From assembly GCF_003815775.1 (NCBI RefSeq), contig NZ_CP033926.1:806001-870000 (forward strand): a stretch of 64,000 nucleotides of DNA, given 5' to 3'. Within the stretch, counting starts at the first letter, position 1, and each line of letters begins with the position of its first letter. The DNA is from Chryseobacterium joostei. Lineage in GTDB: Bacteria; Bacteroidota; Bacteroidia; Flavobacteriales; Weeksellaceae. The position numbers and the translations under genes were made by a program. Below the pieces are notes generated by a model, which searched no databases, was not told where the DNA came from, and saw nothing but the letters and a program-made list of their open reading frames with translations. This document shows, in pieces, positions 1 to 64,000 of the stretch.

Positions 1-74
1 ATCCTCCAGGGTGGGAACGCAGCAAAGGTAATTGGTCGTAGCGGTGTGATTTAGGTAGCTTGCCATTTTTTTTT
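1..74 (+). ncRNA. ffs: Signal recognition particle RNA (4.5S-type), 3' part
   Basis: The conserved Ffh-binding tip of domain IV is visible: CAGG at 7-10, a short GTG/CGC stem, a GGAA tetraloop at 14-17 and AGCA at 21-24, which is the usual asymmetric-loop arrangement. The 3' strand then runs to a T9 tract at 66-74 that would end transcription. The 5' strand lies before the window, so the gene is partial here. It would scaffold the SRP with Ffh, whose gene is at 52119. The exact 3' end is inferred from the T tract. Confidence 0.85.
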
Positions 75-184
75 GGTTTAAAGTGAGAAGAGAGGTAATT
101 TGATAATTATCTTTTTTTGTTTTTAATACCTTACGCATCATTTTCATTTTTCTAATTTTAGATTACCTCAATCTTAATTCTCTA

Positions 185-871
185 TTAAAATTCGAACGTC
201 TCTCCCAGTTTTGGTAAAACAAGTTCTACATTTTTATCTGCGAAATGCTTTAATGCACTTTCATGATTGATCTCAATGGCAGGGAAAGTATCAAAGTGGC
301 ATCCAATTACCTTTGGAGTTTTCAATAATTCTGCTGCTGCAAAAGATGCTTTTCTCGGACACATTGTGTAGTGGCTTCCGATAGGAAGAATAGAAAGATC
401 GATGTTACCATACAATCTTGGGAATAATTCCATATCTGCCATTACTCCTGTATCTCCAGCTAAATAAACATTCTTCCCTTCAGGAAGTCTGAAAATATAC
501 CCTACAGGAACGCCCCCATAGCTCCCATCAGGAAAAGAACTGGTGTGGTGAGCCGGAACCATGGAAATCTTAAGATCGTCGATTTTTGCCGATCCTCCTA
601 GGTTCACATCGTCTGTATTCTTCGCTGATTTGAAATAACCGCATACTTCAGGCACTCCAATGATGGTTGCCTCAGGATAATGCTGTAACACTTCTCCTAC
701 ATCCGCAATATGATCGCCATGCGCATGGGTCAACAGGATGTAATCGATTTTTTGAGCGGTAATATCAAAACCTGATTCCGCTTTTTTGTAATTGTAAAAA
801 GGGTCACTCAAAATGGTCTTGTCCTTATAGGTGAACAAGAAACAATTTTGCCCTAAGAATTGTATTTTCAT
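185..871 (-). CDS. UPF0173-type metal-dependent hydrolase (metallo-beta-lactamase fold)
   Basis: A 228-residue protein of the small beta-lactamase-fold hydrolases (UPF0173, YtkL-like). The N-terminus MKIQFLGQNCFLF is typical of the family. The metal motif THAHGDHIAD lies at about residues 48-57, with later ligands in VPAHHTS, LAGDTG and IGCHFDTFP. The open frame continues upstream to 922, but the added residues (a Lys/Phe-rich stretch) look non-coding, and the family start is the ATG at 871. It is the last gene of the minus-strand menB-menA-SRPBCC group. The natural substrate is unknown. The family call is firm, the role is not. Confidence 0.88.
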   Translation of the reverse strand: MKIQFLGQNCFLFTYKDKTILSDPFYNYKKAESGFDITAQKIDYILLTHAHGDHIADVGEVLQHYPEATIIGVPEVCGYFKSAKNTDDVNLGGSAKIDDLKISMVPAHHTSSFPDGSYGGVPVGYIFRLPEGKNVYLAGDTGVMADMELFPRLYGNIDLSILPIGSHYTMCPRKASFAAAELLKTPKVIGCHFDTFPAIEINHESALKHFADKNVELVLPKLGETFEF

Positions 872-1007
872 TTTAAATTTAATTTTAAAATTTTTAAACA
901 CAAATGACTCTAATGGTTTCACAATGAGATTTGTAAAAACATTCGTGTTATTTGTGTTTTAATTAAACGCAAATGCGTAGTTTATTTTAAATATTTCCCG
1001 AAACGGA

Positions 1008-1454
1008 TTATTTCTGTGGGAATTTATCTTCAATTAAGTTGAGTTTAATTCCATGTTCCAGATAGGCTTTGCAACCATCTAAAACTGTCGTAAAACCACC
1101 TGTATTGTCATTAACCTGTCTTAAAAGATCTTCACCGCTCTGGTTTAATCCATAGCTTTTAATAACAACAAGGGTTCCTTTTTCCATTGTTTTAAACTCA
1201 TAGTCCACATTTGTTGAAGGCGATCCCCATTCTGTCCTGATCAGCTCATTTGGAATAATCTGATGCACTTTCACTTCAGATTTTACACCATACATTTCCC
1301 ATTCCCAGGTTACCGTTTTCCCTTCTTCTAATTTTCCGGTAGATTTTGTAAACCAGAAATTAGTAGTGATTTCAGGATTGATGAATGCTTCAAAGACATC
1401 TTCAATCGGTTTTCTGATAAGCATTTGCGCTTCAACATAGATTGTAGGACTCAT
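1008..1454 (-). CDS. SRPBCC domain protein (AHSA1-like)
   Basis: A 148-residue START-like fold protein of the Activator-of-Hsp90 homologue type. It opens with a beta strand and IRKPIEDVFEAFINPEITTNFWF, which is a classic start for this family, and has an internal VTWEWEMYG strand and a C-terminal helix ending in a hydrophilic tail. Such proteins bind hydrophobic ligands, but the ligand cannot be read from sequence. It starts 17 nt downstream of the menA stop on the same strand, so it is probably co-transcribed. No signal peptide is visible, so it should be cytoplasmic. Confidence 0.82.
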   Translation of the reverse strand: MSPTIYVEAQMLIRKPIEDVFEAFINPEITTNFWFTKSTGKLEEGKTVTWEWEMYGVKSEVKVHQIIPNELIRTEWGSPSTNVDYEFKTMEKGTLVVIKSYGLNQSGEDLLRQVNDNTGGFTTVLDGCKAYLEHGIKLNLIEDKFPQK

Positions 1455-1471
1455 GATATACTATTTTAGAT

Positions 1472-2401
1472 TTAGTTAAATAAATTAAGTCCGGCTGCTG
1501 TAAGAATTGCCATTATAAATGTCATGATCCCAACCTGCTTTAAATATTGATCTAATTCTTTGGGCTCTTTAACTGACATGATACTTCTTCTCAGTTTTGC
1601 CAATGGAAACAACAGAATCATTACGATGAAAGCATAATAGTCTTGCGCCTGTATAAAACCGTTTACTCCTAAAAAAATAAGGATCAATACCAAAGGAAGC
1701 TGCAACAGGATCATTTCGTAGATCATTGCATTTTTGAATCCGATTCTTAATGCAAAACTATTTTTTCCTGATAGTTTATCACTTTCAATATCTCTCATAT
1801 TATTAAGGTTTAAAACGGCCATACTCATCATCCCTACTGCAGTTCCGGGTAATAACATATCCCAGCTGAAAGTTTTTGTAAATAGGAAATAGCTACCACA
1901 TACAGAAACAAGTCCAAAGAAGATAAACACGAAGATATCTCCCAGTCCCATATAACCATAAGGTTTTTTCCCTACTGTATATCCAATTGCTGCTAAAATG
2001 CTTGCTACTCCCAATCCTATGAAAATGTAAAATTCATTCATATAGTTTGGAATGAAAGCAACGTATAATAGTGCAATGGTAGCAATGAAAGATAATGCCG
2101 AGAACAAAATCACTGCATTTTTCATTTGCTTGGCCGTAATTTTTCCTGATGCTACGGCCCTTGCTTCTGCTTCATTAATTCTCTTTGCATCAGTTCCTTT
2201 TATTCCATCGCCATAGTCATTAGCATAGTTTGATAAAATTTGGTACAATAGTGTTACCAAAAGTGCCAGTGCAAAAATTTTCCAGTCCCAGATTCCTCCT
2301 TCTCTGTATAATCTCCACTTTGCAATGAATGCTCCCATTATAATTCCGCTAAGGGAAAGCGGCAAAGTTCTTAGCCTTGCGGCTTTTATCCAATCAGTCA
2401 T
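1472..2401 (-). CDS. menA: 1,4-dihydroxy-2-naphthoate polyprenyltransferase
   Basis: Integral membrane UbiA-superfamily enzyme of 309 residues that attaches the polyprenyl chain to 1,4-dihydroxy-2-naphthoate, giving demethylmenaquinone. It begins with TDWIKAARLRTLPLS, as in MenA. The first Asp motif is NDYGDGIKGTD (about residues 62-72) and the second is DIESDKLSGK (about 205-214). About eight or nine hydrophobic segments follow the usual pattern. It lies 99 nt downstream of menB on the same strand, so two consecutive menaquinone steps sit together. The length is normal for the family. Confidence 0.93.
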   Translation of the reverse strand: MTDWIKAARLRTLPLSLSGIIMGAFIAKWRLYREGGIWDWKIFALALLVTLLYQILSNYANDYGDGIKGTDAKRINEAEARAVASGKITAKQMKNAVILFSALSFIATIALLYVAFIPNYMNEFYIFIGLGVASILAAIGYTVGKKPYGYMGLGDIFVFIFFGLVSVCGSYFLFTKTFSWDMLLPGTAVGMMSMAVLNLNNMRDIESDKLSGKNSFALRIGFKNAMIYEMILLQLPLVLILIFLGVNGFIQAQDYYAFIVMILLFPLAKLRRSIMSVKEPKELDQYLKQVGIMTFIMAILTAAGLNLFN

Positions 2402-2410
2402 ATTATTTTC

Positions 2411-2487
2411 ATGTATTCATGTAAAATGTATTCATATAAAATGATAAAAAACGACACCTATGTCATTAATACTCTTTACATGAATAC
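2411..2487. repeat. Tandem 15-mer and inverted copy between menB and menA
   Basis: Two adjoining copies of a 15-base unit, ATGTATTCATGTAAA at 2411-2425 and ATGTATTCATATAAA at 2426-2440, differ at one base. A 13-base inverted copy, TTTACATGAATAC, lies at 2475-2487 and can pair with 2413-2425. The stretch could form a hairpin in the menB-menA transcript, but it has no U tract. Function is unknown. Confidence 0.6.
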
Positions 2488-2500
2488 CTCCTTACAATAT

Positions 2501-3337
2501 TTACGATATCCATTTATCTTCTCCGAAGTTTGGCTTTCTTTTTTCAAGGAATGCATTTCTTCCCTCCTGAGCTTCTTCTGTCATATAAGCCAAACGGGTT
2601 GCTTCCCCTGCGAAAACCTGCTGACCTACCATTCCATCATCGGTAAGGTTCATGGCGAACTTCAGCATTCTGATTGACATTGGAGATTTTGCTAATATTT
2701 CTTGTGCCCACTCGTAGGCTGTATCTTCTAATTCTGCGTGGGGAACTACTTTGTTTACCATCCCCATTTCAAAAGCTTCCTGAGCTGAGTAGTTTCTTCC
2801 TAAAAAGAAAATTTCACGAGCTTTCTTCTGTCCAACCATTTTAGCAAGGTAAGCAGATCCGTACCCACCGTCAAAACTTGTAACATCTGCATCTGTTTGC
2901 TTGAAAATAGCATGTTCTTTACTTGCTAAAGTAAGATCGCAAACTACGTGAAGTGAGTGTCCACCACCAACTGCCCATCCTGGAACTACAGCAATCACAA
3001 CTTTAGGCATAAAGCGGATCAAACGTTGAACTTCCAAAATGTTTAAACGGTGTCTTCCATCTTCTCCTACATACCCCTGATGCCCTCTTGCTTTTTGGTC
3101 TCCTCCACTACAGAAAGCCCAACCTCCGTCCTTGGGACTTGGCCCTTCTCCTGAAAGTAAAACTACCCCTATTGATGGGTCTTCGGATGCGTCATAAAAA
3201 GCATCATATAATTCTGAAGTTGTTTTAGGCCTGAAAGCGTTACGTATTTCCGGTCTGTTGAAAGCGATTCTTGCTACACCATTACATTTTTTATAGGTAA
3301 TATCTTCGTATTCCTTGGCGGTTTTCCACTCAATCAT
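2501..3337 (-). CDS. menB: 1,4-dihydroxy-2-naphthoyl-CoA synthase
   Basis: Crotonase-fold enzyme of 278 residues that closes the second ring of the naphthoquinone nucleus from O-succinylbenzoyl-CoA. Visible motifs are SGGDQ (CoA/oxyanion region), GWAVGGGH (oxyanion hole) and QTDADVTSFDGGYGSAYLA. The QTDADV form, with Asp where E. coli has Gly, is the one known from Mycobacterium MenB; the E. coli form (QTG) uses bound bicarbonate as base, so this copy is predicted to be bicarbonate-independent. The C-terminus KRKPNFGEDKWIS is typical. It is the first gene of the group continuing into menA. Confidence 0.95.
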   Translation of the reverse strand: MIEWKTAKEYEDITYKKCNGVARIAFNRPEIRNAFRPKTTSELYDAFYDASEDPSIGVVLLSGEGPSPKDGGWAFCSGGDQKARGHQGYVGEDGRHRLNILEVQRLIRFMPKVVIAVVPGWAVGGGHSLHVVCDLTLASKEHAIFKQTDADVTSFDGGYGSAYLAKMVGQKKAREIFFLGRNYSAQEAFEMGMVNKVVPHAELEDTAYEWAQEILAKSPMSIRMLKFAMNLTDDGMVGQQVFAGEATRLAYMTEEAQEGRNAFLEKRKPNFGEDKWIS

Positions 3338-3354
3338 CTTATTAAAATTTTTCT

Positions 3355-3362
3355 CAAAGATA
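3355..3362 (-). promoter_or_regulatory. Bacteroidota -7 box for menB
   Basis: CAAAGATA on the plus strand is TATCTTTG on the minus strand, matching TAnnTTTG. It lies 18-25 nt before the menB start. No clear -33 TTG is seen. Confidence 0.55.
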
Positions 3363-3442
3363 CGGAATTACAGAGAATTTCGGGGTTAAATTTATGGATC
3401 CACTTCATAAAAAATACATACAAATTTCATCTCTTAATACAA

Positions 3443-3470
3443 AAAACCGAAGCATTACTGCTTCGGTTTT
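3443..3470 (-). terminator. Rho-independent terminator of the TPR gene
   Basis: A 12-bp perfect stem (AAAACCGAAGCA / TGCTTCGGTTTT) with loop TTAC lies just after the stop of the minus-strand TPR gene, with T residues following on the minus strand. Confidence 0.85.
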
Positions 3471-3494
3471 TATTATTATTGAGTTACAAAATGC

Positions 3495-4520
3495 TTATTT
3501 TGCTCCAGCGCTAAGCTCAGCTTCTTTAGCTTTCATTTCCTTAACTTTATCTATGTTTTTTGTTACAACATAGATTTCTTTAAGTGTAGTAACTGCATCA
3601 ATGTTCTTCGGATCTACTTTGTACCAGCTTTCTGCATATGGTAAAGCCTTAGCAAATCTTTCTCTTCTTGCATCAATTAATTTGGAAGCAGCGTCCGGCT
3701 TATCTTTTCTGGTTGCGTTGATTTCTGCTACTACCTTAGGATCATCTCCAATGGTTGTATACACTATATTCTGATAAGCATTAGCAAAGTCCGGTTTAAG
3801 CTCTATTGCTTTCTTGAAAGATGCTATCGCCTCTTCAACAGTAGCAGGAGTTTTAGCCTGCATTACTCCAAGATTATACCAGTTTGTAGCATCGTTAGGG
3901 TTCTTAGCCAATTGCTCTTTCAAACCTGCAACAAATTTGTCCATGTTTCCAGACTGAAGATATGCATTGGTTTGAGCTTCCTTCAATTTTGTATTGTTAG
4001 GGAATTTAGCTAATCCTTTCTCAATGATTACAAGTGCTTCATTTCCTTTCTTTGCATTAATAAGCAAAGTAGTTAAAGTTTCATACAAATCAGGTTCTAC
4101 ACTTGGTGTCTGCTCAGTTTTGAAATCAGAATAATCTGCATTTTTCTTCATAAGATCCCAAGTAGCCTTATCAAGGTTTACTGTCTGTCCGGATTTTTTT
4201 TCTTTTGCAGTATAAGTTGTCTCTACTCCAGTATACCCTGAGTTAATTAAATCTGTATATATTTTGATTGCTGCGTCATTGTTATTTGCCAATGCGTGGC
4301 TAAGACCTGCATAATACATATACATTTTATTATCCTGACCGTTTGCTTTCAGTAAGTCATAGATTTCTATAAACTTAGGTGCCGCTGCTGCATAGTTTTT
4401 TGCGTTGTACGCATCCATAGCAGCTTTGTTAGTAGCCTGAAGCTGGGCATTCACATCACCCTTTTGTCCAAAAGCAAAAGCGGAGGCTACGATAGCCATA
4501 CCTAAAATTAGTTTCTTCAT
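3495..4520 (-). CDS. Secreted/periplasmic tetratricopeptide-repeat protein
   Basis: A 341-residue protein with a Sec signal peptide (MKKLILGMAIVASAFAFGQ, cleavage predicted near residues 18-20), followed by TPR-like helices. The clearest repeat is around residues 210-245 (ATNWYNLGVMQAKTPATVEEAIASFKKAIELKPDFANAYQN in pattern), with weaker units at about 25-90 and 150-200. TPRs are protein-binding scaffolds, and the partner is unknown. It starts 27 nt downstream of the gyrA stop on the same strand with no terminator in between, so it could be read through from gyrA. Confidence 0.8.
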   Translation of the reverse strand: MKKLILGMAIVASAFAFGQKGDVNAQLQATNKAAMDAYNAKNYAAAAPKFIEIYDLLKANGQDNKMYMYYAGLSHALANNNDAAIKIYTDLINSGYTGVETTYTAKEKKSGQTVNLDKATWDLMKKNADYSDFKTEQTPSVEPDLYETLTTLLINAKKGNEALVIIEKGLAKFPNNTKLKEAQTNAYLQSGNMDKFVAGLKEQLAKNPNDATNWYNLGVMQAKTPATVEEAIASFKKAIELKPDFANAYQNIVYTTIGDDPKVVAEINATRKDKPDAASKLIDARRERFAKALPYAESWYKVDPKNIDAVTTLKEIYVVTKNIDKVKEMKAKEAELSAGAK

Positions 4521-4547
4521 AATAACTATTTTATATTAATTGTACAT

Positions 4548-7133
4548 TTATTCTTCAGAATCAGAATTCTCATTTCCCTCTGCTGTATTTTCATTTTCAG
4601 CCTGAGGTAGTTCAGTGTTTTCCTCGTTATCAGTTATTATTTCTGTTCCTTCTTCATTTTCTTCAGAATCTTCTTCTACATCTTTATCCATGGCTACTTT
4701 TGCAATGGCTGCAATCTCGTCATTCTTCTTAAGATTAATCAGTTTTACACCTTGTGTATTTCTTCCCATTACTCTCATTTCGTCCATCCCCATTCTGATG
4801 GCAACACCGGATTTATTGATAATCATCAATCCATCTTCGTCTGTTACGTTTTGAATAGCAATCAGATTTCCTGTTTTTTCAGTAATGTTTAGAGTGATTA
4901 CTCCTTTTCCTCCTCTGTTCGTAATTCTGTAGTCTTCTACTGCTGTTCTCTTTCCATATCCTTTTTCAGATACCACAAGAACGGTTTCGTTTTCTACATC
5001 ATTCACAACAATCATACCAATAGCCTCATCATTATCTTCCATTGCAATACCACGAACCCCGATAGAACCTCTACCTACTTCTCTTACTTTTTCTTCAGGG
5101 AAACGGATACATTTACCATTTTTAGTAGCAATCATGATCTCTGAAGTACCATTGGTAAGGTAAGCTCCTAATAATTGGTCATTATCTCTAATTTCAATTG
5201 CATTCACCCCATTTACTCTTGGTCTTGAATAAGCTTCCAATGATGTTTTCTTGATTGTACCATTCTTGGTTACCATCACTACACTCATTTGATTTACATA
5301 TTCGGAATCCTTAAGGTTATTGGTTCTGATATAGGCCTTAATTTTATCATCCGGTTCAATGTTGATCAGGTTTTGTACTGCTCTTCCTTTGGCTGTTCTT
5401 GAACCTTCAGGGATCTCAAATACTCTTAACCAGTAACATCTTCCTTTTTCTGTAAAGAACAACATATATTGGTGGTTGGTTGCAGAAACAATGTACTCAA
5501 GGAAGTCAGAATCCCTTGTAGTTGCTGCTTTATTTCCTACGCCACCTCTACTTTGAATCTTATATTCTGAAAGCGAAGTTCTCTTTACATATCCTGCATG
5601 AGAAATGGTAAGAACCACTGCTTCGTTCGGAATGATGTCTTCGATGGACATTTCCCCTCCTGAATAATCAATTTCAGTTCTTCTTTCGTCGCCGTATTTT
5701 TCTTTGATTTCGATTAATTCATCCTTAATGATCTGGAATCTTCTTGGTTCATTAGCCAAGATATCTTCTAAATCACCAATCTCTCTCATAATAGCATCAT
5801 ACTCATCACGGATCTTATCAAGCTCCATTCCTGTCAAACGAGCTAATCTAAGATCTAGAATCGCCTGAGCTTGAATTTCTGAAAGTTCAAATGCTTCGAT
5901 CAAGCCTTCTTTTGCAGCCTGAGGGTTAGCACTATGACGGATAATAGAAATAGCTCTATCTAATGAATCCTGAGTTCCAATTACTTTCATGAACCCTTCA
6001 AGGATGTGTGCTCTTTCTTTTGCTTTTTTAAGCTCATACTGAGTTCTTCTTACGATTACCTCATGTCTGTGCTCTACAAAGTGATGAATGATATCCTTTA
6101 GGTTCAACTGCTCCGGTCTTCCATGTACCAACGCAATATTATTAACGCTGAAAGAAGTCTGAAGTGATGTATATTTATATAAAAGGTTTAGAACAACGTT
6201 TGGAATGGCGTCGTTTTTCAATTCGTAAACAACACGAAGTCCTTTTCTATCCGATTCGTCTCTGATCTCGTGGATACCAGGGATTTTCTCATCTTTAACA
6301 AGCTCGGCTGTTCTTGCGATCATTTCTGCCTTGTTAACCTGATAAGGGATTTCAGTAACGATAATTGCGTTTCTGTTTCCGATTTCATCAAAGTTAACCT
6401 TAGCTCTTAAGACTACTCTACCTCTACCGGTATGGAAAGCATCTCTTACTCCGTCATAACCATAGATAATACCTCCTGTAGGGAAATCTGGTGCTATAAT
6501 GTGCTGCATTAGCTCATCAATCGTAATTTCTTTATTATCGATGTAAGCACAGATTGCATCTACAGACTCTGACAGGTTGTGAGGCGCCATATTGGTTGCC
6601 ATACCTACTGCAATACCAGAAGTACCGTTTACCAAAAGGTTTGGAACCTTAGTAGGCATTACCGTTGGCTCCTGCAAGCTGTCGTCAAAGTTATTCTGAA
6701 AATCAACTGTTTCTTTGTCTAAATCAGAAAGAACCTCATCTGAGATTTTTTTCAATCTTGCTTCGGTGTAACGCATTGCTGCCGGCGGGTCACCATCCAT
6801 GGATCCAAAGTTACCTTGCCCATCTACCTGAGGATAACGTAAGCTCCAGTCCTGAGCCATCCTCACCATTGCATCATATACAGAGGAGTCTCCGTGCGGG
6901 TGATATTTACCCAAAACATCCCCAACAATTCTCGCAGATTTTAAATATTTTCTATTCGAAAAAACCCCTAGTCCATACATACCGTAAAGTACTCTTCTAT
7001 GAACGGGCTTCAAGCCGTCTCTTACATCAGGTAGCGCTCTTGAAACGATAACCGACATCGAATAATCGATATAAGACGACTTCATTTCATCAACAATGTT
7101 GATAGGAATTAGTCTTTCTCCTTCTTTTTGCAT
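4548..7133 (-). CDS. gyrA: DNA gyrase subunit A
   Basis: An 861-residue type IIA topoisomerase breakage-reunion subunit. The ATG at 7133 is preferred; a TTG two codons earlier also keeps frame. Numbering from this ATG coincides with E. coli: catalytic Tyr122 in AAMRYTE, and quinolone-region Ser83 and Asp87 in [10 protein letters not shown], both the quinolone-sensitive residues. The C-terminal beta-pinwheel has a GyrA-box-like QSRGGVG and a later NRGGKG, so the box departs from the usual Q(R/K)RGG(R/K)G. The protein ends in an about 45-residue very acidic tail rich in Glu, Asp and Asn, as in other gyrases. It partners GyrB, which is not in the window. Confidence 0.97.
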
Positions 7134-7281
7134 AAACAAATTTTATTATAATGATAGTCAGACCCTTAGCTGAAAGTCTGAAAATTATTTATTTTGAATT
7201 TTTATTAACGGGCTAATTTACGAAAAAAATGCCGATTTTTGCGTTAGAATTTATCCACAAAATCTTAAAAATTCTTAAAAT

Positions 7282-7596
7282 ATGAGCCTATTAAGTATAA
7301 CTTTCCACTGTACGAAAAATAATCTGGAAGAATGGGAAAATTATATTGATGAAACATTGGTTTTAATGACCGAAAATTTAATGGATGTCAGCAAATATAT
7401 TCTTTCTGAAGTACACAGCGATTATATTGACGAGGGTAAAAATTACAACCTCCTTCTTATGTTTGATAATGATGAGCTTAGAAATGACTTTATTGAAAGT
7501 GAGCTAAAAAATATAGCTGAACATGTTGAGAATAAATTTGGGCAGGAAGTAATGATCTTCAATACTTTTTTAAATCCTAAGAAAAGCAGACTTTAA
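7282..7596 (+). CDS. DUF4286 family protein
   Basis: A 104-residue protein of the small DUF4286 family found in Bacteroidota. Its pattern is an N-terminal strand (LLSITFHC), an amphipathic helix, a central strand (YNLLLMFDNDE) and a C-terminal NTFLNPKKSRL. The fold resembles ferredoxin-like dimeric alpha-beta proteins. No catalytic residues can be named and the function is unknown. It is divergent from gyrA with about 150 nt between starts and is followed by a strong terminator, so it is a single-gene unit. Confidence 0.75.
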   Translation: MSLLSITFHCTKNNLEEWENYIDETLVLMTENLMDVSKYILSEVHSDYIDEGKNYNLLLMFDNDELRNDFIESELKNIAEHVENKFGQEVMIFNTFLNPKKSRL

Positions 7597-7602
7597 AATA
7601 GG

Positions 7603-7626
7603 AAACCCCTGAAATTTCAGGGGTTT
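7603..7626. terminator. Bidirectional terminator
   Basis: A perfect 12-bp inverted repeat (AAACCCCTGAAA / TTTCAGGGGTTT) directly follows the DUF4286 stop, with a T tract after it. The A tract before it also serves the minus-strand small lipoprotein gene. Confidence 0.85.
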
Positions 7627-7655
7627 TTATTTTTATAACGATACATTTTGTACTG

Positions 7656-7841
7656 TTAATATCTATTTCTTTTCTTAACCTGTCCAGGTGCATAATCTTT
7701 GGCGCTCCCTCCATATATTTTCTTCGCCTGTCCTGGCGGAAGTGGCTTAGCTCCATTCCCACGTCCATTATCGTGAACAACACATGATGCCAACATAAAC
7801 ACCACAACAAGGGCGCCTGTAATTTTAAACATACTTTTCAT
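7656..7841 (-). CDS. Small basic lipoprotein with duplicated PGQ-KK motif
   Basis: A 61-residue lipoprotein starting at the ATG at 7841 (the open frame reaches 7901 only through a TTG). A signal peptide ends in a lipobox, LASC, with the Cys at about residue 20. The mature part contains two related units, LPPGQAKKIYGG and YAPGQVKKRNRY, so a Pro-Gly-Gln-x-Lys-Lys motif is repeated. Short proteins of this pattern recur in flavobacteria, sometimes labelled 'quinol oxidase subunit 4'; nothing in this sequence supports that label. It probably sits at a membrane facing the periplasm, with unknown function. Confidence 0.7.
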   Translation of the reverse strand: MKSMFKITGALVVVFMLASCVVHDNGRGNGAKPLPPGQAKKIYGGSAKDYAPGQVKKRNRY

Positions 7842-7899
7842 TATTTTCTCTTTTTCAAACTTAGGTATAGAATATAACAATGTTGATGCCAAATAATTC

Positions 7900-7910
7900 A
7901 AAGTTTAAGG
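7900..7910. repeat. AAAGTTTAAGG intergenic repeat, copy 1
   Basis: This 11-mer occurs here and twice between atpG and atpA (47322 and 47336). Here it is followed by a partial copy (TTCAAGGTTTA). The meaning is unknown. Confidence 0.5.
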
Positions 7911-7970
7911 TTCAAGGTTTACAGTTATTGTAAACTTCTTTTGAGAATTTATATTTCTATTGGTTACTAT

Positions 7971-8462
7971 TTAGACGATTTCACTTCTCCTTTCCATCAT
8001 CACCAGATCTTTCCACCCATCGTTGAGTTTTCCGATTTTTTTGCGAACCCCTACTATTGTGAAGCCGTTTTTCTGGTGAGCCTTGATGGCAATTTCATTT
8101 TCCGGAAAAATATTGGTCTGTAAAGTCCAGAATCCGTGATCCTCGCTATCCAAAATCAGCTTTTTAAGCAGAACCGAACCCAAACCCTTGCCTTGGTATT
8201 CATTATCAAAATAAATACTCACTTCTGCCACTCCTTTGAAGCACTCTCTTTTACTTACCGGTTTTAGGGCGCACCATCCTACTACTTCATTACTTTCATT
8301 TTCAAGCACCCAACGGCAGTCATTGAAATAAGCCATACTCCAGGCTTCAACAGTGGGAACTTCTGTTTCTAAAGTGGCAATACCACCGTCTACTCCCTGC
8401 CTGAAAATCTCCAGGACCCTTGCCTCGTCATTGGGAAGCATTTCTCTTAATTCGTAATTCAT
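7971..8462 (-). CDS. GNAT N-acetyltransferase (phosphinothricin/methionine-sulfone type)
   Basis: A 163-residue Gcn5-related acetyltransferase that uses acetyl-CoA to acylate an amine. The acetyl-CoA binding motif is GKGLGSVLLKKL (about residues 94-105, Q/R-x-x-G-x-G/A type). The N-terminus YELREMLPNDEARVLEIFRQGVDGGIATLETEVP and the C-terminal H-x-x-x-GF (AHQKNGFTIVGVRKKIGKLNDGW) match the phosphinothricin/methionine sulfoximine acetyltransferase group. The start is 5 nt past the stop of the DUF421 gene, so the two form an operon. The true substrate is not known. Confidence 0.85.
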   Translation of the reverse strand: MNYELREMLPNDEARVLEIFRQGVDGGIATLETEVPTVEAWSMAYFNDCRWVLENESNEVVGWCALKPVSKRECFKGVAEVSIYFDNEYQGKGLGSVLLKKLILDSEDHGFWTLQTNIFPENEIAIKAHQKNGFTIVGVRKKIGKLNDGWKDLVMMERRSEIV

Positions 8463-8467
8463 TGTAT

Positions 8468-8980
8468 TTAATGGTATTTTCGTTTACTTTTTCTCTTGAT
8501 TCTGGAATAGTGGGTCTGCTTACTTTTTTCATCCTCAGAAACCACACTGATATTTCCATCTACCTCCAGAACGGATAGTTTTACATTCTTAATTTGTTCT
8601 ATCCCATGTTCTCTGATTGCCTCCTCCAACTCGCCCTGTGTAATCTTTACTCTGTTCAATGCTGCCTGATCCACCACACCATCTCTTATCAAAATCACGG
8701 GATCGTCCTCCATAAATGATTCAAAGGAACGATTGGAAAACATTAATCTTTTTAAGATAAAGTTAGCTGCAAACAAAACTAATGCCGCTACGATTCCGCC
8801 CTGCAATGAAGTATCAGGCCCTACCATGGCATTCTGAACAGCATTGGAAATAAGAAGCAGTAAAACAACATCTCCAGCGTTAAGTTGGGAAAGCTGATTT
8901 TTGCCAAACAAACGAATCGCGATTACCATGAAAAGGTAAACGCAAAGGGAACGAACCGCAACATTAAGAATAGAATCCAC
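8468..8980 (-). CDS. DUF421 (YetF-like) membrane protein
   Basis: A 170-residue protein with about three N-terminal membrane helices (residues 1-75) and a cytoplasmic YetF-type domain. Typical features are RLFGKNQLSQLNAGDVVLLLLISNAVQN, SFESFMEDDPVILIRDG and a later ITQGELEEAIREHGI segment. The C-terminus is strongly basic (KQTHYSRIKRKSKRKYH). Bacillus YetF/YrbG relatives are linked to stress and spore properties; no activity is established. It is upstream of, and nearly abutting, the GNAT gene. Confidence 0.85.
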   Translation of the reverse strand: MDSILNVAVRSLCVYLFMVIAIRLFGKNQLSQLNAGDVVLLLLISNAVQNAMVGPDTSLQGGIVAALVLFAANFILKRLMFSNRSFESFMEDDPVILIRDGVVDQAALNRVKITQGELEEAIREHGIEQIKNVKLSVLEVDGNISVVSEDEKSKQTHYSRIKRKSKRKYH

Positions 8981-9121
8981 AATTTTTTTATCTAATTCAA
9001 ATGTATTGATTTTTTGTTATTGTATTGATGTGTTCATGCAAAATGTATAATAACCATATCATTCATTAATAAATCCAGGGCCTTGGTATAAGATTTGCCG
9101 CTTATGCCTCAAAACCTATTA

Positions 9122-9670
9122 ATGAAAAAGCGACTCTTCTTATATCTTGGTATTCTACTATTCTTTGTTTCTTGTGAAAAAAATAAATCACAAAGTACAA
9201 CATCTTCCAATACCACCATTGAAAGCAAAGTAAATGAGCTTTACACAAAATATGGTAAGTCTAATGATGCTGTTTATAACCAACCTATTCTAGATAAATT
9301 ATTTTCCCAAGATCTAAAAAAGACTTTAGAAAATGCCATTAATGCATCAAAAGCAGATATTGAAAAAGTAAAAAACAGTAATCACCCTGATGAAAAGCCT
9401 TTGCTATTTGAAGGAGCTATTTTTTCCAGTTTATACGAGGGATATACAAGTTATAAAATTCAATCCATTGCGGTGAATGGAAAAACAGCAGATGTAATGG
9501 TTCATTTTGAATATAATATGGCTTCTCCAAAAGTATCATGGGTAGATACAGTACATCTTATTGACTCCGATAAAGGATGGAAAATAGATAACATTACTTT
9601 TGATTCCATAGGGAGTTCCAAGGATCTTAAAGCAAGCCTGATTGAATTTACGAAAAGTATACATGAATAG
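9122..9670 (+). CDS. Lipoprotein of unknown function (DUF3828-like)
   Basis: The ATG at 9122 starts a clean lipoprotein signal (MKKRLFLYLGILLFFVSC, Cys about residue 18); the ATG at 9095 would add nine residues before it. The mature 160-odd residues have a Ser/Thr-rich linker and then a compact domain with KVNELYTKYGKSND, LDKLFSQDLKKTLENAINASKADIE and a repeated-strand C-terminus containing WVDTVHLIDSDKGWKIDNI. The layout resembles DUF3828-type periplasmic lipoproteins, but that match is by eye. It converges on the GG-leader peptide gene and shares its terminator. Confidence 0.65.
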   Translation: MKKRLFLYLGILLFFVSCEKNKSQSTTSSNTTIESKVNELYTKYGKSNDAVYNQPILDKLFSQDLKKTLENAINASKADIEKVKNSNHPDEKPLLFEGAIFSSLYEGYTSYKIQSIAVNGKTADVMVHFEYNMASPKVSWVDTVHLIDSDKGWKIDNITFDSIGSSKDLKASLIEFTKSIHE

Positions 9671-9672
9671 AA

Positions 9673-9697
9673 AAGACCGCTTATAATAAGCGGTCTT
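9673..9697. terminator. Bidirectional terminator between lipoprotein and peptide genes
   Basis: An 11-bp perfect stem (AAGACCGCTTA / TAAGCGGTCTT) with loop TAA lies between two convergent stops and is followed by a T tract on the plus strand. Confidence 0.88.
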
Positions 9698-9705
9698 AAT
9701 TTTTT

Positions 9706-9840
9706 TTATGGACATTGAACGATTGGAATTTCGCTGCAAAAAACTTTGTCTGCCCATTCGCAATACGTACAATATTGTTTTGGTTGCCCTCCGTACACTG
9801 ACTTCAAATCTGTCTTAGTCAGTTTCTTTAAATTTTTCAT
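9706..9840 (-). CDS. GG-leader bacteriocin-like peptide, Cys-rich (44 aa)
   Basis: A short gene found by translating the minus strand. The 44 residues begin MKNLKKLTKTDLKSVYGG, a leader ending in a double glycine at 17-18, followed by a 26-residue core with four cysteines (24, 27, 35, 43) in a CxxC-x7-C-x7-C pattern. The MKNLKKL...L...GG leader is the hallmark of the abundant 'bacteriocin-like' peptide family in Chryseobacterium; double-glycine leaders are normally cut by C39-peptidase ABC exporters. No exporter, immunity or modification gene is adjacent. The stop is 8 nt from a strong terminator. Whether it is toxin, signal or redox peptide is not known. Confidence 0.75.
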   Translation of the reverse strand: MKNLKKLTKTDLKSVYGGQPKQYCTYCEWADKVFCSEIPIVQCP

Positions 9841-10012
9841 ATAGTTTTAATTTATGGTTTGATAAAATTAAAACGAATTATTTTCTGACATATTACAAAT
9901 TTGCCTATTAATTTTACAGAATTTTCATCTATAATATAAAAATAAAACAGATTCTAATATATAACTCAATCAATTAAAGACAGATACGATTTTTTTAAAG
10001 CTTTTTTGAGGG

Positions 10013-10417
10013 TTATCTGTTATGAATCTCCACGGTTACAGGCATTACGTAGGTATAAGCAACCATATTATCACTCATTTTTCTTTGATCTACTCTATAA
10101 TCAAGATCACTTAAAACCGCTTCAATTTCTTTGCTTACGGTTTTGCAATCACCTGTTGAATGAACATTCACGATTTTTCCGTTTTTAGCGATATCAAATT
10201 TCACTACGGAATTGACTGTTCCTTGTCTATATTCAGGATTATCCAGATCAAAGTTTGACATCAATCGAGTTCTGATATCGTTAAAAGTCTCGCTCTTATT
10301 CAGTTGAATTTCCTGGATGGTATTATGATCTGTAGTTTGTGCCTGAGTTGTATTCATTACAGTAGCAAATCCAACAACAAAAAGTGACGCCAATAATATT
10401 TGAATTCTATTTTTCAT
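10013..10417 (-). CDS. Secreted protein with TonB-C-terminal-like domain
   Basis: A 134-residue protein with a Sec signal (MKNRIQILLASLFVVGFATVMNTTQAQ, cleavage near residue 26). The mature domain contains VNSVVKFDIAKNGKIVNVHSTG, the strand-turn-strand signature seen in TonB C-terminal domains, followed by VLSDLDYRVDQRK and a final strand VMPVTVEI. It lacks a membrane anchor and Pro-rich linker, so it is not a full TonB; stand-alone domains of this kind are common in flavobacteria. The partner is unknown. Confidence 0.7.
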   Translation of the reverse strand: MKNRIQILLASLFVVGFATVMNTTQAQTTDHNTIQEIQLNKSETFNDIRTRLMSNFDLDNPEYRQGTVNSVVKFDIAKNGKIVNVHSTGDCKTVSKEIEAVLSDLDYRVDQRKMSDNMVAYTYVMPVTVEIHNR

Positions 10418-10504
10418 AACTAGTTGGTTTTAAATGTTATACTAACCTTATTTTGTATCTCTTACCCAAAGTTATTAAAAATAATTCATATTAAATTCAC
10501 TTTC

Positions 10505-10526
10505 AGTTAACATTGAGTTAACATTA
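10505..10526. promoter_or_regulatory. Direct repeat TTAACA-N5-TTAACA (PhoB/PhoP-like box)
   Basis: AGTTAACATTG at 10505-10515 is repeated as AGTTAACATTA at 10516-10526, an exact one-helix-turn (11-nt) period. TTAACA pairs spaced by 5 nt are the known binding form of Bacillus PhoP and resemble OmpR/PhoB-family sites. It lies between two divergent genes, about 90 nt before the start at 10417 and about 135 nt before the start at 10660. Regulator identity is inferred only. Confidence 0.4.
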
Positions 10527-10659
10527 GAATATAAAATACTAATAATCAATACAATATATTTTAAAAATAATTGAAAATTTAATATTGGAAGCTATTTTAA
10601 CTACAAATTTGAATTTTAAATAAAAACTTAATATTTTAGTAAAAACAATAACTATTTAA

Positions 10660-12612
10660 ATGAAAATTTCAAAAATCAAAATCTCCAAAGAAGAAACAAA
10701 AAAAGTAAATTTAAAAGAAATTGATTTAACTAAAAAACCTTTAGGATCAACAGTTGCTTTGGTTGGGAAAAATGGAGCAGGAAAATCAAGAATTTTAAAA
10801 TTTGTAGAAAACTATTCCTCCTCTATTAATTTTGATAAATTTAATGAGGAACATATCACAAATTTACCATTAAGTTTAATACTTCCTTTTGAAAGTGATC
10901 TAAATCAAGCAAAAGGAATATATGAAAGTCTTATAAAACAAAAAATTTCTCCACAACAGATTAATAATAGCATAACAGATCAATTACAAAGATTTATAAG
11001 AAGATTCTCACAAATTGCTCCTGCTTATATAAAAGTAGTTGACAATGATGATTTAAAAATTATTAAAGATAAAATAAATAATAATTTAGACTTTGAAACA
11101 ATTCTAAAAGGTGATTTTGGAAACATAGACTCTAAAATACCAAATTTAATTGAAAACCCACAAGCTGCTCCATTATCACAATTAAATCAGTTTACAGCTA
11201 TAAACAATAAGACAACTGTTAATTACCTAAAGAAACTATCAACTGAGATAGTGTCTTATGAGTTTAATTTGTATCTGAAAAATAGAGAAAATACTGCCAT
11301 AATTATAGAACAGATGAAAGAAAATGAATCTTATAAATTGTTTAATAATTTTCAAAAATATGTTAAAAAGTTTCTAGGCAAAGATTTTTCATATAGTCAA
11401 ACAGCTGAAGGTGGTACCGTAAATAGTATTTTACATTTTAATAATGAGCCCTTTAATGTTGATTTATTATCTCCTGGGCAAAAAATGTTATTTGCATATG
11501 CCATTCTATTCTTTTATTTAGACACTAATTCAAAGACAAATATTAGAGAAAGTATAATAATTATTGATGAGCCTGAAAAACACTTACACCCCGAAGCACA
11601 GATCAAACTATTAGATGCTCTAAAAGATATTGTAAGTAAAAATGGACAATTATGGATTGCTACCCATTCAGTCCATATTTTATCTCATCTAGACTTCGAT
11701 GAAATTCTAATGGTAAAAGATGATGAAATAATATCACCTTCAAGAACAACACCTGGCAATTCTTTTAATGAATTAATGGGCTTAGAAGAACATGTGATGG
11801 AATTAATATCCTTTATTAATTCTATTTCAGAATGGGCATATAGTAATTTTATGGTTCAATGTTTTAAAGATCCTGAAGTTATTTTTGGAACTAATATTAA
11901 TGATCCTCAATTTAAATTATTTAAAGAGTTTATCCAAAATAAATCAGATATAAAATTACTTGATTTTGGTGCAGGAAAAGGGCGTATCGGCTATACTATT
12001 GGGGAAGATGAGACCGTTTCTGAGAGAATAAAATATAATGCCTATGAAATTGACAAGTCAAATTTTGAACTATTATCAAAAGTTCCTAATTTAGATACAT
12101 TATACTCTACTGCAAATGAAATTCCAAGAAATAACTTCGACTGTATTATTTTGTGTAACGTTCTTCATGAAATAAATCCCGACAATTGGATTGAATCTTT
12201 AAATATAATTAAGGACTCTCTAAATCTCAATGGTTATTTAATTATTATCGAGGATCGATTTTTACCTAAAGGTGAAACAGCTCATGAATATGGATATATC
12301 ATATTAGGGGCTGAGGAAACTAAAATTTTGCTTAACTCTAAGAATTCGATAGAATTAAAACTAAATGAAGCTAATTTTAAAGAAAGAATAATCTTCAATA
12401 CTTTTCAAAAAAATGATATTAGTCCAGATAATGAATCATTGATAAAATCTTTGCAAAAACTTAAAGAAAATACTTTTAATAATATTAAGAAATTAAAGAA
12501 AGAAAAAAAAGATTTAAATCAAGGTAGACGTTTAGCTAATGAAACTCAATTATATATTAATTCACAATTATATTTAGAATCTCTAAATAAAGTTAAAAAG
12601 GGTGAAAGTTAA
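10660..12612 (+). CDS. ABC/AAA-type ATPase fused to SAM methyltransferase (putative defence protein)
   Basis: A 650-residue two-domain protein. Residues 1-350 form an SMC/ABC-type ATPase: Walker A GKNGAGKS (36-43), signature LSPGQ (270-274), Walker B IIIIDE with Glu304, then PEKHLHP and switch His336 in WIATHS. Residues about 425-570 form a class I methyltransferase: motif I LLDFGAGKGRIG (433-444), acidic E463/D465 after strand 2, and ILCNVLHEINP (497-507). The C-terminus is a Lys-rich helix, probably coiled coil. The gene is clearly AT-richer than its neighbours (mostly AAA, AAT, TTA codons), a sign of transfer. It stands alone. OLD/AAA_21-like ATPases are frequent in anti-phage systems, but no function of this fusion is known to me. 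Confidence 0.85.
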   Translation: MKISKIKISKEETKKVNLKEIDLTKKPLGSTVALVGKNGAGKSRILKFVENYSSSINFDKFNEEHITNLPLSLILPFESDLNQAKGIYESLIKQKISPQQINNSITDQLQRFIRRFSQIAPAYIKVVDNDDLKIIKDKINNNLDFETILKGDFGNIDSKIPNLIENPQAAPLSQLNQFTAINNKTTVNYLKKLSTEIVSYEFNLYLKNRENTAIIIEQMKENESYKLFNNFQKYVKKFLGKDFSYSQTAEGGTVNSILHFNNEPFNVDLLSPGQKMLFAYAILFFYLDTNSKTNIRESIIIIDEPEKHLHPEAQIKLLDALKDIVSKNGQLWIATHSVHILSHLDFDEILMVKDDEIISPSRTTPGNSFNELMGLEEHVMELISFINSISEWAYSNFMVQCFKDPEVIFGTNINDPQFKLFKEFIQNKSDIKLLDFGAGKGRIGYTIGEDETVSERIKYNAYEIDKSNFELLSKVPNLDTLYSTANEIPRNNFDCIILCNVLHEINPDNWIESLNIIKDSLNLNGYLIIIEDRFLPKGETAHEYGYIILGAEETKILLNSKNSIELKLNEANFKERIIFNTFQKNDISPDNESLIKSLQKLKENTFNNIKKLKKEKKDLNQGRRLANETQLYINSQLYLESLNKVKKGES

Positions 12613-12637
12613 CTTTCACCCTTTTTAACTTTATTTA
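12584..12637. terminator. 54-bp perfect palindrome acting as shared terminator
   Basis: Bases 12584-12610 are the exact reverse complement of 12611-12637: 27-bp arms with no spacer, centred inside the stop codon of the ATPase-methyltransferase gene. The right end is the stop codon of uvrA on the minus strand. The GC core (GGGTGAAAGTT / AACTTTCACCC) is flanked by A5 and T5, so it can terminate in both directions. It also encodes the last nine residues of the fusion protein. Confidence 0.9.
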
Positions 12638-15466
12638 CTCCAATTCTCTCTTCAAGAACTTTCCTGTTAAGCTTTTCTTAGATTTTATAATTTCCTCAGG
12701 AGTTCCTTGTGCTACGATCTGTCCACCATATTTTCCTCCTTCCGGGCCTACGTCAATGATATGATCTGCTAACTTGATGACATCCATATTATGTTCAATA
12801 ATAATGAATGAGTTTCCTAGCTCTACCAATTGATTAATGGCATCCATCAGGATTTTTACATCTTCAAAGTGAAGTCCTGTGGTAGGTTCATCCAGAATAT
12901 ACAAGGTGTTTCCGGTTTGTCTTTTTGATAATTCTGTTGCCAGCTTAATACGTTGTGCTTCTCCTCCCGAAAGCGTTGTCGACTGCTGTCCCAATGTAAT
13001 GTACCCTAATCCTACATCCTGCAATGTTTTTACCTTTGCAAAAATCTTAGGAATAGGCTGGAAGAAATCCACCGCTTCATCAATGGTCATATCCAATACA
13101 TCGGAAATGGATTTTCCTTTGTAACGTACTTCCAGAGTTTCTCTGTTGAAACGTTTTCCGTTGCAGGTTTCACAATGAACGTATACATCCGGCAGGAAGT
13201 TCATCTCGATTACTTTCAATCCTCCACCCTGACAGGTTTCACATCTTCCTCCTTTTACATTGAAAGAGAATCTTCCAGGTTTGTATCCACGGATTTTACT
13301 TTCCGGTAGTTCTGCAAAAAGATTTCTGATATCTGTAAACATACCTGTGTAAGTTGCCGGATTTGAACGTGGTGTTCTTCCGATCGGAGTCTGGTCAACG
13401 TCTACAATTTTATCTATATTATCAAGTCCTTCAATCTTTTTATAAGGTAAAGGCTCCTGAACTGCTCTGTAGAAATGCTTGTTAAGGATTGGATATAATG
13501 TTCCGTTAATCAGGGAAGATTTTCCACTTCCTGAAATTCCGGTTACTACAACCAGTTTTCCCAAAGGAATATCCAGGGTAACATTTTTAAGGTTGTTTCC
13601 TGTAGCTCCTTTTAACAGGATATTTTTTCCACTACCGACTCTTCTTTCGGCAGGAACTTCAATTTTCCTTTTTCCGTTAATATATTGGGCTGTAATGGTA
13701 TCAGCTTTTAAAAGATCTTTTGGTTTTCCCTGCCAAAGTATCTCGCCTCCAAATTTTCCGGCTCTTGGACCGATATCCAGAACCTCATCAGCTTCCAAAA
13801 TCATATCCTTATCGTGTTCTACCACCAATACTGAGTTTCCGATATCTCTAAGGTTCTTCAATGAATGAATCAGTCTTTCGTTATCTCTTTGGTGAAGCCC
13901 GATACTTGGTTCATCCAGAATATAGAGTACGTTTACCAACTGAGATCCAATCTGTGTTGCCAAACGAATCCTTTGAGACTCTCCTCCTGAAAGGGTCTTG
14001 GAACTTCTGCTCAAACTCAGATAATCTAAACCAACATCTAACAGAAACTGAAGTCTTGTTTCAATTTCCTTTAATATTTCGTGGGCAATGATCTTATTTT
14101 TCTCTGAAAACTTATCTTTAACATCAGCCAGCCAGTCTTTTAGATCCGCCAAGCTTAATCCATTAACCTCAGCAATGTTTTTACCATCGATTTTAAAGCT
14201 TAAGCTTGCCGGCTGAAGACGGGTTCCATTACATTCTGGGCATGTTTCTTCTGTTGTAAAATGTCTTTCCAGCAAAATAGCTTCGTAGGATTCTTTTTCA
14301 TCAATAATTTCTTCCATGAAAGCAATCAAACCATCGAAACTAATTTTTATTTTCTTGGTAATTCCTGCATATTTCAGGTCTTTATTGAATTCTTTGTGAC
14401 ACCCGTTATAGATGTAATCCAAAGCTTCTTCAGGAATATCCTGCAATGGCGTTGTCATTCCCAGTCCGAAGATCTCCAGAATATTTTTTATCTGTGCAAG
14501 GATCCATTTATTCGACTTGATATCTTCCAATGGCAATAATCCTCCCTGATTGATTGATAGTTTTGGATTGTCGATAAAGTAGTCTGTATTGATCTTTTTT
14601 ATTGTTCCCAATCCTTTACAATTCGGACAACTTCCTTTTGGTGAGTTGAAAGAGAATGTATTAGGTTCCGGTAATGCCAGTGAATGCCCTGTTTCTGCAT
14701 CCATCAGGTTTTTGGAGAAATATTCAATATCTGTACTTCCTAACTTCTGAATTCCGATAATTCCTTCTCCCATTTCCATGGCAGTTCGTAAGGATTTTTC
14801 CATTCTGCCTTCGGAAGCGCTTTCCCCGATAATCCAACGATCGATGACAATATCAATATCGTGGGTTTTATAACGGTCAAGTTTTAAATCATATTCAATA
14901 TCCTGCAGCTCACCATCAATTCTTGCCTGTCCGTACCCTTTTTTGGCCATCTGTACGAAAAGTTCGTGGTAATGCCCTTTTCTGGAACGTACAACGGGAG
15001 CCAATAGCATAATCTTTTCTCCTTTATAGTTTCCCTTAATGGTATCAAGGATCTGATCTTCTGTATAGCTTACCAGTTTTTGTCCGGTAGACAAAGAGTA
15101 AGCATCTGAAACTCTTGCATATAAAAGACGTAGGAAATCATACAATTCTGTAACAGTTCCTACGGTAGAACGAGGATTTTTATTGGTTGTTTTCTGCTCG
15201 ATGGCAATAACGGGCGAAAGTCCTTCAATTTTATCTACATCAGGACGTTCCAATCCACCCAAAAACTGACGTGCATAGGCAGAAAAGGTTTCTATATAAC
15301 GACGTTGGCCTTCTGCAAAAATGGTATCGAATGCCAATGAAGACTTTCCACTTCCGGAAAGCCCGGTAATTACAACCAGTTCGTTACGCGGAATTTTAAC
15401 ATTAATATTCTTTAGATTGTGTTCACGTGCTCCGTAAACTTCTATATATTCTGTTGATTTGCTCAT
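12635..15466 (-). CDS. uvrA: UvrABC excinuclease subunit A
   Basis: A 943-residue damage-recognition ATPase of nucleotide excision repair, which loads UvrB on lesions. Both ABC cassettes are complete: Walker A GLSGSGKS at 35-42 and GISGSGKS near residue 645; signatures LSGGESQR and LSGGEAQR; Walker [14 protein letters not shown] and [13 protein letters not shown]. Zinc-binding Cys clusters are visible in [16 protein letters not shown], and the pair CETCQGGG / CETCNGKR. Length and order are normal. It converges on the fusion gene, with the 54-bp palindrome between. Confidence 0.98.
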
Positions 15467-15501
15467 AATTTGGAGTGACTTTGCCTGAAAATCACAACGT
15501 G

Positions 15502-15509
15502 CAAAAATA
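15502..15509 (-). promoter_or_regulatory. -7 box for uvrA
   Basis: CAAAAATA on the plus strand equals TATTTTTG on the minus strand, 36-43 nt before the uvrA start. No -33 TTG at the ideal distance. Confidence 0.5.
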
Positions 15510-15639
15510 CGGAATTTTATGGAATTTTTTTTATTATAAGGGGTATAAAAATTTCATAAAAAAGACTTTGCTTTTCTCAAGGGACGTTTTTAAACTCTAA
15601 TTTTTATAGAGGGTTAGCTGTAGGGCTTGCTATTAGGTT

Positions 15640-15653
15640 TTGGCTTTAGCCAA
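15640..15653. repeat. Small hairpin sharing GGCTTTAGCC with next terminator
   Basis: TTGGCT-TT-AGCCAA is a 6-bp stem. The same GGCTTTAGCC core forms the centre of the terminator 20 bases further on, suggesting a short interspersed palindromic unit in the uvrA-bla gap. Confidence 0.5.
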
Positions 15654-15673
15654 TGGATTATTTCTATATAAAA

Positions 15674-15693
15674 AAACGGGCTTTAGCCCGTTT
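15674..15693 (-). terminator. Terminator of the beta-lactamase gene
   Basis: A 9-bp stem (AAACGGGCT / AGCCCGTTT, loop TT) lies 10 nt past the minus-strand bla stop with a T tract following on the minus strand. Confidence 0.85.
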
Positions 15694-15702
15694 CTATTGA
15701 AT

Positions 15703-16593
15703 TTATTTTTTGTTTGTATAATATTCCCAAACTGCATGACTAATGTCTGCAATAATTTTTTCTGTGACTGCCATTTCTTCATTAATGTTCTTCAGATATA
15801 CTGAAAGAATAAAATGTTTCCCGTTGGTTAGCTTTACAATTCCTACGTCATTCATTGCTGCTCGTAGATTATTTTCATTTCTACTGGAGATTCCTGTTCT
15901 ATGTGCCAGCTCTGTTCCGGCGGGCAGACCGGCCTTCATCCAGGTCAACCCTCTTGAGGTTTCTACCATGATCTGATATAGATATTTTGTGGTTTCTTTT
16001 TTCAAAACCTTTCCCTTATAGAATTTTTCTAAGAGATCTGTGGTGGCTAAAGGTGTTGTGGTGTTCAGATAGAATTTATCAAAGGAAGACATTTGCTGTT
16101 CGTTCACTTTTATAGTAAAATCCTTTATTCCTTGTTGATTAATGAATTTTTGAACAGAGTCTGTTCCTCCAATAATATTGAGCAAAATATCACAACCATT
16201 ATTATCACTGTGAGAAACTGTATATCTTAATAACTGATCTAGTGTCAGGTACATATTCCCTTCAGGATATTCTTCTCTGATTGGGCTCCATGTTTCTGGC
16301 ATCAGATCTTCTTTTTTAATGAAAAACTTCTGGTTAAGCTTTAATTTTCCTTTATCAACTCTATTTAAGACTGCTAATGCAATATGGAATTTGAAAACAC
16401 TCATCAGCGGAGTTTCCTTGTTTCCGTTAATGCTAAGCGTATCTTTATCTTCTATTCCCTTTACAGATATTCCTACAGTGGCGTTTTTTGTTGATGTAAT
16501 TGTATTGATCTTATTTCTTAAATCTTGTATTGTCTGGCTTTTTACTTGAAGGCTAAAAAGACAAAGTGATATAAAAAGTGAAGCTTTTTTCAT
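15703..16593 (-). CDS. bla: Class A beta-lactamase, subclass A2 (CIA/CGA/VEB/PER-like)
   Basis: A 296-residue secreted serine beta-lactamase that hydrolyses beta-lactams in the periplasm. A signal peptide covers about residues 1-19. The nucleophile motif S-V-F-K is at 65-68 and SDN at 129-131. The omega-loop region reads NEQQMSS..YLNTTTP, which is like VEB/PER-type NE-x-QM...YQNW. The third motif is HRTG instead of KTG, a conservative Lys-to-Arg change. The C-terminus ISHAVWEYYTNKK resembles VEB. These features place it with the A2 enzymes resident in Chryseobacterium chromosomes. There is no mobile element next to it, so it is probably intrinsic. The spectrum cannot be read from sequence. 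Confidence 0.92.
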   Translation of the reverse strand: MKKASLFISLCLFSLQVKSQTIQDLRNKINTITSTKNATVGISVKGIEDKDTLSINGNKETPLMSVFKFHIALAVLNRVDKGKLKLNQKFFIKKEDLMPETWSPIREEYPEGNMYLTLDQLLRYTVSHSDNNGCDILLNIIGGTDSVQKFINQQGIKDFTIKVNEQQMSSFDKFYLNTTTPLATTDLLEKFYKGKVLKKETTKYLYQIMVETSRGLTWMKAGLPAGTELAHRTGISSRNENNLRAAMNDVGIVKLTNGKHFILSVYLKNINEEMAVTEKIIADISHAVWEYYTNKK

Positions 16594-16631
16594 CGAAATA
16601 ATAAAGTTGTTTGTATGAGTGTGATGTACTA

Positions 16632-16658
16632 AAAATGCCGTATTTCCTACGGCATTTT
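16632..16658 (-). terminator. Terminator of tssE-tssF
   Basis: An 11-bp perfect stem (AAAATGCCGTA / TACGGCATTTT, loop TTTCC) lies after the tssF stop on the minus strand and isolates tssEF from bla. Confidence 0.85.
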
Positions 16659-16683
16659 ATATTTTAAATTATTTATTGAAGTC

Positions 16684-18567
16684 CTACATATCCTGGAATT
16701 CAATATCCTCGTTACTTACTTTCACAAGATATTCTATACCATCTATAGCTTTGGCAATAATCTGATTTCTTGTAATATTCGCCATGTTTTCCCAGTAAGC
16801 TCTTCCGTAGAAAGAATAGTTCTGTGGAATGATTTCTACCTCAACGGTTCTTACAAAACCTTCCTTAGGTTTGTTGCTGATCATGGTTCCTCTTCTTACT
16901 CTTACTTCTCTTAGCTCATCTTTCAGTACCATTCGGCAATAATTTTTAACGTCTTCAAGGGAAATAATTTTATCTCTTGTTGTTAAAGCATATTTATAGG
17001 CCTGTATACTGTCTGTACCTTTCTGTTCTTCGGCTCCGCCCAAGGTTTCAGTAAGCAGAACAACGGTCTGTGACTTCAACTGGTTGGAAAGCTCTGTTCC
17101 CGGACGCATATGATTGGCTAGTGTACAATGAGTGATCCAAAAAGCAGCGTAGGTATGGTCTGTTTTTTCTACAGGTTCCATAATTACATAGTTCAGTTCC
17201 TGTCTGATGTTTCTTTTGGCATTATTCACTTTTTGCACCATAGATTTCATCTTGTCAGACATTTCGCTAAGAACGCCTTTTACATTATCCCTGTTTAAAA
17301 GAGAGAATGCTGCAATTTCGTCTCTTGTCAGCTCCAAAACATTGGCGATCATATCTACCGCATTTCTGTTGGTGAAACGTTCCATTCCTCCTTTTCTTAC
17401 GGTATACAATCCTTTTTTAAGATCATCGGCCGGAGTAAATGGGATCTCTGTGTATCTTCTTCCATCTCCATCCTGTACTTCATCTACGTATAGGAAATGT
17501 TCTCCTTCATCGGTTACTAAAGGAATATTATTTCCCATAATGTCAAGGCTATACTCTGTTTTTTTCCAACCTCTGTTATAAACCGGGAAGGCATTCAGTA
17601 CAAATGAGAAATTATCAAGAATTTCTGCTGAGAACTGTGGTGGGAATTCAAAGGTAAGCCATAGGTAACACTTGTTATCTAGATATTTTATAATCTCTTC
17701 TTTTCCTACAAGGAAATCCAGATTCTGCGGAAGCTGTCCGGGTTCTGAAAACAAACTGCTGGAAAGCCCTGTAATTTCAATAAATTTATGACGATAAATA
17801 CTTTTGATATCTTCAATAACTTTATTTCTGATAGATTGCTCCTTGAACATCTGCTCATATCCATCCGGATTGCTTTCTGTAAGATAACTTAGCCCTTCTC
17901 TTACAAATAAAGGATTCCCATTACTTGATACGGTAATATAAGGCAATAATTTATATACAAAATCCAAATGTTCAAAAGCAGGATTGGAACAAAATACACT
18001 CATGTATTTAGGAAAGTTCTCACTTGCATATTTACTTACATCTACTCCTACTGTAATCTTTCTGTAGTCTTCAGGTCTTCCGTTAAATCTAGCAATAGGA
18101 ATTTTATTAAACCTGTCATCAATACTATAACAGGTATTTCCTACAAACATTACTGAAGTGTGAACTTTATTAATTCTTACATTCCCCACAGGAGTGAAAG
18201 GAATATTCACTTGTTTATCTGATTCTGATTTTACAGTGGAGGTCATCTGCTTACGGAAGAAAAACTCCGTATGCTCCAACAATACTTCGGTAGACTCATA
18301 AGGCTGTGTAAAGGCAACAGCATGAGCAGGAATAGGATGAGTATAGATGGATGGGGTCAACAATTTTGCCAGTTTTTCTAGAATTCGGGCATTTACTGTC
18401 TGTATTTCATTATTCGCTTTAAAAACTTCTGTACTGAATGCGTCTATCAATAACTTTACAAACGGATCCAAAGACTGTGGACTCTTCAATCCCCAGACCT
18501 TAGTTGCATTCTGCAGCATTCTTGCTTTTACAGATTCTTTAGAATAAATATTCTGATCTAAATTCAT
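16684..18567 (-). CDS. tssF: Type VI secretion baseplate subunit TssF-like
   Basis: A 627-residue protein resembling the TssF/VasA baseplate wedge of the Bacteroidota T6SS (subtype iii). Recognisable features are an N-terminal helical region with VKARMLQNATKVWGLKSPQSLDPFVKLLIDAFSTEV, an ARILEKLAKLLTPS motif (family: residues where the wedge binds TssG), a beta-rich middle, and a C-terminal part with TTRDKIISLEDVKNYCR like phage baseplate J proteins. It starts 23 nt after the TssE stop, so the two baseplate genes form one unit. No other T6SS gene is near. The call is by pattern, with good context from TssE. Confidence 0.78.
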   Translation of the reverse strand: MNLDQNIYSKESVKARMLQNATKVWGLKSPQSLDPFVKLLIDAFSTEVFKANNEIQTVNARILEKLAKLLTPSIYTHPIPAHAVAFTQPYESTEVLLEHTEFFFRKQMTSTVKSESDKQVNIPFTPVGNVRINKVHTSVMFVGNTCYSIDDRFNKIPIARFNGRPEDYRKITVGVDVSKYASENFPKYMSVFCSNPAFEHLDFVYKLLPYITVSSNGNPLFVREGLSYLTESNPDGYEQMFKEQSIRNKVIEDIKSIYRHKFIEITGLSSSLFSEPGQLPQNLDFLVGKEEIIKYLDNKCYLWLTFEFPPQFSAEILDNFSFVLNAFPVYNRGWKKTEYSLDIMGNNIPLVTDEGEHFLYVDEVQDGDGRRYTEIPFTPADDLKKGLYTVRKGGMERFTNRNAVDMIANVLELTRDEIAAFSLLNRDNVKGVLSEMSDKMKSMVQKVNNAKRNIRQELNYVIMEPVEKTDHTYAAFWITHCTLANHMRPGTELSNQLKSQTVVLLTETLGGAEEQKGTDSIQAYKYALTTRDKIISLEDVKNYCRMVLKDELREVRVRRGTMISNKPKEGFVRTVEVEIIPQNYSFYGRAYWENMANITRNQIIAKAIDGIEYLVKVSNEDIEFQDM

Positions 18568-18590
18568 AATTTCTTTTGCGGTTAAAAATA

Positions 18591-19031
18591 TTAATCAATA
18601 GACATCGGGCTCAGGAACAGTTCCGTTGAAAAACTGAAACGCTCTCCTGTTTCCTCCATCTTGGCATTGATGGCAATTCTTACTTTCTTTTTGATTTCGG
18701 TGTGTTCTTTTGTATCGTAGCTGTGTTCTACAAATTGTATGTTGGCATCGATCTGCGGTTGTACAATGCGAGGTTCATACTCCTGGATCTGTCTTTTAAG
18801 ACTTTTGACAAAAACGTTTTCCCAGATGGCACTTGTTACTCCATTATCGAATTCCAAGTTCCAAACGTCGTTTCCATAGTTTTCATCATATCTGTTCTCT
18901 CCTTTTTTGGTGGTGATCAGCAGCATAATATTGTGGGCAATACTTTCCCCCATATCGCAGGTATCGATACTTCCTCCTTCGGTCATTAGAGTAGATGGCA
19001 CGAAAGGCATTCTGTAATTTGGTGTATCCAT
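18591..19031 (-). CDS. tssE: Type VI secretion baseplate subunit TssE (gp25-like)
   Basis: A 146-residue GPW/gp25-fold protein, homologous to phage T4 baseplate gp25, which nucleates sheath assembly. Visible features are IAHNIMLLITTKKGENRYDENYGNDVWNLEFDNG, where the gp25 family has a start of repeats followed by R..FG.D..., and a later FVKSLKRQIQEYEPRI matching the family E-P-R-(I/V) motif. It is the first gene of a two-gene operon with tssF, bounded by terminators on both sides. Confidence 0.82.
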   Translation of the reverse strand: MDTPNYRMPFVPSTLMTEGGSIDTCDMGESIAHNIMLLITTKKGENRYDENYGNDVWNLEFDNGVTSAIWENVFVKSLKRQIQEYEPRIVQPQIDANIQFVEHSYDTKEHTEIKKKVRIAINAKMEETGERFSFSTELFLSPMSID

Positions 19032-19136
19032 AACTTATAGTTTTTACTTCATGGTTCCGTTTACTTAAAAACGAAATACCAAAATACACATTTTCACTAA
19101 ATAATTGTCATAATAAATTAAAATATTATTCAAAGA

Positions 19137-19168
19137 TCAGGGCTACCAAACTGAATTGATAGCCCTGA
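19137..19168 (-). terminator. Terminator of amino-acid permease gene
   Basis: An 8-9-bp stem (CAGGGCTA / TAGCCCTG) with a 14-nt loop, about 30 nt past the permease stop. It has a weak T tract, so it is moderately convincing. Confidence 0.55.
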
Positions 19169-19196
19169 AACCATTATCTATATTATATTCATTATT

Positions 19197-20609
19197 TTAA
19201 CTGTCTGCATTTTTTCGGTTAATAAAATAGTATACCGGAAGTCCCAGTAGAACCAATACGAATCCAGGCCATGTGTATTGTTGTTTATATATTAATAGTA
19301 AAATACAAAAACACGCTCCTATTACCAGATAAATAATCGGAGTTACCGGATATAGCCACGTTTTGTATGGTCTTTCCAGTGCAGGTTGTTTAATTCTTAA
19401 ATAAATAACTCCAAAAACGGTAATCATATAGAATAGAACAATTACAAAGGAGATCATATCCAACAGGTTTCCGTATTGTCCACTCAAACATAATAAAGAA
19501 GCCCAGACTCCCTGCATCCATAATGCATTTTCCGGCACTTCATTCTTATTGTTTTTTTCGGCAGATTTAAAGAACATTCCATCTTTTGCCATAGTCTGGA
19601 AAACCCTCGCTCCCGCGAGAATCAATCCGTTATCACATCCGAAAGTAGAAACCATTACCAATAAAGCAATGATAATTGTTCCCGCACTTCCAAAAATATT
19701 CTGCGAGGCTGCTACTGCTACCCTGTCATTGGCAGCAAATGCAATTCCGTCTTTATCTAAAGCATTTAAATATACAAAGTTAACGGCTATGTAAAGAATC
19801 ATTACGGCAGAAGTACCATAGATCATTGATTTTACAACGTTTCTCTTCGGATTCTCAATTTCTCCGGATACAAAAGTTACACTTTCCCAAGCTACAGAGC
19901 TAAAAACAGATCCTACCATTGCGGCAGCAATACCACCCAATAAGGTCATTCCTCCAATGGGTTCCCATCCCTCTTTCAGGAAGTTTCCGCTCAAATCCTT
20001 TTTAAGATTACTAAAAGCCCCTGTTCCTAAACTGAAGTTTTCCGATAAATGAGAGAAATCAACCAGTATAAAACCTAATGCAATTAAACCTACTAAAGCT
20101 ATGATTTTAGATCCTGTGAATACATTCTGCAAAATCTTGCCACTTTGTACTCCTCTAGTATTAATATAGGTAAGCAGTAAAATCACAGCAATAGCTAAAA
20201 TTTGTATCCATGTAATTTTAAATTCTCCGCTTTGAAAAATGGGAGCTGCATCATTAAGAGACGGAATCAGGTAAGCTGTAAATTTTCCAAAAGCCATTGC
20301 CACTGCAGCAATAGTTCCGGTCTGTATTACCGTAAAAAGCCCCCAGCCATAAAGAAATCCCATTCTTCGTCCAAAGATCTCCTTCAGATAAGTATATTGT
20401 CCACCAGCTTTGGGAAACAATGCCGAAAGCTCTCCATAGCTTATTGCAGCAGCTACCGTCATTACTCCTGTTATAATCCATACAACAATCATCCAATATC
20501 CAGAGCCCAGGTTGCGCATCATATCAGCACTTACAATAAAGATCCCACTTCCGATCATAGACCCCATTACAAGCATAATGGCGTCCCATAGTTTCAGTTT
20601 TTTTTGCAT
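19197..20609 (-). CDS. APC-family amino acid permease
   Basis: A 470-residue inner-membrane transporter of the amino acid-polyamine-organocation family with about 12 hydrophobic segments. The substrate-binding loop of helix 1 is MGSMIGSGIFIVSAD (about residues 14-28), and the family pattern SYGELSALFPKAGGQYTYLKEIFG follows in helix 2-3. The start is the ATG at 20609; a TTG two codons upstream is less likely. The transported amino acid cannot be told from sequence. Single-gene unit. Confidence 0.9.
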   Translation of the reverse strand: MQKKLKLWDAIMLVMGSMIGSGIFIVSADMMRNLGSGYWMIVVWIITGVMTVAAAISYGELSALFPKAGGQYTYLKEIFGRRMGFLYGWGLFTVIQTGTIAAVAMAFGKFTAYLIPSLNDAAPIFQSGEFKITWIQILAIAVILLLTYINTRGVQSGKILQNVFTGSKIIALVGLIALGFILVDFSHLSENFSLGTGAFSNLKKDLSGNFLKEGWEPIGGMTLLGGIAAAMVGSVFSSVAWESVTFVSGEIENPKRNVVKSMIYGTSAVMILYIAVNFVYLNALDKDGIAFAANDRVAVAASQNIFGSAGTIIIALLVMVSTFGCDNGLILAGARVFQTMAKDGMFFKSAEKNNKNEVPENALWMQGVWASLLCLSGQYGNLLDMISFVIVLFYMITVFGVIYLRIKQPALERPYKTWLYPVTPIIYLVIGACFCILLLIYKQQYTWPGFVLVLLGLPVYYFINRKNADS

Positions 20610-20625
20610 AGTCAAGTATAGGCGT

Positions 20626-20633
20626 CAAATATA
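20626..20633 (-). promoter_or_regulatory. -7 box for the permease
   Basis: CAAATATA on the plus strand equals TATATTTG on the minus strand, 17-24 nt before the start. Confidence 0.55.
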
Positions 20634-20728
20634 AACAAATCTCCCTTTCATTTTGAATTTTATTAAAAATTTACAGAAGCACCTGTTTATTATTAATTTT
20701 TATCGATTTATGATTCGATTTTAATTAG

Positions 20729-20736
20729 TATTTTTG
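20729..20736 (+). promoter_or_regulatory. -7 box for the DUF4920 gene
   Basis: TATTTTTG matches TAnnTTTG and lies 16 nt before the ATG at 20752, implying a very short leader. This also supports the ATG at 20752 over an upstream TTG. Confidence 0.5.
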
Positions 20737-20751
20737 GAAAAAATATTAACA

Positions 20752-21267
20752 ATGAAATTCAAAGCTATATTATTTGCAGTTGCTGTAAGTGCTTCCAGTC
20801 TTGCTTTTGCTCAGGAAACATCTCAAAAGAAATTCTCCCCTCCCACTGGAAATGCCTTAGTAGGCGATACTTATGGAGCAGGTGTTGCTTCCGGTACAGA
20901 ATCTAAGGCCATCACAATAGAAAAACTTGGAAAAAAGCTTAAAAAAGAGAATAAGAAGCTGGAAAATATTGCCATCAAAGGAAAGGTAACGGATGTATGT
21001 GAGAAAAAAGGATGTTGGCTTACCATCCAAACTGAAGATAATTCACAATTTTTCGTAAAAATGAAAGATTATGCATTCTTTGTTCCAACTGCTTTGAAAG
21101 GAAAAAATGTAGTATTGGAAGGAAATGCAGAAAGAAAAGTTATTTCTGTGGATGAACAAAAGCATTATGCAGAAGATGGGAAAAAGCCTCAATCTGAAAT
21201 TGATGCCATTACACAACCTAAAGAAGAAATCAGATTCTTAGCAAGCGGAATTAAAGTCGTAAACTAA
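20752..21267 (+). CDS. DUF4920 secreted protein
   Basis: A 171-residue protein with a Sec signal peptide (MKFKAILFAVAVSASSLAFAQ, cleavage after about residue 20). The mature domain shows the OB-like pattern of DUF4920: IAIKGKVTDVCEKKGCWLTIQ (with a C-x3-GCW motif), FFVKMKDYAFFVPTALKGKNVVLEGNA and a C-terminal EEIRFLASGIKVV. The Cys pair suggests metal or redox binding, but no activity is established. It is convergent with the M14 peptidase gene. Confidence 0.8.
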   Translation: MKFKAILFAVAVSASSLAFAQETSQKKFSPPTGNALVGDTYGAGVASGTESKAITIEKLGKKLKKENKKLENIAIKGKVTDVCEKKGCWLTIQTEDNSQFFVKMKDYAFFVPTALKGKNVVLEGNAERKVISVDEQKHYAEDGKKPQSEIDAITQPKEEIRFLASGIKVVN

Positions 21268-21331
21268 AGTTCAGATATTATTGAATATAGGCTTACCGCA
21301 GATAATGCCGGTAATACAGATCTAAAAAAAC

Positions 21332-21363
21332 AAATATCGGCAATCTTTGGATTGCCGATATTT
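21332..21363. terminator. Bidirectional terminator
   Basis: A 14-bp perfect stem (AAATATCGGCAATC / GATTGCCGATATTT, loop TTTG) ends exactly at the base before the stop codon of the minus-strand M14 peptidase and follows the DUF4920 gene. Confidence 0.9.
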
Positions 21364-22473
21364 TTAATCTTCTATTGTAAAATCCACTACTGCATCAAGT
21401 TTTGGATATTTATTGGCAGAAACAAACTTCTTTCCTGTACAGTCTACTTCCAGCCAGCCTTTTCTTTTTTTCACATCTCCTGCTTCCATTACAAAAGGAA
21501 TAAACGAAATTTCACCTTTCCCTTCTTCTTTCATTTCCCTGTATTGAACAGCAATGTCCAGAATGCATTCGTGCTCTGTATTCAGCTTTACATTTCTATA
21601 GATAATATCATAATGAGTTTCCTTGTTTTCCGGAATTTCAAGATAGGTTTCCCATCCTGTAGTATCAGAATTCAGTTCACTGATCGCCTTTAATGCATAA
21701 TAAAGAGCAATTGTATAATACTTTCTTGTTCCCTTTCTTGTATAATCATTTACAAAATGTCCACCCTCAAATAATATGGTAGGCATCCCTGCCTTAATAA
21801 AATTATCACCTGTAGAGGTTGGATAGAACTCATCAGAATATCTTCCAATCTGATCAGGAATCATCTCCTTAAGATGATTATAAACATTTCCGATTACAGC
21901 CATGCATTTTTTTCTGTTTTCAGTTACGGTTCGTTCTACATTTTCAGAAGGAGCCAGAAAAGAAAGTGTAGCCGGATGAATACCATCTGTTGTAAAAATG
22001 GTTCTCTGCTCATGGAGATTTAGGGCATAGTCATACTTCTTTGAAGATGCCGCATTTTTTAGAAACTTAATTTCCTTACTTGCCTCATTGTGAAAATCTC
22101 TGTTCAGATCTATATCAGTTGCATTCAATCTTGTCCATCTTTCGGATCCGTCAGGATTTAGCATAAAGATAAAGTCTAACCTGATTTTACTGAATAAATC
22201 TTCTTTCATTTCAGGTGCCTTATCAAGGCTTGTCAAAAGATCGATCATTGCATGAGTAGCATTGGATTCATTCCCGTGCATTTGTGACCATGCCAGTACC
22301 TGAATGTTTCCGCTTCCGATGCTTAACTGATAAATTGGCTTATTTAAATATGATTTTCCGATCTCTTGAATATAATCGCCGAGATTCGTCTGTAGGTAGG
22401 AAAATAATTTTTCAGGGGAAATATAGCGATTAGAGAAATCAGGGCTTGGAGAATAGATCTGTTCAAAATTCAT
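21364..22473 (-). CDS. M14-family zinc carboxypeptidase-like protein
   Basis: A 369-residue metallopeptidase-like protein. The zinc motif is H-x-x-E in QMHGNES (about residue 72), a third ligand is likely in LNLHEQRTIF, and the catalytic Glu region may be ILFEGGHFVND. RLNATDIDLNRDF is the substrate-binding motif of M14. The ATG at 22473 (MNFEQIYSPSPDF) is preferred; the frame extends 21 codons further but that part is unlike family N-termini. There is no signal peptide, so it should act in the cytoplasm. Exact peptide substrate unknown. Confidence 0.85.
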   Translation of the reverse strand: MNFEQIYSPSPDFSNRYISPEKLFSYLQTNLGDYIQEIGKSYLNKPIYQLSIGSGNIQVLAWSQMHGNESNATHAMIDLLTSLDKAPEMKEDLFSKIRLDFIFMLNPDGSERWTRLNATDIDLNRDFHNEASKEIKFLKNAASSKKYDYALNLHEQRTIFTTDGIHPATLSFLAPSENVERTVTENRKKCMAVIGNVYNHLKEMIPDQIGRYSDEFYPTSTGDNFIKAGMPTILFEGGHFVNDYTRKGTRKYYTIALYYALKAISELNSDTTGWETYLEIPENKETHYDIIYRNVKLNTEHECILDIAVQYREMKEEGKGEISFIPFVMEAGDVKKRKGWLEVDCTGKKFVSANKYPKLDAVVDFTIED

Positions 22474-23432
22474 TGTTGGAAATAATTTACAAGAATCAAA
22501 TTTAACAATTTTAAGGCAAAAAATAAACATTAACAAATGTAAATACCATCAAAACTATGTAAACACCGTAAATTTTATGTTTAATATTGTAATTTACATA
22601 AGTTAAATATAGCAGTTATGCTTATAAGAACACTATTAACATACGTAACATTGCTAAACAGACTGAGTTGACAAGTTGTCTGTTGATAAAATTGTGAATT
22701 GCGAATAATTTAATTCAATACATTTAAATAACACAAATTCAATTAGTTACAAAATTCATCTCAATTCTATTTGTAAGGATACTTGAAGTCATAAAAAGCC
22801 TGTTTTAAGCCAATTGAGCATATTTTTTTTAAACAAAAATAATGTGGAAAAACGAGTTGCTTACACAGTTATACATATGTAAAACGATGAGAATTTTGAG
22901 ATTTAGCTATAATTTATTCCAAACTGATGTCTTTCTATTCAATTGTAAAGTTTACAAAAAATTAATCTAGTGCAGAAAAGATATTTAGCTATAAATATTG
23001 ATTAGAATGCTTAAAAAAAGGGATTTACAAGAGTAATTTACGTTTGTATACAGTGCAATTATGCATTTAAATGCACATTAAACCGTTATTTATGTAATAT
23101 ATACTCTCTCATTCTGTTTTATAGCAGATTAATGATGTAAACAGAGCTAATAAGGAAATTTAAGGGTCAAAAATGGCATATATTTCCTCGAATTTACATT
23201 TATAACCAATCTTAAAACGCAAAATTTGGATGAAATGATGATTTGAAGTTTAGCTAGTACTATAAGGTTAATTGGTTAAATACAATTGTAATTCATTTAT
23301 AATTAACTGATTATTATACTATTAATTATAGTTTACAAATGTATTTCAATAATATTTCAATTTGTTTACATTTGTATTTTGCTTTTGTAAATTATATTAT
23401 TTACATTTGTAAAATAATTAAAGGCTTATTTT
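22474..23432. promoter_or_regulatory. 959-bp gene-free AT-rich tract with many TTTACA/TGTAAA boxes
   Basis: No convincing gene is seen. The tract holds many related dyads: ACAAATGTAAA 22533, TGTAATTTACA 22588, GACAAGTTGTC 22670, TACATATGTA 22872, TTGTAAAGTTTACAA 22943, TTTACATTTATAA 23193, TACAATTGTA 23281, TTTACAAATGTA 23332, TTTACATTTGTA 23365 and TTTACATTTGTAAA 23400. The last overlaps a TACATTTG -7 box (23402-23409) just before the XRE regulator. This looks like an operator field, probably for that regulator; binding is inferred. Confidence 0.6.
22497..22504 (-). promoter_or_regulatory. -7 box for the M14 peptidase
   Basis: CAAATTTA on the plus strand equals TAAATTTG on the minus strand, 24-31 nt before the ATG at 22473. 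Confidence 0.5.
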
Positions 23433-23969
23433 ATGAGTTTAAACGAAAGAATTTCAAAGGTTATAGAGTATTCTAATCTTACTCCATCTGAATTTGCAGA
23501 TGAGATTGATGTACAGCGTTCCTCAATTTCGCACATTACGTCCGGAAGAAACAAACCCTCTCTGGAGTTTATCATAAAAATAAAATCTCGTTTCCCTGAA
23601 CTTCTTTGGGATTGGTTGGTTACAGGTGAAGGTGAAATGCTTAAATCCGAATTACCAGAAGTAGAGATTTTAGAGGGCCAAACGGAAGAAGATAAGGTAA
23701 GGCCTACCCCTCTGCCAGATCTTTTTACCATGATGAATAATGATGACGATTTTGGGGCAGAAGAAACAGAAATGGAACTTCCTCAATCTGGTTCTGGAGA
23801 ATCTTTTATATCATCCCAAGATAAAGCTTCGGAAAAAATATCCGATTCTCAGCGATTAGGAAATTCGCCTGAAGAAATACTTAGTCAAGTAATTGGAAAT
23901 CAAACAAATAAAATAAAACGCATCGTTCTGTTCTACGAAAACGGAAAGTTTGAGAGCTTTGAACCCTAA
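23433..23969 (+). CDS. XRE-family transcriptional regulator
   Basis: A 178-residue protein with an N-terminal Cro/C1 helix-turn-helix (about residues 3-60: LNERISKVIEYSNLTPSEFADEIDVQRSSISHITSGRNKPS, where the recognition helix is VQRSSISHI). The remaining part is acidic and low-complexity, ending in a conserved-looking KIKRIVLFYENGKFESFEP. The layout is that of flavobacterial XRE regulators, not phage repressors with a peptidase tail. The gene sits after the box-rich tract, and the nearest box overlaps its promoter, so autoregulation is likely. The targets are unknown. Confidence 0.85.
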   Translation: MSLNERISKVIEYSNLTPSEFADEIDVQRSSISHITSGRNKPSLEFIIKIKSRFPELLWDWLVTGEGEMLKSELPEVEILEGQTEEDKVRPTPLPDLFTMMNNDDDFGAEETEMELPQSGSGESFISSQDKASEKISDSQRLGNSPEEILSQVIGNQTNKIKRIVLFYENGKFESFEP

Positions 23970-23980
23970 AACTGCAAAAA

Positions 23981-24003
23981 CCCGGTCAAAGAAAATGGCC
24001 GGG
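23981..24003. terminator. Hairpin after the XRE gene (uncertain terminator)
   Basis: CCCGGTCA / TGGCCGGG form an 8-bp stem with one G-T pair 12 nt past the stop. A U tract is missing on the plus strand (an A tract precedes it instead), so it may terminate antisense transcription or simply stabilise the 3' end. Confidence 0.45.
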
Positions 24004-24364
24004 CTAAAAAATATTTGAAGAAGAAAACTAAAGCTATTTGCTTTATTTGTTTTTTAAAATTTATGTGAATCATCCATTGAGTTCTACCATCATCTGTACA
24101 TCAGTATAAGCCTCTGAACATTTTACGGTTTATATTTTCGATTTTGTAGAACTGATGTTTGCAATCAGGTTTGAATATTTATGCTACGTTGCAGATTGGT
24201 ATTAGTTTTTTATAGTTTTACCAAATATAAAAATTTAAAACCAAATCAACAATAAAAATCAAATTATTTTAACAAATAATTAATACTATAAATAAATAGG
24301 TTAAAAATCATTAATTCTTAGATTGTTTTAAAGATCGCAAAAACTATAGATTAGCCCAAATAAA
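24004..24364. other. Gene-free AT-rich spacer
   Basis: About 360 bases with no open frame of coding character on either strand and no clear repeat. It separates the XRE gene from the convergent proline dehydrogenase gene. Confidence 0.6.
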
Positions 24365-24389
24365 AAAACCTGCAAATTTTGCAGGTTTT
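24365..24389 (-). terminator. Terminator of proline dehydrogenase gene
   Basis: A stem of about 10 bp (AAAACCTGCA / TGCAGGTTTT) lies 25 nt past the minus-strand stop, with T residues following on that strand. Confidence 0.8.
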
Positions 24390-24413
24390 CCTCTTTATTT
24401 TTTAGAAGTTTTA

Positions 24414-25580
24414 TTATTTCTTTCTTCTTTCCAATTCCTTTTTAATCAATCCAAGCTCTCTTCCGGTCTGTCCGGCTACAGAAGTGTTTTCCTGAGCTCT
24501 TCTCGTAAGATATGGCACAACATCCTTTACAGGTCCATAAGGAAGATATTTAGCCACATTATAGCCTTTATCTGATAAGTAGAAAGTAATATTATCACTC
24601 ATCCCGTAAAGCTGTCCAAAATAAACGTGTGGATTTCCGCTTTCCAGAGACTTAGTCTTCATCTTATCCATAATTAATTCTGAAGAGATCTCATTATGGG
24701 TTCCAAAGAATGCAGATACTTTATCCAAATGGTTCATGACAAAGTCAATTCCTGCATTATAGTTTTTATCTGAAGCATCTTTGCTAGGCTGAATTGGATC
24801 CGGATATCCTTTTTCTGCAGCTCTGGCTCTTTCTTTCTCCATATAAGCACCACGAACAATCTTATATCCGATAAAATAATTCTTTTCTCTTGCTCTCTGA
24901 AGATTGGCTTCCATATACTCCAGTCTTCCTGTTCTGTACATCTGGATGGTATTCCAAACGATAGGCTTTTCCTGGTTATATTTCTCCATCATCTCTTCGC
25001 AAAGGTGATCTGCTGCATCCTGCATCCAGGTTTCTTCAGCATCTACCATTACTTTTTTATCATTTTCATGACAAAGACTGCATACTTCATCAAATCTTTT
25101 TACTACTCTTTCCCATTCTTCTTTCTGACTTGTAGTAAGCTCTGCTCCTTTTCCAACAGCTTCATAAAGATCAATTCTTCCGAATGCTGTAGGCTTAAAT
25201 ACGATAAAAGGAATTGCCGGATTTCCTACTGAGAATCTTACAATGTCCTTAATCTCCTTGCATACCGCATCAAAGGTTTCCTCATCTTCCTTACCCTCTA
25301 TGGAATAATCAAAAATACTTCCAACTCCTCTCTTGAAAAGCTGCTTCACAACCTTCATACTTTCCTCACGGGTTTCTCCTCCGCAAAACTGCTCAAATAA
25401 GGTCTTTTTTACAATTCCTGTAACGAACGGAAAGTTATTGTGTACTGTGAAATTAAGAACAGAGGTTCCTAGGCTTGTAAGAGCGGGCTGTTCAATCATT
25501 TTAAACATCCAGTAAGCCTTTCTCAATTGTGCATCTGACTTATCTGCAAACGCAACTTTTGTATCATTAAAAATGGGCAT
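24414..25580 (-). CDS. putA: Proline dehydrogenase
   Basis: A 388-residue FAD enzyme that oxidises L-proline to pyrroline-5-carboxylate and passes electrons to the quinone pool. It is the mono-functional PRODH, without the P5C dehydrogenase part. Motifs of the PRODH barrel are VMVDAEETW (about residue 175), KIVRGAYMEKERA, FGTHN, FGQLYGMSD, and the C-terminal YLPYGPVKDVVPYLTRRAQEN. It is the last gene of the GHMP kinase-UbiA-PRODH run on the minus strand, 63 nt after UbiA, and has its own -7 box. PutA symbol is used in the sense of the PRODH part only. Confidence 0.92.
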   Translation of the reverse strand: MPIFNDTKVAFADKSDAQLRKAYWMFKMIEQPALTSLGTSVLNFTVHNNFPFVTGIVKKTLFEQFCGGETREESMKVVKQLFKRGVGSIFDYSIEGKEDEETFDAVCKEIKDIVRFSVGNPAIPFIVFKPTAFGRIDLYEAVGKGAELTTSQKEEWERVVKRFDEVCSLCHENDKKVMVDAEETWMQDAADHLCEEMMEKYNQEKPIVWNTIQMYRTGRLEYMEANLQRAREKNYFIGYKIVRGAYMEKERARAAEKGYPDPIQPSKDASDKNYNAGIDFVMNHLDKVSAFFGTHNEISSELIMDKMKTKSLESGNPHVYFGQLYGMSDNITFYLSDKGYNVAKYLPYGPVKDVVPYLTRRAQENTSVAGQTGRELGLIKKELERRKK

Positions 25581-25604
25581 TCCTATTTATTAAATTTAGT
25601 TATG

Positions 25605-25612
25605 CAAAGGTA
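25605..25612 (-). promoter_or_regulatory. -7 box for proline dehydrogenase
   Basis: CAAAGGTA on the plus strand equals TACCTTTG on the minus strand, 25-32 nt before the start. Confidence 0.55.
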
Positions 25613-25643
25613 ATAATAACCTCAGTTTATTTAAAGATTTTTT

Positions 25644-26573
25644 TTACAATTTATGCTCAATTCCATTGAGAAGCATCGCAATGATTCCAACAAAAACCCA
25701 TAAGCGTAATACACTCAGTATAAGAAAGTTATTTCGTCGAGAAGCTTTCAAAAGAAGAAAGACGCAAAAAATCATTACAAATAACCCACCGGCAAAGTAA
25801 TAGGCCATAAAGCCAACCACTCCGGTTTTGGTAATAATCTTCATAGAAACAGTCATGGTTACAATCAGTAAAGAAATCAGAATAATCTTGGTATTTCTTC
25901 CCTTAAAGTAATTGGGAATAGTAGTGTATCCAAAGGTTTTATCTACACTTCTTGTAAGCGTATCCTTTACGATATCAATACATAAAAGGATCAGAAAAAG
26001 AAAGACAGCCATCAGAAAAACCTTTTTGGAAAAGGTCTCATAATACACCATCATTCCAAAGAACGGATAAAGGGTAAGGCTGACAAAAGTAAGGTTATTG
26101 ACTATAAGTACCCGACTTAACTTATGGCTGTAAAACCACATGAAAAATTGATAAACCACAAAAAAGATAAACACATTATGGGAAATCATCCATGCTACTC
26201 CCAAGGAAATAGCACTAAGCCCCAAATAGGCATATAAAAAATACTTTTGTTTGATAAAACTCTGTACCCGGGTTCTGAAAGGTTTTACTACCGAATCTTT
26301 TTCAAGATCATAAAACTGGTTGATAATTCCACCTGCTAAAATGGTAAGAACGGTACAGAAAATAATGCCGTGTACCTTAAAGTCAAAGACAAAACTCTTG
26401 AAAGATTCATCCTGATTGAACAGGAAAAAAGTGGAAACGTAAAGGGCAAATGTCAACAAGGCTGCTACAAAAAAGCGCGCGCCGAGCAGAAAGCCCACGA
26501 ATTGTGAAAATCTATAAGATAGAGATTTCGAAATATAGTTTTTAGATTGGAAAGTTTCTTTTTCAGAATTCAT
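25644..26573 (-). CDS. UbiA-family prenyltransferase
   Basis: A 309-residue polytopic membrane protein with about nine hydrophobic segments. The two Asp motifs that bind Mg-prenyl diphosphate are NQFYDLEKDSVVKPFRTR (about residues 85-102) and DIVKDTLTRSVDKTFGYTT (about 205-223). Its closest kind is the flavobacterial UbiA-like enzyme found beside mevalonate kinase; the acceptor is not known. It starts 10 nt after the GHMP kinase stop, so the two are co-transcribed. A different role from menA (1472-2401) is likely because this organism needs only one MenA. Confidence 0.82.
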   Translation of the reverse strand: MNSEKETFQSKNYISKSLSYRFSQFVGFLLGARFFVAALLTFALYVSTFFLFNQDESFKSFVFDFKVHGIIFCTVLTILAGGIINQFYDLEKDSVVKPFRTRVQSFIKQKYFLYAYLGLSAISLGVAWMISHNVFIFFVVYQFFMWFYSHKLSRVLIVNNLTFVSLTLYPFFGMMVYYETFSKKVFLMAVFLFLILLCIDIVKDTLTRSVDKTFGYTTIPNYFKGRNTKIILISLLIVTMTVSMKIITKTGVVGFMAYYFAGGLFVMIFCVFLLLKASRRNNFLILSVLRLWVFVGIIAMLLNGIEHKL

Positions 26574-26583
26574 TCCAATCTAT

Positions 26584-27510
26584 TTAAAATCTGTAAATCA
26601 CTTCTTTTTGGAAGCCGTCAAGCATTTTTTCTGCTTTTTCGTAATCTTGAGTAAAGCCCAGAATATAACCTCCACCCCCGCTTCCGCAGAGTTTTAAGTA
26701 ATATGCATTGGAATCCAGACCTTTTTTCCAGATTTTAAAAATACTTTCAGGAATCATTGGACGGAAATGTTCGTAAGCCCAGTGAGAAAGCTTTTTAAGG
26801 TTTCTAAAGAACGGATTCATATCTTTTTTCAGGAAAGCATCAATACAAGCATTATTGTAGCGGATAAACTCTTCTTTCAATGTTTTACGGAATCCTTCGG
26901 TCTTCATTTTTTCAAAGAAGATTTGTATCATGGGGCCGGTTTCTCCTGTTATTCCGGAATCGATAAGGAAGATCGCTCCTTTTCCTTCTTGTCCTTCAGG
27001 AATTGATACTCTGTCCAGATTTTCTTTGTTTTCGATAAGAATAGGCAGATTCATGTAACAGATCAATGGATCCATTCCAGAACTTTTACCATGAAAATAG
27101 CTTTCCATTTCACCGAAAATAGCTTTTAATTTCTTTAGATTTTCCTTTGAAATATTTTCAGGATTCAGTTTACTAACTGAATATTTTTCAAAGATAGCAG
27201 CTACTAAAGCTCCTGAACTTCCTACTCCATACCCCTGAGGGATATTAGAATCGAAGAAAAGTCCGTTTGAAATATCATTTTTGAAGCTTTCAATATCCAA
27301 TGTAAAATCATCAGAAAGATCAAGCGTTGTAAGAAAGTCTGAATATTTCTGCAGATGCCTGTTCGAGTTAAGTTCAAATTCAGAACTTAAATCTGAGAAT
27401 TTCAAAGTTCCTTTATAGAAACTGTAAGGTACTACAAGCCCCTGGGAATCTTCAATCATTCCATATTCTCCAAACAGAATTATTTTTGCATAAAATAGAG
27501 GGTTGGTCAT
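26584..27510 (-). CDS. mvk: GHMP kinase, probable mevalonate kinase
   Basis: A 308-residue kinase starting at the ATG at 27510 (MTNPLFYAKIILFGEYGMI); the frame runs further upstream but without family similarity. GHMP motif 1 is the YAKIILFGEY start, motif 2 PQGYGVGSSGALVAAI (about 95-110) binds ATP, and motif 3 is LCGSGGGGYILGF near the C-terminus. The motif-2 form and HGKSSGMDPLICYMN fit mevalonate kinase, which phosphorylates mevalonate in isoprenoid synthesis; flavobacteria use this pathway. The coupling with a prenyltransferase fits. Exact substrate not proven. Confidence 0.83.
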   Translation of the reverse strand: MTNPLFYAKIILFGEYGMIEDSQGLVVPYSFYKGTLKFSDLSSEFELNSNRHLQKYSDFLTTLDLSDDFTLDIESFKNDISNGLFFDSNIPQGYGVGSSGALVAAIFEKYSVSKLNPENISKENLKKLKAIFGEMESYFHGKSSGMDPLICYMNLPILIENKENLDRVSIPEGQEGKGAIFLIDSGITGETGPMIQIFFEKMKTEGFRKTLKEEFIRYNNACIDAFLKKDMNPFFRNLKKLSHWAYEHFRPMIPESIFKIWKKGLDSNAYYLKLCGSGGGGYILGFTQDYEKAEKMLDGFQKEVIYRF

Positions 27511-27679
27511 CTTGACAATAAATCTTTTTGCAAAGTTAAAAATTATTCCACTGAATATAAGCAAAACCCAGGCCGAATTATCAACTGTTTTGCTTTTATT
27601 CCATTCAATTACTATTAAAAATACGAAAAAAGCTTCATATTTCAAGATTTATTTATTAAAAAGATCTAATCAAGCAAAA

Positions 27680-27705
27680 AAAAGACGTTAAAAATAACGT
27701 CTTTT
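27680..27705 (-). terminator. Terminator of the Atg22/UMF1-like transporter gene
   Basis: An 11-bp perfect stem (AAAAGACGTTA / TAACGTCTTTT, loop AAAA) directly after the minus-strand transporter stop, with an A tract on the plus strand giving U's on the minus. Confidence 0.85.
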
Positions 27706-27711
27706 AATTTT

Positions 27712-29202
27712 TTATAATGTTTCTCTGTCTTTTCGCATCGTAACTTTCAGGAATCGGATCAATACTAATCCTGCCCCAAAAAACACTGTCATAGATAGGG
27801 CTGCAATACGCATGTTATTAAAATGCTCAATCAATGTTGCAAAGATAAATGTACCAATAATGATGGCAATCTTTTCCAGTACATCATAGAAACTGAAATA
27901 GGTAGTGTTTTCCATGGAGTTTTCCGGAAGCAACTTTGAGTAAGTAGATCTGGACATCGCCTGAAGACCTCCCATTACCAATCCTACTACTGCAGCCACT
28001 CCGTAGAACTGATATTCTACCGTTGGGTTTTCTTTATTTAAGAAATAAGCCCATAAACAAGCCACAATCCATAGAAAAATTGCTATTGAGATTACGTTTC
28101 TGTTTCCTATCTTTTTGGATAATCTGGAGAAAATAACAGCACCGATAATAGCTTCAATCTGAATCACCAAAAGGGTTCCGATTAATTTATCCTGTGCAAG
28201 ATTAATTTCACTTTTTCCAAATAAGGTTGCCATAAGGAAAATTGTCTGCATTCCTACGCTGTAAAAGAAAAAACTCGATAGGAAGAATTTTAGGTTTCTA
28301 TCCTTAAAAAGTTCTCCACCTACTTTATACAATTCATGGAAACTCTCCTTGGCAATATCCTTGTAAAAGCTCATGTTATCTTTTAATACTTCAAAAAATC
28401 CGCCTTGTTCTTCGTGTCTTTTAAAGATATTCTTGTAATTCAGTAATACAAGATCCTTAGGAAGCTTATCTTTTACATCTCCAAACTGTGGAAGATGCTT
28501 GAAAGTGTATTGTGAAAAGCCAAACCACCACGCCCCAGTTAACAGGAAGCTGATTCTTGTAAATAATAGCTGCTGTGCTGCTCCTTTAGCAAAAACCTGA
28601 ATCAATACTAAACAAATCACAACTAAAACTACCGAGCCAATGTACCCATACACATACCCTCTTGCAGAAAGTGCATCCTGCCTATCAGGTGTTGCAATAT
28701 CCGGAAGAAACGAGTTGTAGAATACCAAACTTCCCCAGAACCCGACGCTCGCCGTGATACTGAAAAGAAGCCCGAGAAATACGTTATGCATTCCGGTGAA
28801 CATAGCCAATCCCATACAAGATGTTGCTCCTAAATAGCAGAAGAATTGCAGGAATGATTTTTTATTTCCGATGGTATCTGCCAGGGAAGATAAAAACGGA
28901 GACAGCAATACAACGATAAAGAATGATATTGTTAATGAATACCCATATACCGCATCCGGTTGGTATTCATTTCCGAAGATCTTGATCATGTGCCTCACCG
29001 GGACATCAATCCACTTTTTTGTTTCTGCTACATATTCCTTTTTCTCATACGCTGTGGTAAGAATAGAGTAATAAATAGGGAAAATGGTAGAGGTAATAAC
29101 CAGGGAATACACGGAGTTTGCCCAGTCATATACAGCCCAAGCCTTCATAATCTTTGGATTATTCTTTATGTTTTTAGGCTGTCGATTCTCAGTTTCAGAC
29201 AT
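27712..29202 (-). CDS. MFS transporter, UMF1/Atg22 family
   Basis: A 496-residue membrane protein with about 12 hydrophobic segments. The N-terminus KIMKAWAVYDWANSVYSLVITSTIFPIYY is diagnostic of the UMF1 (Atg22-like) branch of the major facilitator superfamily. Other features are SLADTIGNKKSFLQFFCYLG (MFS motif A) and GLQAMSRSTYSKLLPENS. The cargo may be amino acids or peptides by analogy with yeast vacuolar Atg22, but this is only an analogy. It is a single gene with its own -7 box and terminator. Confidence 0.88.
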   Translation of the reverse strand: MSETENRQPKNIKNNPKIMKAWAVYDWANSVYSLVITSTIFPIYYSILTTAYEKKEYVAETKKWIDVPVRHMIKIFGNEYQPDAVYGYSLTISFFIVVLLSPFLSSLADTIGNKKSFLQFFCYLGATSCMGLAMFTGMHNVFLGLLFSITASVGFWGSLVFYNSFLPDIATPDRQDALSARGYVYGYIGSVVLVVICLVLIQVFAKGAAQQLLFTRISFLLTGAWWFGFSQYTFKHLPQFGDVKDKLPKDLVLLNYKNIFKRHEEQGGFFEVLKDNMSFYKDIAKESFHELYKVGGELFKDRNLKFFLSSFFFYSVGMQTIFLMATLFGKSEINLAQDKLIGTLLVIQIEAIIGAVIFSRLSKKIGNRNVISIAIFLWIVACLWAYFLNKENPTVEYQFYGVAAVVGLVMGGLQAMSRSTYSKLLPENSMENTTYFSFYDVLEKIAIIIGTFIFATLIEHFNNMRIAALSMTVFFGAGLVLIRFLKVTMRKDRETL

Positions 29203-29223
29203 TTCAATTAAATATTAGTAGCA

Positions 29224-29231
29224 CAAAAATA
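29224..29231 (-). promoter_or_regulatory. -7 box for the UMF1-like transporter
   Basis: CAAAAATA on the plus strand equals TATTTTTG on the minus strand, 22-29 nt before the start. Confidence 0.55.
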
Positions 29232-29308
29232 GAAAAACCATTAAGAAATGGGTTATTTTTTAAAAAAATTATACATTTCTTAATGGTAATATATTCTGAA
29301 ACAGAATA

Positions 29309-30487
29309 TTAGATATTTTCAATAACGATAGCAGAAGCTCCTCCACCACCGTTGCAGATAGCTGCGGCACCGTATTTTGCATTATTTTGCTTCAATACGT
29401 TGATTAATGTAACGATGATTCTTGAACCTGAACTTCCCAGTGGGTGTCCTAATGCTACAGCTCCTCCGTTTACATTAACTTTAGAAGCGTCTAGTTTAAG
29501 GATTTGATTGTTTGCCAATCCTACTACAGAGAAAGCTTCATTAAACTCGAAAAAATCGATATCTGACACTTCCAAACCTGCTTTTTTAAGAGCGATAGGC
29601 AATGCCTTAGCTGGTGCAGTTGTAAAGTTTTCAGGCTCTTGTGCTGCATCAGCATAAGAAACGATTTTTGCTAATGGCTTAAGGCCTAGTTCTTCCATTT
29701 TTTCTTTAGAAACAAGAATTAATGCAGAAGCTCCATCATTTAATGTAGAAGCATTAGCTGCAGTTACTGTTCCTCCTTCTTTTTTGAAAACAGTAGGAAG
29801 CGTTGTAATTCTGTCAAAGTTTACCGCTTTATATTCTTCGTCTTCAGCAAAGATTACAGGCTCTCCTTTTCTTTGAGGAATAGAAACAGGAACTATTTCT
29901 TCGTTAAATTTTCCTTCGCTCCAAGCTTTTGCAGATCTCTTATAAGATTCTATAGCAAAATTATCCTGATCTTCTCTTGTGATGCTGTAATCCTCTGCAC
30001 ATTTCTCTGCGCATACACCCATATGTACTTTGTTGTAAACGTCTGTAAGACCGTCCAGTACCATACCATCCAACATTTTGATATCGCCTAGTTTTGTAGC
30101 AACTCTTGCATTATAGTAGTGAGGAACTAAAGACATGTTTTCCATACCTCCGGCAACAATTACTTCTGCATCACCAGCCTTGATAGCCTGTGCTGCCATT
30201 GTTACAGCCTTCATTCCTGAAGCACAAACTTTATTTACTGTAGTAGAAGGTGTATTGATTGAAAGACCTGCTCCTAAAGCAACCTGACGAGCTGGCGCCT
30301 GTCCTTCTCCTGCCTGCAAAACATTCCCCATATAAATCTCCTGAACATTTGCAGGATCTAAACCGATTTTATCTAATGCTCCTTTTACGGCAGTAGCTCC
30401 TAATTTTGTAGCTGGAACTGTTGACAAACTTCCCATAAAACTCCCCATAGGTGTTCTTACTGCGGAAACAATGAATACTTCTTTCAT
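29309..30487 (-). CDS. Acetyl-CoA C-acetyltransferase (thiolase)
   Basis: A 392-residue biosynthetic/degradative thiolase condensing or cleaving acetoacetyl-CoA. Catalytic Cys88 is in NKVCASGMKA, the Asn-Glu-Ala-Phe motif in FFEFNEAFS, His in GHPLGSSGSR, and the second Cys in ICNGGGGASAI. It is full length, cytosolic, and has no fused partner. It may feed either beta-oxidation or the mevalonate pathway (whose kinase lies at 26584), but no HMG-CoA synthase is next to it. Stand-alone or read with the downstream hypothetical genes' neighbour; the promoter was not identified. Confidence 0.94.
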   Translation of the reverse strand: MKEVFIVSAVRTPMGSFMGSLSTVPATKLGATAVKGALDKIGLDPANVQEIYMGNVLQAGEGQAPARQVALGAGLSINTPSTTVNKVCASGMKAVTMAAQAIKAGDAEVIVAGGMENMSLVPHYYNARVATKLGDIKMLDGMVLDGLTDVYNKVHMGVCAEKCAEDYSITREDQDNFAIESYKRSAKAWSEGKFNEEIVPVSIPQRKGEPVIFAEDEEYKAVNFDRITTLPTVFKKEGGTVTAANASTLNDGASALILVSKEKMEELGLKPLAKIVSYADAAQEPENFTTAPAKALPIALKKAGLEVSDIDFFEFNEAFSVVGLANNQILKLDASKVNVNGGAVALGHPLGSSGSRIIVTLINVLKQNNAKYGAAAICNGGGGASAIVIENI

Positions 30488-30510
30488 GTATATAATTTTT
30501 ATTTTTAGCT

Positions 30511-30534
30511 AAAATGAAACTACTGCTTCATTTT
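30511..30534 (-). terminator. Weak hairpin after the 136-aa secreted protein gene
   Basis: AAAATGAA / TTCATTTT form an 8-bp stem with an 8-nt loop between the stop at 30546 (minus) and the thiolase start. There is little U tract, so it is a tentative call. Confidence 0.35.
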
Positions 30535-30545
30535 AATAATTAAAT

Positions 30546-30956
30546 TTATTTTACTTTTATGTAAACTGCGTTAAATTCGGATTTTTCAATCTTAATATTG
30601 ACTTTAAGAAGATTGTCCTGAGTGGCAACCACCTGATTATTAAAAACATCTCCTATCTGAACCGGATCATTTTTATCAGATTTTTCCATTACAATTGCTT
30701 TATAATTGCAATCATCCACAAAAACCAATGTGGACTTTATATAATCTTTACCATTGTTTAAATATTCGGTTTGAACATTATCCTTAATGGTCATATACCA
30801 AATACTTTCCGGATAATTAGCCCGTAAAAATTTCCCGTCCTTAATATTGGAACACTTAACAGGGTTATCTGGTTTTTTCTGCTCAGCTTGCTGAGATTTG
30901 ACTTGTGTTCCCGCCGATAATAAAATCCCGACTGAAAATACTTTAAAAAGATTCAT
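30546..30956 (-). CDS. Small secreted protein of unknown function
   Basis: A 136-residue protein with a short signal peptide (MNLFKVFSVGILLSAGTQVKSQ, cleavage near residue 22). The mature part has IKDGKFLRANYPESIWYMTIKDNVQTEYLNNGKDYIKSTLVFVDDCNYKAIV, a strand-rich pattern reminiscent of small flavobacterial periplasmic lipocalin-like or 'DUF' domains. The family is not recognised. It begins 2 nt after the stop of the upstream 134-aa membrane protein, so they form a tight two-gene unit. Confidence 0.7.
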   Translation of the reverse strand: MNLFKVFSVGILLSAGTQVKSQQAEQKKPDNPVKCSNIKDGKFLRANYPESIWYMTIKDNVQTEYLNNGKDYIKSTLVFVDDCNYKAIVMEKSDKNDPVQIGDVFNNQVVATQDNLLKVNIKIEKSEFNAVYIKVK

Positions 30957-30958
30957 AC

Positions 30959-31363
30959 TTATATTTGTGTTCGTTGATTTACTTTTTTACTATTTCCGGC
31001 TAAAATCATCATAAAAGCACCTAAAAATTCTACAGCCCAACCCCATTTTAGTTTAACGACTCCTGCAAAGGTCTCTCTCCAGGATTTAAAGGGTAAAAAG
31101 CTGAAGTATTCTAAAGACTGCATTTTGACAGCTACCAAGGTGAATGCAAATAAAACAATAAGCAGAATGCCAAAAAATCTTACGATTTTAGCACTGTTAT
31201 TTACAACTCCAAAGACGGCACATGCGGCAAAGATCCAACATGCAATGGCCAAATAATGATCGAGCTTCCAATAGTTCCAGTTTCCTATGATAGGAACATG
31301 TACCAAGGGTAAAAAACTCCCTATAACTACTAATAGCAATCCTAATAATTGAATATTTTTCAT
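30959..31363 (-). CDS. Small membrane protein of unknown function
   Basis: A 134-residue protein starting at the ATG at 31363 (MKNIQLLGLLLVVIGSF); the frame upstream to 31444 lacks any coding look. It has about four hydrophobic segments: residues 4-20, 40-60, 65-85 and 105-128. Typical short loop motifs are WNYWKLDHYLAIACW and LKWGWAVEFLGAFMMILAG. The family is not recognised. Upstream partner of the secreted protein at 30546. Confidence 0.7.
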   Translation of the reverse strand: MKNIQLLGLLLVVIGSFLPLVHVPIIGNWNYWKLDHYLAIACWIFAACAVFGVVNNSAKIVRFFGILLIVLFAFTLVAVKMQSLEYFSFLPFKSWRETFAGVVKLKWGWAVEFLGAFMMILAGNSKKVNQRTQI

Positions 31364-31605
31364 ATTTACTAAAGTGCCAAAATACAAAAAAAAACACATT
31401 TTTAAATCATCTGTTTCCAAACATACGTTTCGCTTTCCTAACAACCATTAGTTACAATAAAATGGTTTTTGTTTTAAATAATTAATAATAATAAAAGCGT
31501 TTTATTGATTAATCTAAAAACAAGAATTATTGATACGATAATTTTTAAATCACTTTTTATGCTAATCAGAAAGTAAACTTAATTATGAAATGGCTTTTAC
31601 ATAAA

Positions 31606-31637
31606 AAAATTGCACTCTCTTATGAAAGTGCAATTTT
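31606..31637 (-). terminator. Terminator of the nucleoside permease gene
   Basis: An 11-bp perfect stem (AAAATTGCACT / AGTGCAATTTT) with a 10-nt loop, 22 nt past the minus-strand stop. Confidence 0.8.
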
Positions 31638-31658
31638 ATATTTTATTATTTAATTGAA

Positions 31659-33041
31659 TTAATGCTTCACTGAAGATACGTCTTCAGGCTTATGCTTGTG
31701 CTTAAATAAAACAGCAAAGAATATAGCAAGAACCAATGAATAGATTGCAAATGAAAGCCATATCTGGTGCCAATCTTTTACCATAACAACGGAAGAAAGT
31801 GTACCATCAGAGTTTACCACTGCATTAAAGCTACTTTTCAGAATTTCCAGGAATGTAGGGTTATCCGGAGTAGTTTCTAAATAGGTAGACAGATCTGTAG
31901 CTGTTGTAAACTTATGCGTAAAGAATTTATCAATAGCCCAACCTGCAATATAACTGCCAAAAACAGCCCCAAAACCATTGGTCATCATCATAAATAATCC
32001 TTGTGCTGATGAACGAATTTTCCTGTCTGTTGTAGTCTCTACGAAAAGTGATCCTGAGATATTAAAGAAGTCGAAAGCCATTCCGTATACGATACATGAA
32101 AGGATAATTAAAGATAATCCAAATCCGTCCGGAACTCCATAGGCAAAGAATCCAAATCTTAACACCCATGCCAGCATAGACATTAACATTACTTTTTTGA
32201 TACCAAACTTTTTCAGGAAAAAAGGAATTGCCAAGATAAATAACGTCTCTGAAACCTGAGAAATGGACATAATGATTGTAGATCTCTGTACTACGAATGA
32301 ATCTGCATATTTCGGAAAGTGGGCAAATTCACTTAGGAATACATCTCCATACGCATTCGTTAGCTGAAGTGCAGCACCCAAAAGCATTGAAAACAAAAAG
32401 AATAATGCCATTTTATAGTCTCCAAAAAGCTTAAATGCATTTAATCCTAATTGCTCTGATAGTGGTGAGTTTTTATCGATTAATTTTTGTGGTGGGCATT
32501 TCGGTAAAGTAAGAGCGTAAATCCCTAGAAATATGGCCACAGCTCCACCAATGTAAAATTGTCCTTCCGTTGCTTTATTTCCACTAAGATTGGTAATCCA
32601 CATGGCTACAATAAAACCAATGGTTCCCCATACACGAATCGGTGGAAAATCTTTTACTACATCAAAATTATTATTCTTCAAAATCGTGTAGGAAATTGAA
32701 TTAGCCAAGGCGATGGTAGGCATATAAAAACACATCGCAACAAGCATTACCGAGAAAAAAGAATTCGGATCTACAGAATGGGGTAATATGAAAAGCATAA
32801 CCCCGTAAAGGATATGTAGTACTGAAAAGATACGCTCAGCATTTATCCAACGGTCAGCGATAATTCCAGTAATGGTAGGCATAAATATGGAAGCAATTCC
32901 CATTGTTCCGAAAACAGCTCCAAACTGTGTTCCTTCCCAATGTTTTGTGCCAAACCAGAAGTTTGCCATCGTAATCAGCCATGCTCCCCAGACAAAAAAC
33001 TGGAGAAAACTGAGGATGGTCAGTCGTAATTTTAAATTCAT
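31659..33041 (-). CDS. Nucleoside permease-like MFS transporter (NupG family)
   Basis: A 460-residue transporter with 12 hydrophobic segments. The start (MNLKLRLTILSFLQFFVWGAWLITMANFWF) and GIIADRWINAERIFSVLHILYG are typical of the nucleoside:proton symporter (NHS/NupG) branch of MFS. Further motifs are YTILKNNNFDVVKDFPPIRVWGTIGFI and FFNISGSLFVETTTDRKIRSSAQGLFMMMTNG. It ends in a short cytosolic basic/acidic tail (HKHKPEDVSSVKH). It probably takes up nucleosides in salvage together with uridine kinase (43682), though the genes are not linked. Confidence 0.87.
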   Translation of the reverse strand: MNLKLRLTILSFLQFFVWGAWLITMANFWFGTKHWEGTQFGAVFGTMGIASIFMPTITGIIADRWINAERIFSVLHILYGVMLFILPHSVDPNSFFSVMLVAMCFYMPTIALANSISYTILKNNNFDVVKDFPPIRVWGTIGFIVAMWITNLSGNKATEGQFYIGGAVAIFLGIYALTLPKCPPQKLIDKNSPLSEQLGLNAFKLFGDYKMALFFLFSMLLGAALQLTNAYGDVFLSEFAHFPKYADSFVVQRSTIIMSISQVSETLFILAIPFFLKKFGIKKVMLMSMLAWVLRFGFFAYGVPDGFGLSLIILSCIVYGMAFDFFNISGSLFVETTTDRKIRSSAQGLFMMMTNGFGAVFGSYIAGWAIDKFFTHKFTTATDLSTYLETTPDNPTFLEILKSSFNAVVNSDGTLSSVVMVKDWHQIWLSFAIYSLVLAIFFAVLFKHKHKPEDVSSVKH

Positions 33042-33062
33042 AGTTTATATAAGGTATCTCTT

Positions 33063-33662
33063 TTAGTCAATTTTCTTTTTCCTCCTCTTAATTTCCTCCT
33101 GGATTTCAAGAGCGGTATCATAATCTTCTTCTTTAACGGCATCATCCAATAATTTCTGAAGTTCTTCCATGGAAAGAGACGTTAAGGCATCTTCGGCTTG
33201 TACCGTTTCTGAAAAAGTCTGCTCTTCTTTCGAAACATCTTCCAATTCTAATAAAATCCCGGCCTCGTTTAACACTTGCTGTGTGGTGAAGATGGGTGCA
33301 TCAAACCTTACGGCCATAGCAACAGCATCTGAAGTTCTTGCATCAAGGATTAATTCTTCTTCGTTAACCTTGTTTTTAAAGTTAATATTTGAAAAGAATA
33401 CGCCATCTACAATCTGGTAAATAATAACAGAAACCAGCTCATAATTGGCAGAAACTATAAATTTTGTGAATAAGTCATGGGTAAGAGGACGCGGGGGATG
33501 GATATCTTTTTCCAGTCCAAGAGAGATAGATTGGGCTTCGAAGTTTCCTATAACAACAGGTAATTTTATGTGTGTTTCTTCATGCTCCAGTAACAATGCG
33601 TACGCCCCTGATTGTGTCTGGCTGTACGATATTCCGCGAATAATTAGCTGTTTATAATCCAT
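33063..33662 (-). CDS. Bifunctional nuclease-family (DUF151) protein with UVR motif
   Basis: A 199-residue protein whose N-terminal 130 residues form the DUF151/BFN domain: GAYALLLEHEETHIKLPVVIGNFEAQSISLGLEK, RPLTHDLF, and LDARTSDAVAMAVRFDAPIF are characteristic. The C-terminal 45 residues (LQKLLDDAVKEEDYDTALEIQEEIKRRK) match the UvrB/UvrC motif, a helical hairpin that binds partner proteins. The combination is frequent in Bacteroidota. It starts 21 nt past the permease start direction and has its own -7 box. Nuclease activity is known only from a plant homologue. Confidence 0.88.
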   Translation of the reverse strand: MDYKQLIIRGISYSQTQSGAYALLLEHEETHIKLPVVIGNFEAQSISLGLEKDIHPPRPLTHDLFTKFIVSANYELVSVIIYQIVDGVFFSNINFKNKVNEEELILDARTSDAVAMAVRFDAPIFTTQQVLNEAGILLELEDVSKEEQTFSETVQAEDALTSLSMEELQKLLDDAVKEEDYDTALEIQEEIKRRKKKID

Positions 33663-33667
33663 AGCTA

Positions 33668-33675
33668 CAAATATA
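33668..33675 (-). promoter_or_regulatory. -7 box for the DUF151 gene
   Basis: CAAATATA on the plus strand equals TATATTTG on the minus strand, 6-13 nt before the start, implying an almost leaderless mRNA. Confidence 0.5.
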
Positions 33676-33716
33676 GATTAATTTTTTATTGTGATTTCAC
33701 TTTTTTACACAAAAAT

Positions 33717-33740
33717 AAAAGCCCGGAAAGCCGAGCTTTT
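33717..33740 (-). terminator. Imperfect terminator after etfA region
   Basis: AAAAGC-CCGG-AAAG-CCGA-GCTTTT is a stem with one C-A mismatch, about 100 nt past the etfA stop on the minus strand, with T residues following. Confidence 0.6.
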
Positions 33741-33843
33741 ATTGTATTGTATATGATTGTCGATGGTCAATCGTGAATTCTAATTTGCCAGTGAATAATT
33801 AAAATTTACAAACAAAATGAATTGACTATTCACCATTTCTTAT

Positions 33844-34791
33844 CTATCCTTTTATTGCTTTGATTTTCTCTGTTAATGCAGGAATAATCTGGAAAGCATC
33901 TCCCACTACTCCGTAATCTGCAGACTTGAAGAATGGTGCTTCAGCGTCGCTATTGATTACTACAATAGTTTTTGAAGAGTTTACTCCGGCTAGGTGCTGA
34001 ATTGCTCCTGAAATCCCCACTGCAATGTAAAGATTAGGTGAAATAGCTTTACCTGTTTGTCCTACGTGTTCTGTGTGAGGTCTCCACCCGATGTCAGAAA
34101 CAGGCTTAGAACATGCTGTAGCAGCTCCTAAAACGTTTGCTAAATCTTCAATCATTCCCCAGTTTTCAGGTCCTTTCATTCCTCTACCAGCTGAAACTAC
34201 AACCTCTGCTTCTTTAAGGTCTAATTTACCTGAGCTTTGTTCGTGAGAAATCACTTTAGTATCTTCATTGGCTACTGATAAGTTTTTCACTTCTTCTGAA
34301 CCTGATACTGCATTTTCTTTAACTCCAAAAGCGTTCTGAGAAACAGTAATAATCACTCCGTTTCCTTCAGCTTTTGCATGCATGAATCCTTTTCCTGAGA
34401 ATGCTCTTCTCTTTACCTGAAAAGGAGAAATGCTTTCCGGAGCTTCCAAAACGTTGGTAATTAAAGAATAGTTCTTCATAATTGCCAACATTGGTGCTAC
34501 TGAAGAAGCATCTGTAGTGTGAGGAAAAACAATAATATTTCCATCTACTACTTCATTTACAGCTTGTGCAAATGCCTTAGCTGAAAAACTTTTAAGACTT
34601 TCGTCCTTAATATTGATAACATTTGATGCTCCATATTTGTATAATAAATCTGAAGAATCAGTAGGGTTTACAGAGATTGCTGTAACAGTGTCACCCGCTT
34701 TATCTGCAACAGCTTTAGCGTAAGAAACTGCCTCAAAAGCTGCTTTTTTGTAAACTCCATTTATATTTTCTGCGTATACGAATACTGCCAT
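33844..34791 (-). CDS. etfA: Electron transfer flavoprotein subunit alpha
   Basis: A 315-residue FAD-binding ETF subunit (FixB type) that accepts electrons from acyl-CoA dehydrogenases. The FAD domain is in the C-terminal half: VVSAGRGMKGPENWGMIEDLANVLGAATACSKPVSDIGWRPHTEHVGQTGKAISPNLYIAVGISGAIQHLAG and NSDAEAPFFKSADYGVVGDAF, all family motifs. It lies 41 nt downstream of etfB. A one-operon etfBA unit is normal. The acyl-CoA dehydrogenase partner is not in the window. Confidence 0.96.
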   Translation of the reverse strand: MAVFVYAENINGVYKKAAFEAVSYAKAVADKAGDTVTAISVNPTDSSDLLYKYGASNVINIKDESLKSFSAKAFAQAVNEVVDGNIIVFPHTTDASSVAPMLAIMKNYSLITNVLEAPESISPFQVKRRAFSGKGFMHAKAEGNGVIITVSQNAFGVKENAVSGSEEVKNLSVANEDTKVISHEQSSGKLDLKEAEVVVSAGRGMKGPENWGMIEDLANVLGAATACSKPVSDIGWRPHTEHVGQTGKAISPNLYIAVGISGAIQHLAGVNSSKTIVVINSDAEAPFFKSADYGVVGDAFQIIPALTEKIKAIKG

Positions 34792-34800
34792 TTTCTTAAA

Positions 34801-34839
34801 TTTAAAGATTAAAAAATTAAAGGATTAAATGATTAGATC
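34801..34839. repeat. Octamer repeat ATTAAAnn between etfB and etfA
   Basis: Four consecutive 8-base units: ATTAAAAA, ATTAAAGG, ATTAAATG and ATTAGATC at 34808-34839, preceded by a partial unit. It runs over the etfB stop codon. The same 8-base period recurs at 44372-44403. Confidence 0.55.
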
Positions 34840-35579
34840 ACTTTAGCTTCTTCGTGAAGTAGTCTTACCAATTCATCTAAATTGTCTGGAGAAACCATTT
34901 TCACAGCAGCTCTTGGAGGAACGCTATCATAAGATACTCCCTGAACTTTTACTTCAGATGAAGTAGGTTCTACCACCTGCAAAGGTTTTGTTCTTGCAGA
35001 CATAATTCCTCTCATGTTTGGAATGATAAGGTCTTTTTCGTCTACCAATCCTTTCTGACCTGCGATAATTGCCGGTAATTTAACAGAAATAGTTTCTTTT
35101 CCTCCTTCGATTTCTCTTACTGCAGTAGCTTCGCTTCCGTTTACATCTAATCCTACAGATGCATTTACGAAAGGTTGGTTTAGCAATTGAGCTACCATTC
35201 CCGGAACAGAACCTCCGTTATAATCAATTGATTCTTTACCACAAAGGATAAGATCATATCCTCCGTTTTGAGCTACAGCAGCAATTTCTTTGGCTGTAGA
35301 ATAGCTATCCTTTGGATCAAGGTTTACTCTTACTGCATCATTTGCACCGATTGCTAAAGCTTTTCTGATTACAGGTTCTGTACCAGCATCTCCTACGTTG
35401 ATTACTGTTACAGTTGCTCCCTGAGATTCCTGAAGTTTAACCGCTTTTGTCAACGCAAATTCATCTAGCGGGTTGATTACCCACTGAATTCCATTTTTGT
35501 CAAATGCAGACTTATCTGCTGTAAAGTTAATTTTGGAAGTAGTATCCGGAACACTACTAATACAAACTAATATTTTCAT
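34833..35579 (-). CDS. etfB: Electron transfer flavoprotein subunit beta
   Basis: A 248-residue ETF subunit that binds AMP and holds the recognition loop for dehydrogenases. Motifs: MKILVCISSVPDTTSKI start, NPLDEFALTKAVKLQE, LCGKESIDYNGGSVPGMVAQLL, and LPAIIAGQKGLVDEKDLIIPNMRGIMSARTKPL. It is first in the etfBA operon. The upstream region contains two perfect ATGCAT-centred palindromes that may be operators. Confidence 0.96.
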   Translation of the reverse strand: MKILVCISSVPDTTSKINFTADKSAFDKNGIQWVINPLDEFALTKAVKLQESQGATVTVINVGDAGTEPVIRKALAIGANDAVRVNLDPKDSYSTAKEIAAVAQNGGYDLILCGKESIDYNGGSVPGMVAQLLNQPFVNASVGLDVNGSEATAVREIEGGKETISVKLPAIIAGQKGLVDEKDLIIPNMRGIMSARTKPLQVVEPTSSEVKVQGVSYDSVPPRAAVKMVSPDNLDELVRLLHEEAKVI

Positions 35580-35601
35580 GTGTACTATTTTATTTTTTCT
35601 C

Positions 35602-35615
35602 TTTTATGCATAAAA
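35602..35615. promoter_or_regulatory. Perfect palindrome TTTTATGCATAAAA upstream of etfBA
   Basis: A 14-bp perfect palindrome 23 nt before the etfB start. It shares the TATGCATA core with the larger palindrome at 35677. It is placed where an operator would overlap the promoter or leader. Confidence 0.5.
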
Positions 35616-35676
35616 TCATGACAGTTTATGCAGAGATTTTGTTTCATTTAATTTTTGCTAATATAAATAAAAAATA

Positions 35677-35694
35677 TATTATGCATGCATAATA
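35677..35694. promoter_or_regulatory. Perfect palindrome TATTATGCATGCATAATA upstream of etfBA
   Basis: An 18-bp perfect palindrome about 100 nt before etfB and 35 nt after the SDR stop (minus strand). Its length and symmetry are typical of TetR/MarR-type operators. No regulator gene is adjacent. Confidence 0.5.
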
Positions 35695-35728
35695 CTTACT
35701 AAATTATTATTCAATACATTAGATGTAT

Positions 35729-36436
35729 TTACTTCGCTGGTTTCGTTGCCCTAAACTCTATTTTACTGGGTAAAACCCTTGAATTCATCTTTAAAATATC
35801 TAATACCAGGTTCCCCATATCTTCAGGCTGAATCTTCCAATTATCTTTTTCTGACGGGATGTTTCCATTAAAATGAGTGGCTACTGATCCGGGCATAATT
35901 ACTGTAGACTTGATATTATATTTTCTTAGATCAATCATGGCCGCCTGAGTAAAACCTACGACTCCAAATTTTGAAGCATTGTAGCCTGTACCGTTTTCAA
36001 AGAAGTTGGCCCCTGCTAAGCTTGAAATGGTAATATAATAACCTTCTGTCTTTTTCAGTTCTTCTACGGAAGCTTTTAGAGTATAGAAAACACCTGTAAG
36101 ATTGGTTTCTATCATGTCATTCCATTCTTCAGCAGACAGTTCATCTACGGGCTTAAATATTCCCAATCCGGCATTGGCTATCACATAATCCAGTCTTCCG
36201 AATTTTTCAGTAATATGTTTTACTGCCGCTTCTTCATTTTCAAGGCTTCGTACATCAGATACTATTCCCAGTACATTTTCTGAATACTGCTTTAGTTCTT
36301 CCTCGGCCTTCAGCACATCCTCACTTTTTCGTCCTGAAAATGCCACTGAGATTCCATTTTCGAGTAAAATTTTAGCGATTCCAAAACCTACTCCTTTTGT
36401 TCCTCCCGTGATATACGCTGTTTTATTTTCTGACAT
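35729..36436 (-). CDS. Short-chain dehydrogenase/reductase
   Basis: A 235-residue classical SDR. The NAD(P) motif TGGTKGVGFG is at about residues 10-19, NAG in VIANAGLG, and the catalytic Ser-Tyr-Lys set in ISSLAGANFFENGTGYNASKFG. The residues after the cofactor strand (SGRKSEDV, with Arg) suggest NADP preference. The closest kind is the 3-ketoacyl-ACP reductase-like oxidoreductases (FabG/YdfG), but the substrate is unknown. Confidence 0.9.
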   Translation of the reverse strand: MSENKTAYITGGTKGVGFGIAKILLENGISVAFSGRKSEDVLKAEEELKQYSENVLGIVSDVRSLENEEAAVKHITEKFGRLDYVIANAGLGIFKPVDELSAEEWNDMIETNLTGVFYTLKASVEELKKTEGYYITISSLAGANFFENGTGYNASKFGVVGFTQAAMIDLRKYNIKSTVIMPGSVATHFNGNIPSEKDNWKIQPEDMGNLVLDILKMNSRVLPSKIEFRATKPAK

Positions 36437-36465
36437 TGTTTACAATTTATTTCTCTAAAATAACA

Positions 36466-36489
36466 AAAACGCTCCAATTGGAGCGTTTT
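36466..36489. terminator. Bidirectional palindromic terminator
   Basis: A perfect 24-bp palindrome (12-bp arms, AAAACGCTCCAA / TTGGAGCGTTTT) in the gap between the SDR start (36436) and the T9SS protein stop (36514) terminates the minus-strand T9SS gene. Confidence 0.85.
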
Positions 36490-36513
36490 ACTGATACTAA
36501 GATTTATCAGGTA

Positions 36514-37431
36514 TTATTTTTTGATGAACTTATCGGTAGTTTTACCGGCTTTCGTTTCAATATTTATGATATAGCTACCTGCGCTAAGGCTTCTTACATC
36601 AACTTTATTCTCAACAATGTTTACATCAACTTTTCTTCCTCCCATATCAAATACTTCAACTTTGTTGATTTTTTCTCCACCTTTAATAGATAAGTAATCT
36701 GAAGTTGGATTTGGAGAAACTGTAAGACTCTCTTTCTTAACTGCTGTTTCAGAAGTTCCAAGATTTACTCTATTAACAAGGAATGTATCTATTCCTATAA
36801 TATCAGAGTTTGCTCCATCTGGACCTCCATTAGTTATAAAATATCTAAATCCAAACTTGGTAGCCACAGGAACAGATCCTACACCACTTATTACAAAACT
36901 GTATTTCGTCCAAGTTTTAGGATAAACAAATCCTCCTACTAAATTTGGGTTAATTGAAACCCCAAGATTGGTAAAAGAACCTACATCTGTAGACCCTGTA
37001 GAAGGAACCACTGTAGTTGCTGCAGTACTATAGCGCAATTCTAATCTGTCCGGGAAATCTAGTGTCCCGTCTGTTCCCTTTCTAGAATAGAAACTTACTT
37101 CATCGCCGTCTTTTACATTAATAGCTGGTGTAATTAACCAATTGCTAATATTCCCAGCTCCTGAAGTACTGTTAAAATTTACAATGGCAAAAGAGTTTGC
37201 ACCTCCAGCTTGTCCTACAGGAAGAGTATTAACATTTCCGCTACCAAATATAGCATCCTGTAAAGGAAGAGTAAAGCTTCCCGGACCCCACAAAACTGTA
37301 GTAGCAGGAGTACTTTGGTTAGTTCTCGTCCAGTCTGCAGGAAAAGCACCATCAAATCCATAGCTGTACACTGTTTGAGCATTTAAAGTGCATAACCCTA
37401 AAAAGGCTCCCAATAGTAAAATTTTCTTCAT
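36514..37431 (-). CDS. T9SS-secreted protein with choice-of-anchor J-like domain
   Basis: A 305-residue secreted protein. Signal peptide MKKILLLGAFLGLCTLNAQ (about 19 residues). Residues 25-225 form a jelly-roll like adhesive domain (FPADWTRTN, WLITPAINVKDGDEVSFYSRKGTDG, typical of choice-of-anchor J/cleaved-adhesin domains). The C-terminal 70 residues are a type A T9SS sorting domain: VSPNPTSDYLSIKG...VDVRSLSAGSYIINIETKAGKTTDKFIKK. It would cross the outer membrane through the type IX system and attach to or leave the cell surface. It has a tandem relative at 37794. Confidence 0.88.
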   Translation of the reverse strand: MKKILLLGAFLGLCTLNAQTVYSYGFDGAFPADWTRTNQSTPATTVLWGPGSFTLPLQDAIFGSGNVNTLPVGQAGGANSFAIVNFNSTSGAGNISNWLITPAINVKDGDEVSFYSRKGTDGTLDFPDRLELRYSTAATTVVPSTGSTDVGSFTNLGVSINPNLVGGFVYPKTWTKYSFVISGVGSVPVATKFGFRYFITNGGPDGANSDIIGIDTFLVNRVNLGTSETAVKKESLTVSPNPTSDYLSIKGGEKINKVEVFDMGGRKVDVNIVENKVDVRSLSAGSYIINIETKAGKTTDKFIKK

Positions 37432-37793
37432 GATAAATTATTTTTTAATTATTGTAAATATATAAAATCCGAACCATACAACCAAATAAACCATTAAAAT
37501 TTCAAAAAAAACACTAAATAAAATAAATTATACATTCCAATTTAAAAGAAACATTACAGACAATAAATATACAAATGATAATAAATACAAAATTTAAAAT
37601 CAATAAATATTCTAATTTACATTAATAATATACACGCAAACCAAAGATAATATTATTTAAATTCACTTCTTTATAACCAATAAGATATTCTACTTCGGAA
37701 TTCAATACTTACACACTCATTATCAGACTAATAAAAACACAAAGCAAAAGCGCCCCATATGGAGCACTTCATTGTTATTAAAAGTTAGGATAA
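37432..37793. other. Gene-free AT-rich spacer
   Basis: About 360 bases between two minus-strand T9SS genes. It carries no convincing coding frame. It holds the promoter region of the 36514 gene and a terminator hairpin at 37748-37769. Confidence 0.6.
37748..37769 (-). terminator. Terminator of the second T9SS gene
   Basis: On the minus strand AGTGCTCC-ATAT-GGGGCGCT pairs over 8 bp with two G-T pairs and is followed by TTTT. It is 25 nt past the stop at 37794. Confidence 0.65.
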
Positions 37794-38708
37794 TTATTTT
37801 TTTATAAATTTTTCGGTAAAATCTCCTATTTCCGTTTCTATATTTAATAAATACTCTCCAGCAGCTAAATTTCTTACATCTACTTTTCCATCTTTTAATG
37901 TTACATCAATCTTTTTCCCAACCAGATCATAAGCTCTAACATTTTTGATTTTATTTGACGAATTAACGTGAATAAAGTCGACTACAGGATTAGGATACAG
38001 TATTACTTTCTTTTTATTTACACCTGTTTCTTTAACAGACATTACCGTTTCACTATTCACCATAATATTATCAATATAAGCCGTTCCCAATCCATTATTG
38101 TGAACAAAGCGTAATTGATCAATATTAAAAGTGGAAGTTGCGGCTCCTGTATAAACCAATACATCATTAAGGTAATATCTAATATCAGTAGCTGTTCCCA
38201 CTACCTTGATTCTATGCCAGGTATTGGGACTCCAAACTCCAGAAGTGTCTATCAGCCCTAGAATGCCTGACACAGAATTTAAAACTTCGATCTTTCCTGC
38301 TTTATCAAAATCCACTCTTACAACATATTTTTCTTCAAGGCTATTTACCCCTTGAAATCCGAAGGTTGCCCCATTAATCTGGGACATATTGATATCAAAA
38401 GAAACTGAAAAATTGGTGAAATCCAGTGGCGTTGGCACATTATAAAAACCACCAATAATAGGCTCTGGTTGAACTCCGAAAGTAGCCTCCCTGACGATTT
38501 TCAGGGAGTTGTTGCCATGCGTAGCATTATCTACACTGATGGTCTGATGGGTTATATTTTCTGGAATACCTCCTGTTGGAGTGCTGATCCACAAACCTTG
38601 TCCGTGAATATTTCCGCTTATAAACCCTTCATTATTTTCAAAGGAAATAGTTTGGGCAGAAGAGAATATCACAAACAACGAAAGTGCAATTGAGTAGTAA
38701 GTTTTCAT
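37794..38708 (-). CDS. T9SS-secreted protein with LamG/concanavalin-like domain
   Basis: A 304-residue secreted protein: signal peptide (MKTYYSIALSLFVIFSSAQ), then a beta-sandwich part with GNIHGQGLWIS, NVPTPLDFTNFSVSFDINMS, WSPNTWHRIKVVGTATDIRYYLNDVLVYTG and IDQLRFVHNNGLGTAYIDNIMV (LamG-like pattern), and a C-terminal T9SS type A sorting domain ending NIETEIGDFTEKFIKK. The tail is close to that of the gene at 36514, so they share export by T9SS, though the carried domains differ. Ligand unknown. Confidence 0.86.
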   Translation of the reverse strand: MKTYYSIALSLFVIFSSAQTISFENNEGFISGNIHGQGLWISTPTGGIPENITHQTISVDNATHGNNSLKIVREATFGVQPEPIIGGFYNVPTPLDFTNFSVSFDINMSQINGATFGFQGVNSLEEKYVVRVDFDKAGKIEVLNSVSGILGLIDTSGVWSPNTWHRIKVVGTATDIRYYLNDVLVYTGAATSTFNIDQLRFVHNNGLGTAYIDNIMVNSETVMSVKETGVNKKKVILYPNPVVDFIHVNSSNKIKNVRAYDLVGKKIDVTLKDGKVDVRNLAAGEYLLNIETEIGDFTEKFIKK

Positions 38709-38867
38709 ATGGTTTCAAGTTTTGAATAAAAATAAGAACTTTCTACATAAAGTGAAATATCTTTAATCAAATAATAATTAAAGCTTTAAATTTCAATGAA
38801 TTTAATTTAAAAAACACTATAAAAAATGCTACCTGAACTCTATAATCCTACTCAAAACAAGATAAAA

Positions 38868-38901
38868 AAATAAGGTATCTCTTTTCAGAAATACCTTATT
38901 T
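38868..38901 (-). terminator. Terminator of the M20 dipeptidase gene
   Basis: An 11-bp perfect stem (AAATAAGGTAT / ATACCTTATTT) with a 12-nt loop, about 20 nt past the minus-strand stop. Confidence 0.75.
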
Positions 38902-38921
38902 TATATTGTAAGTGAATTTAA

Positions 38922-40301
38922 TTACTTTGAATAATTTTCAAAGAACAATGGAATACTTTCAATTCCTTTATAGAAATTAAATAATCCATAATGTTCGTTT
39001 GGAGAGTGGATCGCATCAGAATCCAACCCGAAGCCCATCAATACTGATTTAGCGCCAAGAACCTTTTCAAACATAGAGGTAATTGGAATACTTCCTCCAC
39101 TTCTGTAAGGCAAGACTTCTTTACCAAATGCAGTTTCCATAGCTTGCTTAGCAGCCAAGAATTCTTTGGTATCACTTTGTAGAACGTAAGGCATACCCCC
39201 ATGGTGAGGAGTTACTTTTACTTTTACCGTATCTGGTGCAATTTTCTCAAAATACTTCGTGAATTTCTCTGTAATTTCTTCCGGAGTCTGATAAGGAACC
39301 AAACGCATTGAAATTTTCGCAAAAGCCTTTGATGGAATAACCGTCTTAGCTCCTTCTCCTGTATATCCTCCCCAAATACCATTACAGTCTAAAGTAGGTC
39401 GAATAGAAGCTCTTTCCAACGTTGTATATCCTTTTTCACCTTCTACTCCGCTTAATCCTATTGACTTTTTGAATTCTTCAGGATTATCCTTCAGTTTATT
39501 CATTTCAGTTCTGTCAGAATCGGAAACTACCTCTACATTGTCATAGAAACCATCAATGGTAATATGCCCGTTTTCATCAATAAGGTTAGCAATCATTCTG
39601 GAAAGTACATGAATCGGGTTTGGAACCGCTCCACCATAAAGCCCTGAATGAAGGTCTCTGTTTGGTCCTTCCACCTCTACTTCTACATAGCTTAATCCTC
39701 TTAAACCTGTAGTAACAGTAGGTTGTTCGTTGCTGTAGATATGAGTATCTGAGATTAGAATACAATCACAAGATAATTTCTCCTTATTTTCATTCACAAA
39801 GTCTCCTAAGCTTACAGAACCTACTTCTTCTTCACCTTCTAAGATAAACTTAACGTTACAAGGAAGCGTATTGGTTTTCATCATCGCCTCAAAAGCCTTC
39901 ACATGCATAAAGAACTGTCCTTTATCGTCTGCGGAACCTCTTGCAAAGATGGCTCCTTCCGGATGAAGCTCAGTTTTTTCAATATAAGGTTCAAAAGGAG
40001 GTTTTCTCCATAGTTCCAACGGATCTGCAGGCTGCACATCATAATGCCCATATACCAATACTGTTGGTAGGTTTGTATCTATAATTTTTTCTCCAAAAAC
40101 AATAGGATAGCCTTTTGTTTCGCATACTTCAACATTATCAGCTCCTGCATTTCTAAGGTGCTCTGCACATACATCTGCACACTTCAATACGTCATTTTTA
40201 TAAGCCGGATCTGCAGAAATAGAAGGAATTCTCAATAACTCAAATAATTCATCCACGAAACGCTGCTTGTTTTCGTTAATGTAATTTAATGTCTCTTGCA
40301 T
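38922..40301 (-). CDS. M20-family dipeptidase
   Basis: A 459-residue zinc metallopeptidase starting at the ATG at 40301 (MQETLNYINENKQRFVDELFELLRIPSIS); the longer frame to 40376 is not used. Zinc ligands lie in VYGHYDVQPAD (His/Asp pair, about residue 87), ARGSADDKGQ (bridging Asp), LEGEEEVGS (catalytic Glu plus ligand Glu) and near the C-terminus DAIHSPNEHYG. A lid domain is inserted (DLHSGLYGGAVPNPIHVLSRMI). It cleaves dipeptides, as in carnosinase-like peptidases; actual substrate unknown. Confidence 0.93.
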   Translation of the reverse strand: MQETLNYINENKQRFVDELFELLRIPSISADPAYKNDVLKCADVCAEHLRNAGADNVEVCETKGYPIVFGEKIIDTNLPTVLVYGHYDVQPADPLELWRKPPFEPYIEKTELHPEGAIFARGSADDKGQFFMHVKAFEAMMKTNTLPCNVKFILEGEEEVGSVSLGDFVNENKEKLSCDCILISDTHIYSNEQPTVTTGLRGLSYVEVEVEGPNRDLHSGLYGGAVPNPIHVLSRMIANLIDENGHITIDGFYDNVEVVSDSDRTEMNKLKDNPEEFKKSIGLSGVEGEKGYTTLERASIRPTLDCNGIWGGYTGEGAKTVIPSKAFAKISMRLVPYQTPEEITEKFTKYFEKIAPDTVKVKVTPHHGGMPYVLQSDTKEFLAAKQAMETAFGKEVLPYRSGGSIPITSMFEKVLGAKSVLMGFGLDSDAIHSPNEHYGLFNFYKGIESIPLFFENYSK

Positions 40302-40427
40302 TGTAAAAATTTGTTTGGTTAAAATTAAAAAAAAAGCCCCGCAGGACCAAGTAAAAAAAGAGGATTTTCTGAACAATTAGGATATTCCACTGTAATGAGC
40401 CCATGAACCAATTTTTTAAAATAAAAA

Positions 40428-40449
40428 TGCCCTGTAAAGGAACAGGGCA
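40428..40449 (-). terminator. Terminator of the small lipoprotein gene
   Basis: An 8-bp perfect stem (TGCCCTGT / ACAGGGCA, loop AAAGGA) 22 nt past the stop on the minus strand, with a T tract following there. Confidence 0.85.
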
Positions 40450-40471
40450 ATTGTATATTGTATACTTATAA

Positions 40472-40747
40472 TTAGTGTTTAGCTTCCGGAGCCTTTTCTG
40501 TAGTTTCAGCAGGCTTTGCAGCAGCAGTACTATCTTTTTTAGGAGCCGCAGCTTCAGGCTTAGCAGCCTCTTCTTTGTGTTCAGCAGCAGCTTCATGTCC
40601 GTGAGCTTCTCCTCCTCCCTGTACATCATCAGAATATCTTTCTACTCCTTCTTCTAGTTTCAGAGTGTTTTTATTCCCCCCAGCAGGTACTTTTTTACAG
40701 CTTACAGCTACCGTTGCAATCGCTAAACATATAATTAATTTTCTCAT
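40472..40747 (-). CDS. Ala/Glu/Lys-rich small lipoprotein
   Basis: A 91-residue lipoprotein: signal MRKLIICLAIATVAVSC with the lipid Cys at 17, then a short folded-looking part (KVPAGGNKNTLKLEEGVERYSDDVQGG) and a 45-residue low-complexity tail of AAA, EE, KPE and PAE units (EAHGHEAAAEHKEEAAKPEAAAPKKDS in style). The tail may be extended or helical and could reach across the periplasm, as in linker lipoproteins. Function unknown. Confidence 0.75.
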   Translation of the reverse strand: MRKLIICLAIATVAVSCKKVPAGGNKNTLKLEEGVERYSDDVQGGGEAHGHEAAAEHKEEAAKPEAAAPKKDSTAAAKPAETTEKAPEAKH

Positions 40748-40802
40748 GCTTAAATTTTAGATTGCCCAAAATTAAGAAATCCTGCTTTTTTCGGCAACAT
40801 TT

Positions 40803-41960
40803 TTATACTGATTTTAAAATTATTTTCCCTTTTTTGGATTGTGTAAAAATAAGGTAGTCGTTTCCGCCATCTTTTAATCCATATTTTTTCTTGATTTCTT
40901 CAGGCTTTAATGGGTAGTTTTTTGAGATAATATTAAACTGGCTTTTCTTTTTAACATTTTTAGAATCAATAACTTCCATTTCAAAAATACGCCCTGGAAA
41001 TTCTTCTTTTTTTTCATCAGATGTATAAAGATGGGTATTAGGATGAAGTTTTTTCAATCCAAATTTTTCTGATATTAAATTAAAGATTCCGGTCTTTAAA
41101 ATGGAATTATTTGGGATATAAATGAACTTTTCAGGTTCGGAATACTCTGATTGGGCATTTTCCTCTTCCCCAAAAGTAAAGCGAAAGGCAGATTCACCAC
41201 TTTCAAGGTTCACACAATTGCAAATAATATCTTTGTTATTTTCCCTGGATAAAAAGATCACAACTTCTTTTACATCATTTTTCAGGGCAATACTATCAAT
41301 CCTGAAAATATTGGGTAAAGCTGAGACAAGATATTTCAGATCAATTAGTGGAGAAAGCTTAATGATAACCTGATCCGATATTGATAGTAACTTTTCCTGG
41401 ATATCAAGGATATTTGGAGAAAGATCCTCCAGAAGAAAGACTTTATTTTTATTTTGGTCCCTGCGTGCCGGATCTAAATAAATGGTATTAAAATTTTCCT
41501 GATTTTCATCTAAAAAATCCTCTAATTTCTGATTAATAAATCTTGCCTTCTTTCCTAATATACTCCAATTGTGCTCTACAATCTCTAAAAGCTCTGTATT
41601 TTGCTCTACTAAGGTAATATCGTCAAAGTTTTGAGACAGATAATAAGCATCTACTCCGAAACCACTTGTGAGATCTATGAACTTTTTTCCTTTTAAAATC
41701 TCAGATTTATAAAGGGCTGTCTTTTCAGATGATGACTGCTCTAAACTAAGCTGTGGAGGGAAAATAATTCCATCTTTCAATAAAAAAGGAAACTTTTTCT
41801 CTGCAACCTGCTTTCCTTTGATTTGTTGCACAATCTCCTGCATAGAAACCTCCTGAAATGGTGGTTTTTTCAGCAGTAATGTATGTAAATCTGTATTCAG
41901 ATTTGCATTGATATAGTTTTGAACGTCTTTATTTAATAGTTTGTTCCCCACAGATTTCAC
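40803..41960 (-). CDS. Class I SAM methyltransferase with THUMP-like domain
   Basis: A 385-residue protein. Motif I FIDLTSGFGVDAYYLS (about residues 92-107), motif II TLVEQNTELLE, and the motif IV-like YLDPARRDQNK identify a Rossmann methyltransferase. The C-terminal 130 residues match the THUMP-like domain usually fused to it. The start is a GTG at 41960; a second GTG three codons later is also possible. Enzymes of this sort act on RNA, but the target is not known. It lies 112 nt downstream of mutA. Confidence 0.8.
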   Translation of the reverse strand: MKSVGNKLLNKDVQNYINANLNTDLHTLLLKKPPFQEVSMQEIVQQIKGKQVAEKKFPFLLKDGIIFPPQLSLEQSSSEKTALYKSEILKGKKFIDLTSGFGVDAYYLSQNFDDITLVEQNTELLEIVEHNWSILGKKARFINQKLEDFLDENQENFNTIYLDPARRDQNKNKVFLLEDLSPNILDIQEKLLSISDQVIIKLSPLIDLKYLVSALPNIFRIDSIALKNDVKEVVIFLSRENNKDIICNCVNLESGESAFRFTFGEEENAQSEYSEPEKFIYIPNNSILKTGIFNLISEKFGLKKLHPNTHLYTSDEKKEEFPGRIFEMEVIDSKNVKKKSQFNIISKNYPLKPEEIKKKYGLKDGGNDYLIFTQSKKGKIILKSV

Positions 41961-42072
41961 AAATTACACGGATTCTTTTTAGGATCAAATTAATATTTCC
42001 GCTTATTTTCTGATAATACCTTTGCCTATTTAATCTGTGTTATCTGAGAAATTTATGGAAAATAATTAAGTC

Positions 42073-43236
42073 TTATTCGAACATTTCAGCCCAACGAACC
42101 GCTTTAATTTCTTTTTCGTTATAAAGTTCTTCAATTGACTTTTTAACGTCTAATTTAGGGTATAAATTAACTCCAATCAGCTTTATCCTTCCCTCTTCAA
42201 TCCATTGTTGTTCCTGAACGGCATGTTCATAAATCTTTTTCTGGACAATTCCTTGCTTTAAAAGTTCAAGGTATCCGCCTGCATCTTCCATTTCCACAAA
42301 TAAAGCCCAAGATTTATCTGCTATTTGTTGAGTAATATCTTCAACATAATAACTTCCGTTGGACGCATCTTCAAATACATTGATGATACTTTCATATGCT
42401 AAAACAATCTGTTGTTTGAAAGAGATTTCTTCAGAATTGTCTGTACTTCTGCTTACCAGATAATTGTTGGTATATACTGCATCTGCCCCACCAATCATGG
42501 CTGCGGCGAGTTCTAAAGTTGAACGAATCAGGTTATTTTCATTGTCTGAAATAGCCTTATTTCTAAAGGAAGTTTCAGTAAAGATATAAGGAACTTCATC
42601 CAGATTATATTCCTTGGAAAGCTGATTAAAAACCATTTTAAAGGCTCTCAACTTAGCCATTTCGAAGAAATAGTTACCCCCTATAGCTATTTTGAAGATA
42701 AGCTTGTTTAAAATTTCCGGCCCATATGCTTCCACCAGCTCTTTAGTTTTCGCCAAAGCAATACCAAGTTGTTGATAGATGGCAGCTCCTGCATTCTGAT
42801 GTAAGGAAATATCTACACAAATACTTCTTTTAAATCCTTTTGCAAGTAATTCTTTCGCCAACTGATCATCAATACTTCCTTCTTTTTCATTAAAAACATC
42901 AATAAGTGAGAAATACTGATCTTCTTCTCTAGGGCTAATATGTCCCGCCAGATCTTTATTATTGACAAAAATGGTCTTCTCATCAAGATTTTCTACATTC
43001 TGATCCAGCAGAAATGCAAATACTTCATCTTCCAGGCTTTCGTGGTATTTAGCCACCAAATGGGTACTTTCTTCCACTTTCGGCAGGTTTGCCAAAGGTT
43101 TCTGAACGTCTGTGTAAAAAGGCCTTACCTCTATTCCTTCCAGATTTTCCTTTTCTAAAATAGGGTAAATATCCTCTGTTTTAAGTTGCTTTTTTACTAA
43201 ATTTTCCCAGGTTGGAAGTGTAGCTGTATCTAACAT
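42073..43236 (-). CDS. mutA: Methylmalonyl-CoA mutase small subunit
   Basis: A 387-residue subunit of the heterodimeric methylmalonyl-CoA mutase (beta chain), which supports the B12-binding catalytic chain. Family features: LPTWENLVKKQLKTEDIYPILEKENLEGIEVRPFYT, GFKRSICVDISLHQNAGAAIYQQLGIALAKTKEL and IFTETSFRNKAISDNENNLIRSTLELAAAMIGGADAVYTN. It lacks the C-terminal cobalamin domain, as expected for this subunit. The large subunit (mutB) is not in the window, so the pair is not encoded side by side here. Confidence 0.92.
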   Translation of the reverse strand: MLDTATLPTWENLVKKQLKTEDIYPILEKENLEGIEVRPFYTDVQKPLANLPKVEESTHLVAKYHESLEDEVFAFLLDQNVENLDEKTIFVNNKDLAGHISPREEDQYFSLIDVFNEKEGSIDDQLAKELLAKGFKRSICVDISLHQNAGAAIYQQLGIALAKTKELVEAYGPEILNKLIFKIAIGGNYFFEMAKLRAFKMVFNQLSKEYNLDEVPYIFTETSFRNKAISDNENNLIRSTLELAAAMIGGADAVYTNNYLVSRSTDNSEEISFKQQIVLAYESIINVFEDASNGSYYVEDITQQIADKSWALFVEMEDAGGYLELLKQGIVQKKIYEHAVQEQQWIEEGRIKLIGVNLYPKLDVKKSIEELYNEKEIKAVRWAEMFE

Positions 43237-43320
43237 TAGTTTTATTTAATTTATGAATCAGCAATAGTGAATTTTGCTTTGTAAGTAAAATTAACTATTG
43301 CCGTATTCTATTCAATTGTA

Positions 43321-43677
43321 TTATTTTTTCGCGACTTTTGTACTGTCTACCACCAAGATAAAGATTTCTTCATTCGGTTTTTTCATAAAATAATTTTCTC
43401 TTGCATATTTTTCTTTTTCTGACTTGTTGTTCATCAGTTTTTTATAAAAAGCATCATTTTTTTCGTATTCTTTTTTATAATACTCCAGTTGCTCTTCATA
43501 CTTATGAATCTCGCCATTCAGTTCATTAATTACAAGAAATGAGGTTTTATCAAAGAAAACCATCCATACCAAAAACAGACAGATCGTAATGGTATACTTA
43601 TTCAGAATGTATGTCTGGATAAGTTTAAACGTTTCAGATTTCGGCTGAATGTCTTTGATAAGTTTGTTTTCTTCCAT
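43321..43677 (-). CDS. FtsB/DivIC-like septum formation initiator
   Basis: A 118-residue bitopic membrane protein: cytosolic N-terminus, one TM helix (about residues 30-50, YTITICLFLVWMVFFDKTSFLV), then a periplasmic coiled coil (LNGEIHKYEEQLEYYKKEYEKNDAFYKKLMNNKSEKEKYARENYFMKKPNEEIFILV). The last segment matches the DivIC/FtsB motif EKYARENYFM-x-KP-x-EE. It would join the FtsQLB divisome complex. It is 4 nt after the uridine kinase stop, so the two are co-transcribed. Confidence 0.87.
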   Translation of the reverse strand: MEENKLIKDIQPKSETFKLIQTYILNKYTITICLFLVWMVFFDKTSFLVINELNGEIHKYEEQLEYYKKEYEKNDAFYKKLMNNKSEKEKYARENYFMKKPNEEIFILVVDSTKVAKK

Positions 43678-43681
43678 TTTT

Positions 43682-44296
43682 TTAATGTTTTCTCAACGAG
43701 TTTTTAATAACAGTGGTTAAAAAATCAATCGCTACGGAATTCTGTTTCATATTAGGGATAATAAGATCAGCATCATTTTTAGATGGCTCAATGAATTCCT
43801 GGTGCATTGGTTTCAAGGTAGTCTGATAACGGTGTAATACTTCGCTCAGATCTCTTCCTCTTTCCTGGGTATCTCTTCTGATACGCCTGATTAGTCTTTC
43901 GTCTGAATCTGCATGAACGAATACTTTCAGATCAAATTCTTTGAGTAATTCTTTATTGGTAAGAACCAGAATTCCCTCTACCACCAATACGTTTTTAGGT
44001 TCTACAGTTACATGATCTCCTGTTCTGGAATGCGTTACAAAGCTGTAAATGGGCTGTTCAATAGACTCATTGTTTTTTAAAGCTTTAACGTGTTTTATCA
44101 GTAATTCAAAATCGATGGACTTCGGGTGGTCATAGTTTAGAGCCTCTCTTTCCGTCAATGTTAGATTTTGATTGTCGTGATAATAATTATCCTGAGAAAG
44201 GATATTCATTCCTTCAATATCAAGCTGCTGAAGTATTTTATCAACAACTGTAGTTTTGCCGGATCCTGTACCTCCGGCAATTCCTATTACAAGCAT
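43682..44296 (-). CDS. udk: Uridine kinase
   Basis: A 204-residue P-loop kinase that phosphorylates uridine and cytidine in pyrimidine salvage. Walker A is GIAGGTGSGKTTV (residues 5-17). Other family motifs are LSQDNYYHD, NYDHPKSIDFELL, THSRTGDHVTVEPKNVLVVEGILVL, and RIRRDTQERGRDL. Length is typical. A -7 box is present upstream and the FtsB-like gene is downstream in the same unit. Confidence 0.95.
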   Translation of the reverse strand: MLVIGIAGGTGSGKTTVVDKILQQLDIEGMNILSQDNYYHDNQNLTLTEREALNYDHPKSIDFELLIKHVKALKNNESIEQPIYSFVTHSRTGDHVTVEPKNVLVVEGILVLTNKELLKEFDLKVFVHADSDERLIRRIRRDTQERGRDLSEVLHRYQTTLKPMHQEFIEPSKNDADLIIPNMKQNSVAIDFLTTVIKNSLRKH

Positions 44297-44323
44297 TATT
44301 TTTTTGTTTCTTTATAGTTGGTA

Positions 44324-44331
44324 CAAATATA
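44324..44331 (-). promoter_or_regulatory. -7 box for udk
   Basis: CAAATATA on the plus strand equals TATATTTG on the minus strand, 28-35 nt before the udk start. Confidence 0.55.
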
Positions 44332-44371
44332 CTATTTTAGATAAAATATGGCAATGTAAGACTATTGAGAA

Positions 44372-44403
44372 ATTAAAAGATTAAATAATTAAAAGATTGA
44401 AAG
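44372..44403. repeat. Octamer repeat ATTAAAnn upstream of udk
   Basis: Four consecutive units, ATTAAAAG, ATTAAATA, ATTAAAAG and ATTGAAAG. Same unit and period as the repeat at 34801-34839. Confidence 0.55.
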
Positions 44404-44476
44404 GTTTTCGGAAGAAGCTATTATCCTTTATTATATAGCGTTATCACGAATGTTTCACCTGAGAATTCAATAAAAA

Positions 44477-44503
44477 AATCCGACAATAAATTTGCCGGAC
44501 TTT
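44477..44503 (-). terminator. Terminator of clpS
   Basis: On the minus strand an 11-bp stem with two G-T pairs (AAGTCCGGCAA / TTGTCGGATTT) begins 4 nt past the clpS stop and is followed by a T tract. Confidence 0.75.
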
Positions 44504-44506
44504 ATT

Positions 44507-44812
44507 TTATACGATTTCGCTTGTTAATTCGCGTGAAATTAATTTTTCGTGCATAGGCTTCAAAACATCTAATGAGCCTGTTTTCACGGTGCATTTGCCC
44601 TTATAGTGAACAAGCATTGTACATTGTTCTGCCTGTTCCATGGTATGTTTGCATATTTCTATTAAAGAATCAATCACATAGTCAAATGTGTGGATATCAT
44701 CATTATGCAAAACTAGTTTATAAACATCATCCGTATCATCCAATACAAGGACTTCTTCTTCATACTGACGTTTCGGGTTTTCGTAGTCTTTTATGCTATT
44801 ATAACAATTCAT
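44507..44812 (-). CDS. clpS: ATP-dependent Clp protease adaptor ClpS
   Basis: A 101-residue adaptor that brings N-degron proteins to ClpAP/ClpCP. The core motif YKLVLHNDDIHTFDYVIDSLIEICKHT (about 32-58; ClpS signature D-D-x-T) and the later AEQCTMLVHYKGKCTVKTGSLDVLKPMHEKLISRELT show the family. Both the N-degron pocket residues and the length fit. It starts 11 nt past the stop of the CNNM gene on the same strand, so read-through is likely. Confidence 0.92.
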   Translation of the reverse strand: MNCYNSIKDYENPKRQYEEEVLVLDDTDDVYKLVLHNDDIHTFDYVIDSLIEICKHTMEQAEQCTMLVHYKGKCTVKTGSLDVLKPMHEKLISRELTSEIV

Positions 44813-44823
44813 TATAAGTTATT

Positions 44824-46182
44824 TTAAACTTCTCCAATTTTATCTGCTAAATTATCAATGGCATTGGGTTGCTCATACACCAATTCCACAAGTTCAACAC
44901 TCTTATTGTTCATCTTCAATATCTTGAAATGATAGTTTTCAAGATCAAACTCTTGATTTTCCTCAGGAATCTCTTCCAATGCGTGAAGAATAAAGCCAGC
45001 CAATGAGTTATATTCACTTTCTTCGGAGAGCGGTAACTTTTTAGGCAGGTGCTCATTGATCTCATCCAAAGGTTGTGTAGCTTGTACCCAATAGGTATTA
45101 TCAGCTATTTTATCTACTATTTTTTCTTCATCATCTTCTTCATCCTGAATTTCACCTACAAGTTCCTCAAGAATATCTTCCAGAGTAATAATTCCTTCAG
45201 TTCCTCCAAATTCGTCGATAACAATTGCTAAGTGCTGTTTTTTCTGTTGGAAAGTCTTCAACAAATCTGAAACTTTTTTACTTTCCACCACAAAAAAGGC
45301 ATCACGCATCAAATCTTTAAGATCTTCATGATCCAGATCTCCCTTTCTTTTTACAAATTCCCTGATAATTTCCTTAGTATAGAAAATACCGATCACATTA
45401 TCTATAGAATCAAGATATACCGGAATACGGGAATAGCCGCTATCCATTATCGTATTGATGATATCGTTAACGTCTTCCTCGAAATCGATTGACGTAATGT
45501 TCTGTCTGGGAACCATGATCTGCTTGGCAGAATGATCTGTAAAATCAAATGCATTCTTGATGATCTCATAGTTTTCTTCTTCAATCTCACCACTGTCTGC
45601 ACTTTGTTTTACCAAAAGCTGCAGTTCTTCTGTAGAGTGAATTTCCTGCTCTGATGCCGGATGAATCTTTACCAATCTCAAAAATGTATTGGACATTAAA
45701 TTCATCAACCAAATAAATGGTTTAAAAACAGTATAAAAAACCCTCAATGGAACAGCTGTTGCCATTGTAGTTGCCTCCGCCTTTCTTATGGCAATTGACT
45801 TTGGAATAAGCTCACCAAATACAATGTGCATAATGGTAATTAATACAAAACTAGTCACCACTGAAATAGTGGTAATGGTAGTTTGCGTTAAGTCTATATT
45901 TAAGGAGTGGAAGATGTTTTCAACAATATGATGCAGGGCACTTTCTCCTACCCAACCCAGGGCAAGGGATGCCAACGTAATTCCTAATTGTGTAGCAGAA
46001 AGATACTCATCCAAATGCTTGATGATATGTTCTGCCTGCTTTGCCATAGAATCCCCTTCTGCGGCTTTTAATTGAATTTGTGAGTAACGAACTTTAACAA
46101 TTGAAAATTCTGCGGCTACGAAAAAGCCATTTAGTAATACAAGAAATAAGGCCAGCAAAAGCCTGACTATGTCCGAGTCCAT
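44824..46182 (-). CDS. CNNM/CorC-type transporter (hemolysin family)
   Basis: A 452-residue protein: DUF21 (CNNM) membrane domain with about four hydrophobic segments at 1-190, two CBS domains at about 205-320 (DFTDHSAKQIMVPRQNITSID ... IVIDEFGGTEGIITLEDILEELVGEI), and a C-terminal CorC_HlyC domain. The CBS pair binds nucleotides. The 'hemolysin' label is historic; the family is linked to Mg2+/Co2+ homeostasis. In Flavobacteria some relatives, such as GldE, work in gliding; GldE identity is not proven here. Confidence 0.9.
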   Translation of the reverse strand: MDSDIVRLLLALFLVLLNGFFVAAEFSIVKVRYSQIQLKAAEGDSMAKQAEHIIKHLDEYLSATQLGITLASLALGWVGESALHHIVENIFHSLNIDLTQTTITTISVVTSFVLITIMHIVFGELIPKSIAIRKAEATTMATAVPLRVFYTVFKPFIWLMNLMSNTFLRLVKIHPASEQEIHSTEELQLLVKQSADSGEIEEENYEIIKNAFDFTDHSAKQIMVPRQNITSIDFEEDVNDIINTIMDSGYSRIPVYLDSIDNVIGIFYTKEIIREFVKRKGDLDHEDLKDLMRDAFFVVESKKVSDLLKTFQQKKQHLAIVIDEFGGTEGIITLEDILEELVGEIQDEEDDEEKIVDKIADNTYWVQATQPLDEINEHLPKKLPLSEESEYNSLAGFILHALEEIPEENQEFDLENYHFKILKMNNKSVELVELVYEQPNAIDNLADKIGEV

Positions 46183-46210
46183 TTAGAAGTTATATAAATT
46201 TTATTAGGTA

Positions 46211-46218
46211 CAAAGATA
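46211..46218 (-). promoter_or_regulatory. -7 box for the CNNM gene
   Basis: CAAAGATA on the plus strand equals TATCTTTG on the minus strand, 29-36 nt before the start. Confidence 0.55.
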
Positions 46219-46397
46219 TGCAAAATATAAATAACCTGAGATAAGTTATTTTAGTCTGTAATTTTTGGGGTAAAAAATGACGCTTCAGGATGTACTTATT
46301 TTAGATTTAAAAAAATAATCGGACACTGTATTCATTTTCTATATAAAGAGTAGATTTTTGAATGCTAAATAAGAGTTTTAGCCTCTTCCTTAACAAA

Positions 46398-46424
46398 AAA
46401 AGCATCGATAGTATCGATGCTTTT
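46398..46424 (-). terminator. Terminator of the ATP synthase operon
   Basis: A 13-bp perfect stem (AAAAGCATCGATA / TATCGATGCTTTT) around a single G lies 22 nt past the atpG stop on the minus strand, with an A tract before it on the plus strand giving U's. It marks atpG as the last gene. Confidence 0.9.
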
Positions 46425-46445
46425 GATAGTATGTTAAAATAATTC

Positions 46446-47309
46446 TTACGAATTTTTCAAAGCTTCTGCTCCGGAAACAATTTCCAAAATTTCGTTGGTA
46501 ATTGCAGCCTGTCTTGCTTTATTGTAGAAGATCTTAAGATCATTTCTAAGCGCTTCTGCGTTATCTGTAGCTTTGTGCATTGCCGTCATTCTCGCTCCAT
46601 GTTCAGATGCTACTGAGTCTAAGATTGCCTTGAAAACCTGAGTTTTGATAGACTTTGGAATCAAATTATCCAAGATCTCAGCTCTGTTAGGTTCAAAGAT
46701 ATAATCTGTTTCAACCTGTGGCTCTGTATTTTCAGGCATTGAGATTGGAAGAAGCTGTTCTGTAGTTACTTCCTGAGTGGCAGCATTTACGAATTTGTTA
46801 TAAATAATATAAACTTCGTCAAATTTACCTTCCTTGAAGCTAGTCATTACACCTTCTGTAACATTAGCAACCACATCAAAGTTCAGGTTATCATAAACAG
46901 AACTTCCGTTAGCATATACTGCACGATTTCTTCTTACAGCATCATATACTTTTTTACCTACAGGAAGAACTTCAATCTCATACTGAGAATTGTTCTGAAA
47001 CTGATGGTTAAGTTCTTTTACGATTGAAGAGTTAAAAGCTCCCGCAAGACCTCTGTTTGAAGTAACAGCGATGAAAAGTATTCTTTTAACCTCTCTTTTC
47101 TGAGCATATACAGAAACCTGGTCAGGATCAGAGCTAGAATTCACATTCTGGATAAGTTCCTGTAATTTTTCAGAATATGGTCTTAACATTACAATTGCGT
47201 CCTGTGCTTTTTTAAGTTTCGCAGCGGAAACCATCTTCATAGCACGGGTGATTTGCATCGTAGATGAAATTGACGTAATTCTGCCTCGTATTTCTTTTAA
47301 GTTTGCCAT
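46446..47309 (-). CDS. atpG: ATP synthase F1 subunit gamma
   Basis: A 287-residue rotor stalk subunit. The N-terminus ANLKEIRGRITSISSTMQITRAMKMVSAAKLKKAQ and the C-terminal ASEHGARMTAMHKATDNAEALRNDL...ARQAAITNEILEIVSGAEAL are the two conserved helices of gamma. Last gene of the operon; 77 nt of repeats separate it from atpA. Confidence 0.97.
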   Translation of the reverse strand: MANLKEIRGRITSISSTMQITRAMKMVSAAKLKKAQDAIVMLRPYSEKLQELIQNVNSSSDPDQVSVYAQKREVKRILFIAVTSNRGLAGAFNSSIVKELNHQFQNNSQYEIEVLPVGKKVYDAVRRNRAVYANGSSVYDNLNFDVVANVTEGVMTSFKEGKFDEVYIIYNKFVNAATQEVTTEQLLPISMPENTEPQVETDYIFEPNRAEILDNLIPKSIKTQVFKAILDSVASEHGARMTAMHKATDNAEALRNDLKIFYNKARQAAITNEILEIVSGAEALKNS

Positions 47310-47321
47310 TAATTTGGGTTC

Positions 47322-47375
47322 AAAGTTTAAGGTCTAAAGTTTAAGGCTTAAAACTTTATATTTTAAACCTTAAAC
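47322..47375. repeat. AAAGTTTAAGG repeats between atpA and atpG
   Basis: The 11-mer occurs at 47322-47332 and 47336-47346 (14-nt period), followed by a partial inverted copy TTTAAACCTTAAAC at 47362-47375. The same 11-mer is at 7900-7910. The copies could pair into a hairpin in the atp mRNA. Confidence 0.55.
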
Positions 47376-47386
47376 ATTGAATTTTT

Positions 47387-48964
47387 TTAGTTGTATTTAG
47401 AAGCTAAATCGTTAGCTGCCTGCTTAAGAACGTTTGTAATATCGTTGTCGATTTTACCTGCTTTAATAGCCGCCATTGTATCAGGGTGCTTAGATCTTAG
47501 GAACGCAATATATTCAGTTTGGAATTCTTTTACCTTTCTGATAGGAACGTTTCTTAGCAAGTTCTCTGTTCCAGCGTAGATCATAGCAACTTGGCTATCT
47601 ACAGGAAGTGGAGAGTTTACCGGCTGCTTAAGAAGCTCTACGTTTCTTTCTCCTTTAGAGATTACAGCTAAAGTAGAAGCGTCAAGGTCAGAACCGAATT
47701 TAGCAAACGCTTCTAGTTCTTTATACTGAGCCTGGTCTAACTTTAATGTACCAGATACTTTTTTCATTGATTTGATCTGAGCGTTACCTCCTACTCTTGA
47801 TACAGAGATACCTACGTTGATCGCTGGACGAACCCCTGAGTTGAATAGATCAGACTCCAAGAAGATCTGTCCGTCTGTAATAGAGATTACGTTGGTAGGG
47901 ATATACGCAGAAACGTCACCAGCCTGAGTTTCAATGATTGGAAGTGCAGTTAATGAACCACCACCTTTCACGATTGGCTTAAGAGACTCTGGTAAGTCAT
48001 TCATTTGTCTAGCAATGTTATCATCAGCGATTACCTTTGCAGCTCTTTCCAATAGTCTTGAGTGAAGATAGAAAACGTCTCCAGGGTAAGCTTCACGGCC
48101 CGGTGGTCTTCTTAATAGTAGAGAAAGCTCACGGTAAGCAACAGCTTGTTTAGATAAATCATCATAAACGATAAGTGCCGGTCTACCTGTATCTCTGAAG
48201 AATTCACCGATAGCAGCACCTGCCATCGCAGAATATACCTGCATTGGAACTGGATCTGATGCATTAGCCGCAACGATTACAGTATAAGCTAAAGCTCCTT
48301 TATCAGAAAGAGTTTTAACGATTTGTGCTACAGTAGAAGCTTTCTGACCGATAGCAACATATATACAATATACTGGCTGCCCAGCATCAAAGAATTCTTT
48401 TTGGTTAATGATCGTATCGATCGCAACAGTAGTTTTACCTGTCTGTCTGTCACCAATGATAAGCTCTCTCTGTCCTCTTCCTACAGGGATCATAGAGTCA
48501 ATTGCAACGATACCTGACTGTAAAGGTTCAGTTACCGGTTGTCTGTAGATAACTCCAGGAGCTTTTCTTTCTAATGGCATTTCATATAAATCCCCTGAAA
48601 TAGGACCTTTACCATCGATAGGGTTACCAAGAGTGTCTACTACTCTTCCTAACATACCTTCTCCTACTTTAATAGAAGAGATTCTGTTTGTTCTTCTTAC
48701 GGTATCTCCTTCTTTTACTAATTTACTTTCACCAAGTAAAGCAACACCTACGTTGTCTTCTTCAAGGTTAAGTACAATACCTTCTACATCACTAGAAAAT
48801 TTCACCAACTCTCCGTATTGTACGTTTTCTAACCCGTATACACGAGCAATACCATCACCGATGGTTAAAACTGTACCTACTTCCTCAACGTTTGATTGAG
48901 TGTCGAAGTTGGCCAATTGCTGTTTTAAGATCGCAGATACTTCTGCCGGATTTATTTCTGCCAT
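47387..48964 (-). CDS. atpA: ATP synthase F1 subunit alpha
   Basis: A 525-residue nucleotide-binding subunit of the F1 head. The P-loop GDRQTGKT (about residues 175-182), the [43 protein letters not shown] block, and the family N-terminus ([20 protein letters not shown]) are clear. It forms the alpha3beta3 ring with AtpD, which is not encoded here. Spacing to atpH is 16 nt. Confidence 0.98.
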
Positions 48965-48980
48965 TGTATGGTTGTTTTTC

Positions 48981-49520
48981 TTAATTTAATTGAAAATCTT
49001 TTTTAACTTGGTTCAATTTTGTCTTCACAGACGCATCTACCTGCTGATCACCTACTCTTAAGATGTATCCTCCTAAAATATCCTGGTTGATATTTACTTT
49101 CAAATCAAAATTTGAATTAGCATTTACCAAGTCTGTAGATCTTAGGATCTGATCAATATTCTCTTTGGAAAGAGGTGTTGCTGTAGTAAGCGTTACTCTT
49201 TGTACACCGTTGATATCTTCAACTTTGTTGATGAATTCCTGAGCAATATTTTTTAATTGGTTTTCACGTCCGTGCTTAATAACCAATGTGATCAAATTCT
49301 GGGAAGATGTTGAGAAACCTTTGAAAATTTCGTTTGCTACCTCTATTTTCTTTTTTGCATCAATGTAAGGCGTAAGGAAGAATTTGTTCAAATCCTTAGA
49401 TTCAATCATAATCTTCACTACATCTTTCATTTCAGAAAATACGGCAGCTGTCTGACCTGATTCATTAGTGAAATCAAGTAAACCTTGTGCGTATCTTTTC
49501 GCTACTTTAGATGTAAGCAT
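48981..49520 (-). CDS. atpH: ATP synthase F1 subunit delta
   Basis: A 179-residue peripheral-stalk subunit. N-terminal [14 protein letters not shown] (delta/OSCP signature), helical bundle, then [26 protein letters not shown] and a C-terminal domain with [29 protein letters not shown]. It lies 2 nt from atpF. Normal length. Confidence 0.95.
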
Positions 49521-49522
49521 TC

Positions 49523-50017
49523 TTAGTTAAGGTTAGATTTGTTGATATAATTTTGAACTAATTCATTTTGAGCCTCAGTGTTATCTAGCTTTTGCTTCAA
49601 GATAGATTCTGCAATGTTTACAGATAAAGCACCGATTTGGTTTTTGATGTCTGCCATTGCAGCATTTTTCTCAGCATTGATAGTTTGCTTAGCAGCTTCG
49701 ATTAATTTATCTCCTTCCGCTTTAGCAGCATCTTTAGCTTCACCTACGATTCTGTCTTTAATTTCTCTAGCTTCTTTAAGGATAGAATCTCTTTCAATTT
49801 TAGCTTCACGAATGATTCTTTCGTTGTCAGCTTTAAGATCTTCCATTTCTTTTTTAGCCAATTTAGCTTGGTTTAATGCATCAACGATAGAAGTTTCTCT
49901 TTCATTAACAGCACTAACAATTGGTTTCCAAGCGAATTTAGCTAGAAGAAACAATAGGATAACAAAAGTAAGGGTCATCCAAAACAAAAGTCCAATTCCA
50001 GGTTCAATAATTCCCAT
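49523..50017 (-). CDS. atpF: ATP synthase F0 subunit b
   Basis: A 164-residue stator subunit. One N-terminal TM helix (about residues 8-28, GLLFWMTLTFVILLFLLAKFAW) and a long charged coiled coil rich in Ala, Glu and Lys. It dimerises and links a/c to delta. Separated from atpE by about 100 nt that include a strong hairpin. Confidence 0.95.
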   Translation of the reverse strand: MGIIEPGIGLLFWMTLTFVILLFLLAKFAWKPIVSAVNERETSIVDALNQAKLAKKEMEDLKADNERIIREAKIERDSILKEAREIKDRIVGEAKDAAKAEGDKLIEAAKQTINAEKNAAMADIKNQIGALSVNIAESILKQKLDNTEAQNELVQNYINKSNLN

Positions 50018-50064
50018 ATCTGTAAATTCTTTTTTTAAGTGTTATTTATGGATTGTTTTTTAAA

Positions 50065-50101
50065 ATTCTTAGCAGCAGCCAACCGCTTTACTGCTAAGAA
50101 T
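50065..50101 (-). promoter_or_regulatory. Hairpin between atpE and atpF (possible mRNA processing or attenuation)
   Basis: An 11-bp perfect stem (ATTCTTAGCAG / CTGCTAAGAAT) with a 15-nt loop lies 17 nt past the atpE stop on the minus strand and is followed by TTTT. It is terminator-like but sits inside the operon. It could slow transcription or protect the atpE end, consistent with the need for many more c subunits. Confidence 0.6.
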
Positions 50102-50117
50102 GTTTTTTGAGGATAGA

Positions 50118-50336
50118 TTACTTGATGAAAGCACCAAAGATGATCGCGATAAGACCAGCACCTTCAATAAGACCAGCAGCAATAAGCATTGCTCCTTGAA
50201 TCTTACCAGCTTGTTCTGGTTGTCTAGCGATAGCATCCATTGCGTGACCACCGATTTTACCGATACCTAGACCTACACCTAGTACTGCTAAACCGATACC
50301 TACGTAAATTAATCCTGCTCCTGTTGATAAATCCAT
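50118..50336 (-). CDS. atpE: ATP synthase F0 subunit c
   Basis: A 72-residue hairpin of two TM helices. The conserved ion-binding carboxylate is Glu58 in LIEGAGLI. Glu58 is followed by Gly, not Ser/Thr, so the residue pattern fits a proton-type ring more than a sodium-type ring. The polar loop RQPEQAGK joins the helices. It is an abundant subunit; the leader and 3' hairpin may set expression. Confidence 0.97.
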   Translation of the reverse strand: MDLSTGAGLIYVGIGLAVLGVGLGIGKIGGHAMDAIARQPEQAGKIQGAMLIAAGLIEGAGLIAIIFGAFIK

Positions 50337-50378
50337 GATAAATAAATTATATTAGTTAAAAAATTATTTTAATTTTAA

Positions 50379-51506
50379 TTAGTGAGCGTGCTCTTCGTGA
50401 CCGTGCTCATGGTCGTGTTCTGCAACTGCAATACCGATAAATAATGCGGATAATACAGTGAAGATATATGCTTGCAATGCAGCAACTAATAATTCCAATA
50501 CAGAAACAAATAATGCTAATGGAACTGATGCAAACCCTAAGAATGGAGATTTGAAAATGAAGATCAATGAAATGATCGCCAAGATCATAATGTGTCCTGC
50601 TGTAATGTTAGCGAAAAGTCGCATCATCAAAGCGAAAGGCTTTGTAAAGATTCCGATAATCTCGATTGGAACCATGATTGGATACAATAAGATTGGAACT
50701 GGTGGCATAAAGATGTGCTTCCAGTAATCTTTGTTCGCACTGAATAATGTAATTAATAATGTAATGATACCTAATACAGCTGTGATTGCAATGTTACCAG
50801 TAAGGTTAGCTCCTCCAGGAAAGAACGGCACCAATCCGAATAGGTTATTGAACCAGATAAAGAAGAAAGCCGTTAATAAATAAGGCATATATCTTTTATA
50901 CTTTACTGACCCGATGTTTGGAATAGCCACTTCATCTCTGATAAATACAATTACCGGCTCCATTAATTTCCCAATCCCTTTTGGAAGTTGTGACTTCTTG
51001 TAATTTCTCGCCATTCCTATGAACACTACTGCCATAAAAATCACTGACAGAAACATTGAAGCTGCGTTTTTTGTTATTGAAAGATCAAAAAACACTTCGT
51101 TTGATTTTTGCTTCCCACTGATGATTGAAAATAAAGTTGCTTTTTCAACACCTTTAGTAGAAACTACTTGTCCGTGCTCTAAAGTATACCCATCATGTTC
51201 GTGTCCGTGAGCTATACTGCTTGAAAGAAAAGTATGCCATCCTTCATTATCCTTAATGATAATAGGCAAAGGGATAGAAACGTGATGTTCTTCACCACTA
51301 TCATCTTTTGTAGTCCATAAATGCCATTCATTTGAATCACCAATGTGCTCCATGATCATCTTGGTCGCATTGAAGCTATCCTGTGCCTCTTTGTTCTCTA
51401 CTTTTTCAGCTAACTTTTCTCCTTCAGATTCGTGTTGCGCAGAAGCTAAACCACTAATAAACACAAATAAAAATGCGAAAAATAATGAAGAAATTTTTCT
51501 GTTCAT
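50379..51506 (-). CDS. atpB: ATP synthase F0 subunit a with long N-terminal extension
   Basis: A 375-residue proton-channel subunit. Unlike the E. coli type it starts with a Sec signal (MNRKISSLFFAFLFVFISGLASAQ) and about 115 further residues, probably periplasmic, before the first TM helix. The channel Arg is in PFALMMRLFANITAGHIMI. The C-terminus is His-rich (AVAEHDHEHGHEEHAH). An N-terminal extension with a signal peptide is seen in Bacteroidota AtpB in general. First structural gene after the 89-aa membrane gene. Confidence 0.95.
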   Translation of the reverse strand: MNRKISSLFFAFLFVFISGLASAQHESEGEKLAEKVENKEAQDSFNATKMIMEHIGDSNEWHLWTTKDDSGEEHHVSIPLPIIIKDNEGWHTFLSSSIAHGHEHDGYTLEHGQVVSTKGVEKATLFSIISGKQKSNEVFFDLSITKNAASMFLSVIFMAVVFIGMARNYKKSQLPKGIGKLMEPVIVFIRDEVAIPNIGSVKYKRYMPYLLTAFFFIWFNNLFGLVPFFPGGANLTGNIAITAVLGIITLLITLFSANKDYWKHIFMPPVPILLYPIMVPIEIIGIFTKPFALMMRLFANITAGHIMILAIISLIFIFKSPFLGFASVPLALFVSVLELLVAALQAYIFTVLSALFIGIAVAEHDHEHGHEEHAH

Positions 51507-51526
51507 ATCTCTTTTTTAATCGTGTG

Positions 51527-51534
51527 CAAATATA
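51527..51534 (-). promoter_or_regulatory. -7 box before atpB
   Basis: CAAATATA on the plus strand equals TATATTTG on the minus strand, 21-28 nt before the atpB start, suggesting atpB has its own promoter besides the one before the 89-aa gene. Confidence 0.5.
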
Positions 51535-51588
51535 TCGATTTTATTAAACTTTACCAATATTAAAAATTGATTTTTATCATCAAAAAAT

Positions 51589-51858
51589 TCAAGACTTATT
51601 AATGAGTTTTATTATAGGTAAATAAATGAGGAATGAAGCCACTATAAAGCAGATCACTATAAAGAGAAAATTAGACTTGGTCTTTTCTATAATTAATAAA
51701 GAAATAGCCAGCCAGACAATATCTTTAGTGATATTTACAACAAGAAACTTCATTCCTGCATCAGCTTTACCAAAGAAATACTTTTTAAATATCATATATA
51801 CTATTATATTAAGAAATACTGCTAATAATATAATAATGAAACAATCTAGAAAATTCAT
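51589..51858 (-). CDS. Small membrane protein at head of ATP synthase operon (AtpI-position)
   Basis: An 89-residue protein with three hydrophobic segments (about 4-24, 40-58, 62-84) and basic loops (KKYFFGKADAGMKF, KTKSNF). The position directly before atpB is where AtpI-like assembly proteins lie. No direct sequence signature of AtpI could be seen by eye, so identity is by position only. It has its own -7 box. Confidence 0.6.
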   Translation of the reverse strand: MNFLDCFIIILLAVFLNIIVYMIFKKYFFGKADAGMKFLVVNITKDIVWLAISLLIIEKTKSNFLFIVICFIVASFLIYLPIIKLINKS

Positions 51859-51862
51859 GCTG

Positions 51863-51870
51863 CAAAAATA
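51863..51870 (-). promoter_or_regulatory. -7 box of the ATP synthase operon head
   Basis: CAAAAATA on the plus strand equals TATTTTTG on the minus strand, 5-12 nt before the start of the 89-aa gene. Confidence 0.5.
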
Positions 51871-52087
51871 AGATTATAATTTTTCAAACAAAACAAAACT
51901 AAAATTCCTTCCATATTATATAAGGTAAGGTATAAAAACCATAGATAAGGTAAAATAATAGATTGAAACACGATCGCAAACTCTAAAAACACCTCGTTTC
52001 CGTCTTCTTTGTTCTTTTCTTTCCCTAAATCTTACCCTAATCCTTATAATATTAAGTCTATAATACTCAGGTTTCTTAAAAATTCCT

Positions 52088-52095
52088 TATTTTTG
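52088..52095 (+). promoter_or_regulatory. -7 box for ffh
   Basis: TATTTTTG matches TAnnTTTG and lies 24-31 nt before the ffh ATG. Confidence 0.55.
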
Positions 52096-52118
52096 CAAAC
52101 CTATAATTTACAATAAAT

Positions 52119-53480
52119 ATGTTTAATAGTTTACAGGATAAATTAGACAAGGCATTACATAATATTTCCGGACGTGGAAAAATTACCGAAATCAATGTAG
52201 CGGAAACCGTAAAGGAAATCCGTAGAGCATTGGTGGATGCCGACGTTAACTATAAAGTAGCAAAGGATCTTACGAAAAGAGTTCAGGATAAGGCATTAGG
52301 AGAAAACGTTCTTACTTCGCTTACTCCGGGACAATTGATGACGAAAATTGTTCATGATGAACTCGTAGATCTAATGGGAGGCTCTCACGAAGGAATTAAT
52401 CTTTCGGGAAAACCATCTGTGATCCTTATCGCAGGTCTTCAAGGTTCCGGTAAGACCACTTTCTCCGGAAAACTTGCTCATTATTTACAAACAAAAAGAA
52501 ATAAAAAGCCTTTATTGGTAGCATGTGACGTGTATCGTCCCGCTGCAATTGACCAGCTTAAGGTATTAGGAGGACAGATTAACGTTCCTGTATATACAGA
52601 GGATGGAGCCACTAATCCTTCTACTATCGCTGAAAATGCCATCAATTTTGCAAAGGCAAACAATCACGATGTAGTAATTGTGGATACTGCAGGTCGTTTA
52701 GCGATTGATGAGCAGATGATGAACGAGATTAAGTCTGTACATTACTTCATTAAGCCACAGGAAACACTTTTTGTAGTGGATTCCATGACAGGTCAGGATG
52801 CTGTGAATACTGCCAAAGCGTTCAACGAGGCCCTGAACTTTGACGGGGTTGTTCTTACCAAATTAGATGGTGATACAAGAGGGGGGGCCGCATTAACGAT
52901 CCGCTCTGTTGTTGAAAAACCAATCAAATTCATATCTACAGGAGAAAAAATGGAAGCCCTGGATCTTTTCTACCCGGAAAGAATGGCAGACAGAATCCTG
53001 GGAATGGGGGACGTTGTTTCCTTAGTAGAAAGAGCACAAGAGCAGTTTGATGAAGAAGAAGCTAAAAAACTTCACAAAAAAATTGCTAAAAACGAGTTTG
53101 GTTTTGATGATTTCCTTAAGCAGATCAATCAAATCAAGAAAATGGGTAACATGAAAGACCTTATGGGAATGATTCCTGGGGTTGGAAAAGCAATTAAGGA
53201 TGTAGAGATCAGCGACGATGCATTTAAACATATTGAAGCAATCATCTACTCTATGACTCCTGATGAGAGAAGAAGACCATCCATTATCAATACTCAGAGA
53301 AAGAATAGAATTGCAAAAGGTGCAGGAAGAAAGATTGAAGATGTAAACCAGCTGATGAAACAATTCGAGCAAATGGGTAAAATGATGAAGATGATGCAAG
53401 GTCCTCAAGGAAAGCAAATGATGCAGATGATGAGCAAAATGCCAAACATGCCTGGAATGGGTGGAATGTTTGGAAAATAA
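52119..53480 (+). CDS. ffh: Signal recognition particle protein Ffh (SRP54)
   Basis: A 453-residue SRP GTPase that binds signal peptides and the SRP RNA. Order: N domain (1-90), G domain with G1 GLQGSGKTTFSGKLA (about 107-121), DTAGR, TKLDGDTRGGAAL and the C-terminal methionine-rich M domain with IPGVGKAIKD...RKNRIAKGAGRKIEDVNQLMKQFEQMGKMMKMM. The M-rich tail is normal. The RNA partner is encoded at the window start. Confidence 0.97.
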   Translation: MFNSLQDKLDKALHNISGRGKITEINVAETVKEIRRALVDADVNYKVAKDLTKRVQDKALGENVLTSLTPGQLMTKIVHDELVDLMGGSHEGINLSGKPSVILIAGLQGSGKTTFSGKLAHYLQTKRNKKPLLVACDVYRPAAIDQLKVLGGQINVPVYTEDGATNPSTIAENAINFAKANNHDVVIVDTAGRLAIDEQMMNEIKSVHYFIKPQETLFVVDSMTGQDAVNTAKAFNEALNFDGVVLTKLDGDTRGGAALTIRSVVEKPIKFISTGEKMEALDLFYPERMADRILGMGDVVSLVERAQEQFDEEEAKKLHKKIAKNEFGFDDFLKQINQIKKMGNMKDLMGMIPGVGKAIKDVEISDDAFKHIEAIIYSMTPDERRRPSIINTQRKNRIAKGAGRKIEDVNQLMKQFEQMGKMMKMMQGPQGKQMMQMMSKMPNMPGMGGMFGK

Positions 53481-53505
53481 TTTAAAAACGAATTATATTT
53501 TCATA

Positions 53506-53536
53506 AAAAAACTCTCAGAATTTCTGAGAGTTTTTT
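53506..53536 (+). terminator. Terminator of ffh (also serves minus-strand neighbour)
   Basis: A 15-bp stem (AAAAAACTCTCAGAA / TTCTGAGAGTTTTTT), 25 nt past the ffh stop, with T6 on the plus strand. On the minus strand it also ends the beta-barrel gene whose stop is at 53555. Confidence 0.88.
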
Positions 53537-53554
53537 GTTTTTATCTAAGCCGGG

Positions 53555-54220
53555 TTATTTAAACTTATACCCTACTCCAAGCTGAAAGAAATTCATCTTT
53601 AGTTTTTCGTCATTAACGGGATTTTTAATCATATTAGTTAATCCAAAGCTATAGCGTGCATCTACAAACAGACCCTTGTACACTTTATAATCAGCACCGA
53701 AGAATAAACCAAAATCTGTAGACTTTAGAGAATCATCCAAGAAGTTTTCTATTCTTCTTTCTCCTTCATCAAGTGCAGCCTGATTAGTCACCATCGCACC
53801 ACTCACATCAATCTTAACCGTATTACTTGCTTTAAAGCTCACATAAGGGCCTCCATAAACAGCCAATTCAGGTGTTGCATAATATCTTGCAGAAATAGGA
53901 ATTACAATCCTGTTAAAGTTCATTTTTTCAGTTACTTTAACACCTGGTAACCCAGGAATTGAAACCTCCATTTTTCCTCCAAGATTAGCGTATTCTACTT
54001 CTCCCTGAAAAGCAAATTTACTATTGATTTTATGTTCCACCAATGCTCCGATATAAAATCCGGATTTAGACTTTAAGCTACCTCCTGCTTCATCAAGCTC
54101 GAAACTATTTTCATTGGAATTTAATGTGGATAAGGCATAGCCTCCTTTTACCCCAAAACTTGTCTGTGCATTCAATCCTGCAAATAAAGCAATTGCAGAT
54201 GCCAATAAGATTTTTTTCAT
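53555..54220 (-). CDS. Outer membrane beta-barrel protein (PorT-like), paralogue A
   Basis: A 221-residue protein with a signal peptide MKKILLASAIALFAGLNAQ and alternating strand pattern of an 8-stranded outer membrane barrel. It shares GVKGGYALSTL, GEVEYANLGGKMEV, ISARYYATPELAVYGGPYVSFKA and a terminal FFQLGVGYKFK with the gene at 56075, so the two are close paralogues. It ends with an aromatic residue before the terminal Lys, which suits BAM recognition. Function unknown. Confidence 0.82.
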   Translation of the reverse strand: MKKILLASAIALFAGLNAQTSFGVKGGYALSTLNSNENSFELDEAGGSLKSKSGFYIGALVEHKINSKFAFQGEVEYANLGGKMEVSIPGLPGVKVTEKMNFNRIVIPISARYYATPELAVYGGPYVSFKASNTVKIDVSGAMVTNQAALDEGERRIENFLDDSLKSTDFGLFFGADYKVYKGLFVDARYSFGLTNMIKNPVNDEKLKMNFFQLGVGYKFK

Positions 54221-54251
54221 GATATATTATATAGTTTTTTTAATCTAAAAA

Positions 54252-54274
54252 AGCCCCAAGAAAATCTTAGGGCT
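54252..54274 (-). terminator. Terminator of the 54298 gene
   Basis: AGCCCCAAG / CTTAGGGCT form a 9-bp stem (one G-T) with T tract after it on the minus strand. Confidence 0.7.
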
Positions 54275-54297
54275 CTATTTTATAAATGTTTTGTTAA

Positions 54298-54969
54298 TTA
54301 CTTAGCAAATACATATTTAACTCCGAAAGTTACAGAAGATAAATTCAATCCGAAGTTATAATCGTTAACTCTCTTAGCTCCGTCTACATTTTGCTTGTAA
54401 GTATTGTATCCAAACTCACCAATAGTAGCTTCAATAGTCCAGTTCTTGTTTAAGAAATAATCTAAACCTGGCTTAATGTTAACTCCGATAGAAGTGAAGT
54501 TAGATTTGTCAGATACAGATGTAGTAGCTACAGTAGTTCCAGCTCCTGTTGTAGTTGTAGCTGTAGTAGTTCCTTCAACTTTGTTTTGTCCAAATGCCAT
54601 TGGAACTTCTAATTGACCAAAGATGTATAATTTGTCAGCTAAAGTCCAGTATTTTCTTACAAATGGAGCTACAACGAATGCAGATTCAGTAATTTTATTT
54701 TCACTTACAAATAAAGGGTTAGTTCCTGTAGTTGTAGTTAATGTATTGTTATCATTTTTGTAACCTACACCTAAACCTACTGCTAAGTTAGTGTTTACGA
54801 AATAACCTACTGTAGGAAGAACTTTGAAGCTCTCAATTTTAGTATCGTTATTGTTATTTTCGTTCTGAGAATACCCTAATTGTCCTGAAACATATGTAGT
54901 ACCTTTAGCAATCTGAGCATTTGATAAACCGAAAAGTGCAACAGCACCCGCTAATAATATTTTTTTCAT
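54298..54969 (-). CDS. Outer membrane beta-barrel protein, type B
   Basis: A 223-residue barrel protein with signal MKKILLAGAVALFGLSNAQ. It has YVSGQLGYSQNENNNN (opening strand), VLPTVGYFVNTNLAVGLGVGYKN, then Thr-rich loops (TTATTTTGAGTTVATTSVS) and IKPGLDYFLNKNWTIEATIGEFGYNTYK. It ends SSVTFGVKYVFAK. It is like the OmpW/OprF-type small barrels in flavobacteria but not assignable to a function. Confidence 0.78.
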   Translation of the reverse strand: MKKILLAGAVALFGLSNAQIAKGTTYVSGQLGYSQNENNNNDTKIESFKVLPTVGYFVNTNLAVGLGVGYKNDNNTLTTTTGTNPLFVSENKITESAFVVAPFVRKYWTLADKLYIFGQLEVPMAFGQNKVEGTTTATTTTGAGTTVATTSVSDKSNFTSIGVNIKPGLDYFLNKNWTIEATIGEFGYNTYKQNVDGAKRVNDYNFGLNLSSVTFGVKYVFAK

Positions 54970-54997
54970 TTTAAAAAATTTTAATACTTTCTGGAGG

Positions 54998-55005
54998 CAA
55001 ATTTA
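54998..55005 (-). promoter_or_regulatory. -7 box for the 54298 gene
   Basis: CAAATTTA on the plus strand equals TAAATTTG on the minus strand, 29-36 nt before the start. Confidence 0.5.
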
Positions 55006-55385
55006 CAGTGGTCCTCACTAATATTAAAATTTGTTAATGTGATTAATATCATTGTTAAAATTTAGCGTTTTGTAAAGATAAATCGTATTCATTAGAGCCT
55101 TTTGAGTTTTTCACAATATTATGAATAAATAAACTAAAATTTATCAACCAGAGCCTAATATGTTTGACTTTTCAAATTTATTAATTTTAGTAAAATTTCC
55201 TCGAATTCTCCTAATACAGCTAAAAACGGCTTCTTAAAATATTAACATTTAAGACATTAAGTCTTAAAATTTAAACAAATGTTTATGATTTCAACTTATT
55301 TTTCTGCCTCAAAAGGATACAATAATAATATATTAAGCATAGAAATCAAAACATCATCTTATTGATAACCTCTGTATTAATAAAA

Positions 55386-55409
55386 AACTCCAGCCTTTCA
55401 GCCGGAGTT
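55386..55409 (-). terminator. Terminator of the 55432 gene
   Basis: AACTCC-a-GC / GC-c-GGAGTT with loop CTTTCA, 22 nt past the minus-strand stop, with an A tract before it on the plus strand giving U's. Confidence 0.7.
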
Positions 55410-55431
55410 CCCTATATTATTTAATAAGTTC

Positions 55432-55929
55432 TTATTTAATAAAGAAATTATATCCTAAATTTACAGCACCAATATTCCAGTTGTCTCTGTACCAACCGTG
55501 GTCACGTCTGTTGCTTACAGACTGGTATCCTATATACAACTCTCCTTTAGACATTTGGTATCCAAATTTTGGCTGAGCATAGAACCCACCATCAATTCCG
55601 TCTTTTGTAGAAATTCCGTATCCTAAATCTAATCCTACAAAGATAGGTGCTCCTTTAAATTTATATTTACCGGAAACAGCCACAGGGATAAATCCGAAAT
55701 CATCAAAGTGATCCTTTCCAAAGAAATGAGAGTACCCAGTTGTTACCCCAAGGTCAAAACCTTTAGCGATATTCCACATATAAGCAGCATCCACTCCTAA
55801 TGTAAATGAAGATACATTGCTTGCGTCAGACACAGGAACCCCAATGTGTCCACCTAATTTTAAACCTTCCTGTGCTTGAGCAGCACCTCCTAAAAGTGCA
55901 AAAGCACCTATTAATAAAACCTTTTTCAT
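55432..55929 (-). CDS. Small outer membrane beta-barrel protein, type C
   Basis: A 165-residue protein: signal MKKVLLIGAFALLGGAAQAQ, then GLKLGGHIGVPVSDASNVSSFTLGVDAAYMWNIAKGFDLGVTTGYSHFFGKDHFDDFGFIPVAVSGKYKF, a run of alternating strands. It ends NLGYNFFIK. The size suggests an eight-stranded barrel. The family is not resolved; its pattern differs from the A and B types. Confidence 0.78.
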   Translation of the reverse strand: MKKVLLIGAFALLGGAAQAQEGLKLGGHIGVPVSDASNVSSFTLGVDAAYMWNIAKGFDLGVTTGYSHFFGKDHFDDFGFIPVAVSGKYKFKGAPIFVGLDLGYGISTKDGIDGGFYAQPKFGYQMSKGELYIGYQSVSNRRDHGWYRDNWNIGAVNLGYNFFIK

Positions 55930-55951
55930 TTTTTTAGCTTAAATTCTGGTG

Positions 55952-55959
55952 CAAAAATA
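55952..55959 (-). promoter_or_regulatory. -7 box for the 55432 gene
   Basis: CAAAAATA on the plus strand equals TATTTTTG on the minus strand, 23-30 nt before the start. Confidence 0.55.
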
Positions 55960-56015
55960 CTAATTATTTTCATCTTGAGAGTATATATTTCATGTACCCT
56001 ATTCTTTACAATAAA

Positions 56016-56042
56016 AAAGCAGGACAAAATTTGTCCTGCTTT
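56016..56042 (-). terminator. Terminator of the 56075 gene
   Basis: A 13-bp stem (AAAGCAGGACAAA / TTTGTCCTGCTTT) about 33 nt past the minus-strand stop, with U's following on that strand. Confidence 0.85.
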
Positions 56043-56074
56043 ATATAATGATTTTTATTTCTAAAATCTAATAA

Positions 56075-56752
56075 TTAGTTTCCTCCAAATTTGAAACCAA
56101 CACCTACTTGAACGAAGCTATTTTTTAACGTTCCGTTTTCTCCATCTTCTTTCTTCATAAGATTAGAAACACCTAAGTTATATCTTGCGTCAAAGAATAA
56201 TCCGTTTTCAAGAGTGTATTCAGCGCCAGCAAAAGGAGCTAAATTCAACTTATTCATGTGGCTTTTCACATCTTCAGTTTCACTTGTTGAGTCAGAGAAA
56301 GGTTGACCTAGCGCTGTTCCTGATAATGTTGCTGTAGTTTTTATTTTCGCTGAAATGATAATACCCACATTAAGACCAACTCCGAAAGCTAAGTTTTCAG
56401 TTACATAATATTTTGCACTCACAGGAACCTGTACAGTTCCTAATTTCCAATCGGACTTTTCAGTACCTGTAACGTCAACACCCATTAAGTTATAAGAAAC
56501 CGCTTCTTCTTGTTTACCACCTATTGGAGAGTATAAAACTTCTCCCTGTACAGCAAACTTATCATTGAATTTATATTCAGCCATAGCTCCTGCGTAGAAA
56601 GTAGACTTTGCATCGAAATTGTAAGTTTTCCCTTCTCCACTTGCTTTAAGCATTGATAAAGAGTATCCAGCCTTAGGTCCGAATTTGAATTCTTGTGCAT
56701 TTACAGAAATTCCCAGTACAGCGACTGCTGCAGTAAGTAAAAGTTTTTTCAT
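56075..56752 (-). CDS. Outer membrane beta-barrel protein (PorT-like), paralogue A'
   Basis: A 225-residue barrel protein with signal MKKLLLTAAVAVLGISVNAQ. Shared segments with the 53555 gene are GPKAGYSLSML, GEVLYSPIGGKQEE, VPVSAKYYVTENLAFGVGLNVG, a TLENGLFFDARYNLGVSNLMKKE strand, and a final VQVGVGFKFGGN. It ends with F-x-F plus GGN. The two are tandem-family copies flanking types B and C. Function unknown. Confidence 0.82.
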   Translation of the reverse strand: MKKLLLTAAVAVLGISVNAQEFKFGPKAGYSLSMLKASGEGKTYNFDAKSTFYAGAMAEYKFNDKFAVQGEVLYSPIGGKQEEAVSYNLMGVDVTGTEKSDWKLGTVQVPVSAKYYVTENLAFGVGLNVGIIISAKIKTTATLSGTALGQPFSDSTSETEDVKSHMNKLNLAPFAGAEYTLENGLFFDARYNLGVSNLMKKEDGENGTLKNSFVQVGVGFKFGGN

Positions 56753-56778
56753 TGTTATTAGTTATATTTTAAGGACAG

Positions 56779-56786
56779 CAAAGCTA
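56779..56786 (-). promoter_or_regulatory. -7 box for the 56075 gene
   Basis: CAAAGCTA on the plus strand equals TAGCTTTG on the minus strand, 27-34 nt before the start. Confidence 0.55.
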
Positions 56787-56868
56787 ATTATTTTTTTCAA
56801 ATTAACAAACTTTTTAAAGTAAACTATAGGTTAATGAAAGGTTAATAGAAGCTTTTACTCATTTGAGA

Positions 56869-57828
56869 CTAGTCATTTCTTACTCTTTTATCCTCATCAT
56901 TATAGGCAAGGATAATTTTTCTAACAACAGGGTGTCTTACCACATCTTCCTCTGTAAGATGCACAAAACCAATCTCATTTACTCCGTTCAGAATCCTCAT
57001 GGCTTCTTTCAAACCTGATTGCTGATTTTTCGGAAGGTCAATCTGGCTTGGGTCTCCTGTAATGATAAACTTGGCATTCATTCCCATCCTTGTCAGGAAC
57101 ATTTTCATTTGAGCATGCGTAGTGTTTTGCGCTTCATCAAGAATCACAAAGGCATCATCAAGGGTACGTCCTCTCATAAAAGCCAATGGAGCAACCTCAA
57201 TTACTTTTTTCTCCATGAATCCCTCTAGCTTTTCATGAGGAATCATATCACGAAGAGCATCATATAAAGGCTGTAAATACGGATCCAGCTTCTCTTTAAG
57301 GTCTCCAGGTAAAAATCCAAGGCTCTCCCCCGCTTCTACAGCCGGTCTTGTCAGGATAATCCTTTTCACTTCTTTATCCCTTAAAGCTCTTGCGGCCAAT
57401 GCCACACTGGTATATGTCTTTCCGGTTCCGGCAGGACCAATGGCAAAAACCATATCTTTTTTCTCGGTCTCCTTTACCAGTTTTTTAAGATTGGTTGTCT
57501 TAGCCTTAATAATTTTCCCGTTTACCCCTTTTACAATAATATCCTGATCGAAGATAAGCTGCTTCTCATTTTCATCTTTAATATTGAGAATATTTTCAAC
57601 ATCTTTCAGTCCTATTGAGTTGTTTTTAGAGATAAACTTTACAATATCGTCCAGTTTTTGCTTTAATATATCTAAAACCTCCTGATTTCCCATGGCAAAG
57701 ATAACGTGATCTCTTCCTGTAATCTTAAGGGTTGGAAAGCTTGATTTTATTAAGTTGAAATATTGGTTACTAACTCCATAGAAGATTTTCGCATCAATAT
57801 CTTCCAAATCATATTTTAATTCAAACAT
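56869..57828 (-). CDS. phoH: PhoH-family P-loop ATPase
   Basis: A 319-residue protein of the PhoH (PSIH1) family. Walker A is GPAGTGKTYTSVALAA (about residues 133-148), then LTRPAVEAGESLGFLPGDLKEKLDPYLQPLYDAL, Walker B VILDEAQNTTHAQMKMFLTRMG, and FIITGDPSQIDLP. The N-terminal 110 residues may be a KH-like RNA-binding part. Family proteins are linked to RNA helicase/nuclease activity, but the exact role is not settled. Single-gene unit. Confidence 0.93.
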   Translation of the reverse strand: MFELKYDLEDIDAKIFYGVSNQYFNLIKSSFPTLKITGRDHVIFAMGNQEVLDILKQKLDDIVKFISKNNSIGLKDVENILNIKDENEKQLIFDQDIIVKGVNGKIIKAKTTNLKKLVKETEKKDMVFAIGPAGTGKTYTSVALAARALRDKEVKRIILTRPAVEAGESLGFLPGDLKEKLDPYLQPLYDALRDMIPHEKLEGFMEKKVIEVAPLAFMRGRTLDDAFVILDEAQNTTHAQMKMFLTRMGMNAKFIITGDPSQIDLPKNQQSGLKEAMRILNGVNEIGFVHLTEEDVVRHPVVRKIILAYNDEDKRVRND

Positions 57829-57925
57829 GCAATATTTTTATTTTTAGATTTTAAAATTAAAGCTTTTTTTCAAATTTATATTAAATTCTTTTCAACAATC
57901 TTTCGGGCTTTCTTTTTATTTTAAA

Positions 57926-57933
57926 TAACTTTG
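57926..57933 (+). promoter_or_regulatory. -7 box for the SAM hydrolase gene
   Basis: TAACTTTG matches TAnnTTTG and lies 30-37 nt before the ATG at 57963. Confidence 0.55.
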
Positions 57934-57962
57934 CAATACTACACTATTCTATAAAATTGCTC

Positions 57963-58790
57963 ATGTCAATTATTACCCTTACTTCGGATTTCGGAAATTT
58001 AGATTACAGAGTTGCCGCTGTGAAAGGCAAGATTCTGTCTCTAAATCCAGAGGTTAATATTATTGATATAACCCACGACATCCAGGCATTCAATCTTATA
58101 CAGACCTCATACATTGTAAGAAACGCTTACAAATACTTTCCAAAAGGAAGTATTCATATTCTTTCTGTGGATAGTTTTTACCATAAATCAAGGAAAAATA
58201 TTATTTATAAAGCAGACGGTTCTTACTTTCTGGCATCAGACAACGGGCTTTTGAGCCTTATATTTTTTGATATTAAACCTGAAGCCATCTATGAACTCAC
58301 GCTAAATAATCGTTTTGATGATATCATCGACTTTACTTCCACAGACATTTTTGTTCCGGCAGCCGTACATTTGGCCAATGGAGGTCTTCCTGAAGTTATC
58401 GGAAGAAAAATAGATACCGCAAAGCAATTAATGTTTCCAAGGGCCGTTTATAATGAGTCTGAGGGAATGATCATTGGTGAGGTTACCTATATTGATAATT
58501 TCGGAAATATAATCTCAAATATCAACAAAGATTTCTTTGAAAATATCAGCAAAGCATACAACGGTTTTACCATAAAATTCAGAAACTTGAGTCTTTCGAG
58601 GATATTTTCCAGCCATACGGAAGTAGTTTCAGACTGGGAAAGAGAGACAGAATTTCACGGGCAGTCAGCCGCTATTTTCAATGACAGTCAGTTATTGGAG
58701 CTTACGATCTATAAAGGAAGTAAGAAAAACGGCGCGAAAAGCCTGTTTGGATTGAATGTAGGGGAAAATATCTACATTGAATTCAGCTAA
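57963..58790 (+). CDS. SAM hydrolase (SAM hydroxide adenosyltransferase, DUF62)
   Basis: A 275-residue enzyme of the DUF62/duf-62 group, which hydrolyses S-adenosylmethionine to adenosine and methionine. Motifs: TLTSDFGNLDYRVAAVKGKIL at the N-terminus, DSFYH, FLASDNGLLSLIF, STDIFVPAAVHLANGG and IGEVTYIDNFGNIISNI. The start is the ATG at 57963; an in-frame TTG two codons upstream is less good. The physiological role is not known in bacteria of this kind. Confidence 0.85.
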   Translation: MSIITLTSDFGNLDYRVAAVKGKILSLNPEVNIIDITHDIQAFNLIQTSYIVRNAYKYFPKGSIHILSVDSFYHKSRKNIIYKADGSYFLASDNGLLSLIFFDIKPEAIYELTLNNRFDDIIDFTSTDIFVPAAVHLANGGLPEVIGRKIDTAKQLMFPRAVYNESEGMIIGEVTYIDNFGNIISNINKDFFENISKAYNGFTIKFRNLSLSRIFSSHTEVVSDWERETEFHGQSAAIFNDSQLLELTIYKGSKKNGAKSLFGLNVGENIYIEFS

Positions 58791-58825
58791 GATTATATAT
58801 TTCATAAAAAAACCGATTTTTTTTA

Positions 58826-58833
58826 TATATTTG
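58826..58833 (+). promoter_or_regulatory. -7 box for the E2 gene
   Basis: TATATTTG matches TAnnTTTG and lies 21-28 nt before the ATG at 58854. Confidence 0.55.
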
Positions 58834-58853
58834 TCAAAATCTAAAAATCAAAA

Positions 58854-60161
58854 ATGGCAGAATACAAATTATTGCTTCCTTCCATGGGAGAAGGGGTTAT
58901 GGAAGCGACAATTATCACTTGGTTATTCAATGAAGGTGATAACGTAAAAGAAGATGACTCTGTAGTAGAAATTGCAACAGATAAAGTAGATTCAGACGTT
59001 CCGACACCGGTTTCGGGGAAAATCGTAAAAATTTTAAAACAAAAAGACGAAGTTGCAAAAGTAGGTGAGGCCATTGCTATTTTAGAAATTGAAGGAGAGG
59101 GCACTGCATCAGAGGAAGTAAAAACTGAAACTCCGGCTGCTACTCCGGATACTGAAACATTAACAACAATTGAACAGCCTTTACAAACTGCTGCTGCTTC
59201 AAATGTAGAATTCTCAGGAGATCTTTACTTATCTCCACTTGTAAAATCAATTGCACAACAGGAAAATATTTCTGAAACTGAGCTTAAAACCATTAAGGGA
59301 AGCGGTTTAGAAGGAAGAATTACTAAGGAAGATATATTAGCGTATGTTGCCAACAGAGGAAGCCAACCTGCTCAACAGGCTGCTCCGGTACAGGAAGCAA
59401 CTATGCCAAAACCGGCAGTTTCTGCGCCTACAGCTACTATTCCGGTGAGCGCTGGTGATGAGATCATTCCTATGGACAGAATGAGAAAGATCATCGCTGA
59501 AAACATGGTGAAAGCAAAACACATTGCTCCACACGTAACTTCTTTCATTGAAACAGACGTTACCAACGTTGTAAAATGGAGAAATAAAAATAAGGCGATC
59601 TTCGAAAAACGTGAAGGTGAAAAACTTACTTTCATGCCAATCTTTGTAAAAGCGATTGTAAAAGCGATTCAGGATTTCCCAATGATCAATGTTTCTATAA
59701 GCGGTGATAACATCATCAAAAAGAAAAACATCAACATTGGTATGGCGACTGCTCTTCCAGACGGTAACCTTATTGTTCCTGTAATCAAAAATGCAGATCA
59801 GTTATCACTTTCCGGTCTTGCAAAGGCAATCAATGACTTAGCTTACAGAGCAAGAAACAAAAAATTAAGACCTGAAGATACTCAGGGAGCAACTTATACA
59901 ATTTCTAACGTAGGAAGCTTTGGAAACCTTATGGGAACTCCAATTATTCCTCAGCCTCAGGTTGCTATTTTGGCAATAGGAGCTATTGTGAAGAAGCCGG
60001 CTGTTCTTGAAACCGCAGATGGTGATGTAATTGCTATCAGAAACTTAATGTTCATGTCTCACTCTTACGATCACAGAGTGGTAGACGGTTCTCTAGGTGG
60101 AATGATGCTGAAGCATGTTCACGATTATCTTGAAAACTGGGATCTGAACACAGAAATATAA
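58854..60161 (+). CDS. 2-oxoacid dehydrogenase E2 (dihydrolipoyl acyltransferase)
   Basis: A 435-residue E2 core protein. Lipoyl domain 1-80 with the lipoylated Lys44 in IATDKVDSD; peripheral-subunit-binding domain around 123-163 (LSPLVKSIAQQENISETELKTIKGSGLEGRITKEDILAYV); catalytic domain to the C-terminus with the HxxxDG motif in SYDHRVVDGSLGG. Linkers are Ala/Pro/Glu-rich. It is alone: E1 and E3 genes are not adjacent, so the complex (pyruvate, 2-oxoglutarate or branched-chain) cannot be told from context. Confidence 0.94.
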   Translation: MAEYKLLLPSMGEGVMEATIITWLFNEGDNVKEDDSVVEIATDKVDSDVPTPVSGKIVKILKQKDEVAKVGEAIAILEIEGEGTASEEVKTETPAATPDTETLTTIEQPLQTAAASNVEFSGDLYLSPLVKSIAQQENISETELKTIKGSGLEGRITKEDILAYVANRGSQPAQQAAPVQEATMPKPAVSAPTATIPVSAGDEIIPMDRMRKIIAENMVKAKHIAPHVTSFIETDVTNVVKWRNKNKAIFEKREGEKLTFMPIFVKAIVKAIQDFPMINVSISGDNIIKKKNINIGMATALPDGNLIVPVIKNADQLSLSGLAKAINDLAYRARNKKLRPEDTQGATYTISNVGSFGNLMGTPIIPQPQVAILAIGAIVKKPAVLETADGDVIAIRNLMFMSHSYDHRVVDGSLGGMMLKHVHDYLENWDLNTEI

Positions 60162-60230
60162 AACAGAAGATTTTCTTTTGAAATTGAATCCAAAAAAGGA
60201 ATTCTAACCAATAACCAAAAAAGCTGAGAT

Positions 60231-60422
60231 ATGAAAAATGCAACCTTAATCGCAATAATTTCTTTAAGTGCACTTATTCTTATTGATCTTATTCAGTTTA
60301 TTCTCAGCTTTTTCGAGGTCTATTCCATGTGGATGTACCGTGTTTTTGGAGTTCTAAACCTTTTAGGATTTGTGGGAATTCTGCAGTTTTTTGTTAAATT
60401 ATACAATAAACAGAAAGAATGA
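60231..60422 (+). CDS. Small membrane protein (63 aa)
   Basis: A 63-residue protein with two hydrophobic segments (about 3-24 and 33-55) and a short C-terminal KLYNKQKE. Its stop overlaps the start of the next gene by 4 bases (ATGA), so they are translationally coupled. It looks like a toxin-less holin/DUF-like small membrane protein; no family was recognised. Confidence 0.65.
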   Translation: MKNATLIAIISLSALILIDLIQFILSFFEVYSMWMYRVFGVLNLLGFVGILQFFVKLYNKQKE

Positions 60423-60763
60423 GCCCTGAACTAAGAGAACTTTTTGAAATAAAGCAGGAAGAGAAAAAAAATAATCCACCGGCCCGTCAAAACGTAGGAA
60501 CTCATGTTTTAATACGTCTTGCCGTACTTATTTTAGGAACTATCGCATTCTCTATTGCTATGAGCATGGCAAGTGGATGGGGTGTTTTAGGTGTTGCAAT
60601 CTATATGGTTATTTTTCATTCACTCTGGTTTCTTTTCATTCTTATTGAAGCAATAGTTCTTCAAAGCATTGAAAAATTGAAACTCAGGAATGCTAATCTA
60701 ACTCTCAGTGGAATTCTTTTACTAATCTATGGTATAGCTGCTATTATGATATTTCTGGATTAA
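60419..60763 (+). CDS. Membrane protein of unknown function (114 aa)
   Basis: A 114-residue protein with a hydrophilic N-terminus (SPELRELFEIKQEEKKNNPPARQN) and three hydrophobic segments at about 27-50, 55-76 and 89-112. The start codon overlaps the upstream stop by 4 bases. The pair is 69 nt downstream of the E2 gene on the same strand. The family is not recognised. Confidence 0.68.
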   Translation: MSPELRELFEIKQEEKKNNPPARQNVGTHVLIRLAVLILGTIAFSIAMSMASGWGVLGVAIYMVIFHSLWFLFILIEAIVLQSIEKLKLRNANLTLSGILLLIYGIAAIMIFLD

Positions 60764-60786
60764 TAGAAATCTTCAATATAAATCAT

Positions 60787-60814
60787 AAAACGCTTCCAGC
60801 TTTGGAAGCGTTTT
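60787..60814 (+). terminator. Terminator after the small membrane protein pair
   Basis: A 12-bp perfect stem (AAAACGCTTCCA / TGGAAGCGTTTT, loop GCTT) 24 nt past the stop at 60763, with T residues after it. Confidence 0.88.
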
Positions 60815-60885
60815 ATCTTTTTAATATTCAATGGTAATGGTCTTGAGTCTTTAGACTTCAGTAGTCTATTTATTATAATGGTTTT

Positions 60886-61239
60886 TCATAGAACCTCCTG
60901 TTTTCCAATCACTTTTTCTCTATGTAGTTTACCCCAGTTCATAAGTTCCATAATGAGAGGCTTCAATGATCTTCCATGGTCTGTAAGTTCGTATTCTGCC
61001 TGAGAGGAGTATTTCGAAGTTCTCTGTACCAGAAGATTAATTTCCAGCTTTTTAAGTTCAATGGAAAGCATTCTGTCTGTAATACCATCAATCAAATTCG
61101 AAATTTGTTTAAATCTTTTAGGCTCATCCAGAAGAGCAGCGATGATCTTAATTCTCCACTTACCATTTACAGCTTCAAGAGCATCCCCAATAGATAACAT
61201 TATTTTTGAGGAATATAATGGGCATTCATTTTCTTTCAT
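60886..61239 (-). CDS. HxlR-family transcriptional regulator
   Basis: A 117-residue winged-helix regulator of the HxlR/MarR-like type. WRIKIIAALLDEPKRFKQISNLIDGITDRMLSIELKKLEINLLVQRT shows the DNA-binding domain, and the N-terminus has a single Cys at residue 6 (MKENECPLYSS), matching the redox-sensing position of YodB/QorR regulators. It lies 57 nt after the NmrA-like oxidoreductase on the same strand, so it probably regulates that gene in response to electrophiles. Confidence 0.88.
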   Translation of the reverse strand: MKENECPLYSSKIMLSIGDALEAVNGKWRIKIIAALLDEPKRFKQISNLIDGITDRMLSIELKKLEINLLVQRTSKYSSQAEYELTDHGRSLKPLIMELMNWGKLHREKVIGKQEVL

Positions 61240-61296
61240 ACATTGAACTTTTAATATCTATAAAATTAAGAATCCTCACTGAATGTAAAAAAATAA

Positions 61297-62118
61297 TTAG
61301 CTAAATTGGCTTGATTTTACAAAATCTCTGAATTTCTTGGGCCTTCTTCCTAAAATTTCTTGAATACCACTTCCTATATTTTCATTTCTTCCATCTAAAA
61401 TTTCGCCAAAAGCAATAGTCATATGTTCTGCAACAAAATGGGGTAACCCTATATTTTTCAACAGCTCTAAATATTCGTTTTTATTAAGAAAATTATACTT
61501 TATATCACGACCAAGGCTATTTCCAATGGTTTCAACAGCTTCTTCAAAGGTCAGCAATCCATCTCCTGTAACTTCATAGATTTTTCCATTATATTTTTCA
61601 TGAATCAGGCATTCCACCACAGCATCAGACAAGTCATCCAAATCTACAAATGGTTCTTTCACGGAACCTGCCATAAAAGTAACAGATCCCGACTGTATGC
61701 CATGCAGAAAATGCCCCTCACTAAAGTTTTGATTAAACCATGCGGAACGGATAATCGTCCATTTTAATGGCGAATTTATGAGAATATCTTCGCATTTCTG
61801 GACTGATTCCTGCCCCCTCCCGGAAAGTAATACAGCCTTCGAAACTCCTTTCTTCACCATCCAACTTATCAACAGATTAATTTGTTCATAGGCATCCGGA
61901 ACAGATGTATCGGGATGTACAATATATACTTTATCAATATTACTCACAGCCGGCTCGTAGGTCGACACATCATTCCAGTCAAAAAAAAGCAAATCTGTTT
62001 TTACTTCCTCTTTTGTTCTTGTTGTAGAAAATACACTAAATCCCATATTTCTTAATTTTTCCACAACTCGACGACCATTTTTACCCTCTCCACCAATGAC
62101 TAAAATATTTTCATTCAT
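61297..62118 (-). CDS. NmrA-like NAD(P)-binding oxidoreductase
   Basis: A 273-residue atypical SDR starting at the ATG at 62118 (MNENILVIGGEGKNGRRVVEKLRNMGFSVFSTTRT). The cofactor motif GGEGKNGR resembles GGTGxxGx, with the Ser/Thr-Arg-Thr after strand 2 suggesting NADP. It lacks the Tyr-x3-Lys catalytic pair, as in NmrA/QOR2-like quinone-handling proteins. It is paired with the HxlR regulator. Substrate is inferred as a quinone or other electrophile, not shown. Confidence 0.82.
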   Translation of the reverse strand: MNENILVIGGEGKNGRRVVEKLRNMGFSVFSTTRTKEEVKTDLLFFDWNDVSTYEPAVSNIDKVYIVHPDTSVPDAYEQINLLISWMVKKGVSKAVLLSGRGQESVQKCEDILINSPLKWTIIRSAWFNQNFSEGHFLHGIQSGSVTFMAGSVKEPFVDLDDLSDAVVECLIHEKYNGKIYEVTGDGLLTFEEAVETIGNSLGRDIKYNFLNKNEYLELLKNIGLPHFVAEHMTIAFGEILDGRNENIGSGIQEILGRRPKKFRDFVKSSQFS

Positions 62119-62142
62119 TTCTATAATTTTTAATTGATAATA

Positions 62143-62150
62143 CAAATCTA
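62143..62150 (-). promoter_or_regulatory. -7 box for the NmrA-like gene
   Basis: CAAATCTA on the plus strand equals TAGATTTG on the minus strand, 25-32 nt before the start at 62118. Confidence 0.5.
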
Positions 62151-62311
62151 TGGATGGCAGATGATTCATATCGCTTAACTATAATCAAGTATAGCTATCG
62201 TTCTTTTTACTATGCCCGTTTAGCCTACAAAACAATCAATTTTCACAAAATATATTTTCAAATCCCATCTAATTTTCCTATTTTTCAAATAAAATCCCAC
62301 AACACAAACAA

Positions 62312-63664
62312 ATGCTGAAAATCTTTACCCTTATACAGAAATCCCTAAAAAAATCTTTCGATAATATTCGGAATGAACAACTGAAGTATAATCTTCTTCA
62401 GGCAATTCCCTTTTGGATTGGGTCTGTTATTACAGGTTTTTTTGCAGTGTTATATGCTCAGGTATTTGCTTGGGGTGAACATCTCATGAACTTCATTTTT
62501 GACTGGCATGCATGGATGATCTTCATTATTGCTCCCATTGGTTTTGTTCTTTCGTGGTGGCTGGTAAAAGAATTTGCTCCCAACGCTAAAGGAAGTGGCA
62601 TTCCACAGGTTATGGCAGCTGTAGAATTGGCTAATCCTAAAGAACATAAAAAAATCAGAAGCCTTTTAAGTCTAAAGATTATTATATTTAAAATCATTTC
62701 CTCTGTTGTATTGGTTATTGGAGGTGGTGCAGTGGGTCGTGAAGGTCCCACCATTCAGATTGCGGGTTCAGTTTTCAGAAAGGTGAATGAATATTTACCT
62801 GAATGGTGGCCCAAGATTTCCAAGAAAAACATGATCATGACAGGAGCAGCAGCCGGACTTGCAGCAGCTTTCAACACCCCTTTGGGAGGAATTGTATTTG
62901 CGGTAGAGGAATTATCAAAAACGCATATTAATTACTTTAAAACAGCTTTATTTACAGCCGTCATCATTGCCGGTTTAACAGCTCAGACATTAGCAGGATC
63001 TTATTTATACCTTGGTTACCCAAAAACGAATGATGTATCTTTAATGGTAATGTTTCCCATTGTTCTTGTGGCCGCTACAGCAGGCATTCTTGCAAGCCAG
63101 CTCTCTGTCATCATGCTTAAGATCAATGGATGGAAAAAGAAAAAACTGAAAACAGATAAAGCCAATGTTATATTTTTAGTGATCTGCGCTTTAATCATTG
63201 CTTCCATTGCCTATTTTATCAATCGGGAAATTCTGGGTTCCGGAAAAGAGATTATGGAACGGGTTCTTTTTACGAAAGATAAACATGAAGACTGGTATGT
63301 TCCTATCCTAAGAATGCTGGGTCCCGCCCTATCCTTTACTTCCGGAGGTGCAGGAGGCATCTTTGCACCAGCACTTACTGCGGGGGCAAGTATCGGATCT
63401 GTTATTTCAGGGGCTATCCATTTAACGCCCAATGAAACCAATGTAGTAATCCTTGGCGGAATGGTCGCTTTTCTTACAGGAATTACCCGTGCACCATTCA
63501 CATCAGCCATTATTGTATTGGAAATGACTGACAGGCATTCTTTAATATTCCACCTGATGCTTGCGGGAATGGTTTCTTCCATTGCGTCCCTATTAGTAAG
63601 CAGACATTCTTTGTATGATGTATTGAAAGTGAACTTTTTAACGGAAATCAGGTCAAAGGATTAA
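62312..63664 (+). CDS. ClC-type chloride channel/transporter
   Basis: A 450-residue ClC protein with about 10-12 hydrophobic segments. Selectivity motifs are AKGSGIPQV (GSGIP), GREGPTIQ with the gating Glu, and GGAGGIFAPALTAG. The pair EE in VFAVEELSKT lies at the internal proton Glu position, so it is likely a H+/Cl- exchanger rather than a channel. No C-terminal CBS domains. Divergent from the NmrA gene. Confidence 0.93.
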   Translation: MLKIFTLIQKSLKKSFDNIRNEQLKYNLLQAIPFWIGSVITGFFAVLYAQVFAWGEHLMNFIFDWHAWMIFIIAPIGFVLSWWLVKEFAPNAKGSGIPQVMAAVELANPKEHKKIRSLLSLKIIIFKIISSVVLVIGGGAVGREGPTIQIAGSVFRKVNEYLPEWWPKISKKNMIMTGAAAGLAAAFNTPLGGIVFAVEELSKTHINYFKTALFTAVIIAGLTAQTLAGSYLYLGYPKTNDVSLMVMFPIVLVAATAGILASQLSVIMLKINGWKKKKLKTDKANVIFLVICALIIASIAYFINREILGSGKEIMERVLFTKDKHEDWYVPILRMLGPALSFTSGGAGGIFAPALTAGASIGSVISGAIHLTPNETNVVILGGMVAFLTGITRAPFTSAIIVLEMTDRHSLIFHLMLAGMVSSIASLLVSRHSLYDVLKVNFLTEIRSKD

Positions 63665-63750
63665 TTGGAAATGAAAGAAGATTCCCACTTACACAGCCAT
63701 TAAATCTTCAATCTCATCAATATTAACTTTCAACTATTTCACCAATAGTA

Positions 63751-63781
63751 TTGTATATTACAAATATATTATCTAATTTTG
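63751..63781 (+). promoter_or_regulatory. Promoter of rpsF
   Basis: The -33-like TTG at 63751-63753 and the -7 box TAATTTTG at 63774-63781 are separated by 20 nt, close to the Bacteroidota form TTG-N17-19-TAnnTTTG. It lies 35 nt before the rpsF start. Confidence 0.7.
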
Positions 63782-63815
63782 CACCTCGAAATAATTAACA
63801 AATTCATTTAACATT

Positions 63816-64000
63816 ATGAACAATTACGAAACTGTTTTCATTTTAACTCCCGTTCTATCTGAGGCACAGGTAGAGGAAGCAGTGAACAAGTATGTAGATC
63901 TTATCAAAGAAAAGAACTGCGAAATCGTTGCTAAAGAAAATTGGGGATTGAAAAAGCTAGCTTACCCTATCCAATTGAAAAAGAATGGGTTCTACACTTT
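63816..64000 (+). CDS. rpsF: 30S ribosomal protein S6, 5' part
   Basis: The translation begins [18 protein letters not shown] and continues through [19 protein letters not shown] and [21 protein letters not shown], the S6 signature. The frame is open to the window end, so the gene is cut off. It is normally followed by rpsR and rplI in bacteria. Confidence 0.95.

Follow-up and report, generated by a model that had tools for sequence, protein, structure and literature searches.

A candidate mobile anti-phage protein fusing an OLD/PtuA-type ABC ATPase to a SAM-dependent methyltransferase in Chryseobacterium joostei

A gene of Chryseobacterium joostei encodes, in one chain, an ABC ATPase of the OLD/PtuA type followed by a class I SAM-dependent methyltransferase. 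On balance we favor the reading that the product is a mobile anti-phage defense protein, in which the ATPase would serve as the sensor and gate the methyltransferase as effector. The observed basis for this reading consists of the two domains, their conserved motifs, the steadiness of the fusion, its mobility as a single gene, and the defense genes found beside some of its relatives. The fusion is described nowhere in the open-access literature searched and is probably an undescribed kind of defense protein. The gene lies in a stretch of 64,000 nucleotides, here called the window, to which coordinates refer unless a locus is named.

Domain structure and motifs

10660..12612, + strand: whole gene for the 650-aa ATPase-methyltransferase fusion; reading frame open, ATG start
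10660..11784, + strand: PtuA/OLD-type ABC ATPase domain, residues 1-375
10765..10788, + strand: Walker A, GKNGAGKS, residues 36-43
11467..11481, + strand: ABC signature, LSPGQ, residues 270-274
11566..11571, + strand: Walker B, Asp303-Glu304
11665..11667, + strand: switch His336
11881..12417, + strand: class I SAM methyltransferase domain, residues ~408-586
11956..11982, + strand: SAM-binding motif I, LLDFGAGKG, residues 433-441
12148..12174, + strand: motif IV region, ILCNVLHEI, residues 497-505
12430..12606, + strand: C-terminal helical pair, residues 591-649, with invariant Asn634 (DSSP of structure models)

An earlier note on this DNA, made from the letters alone, had claimed an ATPase and a SAM methyltransferase in one intact chain. 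Both domains are real by Pfam and by structure comparison: AAA_15 and AAA_21 match residues 1-342 (E ~1e-13) and Methyltransf_23 matches residues 424-573 (E 1.5e-6), all above cut-off. The motif positions that it gave (36-43, 270-274, E304, H336, 433-441, and 497-505) are exact, and the key residues are invariant; in an alignment of 117 sequences that includes the window's own protein, these comprise G36, G39, G41, K42, S271, G273, D303, E304, and H336 in the ATPase half and G437, G439, R442, H503, E504, G525, E531, G538, E539, G545, and N634 in the C-terminal half.

The ATPase half carries all the hallmarks of an ABC/OLD-type enzyme (Walker A, signature, Walker B with the catalytic Glu, and switch His) and has the fold of the PtuA proteins of Septu and retrons. 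Its top PADLOC matches are anti-phage ATPases, namely AbiLi (7.5e-20), PtuA (1.4e-18), and AriA (5.9e-18); the Old profile also matches. Identity as an ABC transporter was rejected, transporter matches in NCBIfam and the PDB being limited to short ATP-binding segments.

Structural and profile comparison of both halves, which the earlier note had proposed as a check, finds the C-terminal domain to be a methyltransferase, with a Rossmann fold, a glycine-rich SAM motif I, and cleft residues that are invariant in the family. Its best structural and sequence matches are enzymes that act on small molecules, tRNA, peptides, or carrier-bound substrates; the closest folds include those of METTL6, a tRNA m3C enzyme, and of natural-product methyltransferases. 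We do not claim His503 and Glu531 as a His-Glu catalytic dyad, the dyad residues being four apart in a published methyltransferase (excerpt of PMC9821293). The structure model of the chain has a pTM of 0.62, at which the relative placement of the domains is not firm.

These features bear on whether the protein acts in the manner of restriction-modification, with the methyltransferase marking self DNA and an ATPase complex blocking unmarked DNA. A few relatives do lie inside or adjoin restriction-modification loci, but none of the 63 aligned target rows has a DNA-methyltransferase motif of the [DNS]PP[YFW] or PCQ type, the best methyltransferase matches act on the other substrates named above, and Pfam finds no nuclease domain in the chain. 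Identity as a DNA methylase was rejected on the motif evidence, and we regard a restriction-modification-like role as very improbable.

Acquisition beside uvrA

10600..12631, + strand: inserted segment, comprising the gene with ~60 bp of upstream and 19 bp of downstream DNA (delimited by blastn comparison with four empty sites of the genus)
12586..12635, no strand assigned: palindrome, each arm 25 bp long, that spans the gene's stop codon (by eye)

The gene has a GC content of 26.1% and a third-position GC content of 16%, the lowest among the 49 window ORFs of at least 150 aa (medians 37% and 30.5%). Its downstream neighbor at 12635-15466 on the minus strand is uvrA (NCBIfam 1348.6 bits, cut-off 1147). 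In blastn comparison with four empty sites of the same genus, the left flank is conserved up to 10589-10600 and the right flank from 12632-12636; other sequence lies between the flanks at these sites (133 bp in L103, 59 bp in L107, 242 bp in L104, and 714 bp in L106). Because the flanks align at all four, the insert is essentially the fusion gene alone. The fusion is missing from all 15 same-genus loci that have the left-hand neighbor, 13 of which carry uvrA in the fetched stretch, and the 35 other same-genus genomes yield no full-length match, their matches being short ATPase segments.

The earlier note had argued for transfer from a base composition unlike that of the adjoining uvrA; with the lowest GC of 49 ORFs, the empty sites, and a sparse family, this argument holds, and the window gene is horizontally acquired. 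The 50-base palindrome at 12586-12635 lies between the converging genes and is probably a two-way terminator shared with uvrA; Rfam gives only sub-threshold matches there.

In this genus the uvrA junction is a site of frequent small insertions: it carries small variable genes in L105, L106, L108, L109, and L116, with a 199-aa family present in both L106 and L108. A dense defense hot spot at the junction was considered and rejected, same-genus junctions being empty or holding small other genes. A distant copy in Aliarcobacter (L040) also adjoins uvrA (L040:12116-14932; NCBIfam 1386 bits), probably by coincidence. Type VI secretion genes lie at 16684-19031 of the window and encode TssF (E 1.9e-19) and a gp25/TssE-like baseplate protein (E 5.4e-10).

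Distribution of the family

One protein search returned 186 relatives. The same two-domain chain, which the earlier note had suggested looking for in other genomes, was sought by scanning one-genome-per-species contigs for two peptide patterns, and 61 complete fusions were found besides the window copy, in a census that depends on two short patterns, many metagenome bins, and mechanical ORF calls. The scan gave 79 loci, 62 of which have a frame of 560-900 aa, and one of the 62 (L076) lacks the methyltransferase; the other 17 comprise partial matches, other ATPases, copies cut by contig ends, and broken copies, among them L077 and L078. Key residues are conserved in the 61 loci, which span at least five phyla (Bacteroidota, Pseudomonadota, Campylobacterota, Bacillota, and Planctomycetota) plus one bin labeled Patescibacteria.

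The fusion is sparsely distributed. It occurs in two of 395 genomes drawn from Bacteroidota, namely that of the window and a second from its family whose copy is 64% identical, and in three of 392 genomes from the order of a Lachnospiraceae member, that member's genome counted. In 54 of 58 loci the AT content of the fusion gene exceeds that of the remaining locus (median difference 7.3 points), and in 31 of 54 the gene is the lowest-GC ORF, against 4.7 expected by chance; the low GC may be due in part to the abundance of Lys, Asn, and Ile in the protein.

A profile search with the methyltransferase domain gave 248 proteins, and almost all of the 120 matches listed are fusions. Eleven of the 120 have no ATPase Pfam domain; nine of these were read (P0190 and P0207 being the other two), of which eight start within the linker or the end of the ATPase and the ninth starts a little ahead of the methyltransferase domain. 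The short matches look like truncated fusions, and the nine include no convincing free-standing methyltransferase, in a search that reaches only relatives sharing short exact words. Phage records hold no match to the window protein, plasmid records hold ATPase-only matches to it (seven records), and viral contigs hold matches at no fewer than seven loci, ATPase-only among those listed. Carriage as plasmid or phage cargo was rejected, the whole fusion not being found in the phage or plasmid records searched with the window protein.

Several members deserve separate mention. The closest same-family copy (L124:4393-13589) lies near a DNA polymerase IV-like gene and, by eye, near regulator-like and recombinase-like genes, which suggests a mobile stretch. 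Two variants (L140:7331-9802 and L141:7338-9356) appear by eye to have an ATPase of reduced length and to end in a tetratricopeptide-like extension. HD-domain proteins are encoded shortly downstream, on the same strand, of two deep-branching members (L067:11347-14145 and L072:4741-7011) and are 31% identical to each other over 97 columns.

Gene neighborhoods

At the window copy, nine of the ten surrounding genes have no PADLOC match and the tenth, uvrA, has generic ATPase-type matches only; judged by eye, most copies of the fusion, the window's included, lie among housekeeping genes. The relatives are not confined to such places, and the link to defense that the earlier note had drawn stands for some of them and is weaker at the window copy and at most others: at least ten of the 61 loci have restriction-modification or dCTP deaminase genes within three genes of the fusion, with further PADLOC matches not assigned to loci. 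A type IIG enzyme lies immediately upstream of the fusion in L030, HsdM and HsdS lie downstream in L034, and PDC-S26 and a type II methylase lie downstream in L027; weaker cases are SoFic in L068, a restriction-enzyme-like match in L035, and a ResIII protein in L029. In L141, which is outside the 61, the fusion variant starts ~15 bp after hsdR by its called start, in a type I operon that also has hsdS, the end of an hsdM, and a nucleotidyltransferase-like gene.

For a broader comparison, the 194 neighbors within three genes and 3 kb were set against a control of 125 of the 232 eligible proteins more than 6 kb away in the same loci, in terms of family counts and not gene counts. Near the fusion, the PADLOC families at E 1e-25 (best 25 of 71 and best 25 of 46 families) include dCTPase, with six members, type I, II, and IIG restriction-modification, SoFic, and candidate families such as PDC-S26; mad3, RTasRmuC, RTasHel, and GajB were also matched. 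Among the best 25 of 31 families in the control, restriction-modification and dCTPase are both absent; those matched include UvrD/GajB, RecD, a phospholipase effector, mad3, RTasHel, PDC-S68, and PDC-S11.

Several models of the PADLOC version used (2023) match housekeeping ATPases, and mad3, mad8, and RTasRmuC match housekeeping UvrA or RmuC so strongly (UvrA matches mad3 at 1.4e-90, and the RTasRmuC match is explained by an RmuC-family protein in L062) that defense is overcalled in neighborhood scans. The near matches to mad3, RTasRmuC, RTasHel, and GajB are accordingly poor evidence of defense, because housekeeping UvrA and RmuC match the mad3 and RTasRmuC models and because mad3, RTasHel, and GajB also occur in the far control.

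The housekeeping surroundings of many solitary copies, together with the likeness in fold to METTL6 and natural-product methyltransferases, would suit an accessory enzyme of repair, tRNA modification, or metabolite modification that has spread by transfer and has no part in defense. We consider this unlikely, since sparseness, clean insertion of a single gene, AT bias, and recurrent defense neighbors fit defense better, and neighbor clustering finds no metabolic partner at a fixed place. For the window's clade, clustering of families present in at least three loci likewise finds no partner at a fixed place.

Pairing with a dCTP deaminase

In one clade of seven rows (support 95/98) the fusion has a steady partner. 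A deaminase adjoins it, divergently transcribed, in L046, L057, L061, L066, L069, and L071, and these six loci together with L052 make up the clade; L052, with only 256 bp upstream on its contig, was excluded, and the divergent AvcD-like deaminase is thus present in six of six testable intact rows, from Bacillota and one Muribaculaceae. The four deaminases tested match the PADLOC dCTPase model at E 8e-99 to 2e-159. Of two broken fusion copies in Lachnospiraceae, L077 still adjoins a deaminase and L078 has no deaminase match; the sister rows L063 and L067 have none either, and in L059 a deaminase of 26.7% identity lies three genes off on the same strand. The phrase "single-gene system" in the earlier note therefore suits the window's clade, where the insert is the gene alone, but not this one.

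The AvcD protein of the AvcID system is held in check by an RNA, AvcI, which is lost once phage inhibit host transcription (excerpt of PMC10511110). In L066, L069, and L071 only 65-70 bp separate the called starts of deaminase and fusion, so that an RNA would hardly fit upstream of the deaminase, and Rfam finds no known RNA beside the pair at gathering scores in six loci. A tentative and bolder proposal is that the OLD/PtuA-type ATPase gates a new class of effector, a methyltransferase that is neither a nuclease nor directed at DNA, and that in gut Bacillota the fusion controls the AvcD-like deaminase, perhaps replacing the AvcI RNA antitoxin; that replacement is speculation.

A related possibility, to which we give a low probability, is that the fusion is a guard or regulator that polices or controls another defense gene (restriction-modification or dCTP deaminase) instead of sensing phage itself, as PrrC, RloC, and PARIS do. 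The L141 variant placed directly after hsdR and the deaminase pairing in all six testable rows point this way, and the AriA protein of PARIS detects Ocr, which inhibits restriction (excerpt of PMC12839542). Most copies, the window's among them, nevertheless have no such partner nearby, and neither the broken L078 nor the two sister rows have a deaminase. A full-length dCTPase is likewise missing from the window's genome, where the one match is a deaminase-like frame of 143 aa that aligns to 65 positions of the model.

Comparison with known defense systems

The fusion lacks defining features of Septu, retrons, PARIS/OLD, MADS, and restriction-modification. Its likeness to Septu and to the PtuA of retrons Ec78, Ec83, and Eco7 is the N-terminal ABC ATPase fold (residues 1-375); it differs in having a methyltransferase in the same chain, and it scores 45.8 bits against the NCBIfam PtuA model (retron Ec78 type), far below the cut-off of 500. 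Among the ten genes around the fusion, PADLOC finds no PtuB HNH nuclease and no reverse transcriptase, and positions 9000-16000 hold no retron RNA, only sub-threshold Rfam matches to other families.

With PARIS (AriA/AriB) and OLD nucleases the fusion shares an OLD-type ABC ATPase as the likely sensor, matching the AriA and Old profiles; their effector is a TOPRIM nuclease, whereas the fusion has a class I methyltransferase, Pfam detects no TOPRIM in the chain, and PADLOC finds no AriB among the same ten genes. PrrC and RloC join an ABC-type ATPase to a C-terminal anticodon nuclease at restriction-modification loci. The fusion resembles them in linking such an ATPase to a C-terminal effector and in occurring, in some relatives, at such loci; it differs in the effector, and no PrrC or RloC profile is among the best 25 of its 112 PADLOC matches.

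MADS also combines an ATPase (Mad3) with a methylase (Mad2) in defense, and the Mad3 profile matches the fusion, but the score of 42.6 bits is well below the cut-off of 420; in MADS the methylase acts on DNA and has a gene of its own. As for AvcID, a relative of AvcD is the divergent neighbor in one fusion clade, but the window locus has no deaminase and the fusion itself is not one. Having neither a DNA-methyltransferase motif in 63 rows nor a nuclease domain, the fusion also falls outside the definition of restriction-modification.

Proposed function and significance

The ATPase would dimerize head-to-head in the usual ABC manner, and the dimer would keep the methyltransferase at its C-terminus inactive. 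A signal of infection, for example changed DNA ends, altered nucleotide pools, or an anti-restriction protein, may alter the ATP cycle; the released methyltransferase would then methylate a target other than DNA (a small molecule, tRNA, or protein), and this methylation would arrest the infected cell or block the phage. An infection-gated methyltransferase is the likeliest reading because a defense-type ATPase, a conserved non-DNA methyltransferase, mobility, and some defense neighbors come together. Against it stand the lack of defense genes near the window copy, the housekeeping-like neighbors of most relatives, and the lack of a match in phage records. The earlier note had proposed an undescribed single-gene anti-phage system; the kind of ATPase, the mobility, and some of the neighbors favor that proposal, most loci look like housekeeping ones, and the anti-phage role is predicted.

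In BREX and related systems, a pervasive association of OLD-ABC ATPases with nucleases has been reported (excerpt of PMC12839542). Judged from sequence, the novelty here is a predicted methyltransferase in the effector place that a nuclease or TOPRIM domain usually takes beside a defense-type ATPase. The clade paired with a deaminase makes the effector idea directly testable as a two-gene system. If the reading is true, the same sensor engine drives quite different chemistry, through a fused and conserved methyltransferase effector, across several phyla, and a new question would arise, namely which molecule a cell can methylate to stop a phage.
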